In this document: piece by piece, positions 1-6,234 of the stretch
Position numbering within the stretch: the first letter of the stretch is position 1
Layout: the number at the start of each line of letters is the position of its first letter
Assembly: GCA_001303705.1 (NCBI GenBank)
Contig: LJUI01000081.1
Coordinates: forward strand, 10,795-17,028
Direction of reading: 5' to 3'
Length of the DNA: 6,234 nucleotides
From: a candidate division TA06 bacterium SM23_40
GTDB lineage: Bacteria; LJUI01; SM1-40
Made by a program: the position numbers and the translations under genes
The notes under the pieces: generated by a model
What the model saw: only the letters and a program-made list of their open reading frames with translations
Told to the model about the DNA's origin: nothing
The model's database searches: none

Positions 1-64
1 GGCGCCCTGGGTGGTGCGATATCTGTAACAGCGGTCGGGTCCTCGTGACTTTCGAAAAACGGGT

Positions 65-93
65 TTGACAGGATAGGGGACCTATGGCAAGAT
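65..93 (+). promoter_or_regulatory. Possible extended -10 sigma-70 promoter for the lipoprotein/phosphoesterase operon
   Basis: A perfect TTGACA -35 hexamer lies at 65-70. After 17 bases comes CAAGAT (88-93), a weak match to TATAAT (3 of 6), with TG at 85-86 placed as in an extended -10 promoter. Transcription would start near 100, leaving a leader of about 50 bases before the ATG at 152. The perfect -35, the ideal spacing and the TGn element support the call; the poor -10 hexamer limits it. Bases 1-60 upstream could hold the tail of a preceding gene, but all three forward frames hit stops by position 66 and none is recognisable. Confidence 0.45.
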
Positions 94-151
94 GCGGTGA
101 CAACGTGGAGATTGGATACTCACGGGAGACAACGCAGGAGGCAACGAGAAG

Positions 152-742
152 ATGCGAAATTCGCCGGGACCGGCTCTTCGCAGGATTACACTGCTGGCAG
201 TGGCAGTGAGCGTCAGCGTCCTGTTGGGCTCGTGCCGCCCTGCTGCCGAGCAGGAGGAGCGGGCGGCCGTCCCTTCGCCGATCATCACGCTCGACACCAT
301 GACGCTATCGGTCGGCCCCGGGCCGACCGATCACTCGTCGGAATTCGTGTCCTCGGTGGCCGGGGGTGACATCCTCGTCAAGCTCGGGTACACGGCCAAT
401 CCGTTTCCGGGCACGAACTGGAATTCGAATCGTGACTACGCGAACGTCGTCGCGAGCTTCACATCGCTGGTGATGATGTGCGGGGATGCACCGGTGATGC
501 CTTTGAAAGCTGAGCTTCTGGGTCCCCATGATGTTGTTCGGGATATCACGCACAAGGAATCGAGAGACAGGCCTCAGATCTGGTTCCGCAACGACCCGGA
601 GCATGGCTTGCACCGGGACCAGGCCCAGCTGCTCTATCGCTTTCCTCCCTGTGGGGAGTCCGGCGTGGTGACGGTGCGAGTTGAGGCAACCGAGGAAGTC
701 ACACTGAGAATGAATGTCTACCAGGAAAGGGTACAGCGATGA
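152..742 (+). CDS. Small predicted lipoprotein of unknown function
   Basis: This 196-residue protein is not recognised as a known family. Residues 1-28 look like a lipoprotein signal peptide: arginines at 2, 10 and 11, a hydrophobic stretch (about 12-25), then LLGSC with Cys28 as the likely lipidated residue. The G at -2 of the lipobox is less usual. A flexible, charged linker (about 29-44) leads to a body rich in alternating hydrophobic residues, probably beta strands. Cys110 and Cys167 are the only cysteines in the mature body and could form a disulfide. The start at 152 is chosen because AGGAGG (136-141) lies 10 bases upstream and because it begins exactly at the signal peptide. Its stop overlaps the next gene's start (ATGA, 739-742), so the two are probably co-transcribed and translationally coupled. 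It may be an accessory or anchoring partner of the phosphoesterase (inference). A perfect 25-base palindrome lies in codons 52-60. Confidence 0.8.
   Translation: MRNSPGPALRRITLLAVAVSVSVLLGSCRPAAEQEERAAVPSPIITLDTMTLSVGPGPTDHSSEFVSSVAGGDILVKLGYTANPFPGTNWNSNRDYANVVASFTSLVMMCGDAPVMPLKAELLGPHDVVRDITHKESRDRPQIWFRNDPEHGLHRDQAQLLYRFPPCGESGVVTVRVEATEEVTLRMNVYQERVQR
307..331. repeat. Perfect 25-base palindrome inside the lipoprotein gene
   Basis: The left arm ATCGGTCGGCCC (307-318) and right arm GGGCCGACCGAT (320-331) are exact reverse complements around a single central base, C319. As RNA it would form a stem of about 10 bp with a 5-base loop (317-321). It spans codons 52-60 of the lipoprotein, at the junction between the linker and the folded body. 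Whether it acts as an mRNA hairpin, as a binding site for a dimeric protein, or has no role cannot be told from sequence. Confidence 0.9.
723..730 (+). promoter_or_regulatory. Ribosome-binding site deciding the phosphoesterase start
   Basis: AGGAAAGG lies 8 bases upstream of the ATG at 739, inside the last codons of the lipoprotein gene. The alternative in-frame ATG at 781, which would give a more compact signal peptide, has no comparable purine-rich site before it. This site and the ATGA overlap favour 739. Confidence 0.6.
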
Positions 743-2601
743 AGATCCATCGAGCGACATCCGGTACGTGGCCGACAGCAATGAGGTTTCTGGTTGCTGT
801 GCACTTACTGGGGATGGCGTGTCTTCTCGCGCTGAGTGGTTCGGCTCTCGGGGCATCTCGCGGAGAGGACTTCCAGTTTGCGGTTCTCAGCGATCGCACC
901 GGCAGCGCGGTCCCCGGCATCTTCGAGGCGGTGATCGAGGAGGTGGCACGGCTGAATCCCGACCTGGTGATGTCGGTGGGCGACTATATCGAGGGGTACG
1001 TCGATGATGCGGCGGCTGTGAATGCTGAATATGACGAGTTCTTCGAGCTACTCGAGCCTCTGACCGTGCCGTACTACCTTGTCCCGGGGAATCACGAAAT
1101 CTGGAGCGATCTGAGTGGAGAGATATGGGACAAGCGAGTAGGGAGGCGATACTACTCGTTCGACTACGAGGGATGCCACTTCATCTTCCTCGATACGAGC
1201 ACGATCGATCAGAGTGAGGATATGGACGAGGCACAACTCAAGTGGCTGGAGAAGGATCTGAAGAAATACCGGAAAGCGAAGCTCACATTCGTCTTCTTCC
1301 ATAAGCCGTTCTGGTTCGAGGCCATGCGGGCCGGCAGGGACGATGTCCTCCACACCCTGTTCAAGGAATTCGGGGTCGACTACGTCTTTACCGGGCACTA
1401 CCACGTTTACTGTGCGGCCGAGTGGGACGGTATCCACTACTACATCACCGGGAGCTCGGGCGGATCGTTCGGTGAACCATCCGAGGAGCGCGGCAGGTTC
1501 TTCGGCTATATGTGGGTGACAGTTGAGGACGACGAGGTCGATGTCGCGTTGATCAAGCTGGGGAATGTGCTCGAGTCCGATTACGTTGCGTTCAGGGACC
1601 TCCAGCAGATAGCCCAGATCGAGACGACGGGAGTGGTCGTATCGCAGCTCTCTACTCAGGAGAATATCGAGGAAATCGGGGGGCCCATCCAGGTCTCGCT
1701 CACCAGCCTGTGGGGAGCGAGTCTCGAGGGGATGATAGCCTGGGACACCCGGGCATGGGTCGTGGAACCGGAGTCTCGAGCCTACAACGTGGGCCCCGAT
1801 GAGAAGGTGAGCCTCCCGTTTGCAGTCGAACTCGACGACAGAGAAAATATCTATCCGCTGCCCTCGTTCGAGATCACCTACCCCTACGGCGATGGGAAGA
1901 AGCTCACTCTCGAGGTTCCCCTGGAGTTGGTTCGCGTAGCGATCTCCCCGACTCTCAAAACGGCGCCGAAGATCGATGGTCTGCTGGAGAACGATGTGTG
2001 GGATGATCTCGTGCCGATCACCGTCTTCGGCTCGCCCGACGGGGAACGGAGGGGGACCGAGACGCTGCGGTTCTACTTCGGCCACCACGACGAACATCTC
2101 TATCTGGCGACGTGGTGCCGCGAATCGAGTGTGGGCGAGCTGGTCGCCAATACCACCGCCGATGAGCGAGATGGGCCTCTGTGGCAGGAGGATTGCGTGG
2201 AGTATTTCTTCGATACCGACTACGACCGGAAGTCGTATGTGCAGCTATTCATCGGTCCGCAGGGAGGGGTCTTCGATCAGCTCTGCTATGTGACTCCTGA
2301 GCATTACGAATTCGATCAGGGGTGGAATGGGGGGTGGGAGGTGGCCACACATGTGGGAGAGGACTTCTGGACGACCGAGACGGCGATCGCGGTCCCAGAG
2401 CTCGACGTGGAACATGCGTTTGGCCGCCCGGAAGGTGAGGCGGAGGCTCGACCTGTAATCAGGCGAGGACCTCGTATGCAACTGGGCGAGTTGTGGGGGA
2501 TGAACCTGCGCCGCAAGCAGCCACGCGTCCAGAGCAACGCGGACTGGCAGCCACCGTTTGCGCACGATCCCACCTCGTTCGGAAGGCTCATATTCGAGTA
2601 G
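739..2601 (+). CDS. Secreted calcineurin-like metallophosphoesterase with C-terminal CBM9-like domain
   Basis: This 620-residue protein is predicted to hydrolyse a phosphomonoester or phosphodiester bond outside the cytoplasm; the substrate is unknown. The long n-region (1-16) and hydrophobic core (17-33) form a Sec signal peptide with cleavage near SALG/A (38-39). The phosphoesterase domain (about 44-275) shows the family motifs in order: D52 in SDRTG, GDYIE (D82), GNHE (117-120), H188 in FFHKP, and GHYH (219-222). The usual DxH of motif I reads D-R-T, so one common metal ligand is absent; I recall SDRTG as a recurring variant of secreted members, so the enzyme is probably active. Residues about 290-400 look like a beta-sandwich linker. 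Residues about 400-620, beginning PKIDGLLENDVWDD, resemble the CBM9-like domains found on secreted bacterial proteins, which may bind a glycan. The start at 739 follows a good ribosome-binding site and overlaps the lipoprotein stop; 781 is the alternative. Confidence 0.9.
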   Translation: MKIHRATSGTWPTAMRFLVAVHLLGMACLLALSGSALGASRGEDFQFAVLSDRTGSAVPGIFEAVIEEVARLNPDLVMSVGDYIEGYVDDAAAVNAEYDEFFELLEPLTVPYYLVPGNHEIWSDLSGEIWDKRVGRRYYSFDYEGCHFIFLDTSTIDQSEDMDEAQLKWLEKDLKKYRKAKLTFVFFHKPFWFEAMRAGRDDVLHTLFKEFGVDYVFTGHYHVYCAAEWDGIHYYITGSSGGSFGEPSEERGRFFGYMWVTVEDDEVDVALIKLGNVLESDYVAFRDLQQIAQIETTGVVVSQLSTQENIEEIGGPIQVSLTSLWGASLEGMIAWDTRAWVVEPESRAYNVGPDEKVSLPFAVELDDRENIYPLPSFEITYPYGDGKKLTLEVPLELVRVAISPTLKTAPKIDGLLENDVWDDLVPITVFGSPDGERRGTETLRFYFGHHDEHLYLATWCRESSVGELVANTTADERDGPLWQEDCVEYFFDTDYDRKSYVQLFIGPQGGVFDQLCYVTPEHYEFDQGWNGGWEVATHVGEDFWTTETAIAVPELDVEHAFGRPEGEAEARPVIRRGPRMQLGELWGMNLRRKQPRVQSNADWQPPFAHDPTSFGRLIFE

Positions 2602-2613
2602 GTCGCCGCCCGG

Positions 2614-2638
2614 GGGCCTGGCCGAAGAGGTCAGGCCC
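2614..2638 (+). terminator. Hairpin, probable terminator after the phosphoesterase gene
   Basis: GGGCCTGGCC (2614-2623) pairs with GGTCAGGCCC (2629-2638) through ten base pairs (one G-U) around the loop GAAGA. It begins 12 bases after the stop codon. The following TTCTCATATCTCC is pyrimidine-rich but lacks a clean T run, so it is a weak intrinsic terminator or a 3'-end stabilising hairpin. It marks the end of the lipoprotein/phosphoesterase unit. The rest of the gap up to 2859 shows no convincing promoter. Confidence 0.65.
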
Positions 2639-2840
2639 TTCTCATATCTCCTCGATCTTTCCGGCCCCGGGTCCGAACCTTCCGCCCGCTCCGGTGTTAA
2701 ACGACTAGATGGGTGCGCGATGAGGCATCCAGCTGGATTGCCCATTCAATCATATGTCCTGGGGTACACACCTGGGGTCGATCTCTTCTGTCGGGTGCGG
2801 GCTGTGCTCTTGTTCTGTGGCACTCGCACTATCGGCTTCT

Positions 2841-2853
2841 CCTCCGCAGGAGG
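2841..2853 (+). promoter_or_regulatory. Ribosome-binding site of the large envelope gene, within a small hairpin
   Basis: AGGAGG at 2848-2853 is a near-ideal Shine-Dalgarno site, 6 bases before the ATG at 2860 and only 3 before the adjacent ATG at 2857. It decides the start: the open frame continues back to an ATG at 2713, but that stretch has no such site. CCTCC (2841-2845) can pair with GGAGG (2849-2853) across a three-base loop, GCA, giving a compact all-Watson-Crick stem that would hide the site. Confidence 0.75.
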
Positions 2854-2859
2854 TCAATG

Positions 2860-5220
2860 ATGAGTAAGTATCGCATGGATCTAGAATCGAGAGTTGCCCG
2901 GGCCATCGCCGTGACTGTCCACCTGGCCATTATCCTCGTGGGCTCCTTTGCCTGCGGGCGGGCTGCCGGATCGCCGTCAGAGATGAGCGCGCCGGTGAGG
3001 GGTGTGACTGACCTGACGCTTAGAGATGTGGCGACGATACATCTTCCACAGGGCGCCCTGCCCGAGGGGACGGTCCTTTCGCTAGCTTCTGCCGAGCGGC
3101 CGAGGGCTGCGCTGCCGGAAGGAGAGCGGCTCGTGAGTGCGGTGGTTCATGTTGCCCCGGACGATCTGGCGTTCCGCAAGCCTGTGAGCCTTCGGATCTT
3201 TTTCGATACCAGACGCCTGCCCAGGGGCACCTCGGGACCCGACGGTCGAGTCTCTGTCGCCCTCCACAACGGGTATTCGTGGATCAGGGTGGGCGATGCG
3301 GCCGTTGACACAGAGAAGGGATCCGTCTCTGCCGAGGTCTATCACGGGGGAGAATTCGTGGTCCTGGTGCGCGAGCGAGACTGGGGCATTGTCGAAGCCC
3401 CTCTCAGTCGCGGGGCGACACCTATCATCGTAGTATCCGGCCTTCCCATGGGGCGAGGCGAATGGGCCGATTTCGAACGGTACTCCCGTACAAGAGGAAT
3501 GGGCCCTGTCTGGACGTTCGAGTATCCCCTCGACCAGGGAGTAGAACGTGCAGCGCAGCTGCTTGCGGCTGAGGTGAGCAGGCTGAGCGAGCGGCACGGG
3601 TCGTTTCAGTTCGATCTCGTCGGCCACGGGGTCGGCGGGCTGGTGGCACTCCGGTTCGGGCTCGACCCCGAGCTGTGCGGGGAGCGTATCGCGCGGGCGA
3701 TCATCACGCTCGGGACGCCCACAAGAGGCACTGAGATGGCGGATGAAGAGAGAGTGCTTGGGATCCTGGCCTCGGCGGGCGATCTCGGCGACACATTGGA
3801 CGCACGGGAGTTGGCGGTCCTCTTCTCGGTCCTCGAAGCGATGGGGAGGCATCGGTCCGATCTCTTGCCTAATGGGGAGAACGAAGTGCTAACGGCGATC
3901 GAAGGGCTCAACGCAGCGTTCCGCCGGAAGGCGTTCACCTTCGGCAAGGGAGGCTGCCCCAGGTACAGAGTCGAGTGCCTGAGCGGGTCGAGATCCCTCC
4001 TTCCGGCGCGGCTCGCTGCGTACGGGCCTGCCGAGATACGCGACGGCGAGGGCGATACATATATTTCGGTGGCCAGTACGCTGCTGACGCCGATCGAGGA
4101 TGCGCCGTTTGCTGTAGACCACTTCCGCCTGATCCATCGGAATGAGGTCTTCGATGATGTGCTGGGATACATCGGGCTTGGGGGAATCGCCTGGCCCGAG
4201 CTGTTCGAGAGCATCGGGACGCACGAGGGTCGATTGAGGATCGTCGATGTATGGGAGAAGGAATTCCTTCTCAATCAGGGAGATGAGCGCAGCCTCGCCG
4301 TTCTCCTCGACCTGGCGCGCAACTTTCTGCGCTCGACCGAGCGGGACGCTATTCTGTTTACGAATGGGGACAATGACACCTATCCCCTCTGGTATGTTCA
4401 GGTCAAGGACAGCATCCGCCCCGATGTGGCAGTCGCCAATCTGAGCCTCCTCAATACGAGTGTGTTCATCAAGTACCTCAAGGGCGATCCTCACCGCGCG
4501 CCGATTACACTCAGCGACGCGGAAATCGATAGCCTCCGGGCGGTGAAGGAAGATGGCCGGTTGGTGAGGCGGGTCTCGGATCAGGTGGTGGGACACCTGA
4601 TCGAGGAGAATGGCTGGGAACGCCCGCTGTACTACGCGGTCACACTCAATCCCACCAATATGGCTCTGTTCGACCCGCACAGGCGGATCCTGGAGGGTCT
4701 TGTCTATCACGTACTGCCGGCTGGGCCGGGAGAGGAACCGAGTACAGCGGTTGATGTCGATATATGTCTCCGCAATCTCGAGGAGCTCTATTCGTATGAG
4801 GGCCTGTTCGACGATCACAATAGTCTGAGGAGCGATCTCGATCCGGACTTGAGGATGATCATCAGCAACTACGCGGCGCTCTACTTTGCCGTGGGAGAGG
4901 AATTTCAGGAGCAGGACCAGCATGAGCGGGCCATGACGATGTTCCGCAAGGGGCTCTCCTTTGCACCCGGCCATGCGAGCCCTCGGCTCGCTCTCGCGGA
5001 GCTCTCTCTCGAAATGGGTGAAGACGAGGAGGCCGAACACTGGTATCGTGAGGCGTTTCGCGCCGATCCCGGTTCGTTTTCGGCTCTGGAGGCGCTAGCC
5101 AGATACTATTTCGATCACGACAGGCGGGCGGAAGGGATGCGTATCCTCGCACGATGGCTCGAGCGCCATCCGGACGATGAGCGCGTGCTCGAACTCATGA
5201 CGGGGGCGCCAGTACAGTAG
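2860..5220 (+). CDS. Envelope protein: ZU5-like, pseudo-lipase, DUF2723-C-terminal-like and TPR domains
   Basis: This 786-residue protein starts at 2860, second of two adjacent ATGs, from Shine-Dalgarno spacing. An N-terminal hydrophobic segment (about 14-31) ends in SFAC, so Cys32 could be lipidated, but the lipobox is poor. Residues about 45-170 form a beta domain with HLPQGALPEGT, resembling ZU5-type domains. Residues about 186-440 resemble alpha/beta-hydrolase lipases: an opening strand (PIIVVSG, 188-194), the nucleophile elbow, LGTPTRG after it, an acid candidate D399 in GEGDTYISVAS, and a His candidate H421 in VDHFRLIH. The elbow reads GHGVGG (255-260), so the nucleophile position is Gly257, not Ser, and classical esterase activity is unlikely. 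Residues about 475-625 match the soluble C-terminus of DUF2723 proteins as I know it: FTNGDNDTYPLWYVQ (500-514), RPDV, RPLYYAVT (588-595). The many membrane helices of DUF2723 proteins are absent. Three TPR-like units fill about 668-786 and suggest protein binding. It probably acts as an exported scaffold or sensor (inference). Confidence 0.85.
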   Translation: MSKYRMDLESRVARAIAVTVHLAIILVGSFACGRAAGSPSEMSAPVRGVTDLTLRDVATIHLPQGALPEGTVLSLASAERPRAALPEGERLVSAVVHVAPDDLAFRKPVSLRIFFDTRRLPRGTSGPDGRVSVALHNGYSWIRVGDAAVDTEKGSVSAEVYHGGEFVVLVRERDWGIVEAPLSRGATPIIVVSGLPMGRGEWADFERYSRTRGMGPVWTFEYPLDQGVERAAQLLAAEVSRLSERHGSFQFDLVGHGVGGLVALRFGLDPELCGERIARAIITLGTPTRGTEMADEERVLGILASAGDLGDTLDARELAVLFSVLEAMGRHRSDLLPNGENEVLTAIEGLNAAFRRKAFTFGKGGCPRYRVECLSGSRSLLPARLAAYGPAEIRDGEGDTYISVASTLLTPIEDAPFAVDHFRLIHRNEVFDDVLGYIGLGGIAWPELFESIGTHEGRLRIVDVWEKEFLLNQGDERSLAVLLDLARNFLRSTERDAILFTNGDNDTYPLWYVQVKDSIRPDVAVANLSLLNTSVFIKYLKGDPHRAPITLSDAEIDSLRAVKEDGRLVRRVSDQVVGHLIEENGWERPLYYAVTLNPTNMALFDPHRRILEGLVYHVLPAGPGEEPSTAVDVDICLRNLEELYSYEGLFDDHNSLRSDLDPDLRMIISNYAALYFAVGEEFQEQDQHERAMTMFRKGLSFAPGHASPRLALAELSLEMGEDEEAEHWYREAFRADPGSFSALEALARYYFDHDRRAEGMRILARWLERHPDDERVLELMTGAPVQ
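4255..4272. repeat. Perfect 18-base palindrome in the large envelope gene
   Basis: GAGAAGGAA (4255-4263) is followed without a gap by its exact reverse complement TTCCTTCTC (4264-4272). It lies in codons of the WEKEFLLNQ stretch, between the hydrolase-like and GDNDT-type domains. It could be a chance result of codon choice; no function can be assigned. Confidence 0.8.
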
Positions 5221-5256
5221 TGTCGGATCGAACGGATGGGCACGCAGCGGCCGCAT

Positions 5257-5328
5257 ACGTCCAGGGGCGCCAGGCCGTCTGGGGGCACCGGACCATCTGG
5301 GGGCACCGAGCCATCTGGAGGCACTGGT
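5257..5328. repeat. 18-bp tandem repeat, about four copies
   Basis: Units start at 5257, 5275, 5293 and 5311 in an exact 18-base register. The two central units are CCGTCTGGGGGCACCGGA and CCATCTGGGGGCACCGAG; the last is CCATCTGGAGGCACTGGT, and the first is clearly decayed (about 12 of 18 matching the second). A possible fifth copy after 5328 slips register. The array lies in the 170-base gap between the envelope gene and the sigma gene. In frame with the sigma gene it would read as the hexapeptides AVWGHR, TIWGHR, AIWRHW. Confidence 0.85.
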
Positions 5329-5390
5329 CGGTCAATGGGGCACGCAGGACGGCGTGGCGATGCGGAGTCATTGACAGGATGGGCGGGACG

Positions 5391-5951
5391 ATGACGGACG
5401 AGCAGTTGGTGGCGAAGCTGAAGGCCGGGGAGACCGGGGCATTCGACCTCCTCTACCAGCGACATGGTCCGCCGTTGCTCAACTTCATCAACCGCATCAT
5501 CCAGGATCGCGATCGTGCGGAGGATCTGCTCCAGGAGACATTCCTCCGCGTCTTCAGGCACGTCTCGAAGTATCGGCCTGAGGCTAAAGTCTCAACGTGG
5601 ATCTACCGGATCGCCACGAATCTCTGTTATAACGAGCTCCGCTCCAGGAGGAGACACCGACTCGTCTCTATAGATGGCAGAGAGGACGCCAGGATCGAGT
5701 CATCGCTGTGCCAGTCCAGCACAAGGTGTGATGATCCCCATGCCTCACTCGTCCTCGATGAGGAGATACGTCAGGTGGAGGCGGGAATCGCCTCCCTGCC
5801 GGAGAACGAGCGGATCGTTCTCGTTTTGAGATTCTACCACGGCTACTCCTACGCGGAGATCGCCGAGATACTCGCATGTCCGCTGGGAACAGTGAAGTCG
5901 AGGCTCCACGCGGCGGTGCATCACCTCCGCAGAGTTCTCAAACGGGAGTGA
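5391..5951 (+). CDS. ECF-type RNA polymerase sigma factor
   Basis: This 186-residue protein is a two-domain sigma-70-family factor that would direct RNA polymerase to a specific promoter set. Region 2 spans about 18-90: the RAEDLLQETFLRVFRHV helix (42-58), then VSTWIYRIATNLCYNELRS (67-85), which carries the -10 recognition and melting determinants. Region 4 spans about 124-182: LPENERIVLVLRFYHGYSYA and the helix-turn-helix AEIAEILACPLGTVKSRL. Length and absence of region 3 are typical of ECF factors. The start is uncertain. The frame is open back to a GTG at 5220 that overlaps the previous stop, but that stretch is a repeat encoding a Trp/His/Arg-rich peptide with no ribosome-binding site. 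ATG 5391 begins MTDEQLVAKL, the usual family start, with AGGATGG (5376-5382) 8 bases ahead; ATG 5379 is the alternative. Cys107 and Cys113 lie in the interdomain linker. It is followed directly by an anti-sigma gene, its likely inhibitor. Confidence 0.93.
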   Translation: MTDEQLVAKLKAGETGAFDLLYQRHGPPLLNFINRIIQDRDRAEDLLQETFLRVFRHVSKYRPEAKVSTWIYRIATNLCYNELRSRRRHRLVSIDGREDARIESSLCQSSTRCDDPHASLVLDEEIRQVEAGIASLPENERIVLVLRFYHGYSYAEIAEILACPLGTVKSRLHAAVHHLRRVLKRE

Positions 5952-5954
5952 ATG

Positions 5955-6234
5955 ATGGAGACAGGTAACGGCAAGGATGCTCGATGTGAGGAGATGCTTT
6001 CCCGGCTCATCGAGCTTCACATGGGAGAGCTTCCGGACGAGGAGGCCATCGTGCTCCACCAGCATCTTGCGCAGTGCGAGGTCTGCCAGGCCGAAGACCG
6101 CGCGCTGGTGAAGCTGGCCGAACGGCTCGGGAGGGTGCCCGAGATCGAGCCGAGTGAGCACCTGGCCGCAGCACTACGCGCCCGTCTCGAGTTGGAGCGG
6201 GCGCGGGGAGCAGATCGTGGGGCCGCGCCCGCCG
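5955..6234 (+). CDS. Zinc-finger anti-sigma factor, N-terminal part (runs off window)
   Basis: The open frame has no stop before the window end; about 93 residues are visible. Numbered from the ATG at 5952, it shows a conserved-looking Cys12 in ARCEEMLSRLIELHMGEL, then LHQHLAQCEVCQ with His38, Cys42 and Cys45. This HxxxCxxC pattern after an early Cys and a helix is the zinc-binding signature of ZAS-type anti-sigma domains, which hold the partner ECF factor inactive in the cytoplasm. A membrane helix and an extracytoplasmic sensor part often follow but would lie outside the window. Two ATGs stand side by side (5952, 5955) right after the sigma TGA at 5949-5951. GGGAG at 5944-5948 is 6 bases from the second, which I prefer. 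The back-to-back arrangement implies translational coupling and balanced synthesis. The sigma partner is clear; the signal it senses is unknown. Confidence 0.85.
   Translation, partial: METGNGKDARCEEMLSRLIELHMGELPDEEAIVLHQHLAQCEVCQAEDRALVKLAERLGRVPEIEPSEHLAAALRARLELERARGADRGAAPA

Follow-up and report, generated by a model that had tools for sequence, protein, structure and literature searches.

P0001, a 786-residue protein encoded by a fusion gene at 2860..5220 (+) of the window (the whole 6,234-nucleotide stretch analysed), is best explained as a genuine exported multidomain protein in which the extracytoplasmic half of a GT117 (CAZy) enzyme is complete while the GT-C half and a working hydrolase are missing, and which acts as a binding adaptor of the envelope (probability about 0.5). 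Its domains run in the order signal sequence, ZU5, alpha/beta-hydrolase and finally the extracytoplasmic half, in full, of a PF11028 protein (PF11028, now TMEM260-like, was formerly named DUF2723). The initial annotation had described four domains fused in one exported protein, namely ZU5, pseudo-hydrolase, a DUF2723 C-terminus and TPRs. All four were recovered, and one boundary fell: because homology to the DUF2723 C-terminus spans about residues 470–780, the TPRs are part of the GT117 module rather than a further domain fused to it.

Gene, signal sequence and the N-terminal modules

Translation starts at ATG 2860 or ATG 2857, both preceded by AGGAGG, a probable ribosome-binding site at 2849..2854 (+; to within a few bases), and the stop codon at 5218–5220 is counted in the gene. 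Hydropathy assigns a signal sequence to residues 1–32 (2860..2955, +). The hydrophobic stretch covers residues 10–36 and contains SFAC; it is closed by VGSFAC, in which Cys32 is present and the residues at −3 and −2 are atypical for a lipobox. As the lipobox is not canonical, lipoprotein status is unsure. Hydropathy prediction over the whole protein found no transmembrane segment beyond the signal-sequence stretch. No close relative of the whole protein was found in the genome contigs searched, among which its phylum is represented by one genome, and a PHROGs search gave no match.

The upstream neighbours are a gene for a 196-residue lipoprotein, whose LGSC lipobox is canonical, and one for a metallophosphoesterase (Pfam E 3e-17). 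The latter, at window positions 739–2601, is an exported calcineurin-like phosphoesterase whose C-terminal 220 residues resemble a family 9 carbohydrate-binding module, with a match to CBM9_2 below threshold (E 0.06). Downstream lie an ECF sigma factor, a zinc-finger anti-sigma factor and then the contig end. The ECF sigma frame (5220–5951) opens at GTG 5220, its sigma-like part begins at about residue 51–58, and translation probably begins at an ATG around 5370–5390. No glycosylation gene was found among the neighbours of P0001 in the window. The initial annotation had taken the sigma/anti-sigma pair and the phosphoesterase as a hint of a possible cell-envelope system; no other genome with this set of neighbours was found. 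Farther upstream, outside the window, L035:3204-7571 encodes two consecutive beta-helix-like exported proteins whose N-termini are nearly identical, plus a related third, in an apparent tandem duplication.

The ZU5 core occupies about residues 60–114 (3037..3201, +), and the domain perhaps extends over 45–170. PF00791 scores 21.9 bits against the whole protein, over the curated cut-off of 21, and 25.5 bits (E 1.6e-5) against the segment alone, in a partial match covering profile positions 21–78 of 97; the profile check thus upheld the ZU5 assignment made earlier. The ZU5 domain of ZO-1 also matches the segment (E 0.008). P0001 shares with ZU5 domains of the ZO-1 and ankyrin type this Pfam match over residues 61–114, but it lacks a UPA or death domain and stands in a bacterial exported context. 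Searching the N-terminal half of P0001 against five genomes of another phylum returned nothing at E 1e-8, and single-sequence folding of that half was unusable (pLDDT 38).

Residues about 176–447 (3385..4200, +) are, by alignment, homologous to the alpha/beta-hydrolase superfamily, in keeping with the lipase-like domain proposed earlier. Twelve bacterial hydrolases align to this region with E 1e-10 to 2e-5, solved Burkholderia lipases with E 4e-4 and solved hydrolases with E 2e-4; no Pfam model exceeded its own cut-off here, and the sub-cut-off matches (DUF7379, PGAP1, Abhydrolase_6) are consistent. One hydrolase relative was found in viral contigs. The nucleophile-elbow motif, located by alignment, reads GHGVGG (3622..3639, +), so that the GxSxG serine is absent: Gly257 (codon GGG, 3628–3630) stands where the catalytic Ser is present in 12/12 of the hydrolase relatives. 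A GGG codon is at least two substitutions away from every Ser codon, so a single sequencing error cannot account for Gly257, and on both grounds the domain is probably non-catalytic. The Asp and His motifs, GEGDTYISVAS (396–406) and VDHFRLI (419–425), at 4045..4134 (+), are apparently retained, pairing with those of a Burkholderia lipase only in a weak second HMMER segment. P0001 has in common with Burkholderia-type and PGAP1-like lipases the nucleophile-elbow region, an LGTPxRG motif and, in that weak segment, apparently the Asp and His, and differs from them in the Gly for the catalytic Ser and in being joined to other domains.

The GT117 half and its membrane-free relatives

The C-terminal part comprises a GT117 (DUF2723/TMEM260-like) alpha/beta domain at about residues 471–667 (4270..4860, +), assigned by homology and a structural model, and a TPR region at residues 668–786 (4861..5217, +) within the GT117 module, which is seen by Pfam (46 bits), homology and the model. 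Residues 470–780 share homology with the C-terminal ends of large membrane proteins, with E down to 5e-40 (over residues 461–776), and identity to PF11028 proteins reaches about 50% over residues 484–566. Fifteen homologues from the genome search (E 5e-18 or better) have 7–14 predicted transmembrane segments upstream of the match, and PF11028 is carried by 5/5 of those checked with Pfam (E 3e-41 to 3e-52). The homology begins directly after the last transmembrane segment of these proteins and extends through the TPRs. P0001 itself gives no PF11028 match in Pfam, whereas the genome's other copies match strongly. The earlier reading of the block at 475–625 as the soluble C-terminus of multi-pass DUF2723 proteins, cut off from its membrane part, is therefore borne out: homologues are found at E down to 5e-40, and neither a transmembrane segment after the signal sequence nor a PF11028 match is present.

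The motifs of the alpha/beta domain are TNGDNDTYPLWYVQ (501–514), ANLSLLN (526–532) and RPLYYAVT (588–595). T501, N502, G503, D504, N505, D506, T507, W511, Q514 and N527 are invariant across 68 aligned sequences, and P0001 keeps them all. Near-invariant positions are lost in the WYIKQ segment, with W replaced by V535, Y by F536 and Q by Y539, so part of the domain surface is altered. The alpha/beta segment matches no family in the Pfam release searched, no relatives of the GT117 tail were found in viral contigs, and the literature searched held no mention of DUF2723 by name. With the GT117/TMEM260-like protein O-mannosyltransferases (PF11028), P0001 shares the whole extracytoplasmic half, an alpha/beta domain with TNGDNDT..W..Q followed by TPRs; it differs in having neither the PF11028 domain nor the transmembrane GT-C module, in its changed WYIKQ segment, and in the fusion of this half to ZU5 and the pseudo-hydrolase instead. 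O-mannosyltransferase activity of P0001 is improbable, because the catalytic module is missing from its sequence.

The AlphaFold2 model of the C-terminal half (numbered from protein residue 469) has a mean pLDDT of 94.3 and a pTM of 0.89, and shows an alpha/beta domain plus TPRs. In model numbering, strand 30–33 leads into the TNGDNDT motif and then helix 35–48, strand 56–59 ends in the NLS motif, and strand 122–125 lies at RPLYYAVT. The invariant residues of TNGDNDT..W..Q and NLS thus sit where neighbouring strands end, the position in which Rossmann-like folds usually have their ligand pocket, and form a pocket-like cluster that may bind a ligand. In structure searches with this model, the matches listed were to TPRs.

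Membrane-free carriers of the domain were surveyed in 80 loci, the best among at least 590 candidates. Nearly all of the 84 matching frames in those loci are multi-pass. Removal of contig-edge, gap and frameshift cases left one membrane-free carrier in the 80 loci, L092:4551-5795, a TPR protein with a lipoprotein-like start, from an Ignavibacteriaceae genome and with no transmembrane part upstream in any frame. A genome search added four more in other phyla, giving five in total: L134:1152-2507, with a lipoprotein-like start and TPRs, L135:4227-5489, L136:5438-6787, and L137:5530-6453, whose motif is degraded (TAGETDT). Candidates at L127 and L130 were rejected as ordinary GT117 genes broken by an assembly gap or frameshift, and those at L054 (1–588), L055, L077 and L113 as truncated by contig ends. 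The five carriers share with P0001 the same domain in an apparently exported soluble form, some with TPRs; none has a ZU5 or hydrolase Pfam match, and the ZU5 plus pseudo-hydrolase partnership was not found beyond P0001 in what was searched, a survey limited to the best 80 loci from a set of at least 590. Since membrane-free versions occur in other bacteria, the extracytoplasmic GT117 half can evidently exist on its own, as the initial annotation had suggested for this domain. The detached tail recurs, though rarely, and is new as a variant; its partner domains in P0001 are unusual. By similarity to the C-terminal half of P0001, L141:1184-8288 (genome G024) encodes three tandem DUF2723-like multi-pass proteins.

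In the tree, L092 branches within a supported group whose other members are full-length GT117 proteins of Bacteroidota, Ignavibacteriota, Fidelibacterota, Calditrichota and KSB1. A shared origin of L092 and the P0001 domain was rejected (AU p 0.018, with both branches long and the pair chosen after the first tree), which suggests that at least the L092 arrangement arose independently of that in P0001. The P0001 domain lies on a long branch, and the tree does not favour its descent from the 951-residue paralogue in the same genome (AU p 0.097, not rejected).

Proposed function of the detached half

In TMEM260, catalysis is assigned to the N-terminal GT-C module, and the luminal TPR module is proposed to recruit the substrate (PMC11292533); this recruitment is a hypothesis in the source paper (PMC11292533). 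The genome of P0001 was found to hold four PF11028 genes. With the recruiting half present, the catalytic half absent and the hydrolase dead, P0001 would most plausibly work in the envelope by binding and not by catalysis, as an adaptor, partner or reader. Its alpha/beta domain would present the conserved predicted ligand pocket and, together with the TPRs, would bind acceptor proteins, or their O-glycans, handled by the full-length GT117 enzymes; ZU5 and the pseudo-hydrolase may be further binding or structural modules. P0001 could in this way act in the protein O-mannosylation system predicted from the four PF11028 genes. That detached proteins conserve the pocket speaks for an autonomous function of the half, beyond its service to the membrane enzyme. 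Against the adaptor reading stand the lost near-invariant GT117 positions, the long branch and neighbours that are not glycosylation genes.

The fusion could instead be a chimera, in which assembly or amplification linked a hydrolase gene with a GT117 tail near the 18-nt perfect palindrome GAGAAGGAATTCCTTCTC (4255..4272, +; residues 466–471), an element present as described earlier. The palindrome, with its EcoRI site, lies exactly at the hydrolase/GT117 junction, the contig is a scaffold whose gap (an N run) ends one base before the window, and one genome represents the phylum among those searched. Several features of the gene nevertheless speak for an intact fusion: the window holds zero N and the gene no assembly gap, the frame stays open through the junction, third-position GC is 0.72 versus 0.71 in the two halves, and their synonymous codon usage correlates at 0.72. 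The contig has a second 18-nt palindrome, and detached GT117 domains were found in other genomes. The four PF11028 genes have long open frames of 680–951 residues, which gives no sign of a missing tail in any of them, and the genome (about 90% complete) yielded no membrane half lacking its tail. A chimera, which the initial annotation had raised as a possible refutation, is accordingly very improbable. We give as little credence to an active hydrolase working through another residue, an esterase that the GT117 module would target to glycans or glycoproteins of the envelope for deacylation: the Asp and His motifs appear kept, suggesting a maintained fold, but Gly257 occupies the nucleophile position and the elbow offers no alternative Ser or Cys.

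Two other explanations are somewhat less improbable. P0001 might be a regulatory decoy that competes or heteromerises with the genome's full-length GT117 enzymes, tuning or redirecting them. One of the four PF11028 proteins is 51% identical to it over residues 484–566, which fits such a role; the tree, on the other side, does not group the P0001 domain with its own paralogue (a grouping not excluded at AU p 0.097), and the altered WYIKQ segment may have contacted the membrane half. We regard this as unlikely. Slightly less probable still is that the detached half retains its own enzymatic activity, the Asp/Asn pocket being a catalytic or metal site that acts on extracytoplasmic glycans or glycoproteins. 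The Asp/Asn-rich loop, invariant in the 68 sequences, is largely retained in detached forms, but in GT-C enzymes the catalytic acid is assigned to the membrane module, in its first luminal loop (PMC11292533), and the alpha/beta segment has no Pfam match.

The binding-adaptor reading can be extended, tentatively and at clearly lower confidence, to the family: the GT117 extracytoplasmic half may be a new independent ligand-binding domain, repeatedly detached by bacteria and built into soluble proteins of the envelope, which in P0001, with a dead lipase and ZU5, would read O-mannosylated proteins. The role of the luminal half of TMEM260/GT117 enzymes has so far only been proposed (PMC11292533), and for the core O-glycan of Bacteroidota, likened to eukaryotic O-mannosylation, the making machinery is still to be found (PMC12871550). 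A natural detached half that keeps the invariant pocket and could be expressed without the membrane protein offers a direct route to its binding target.
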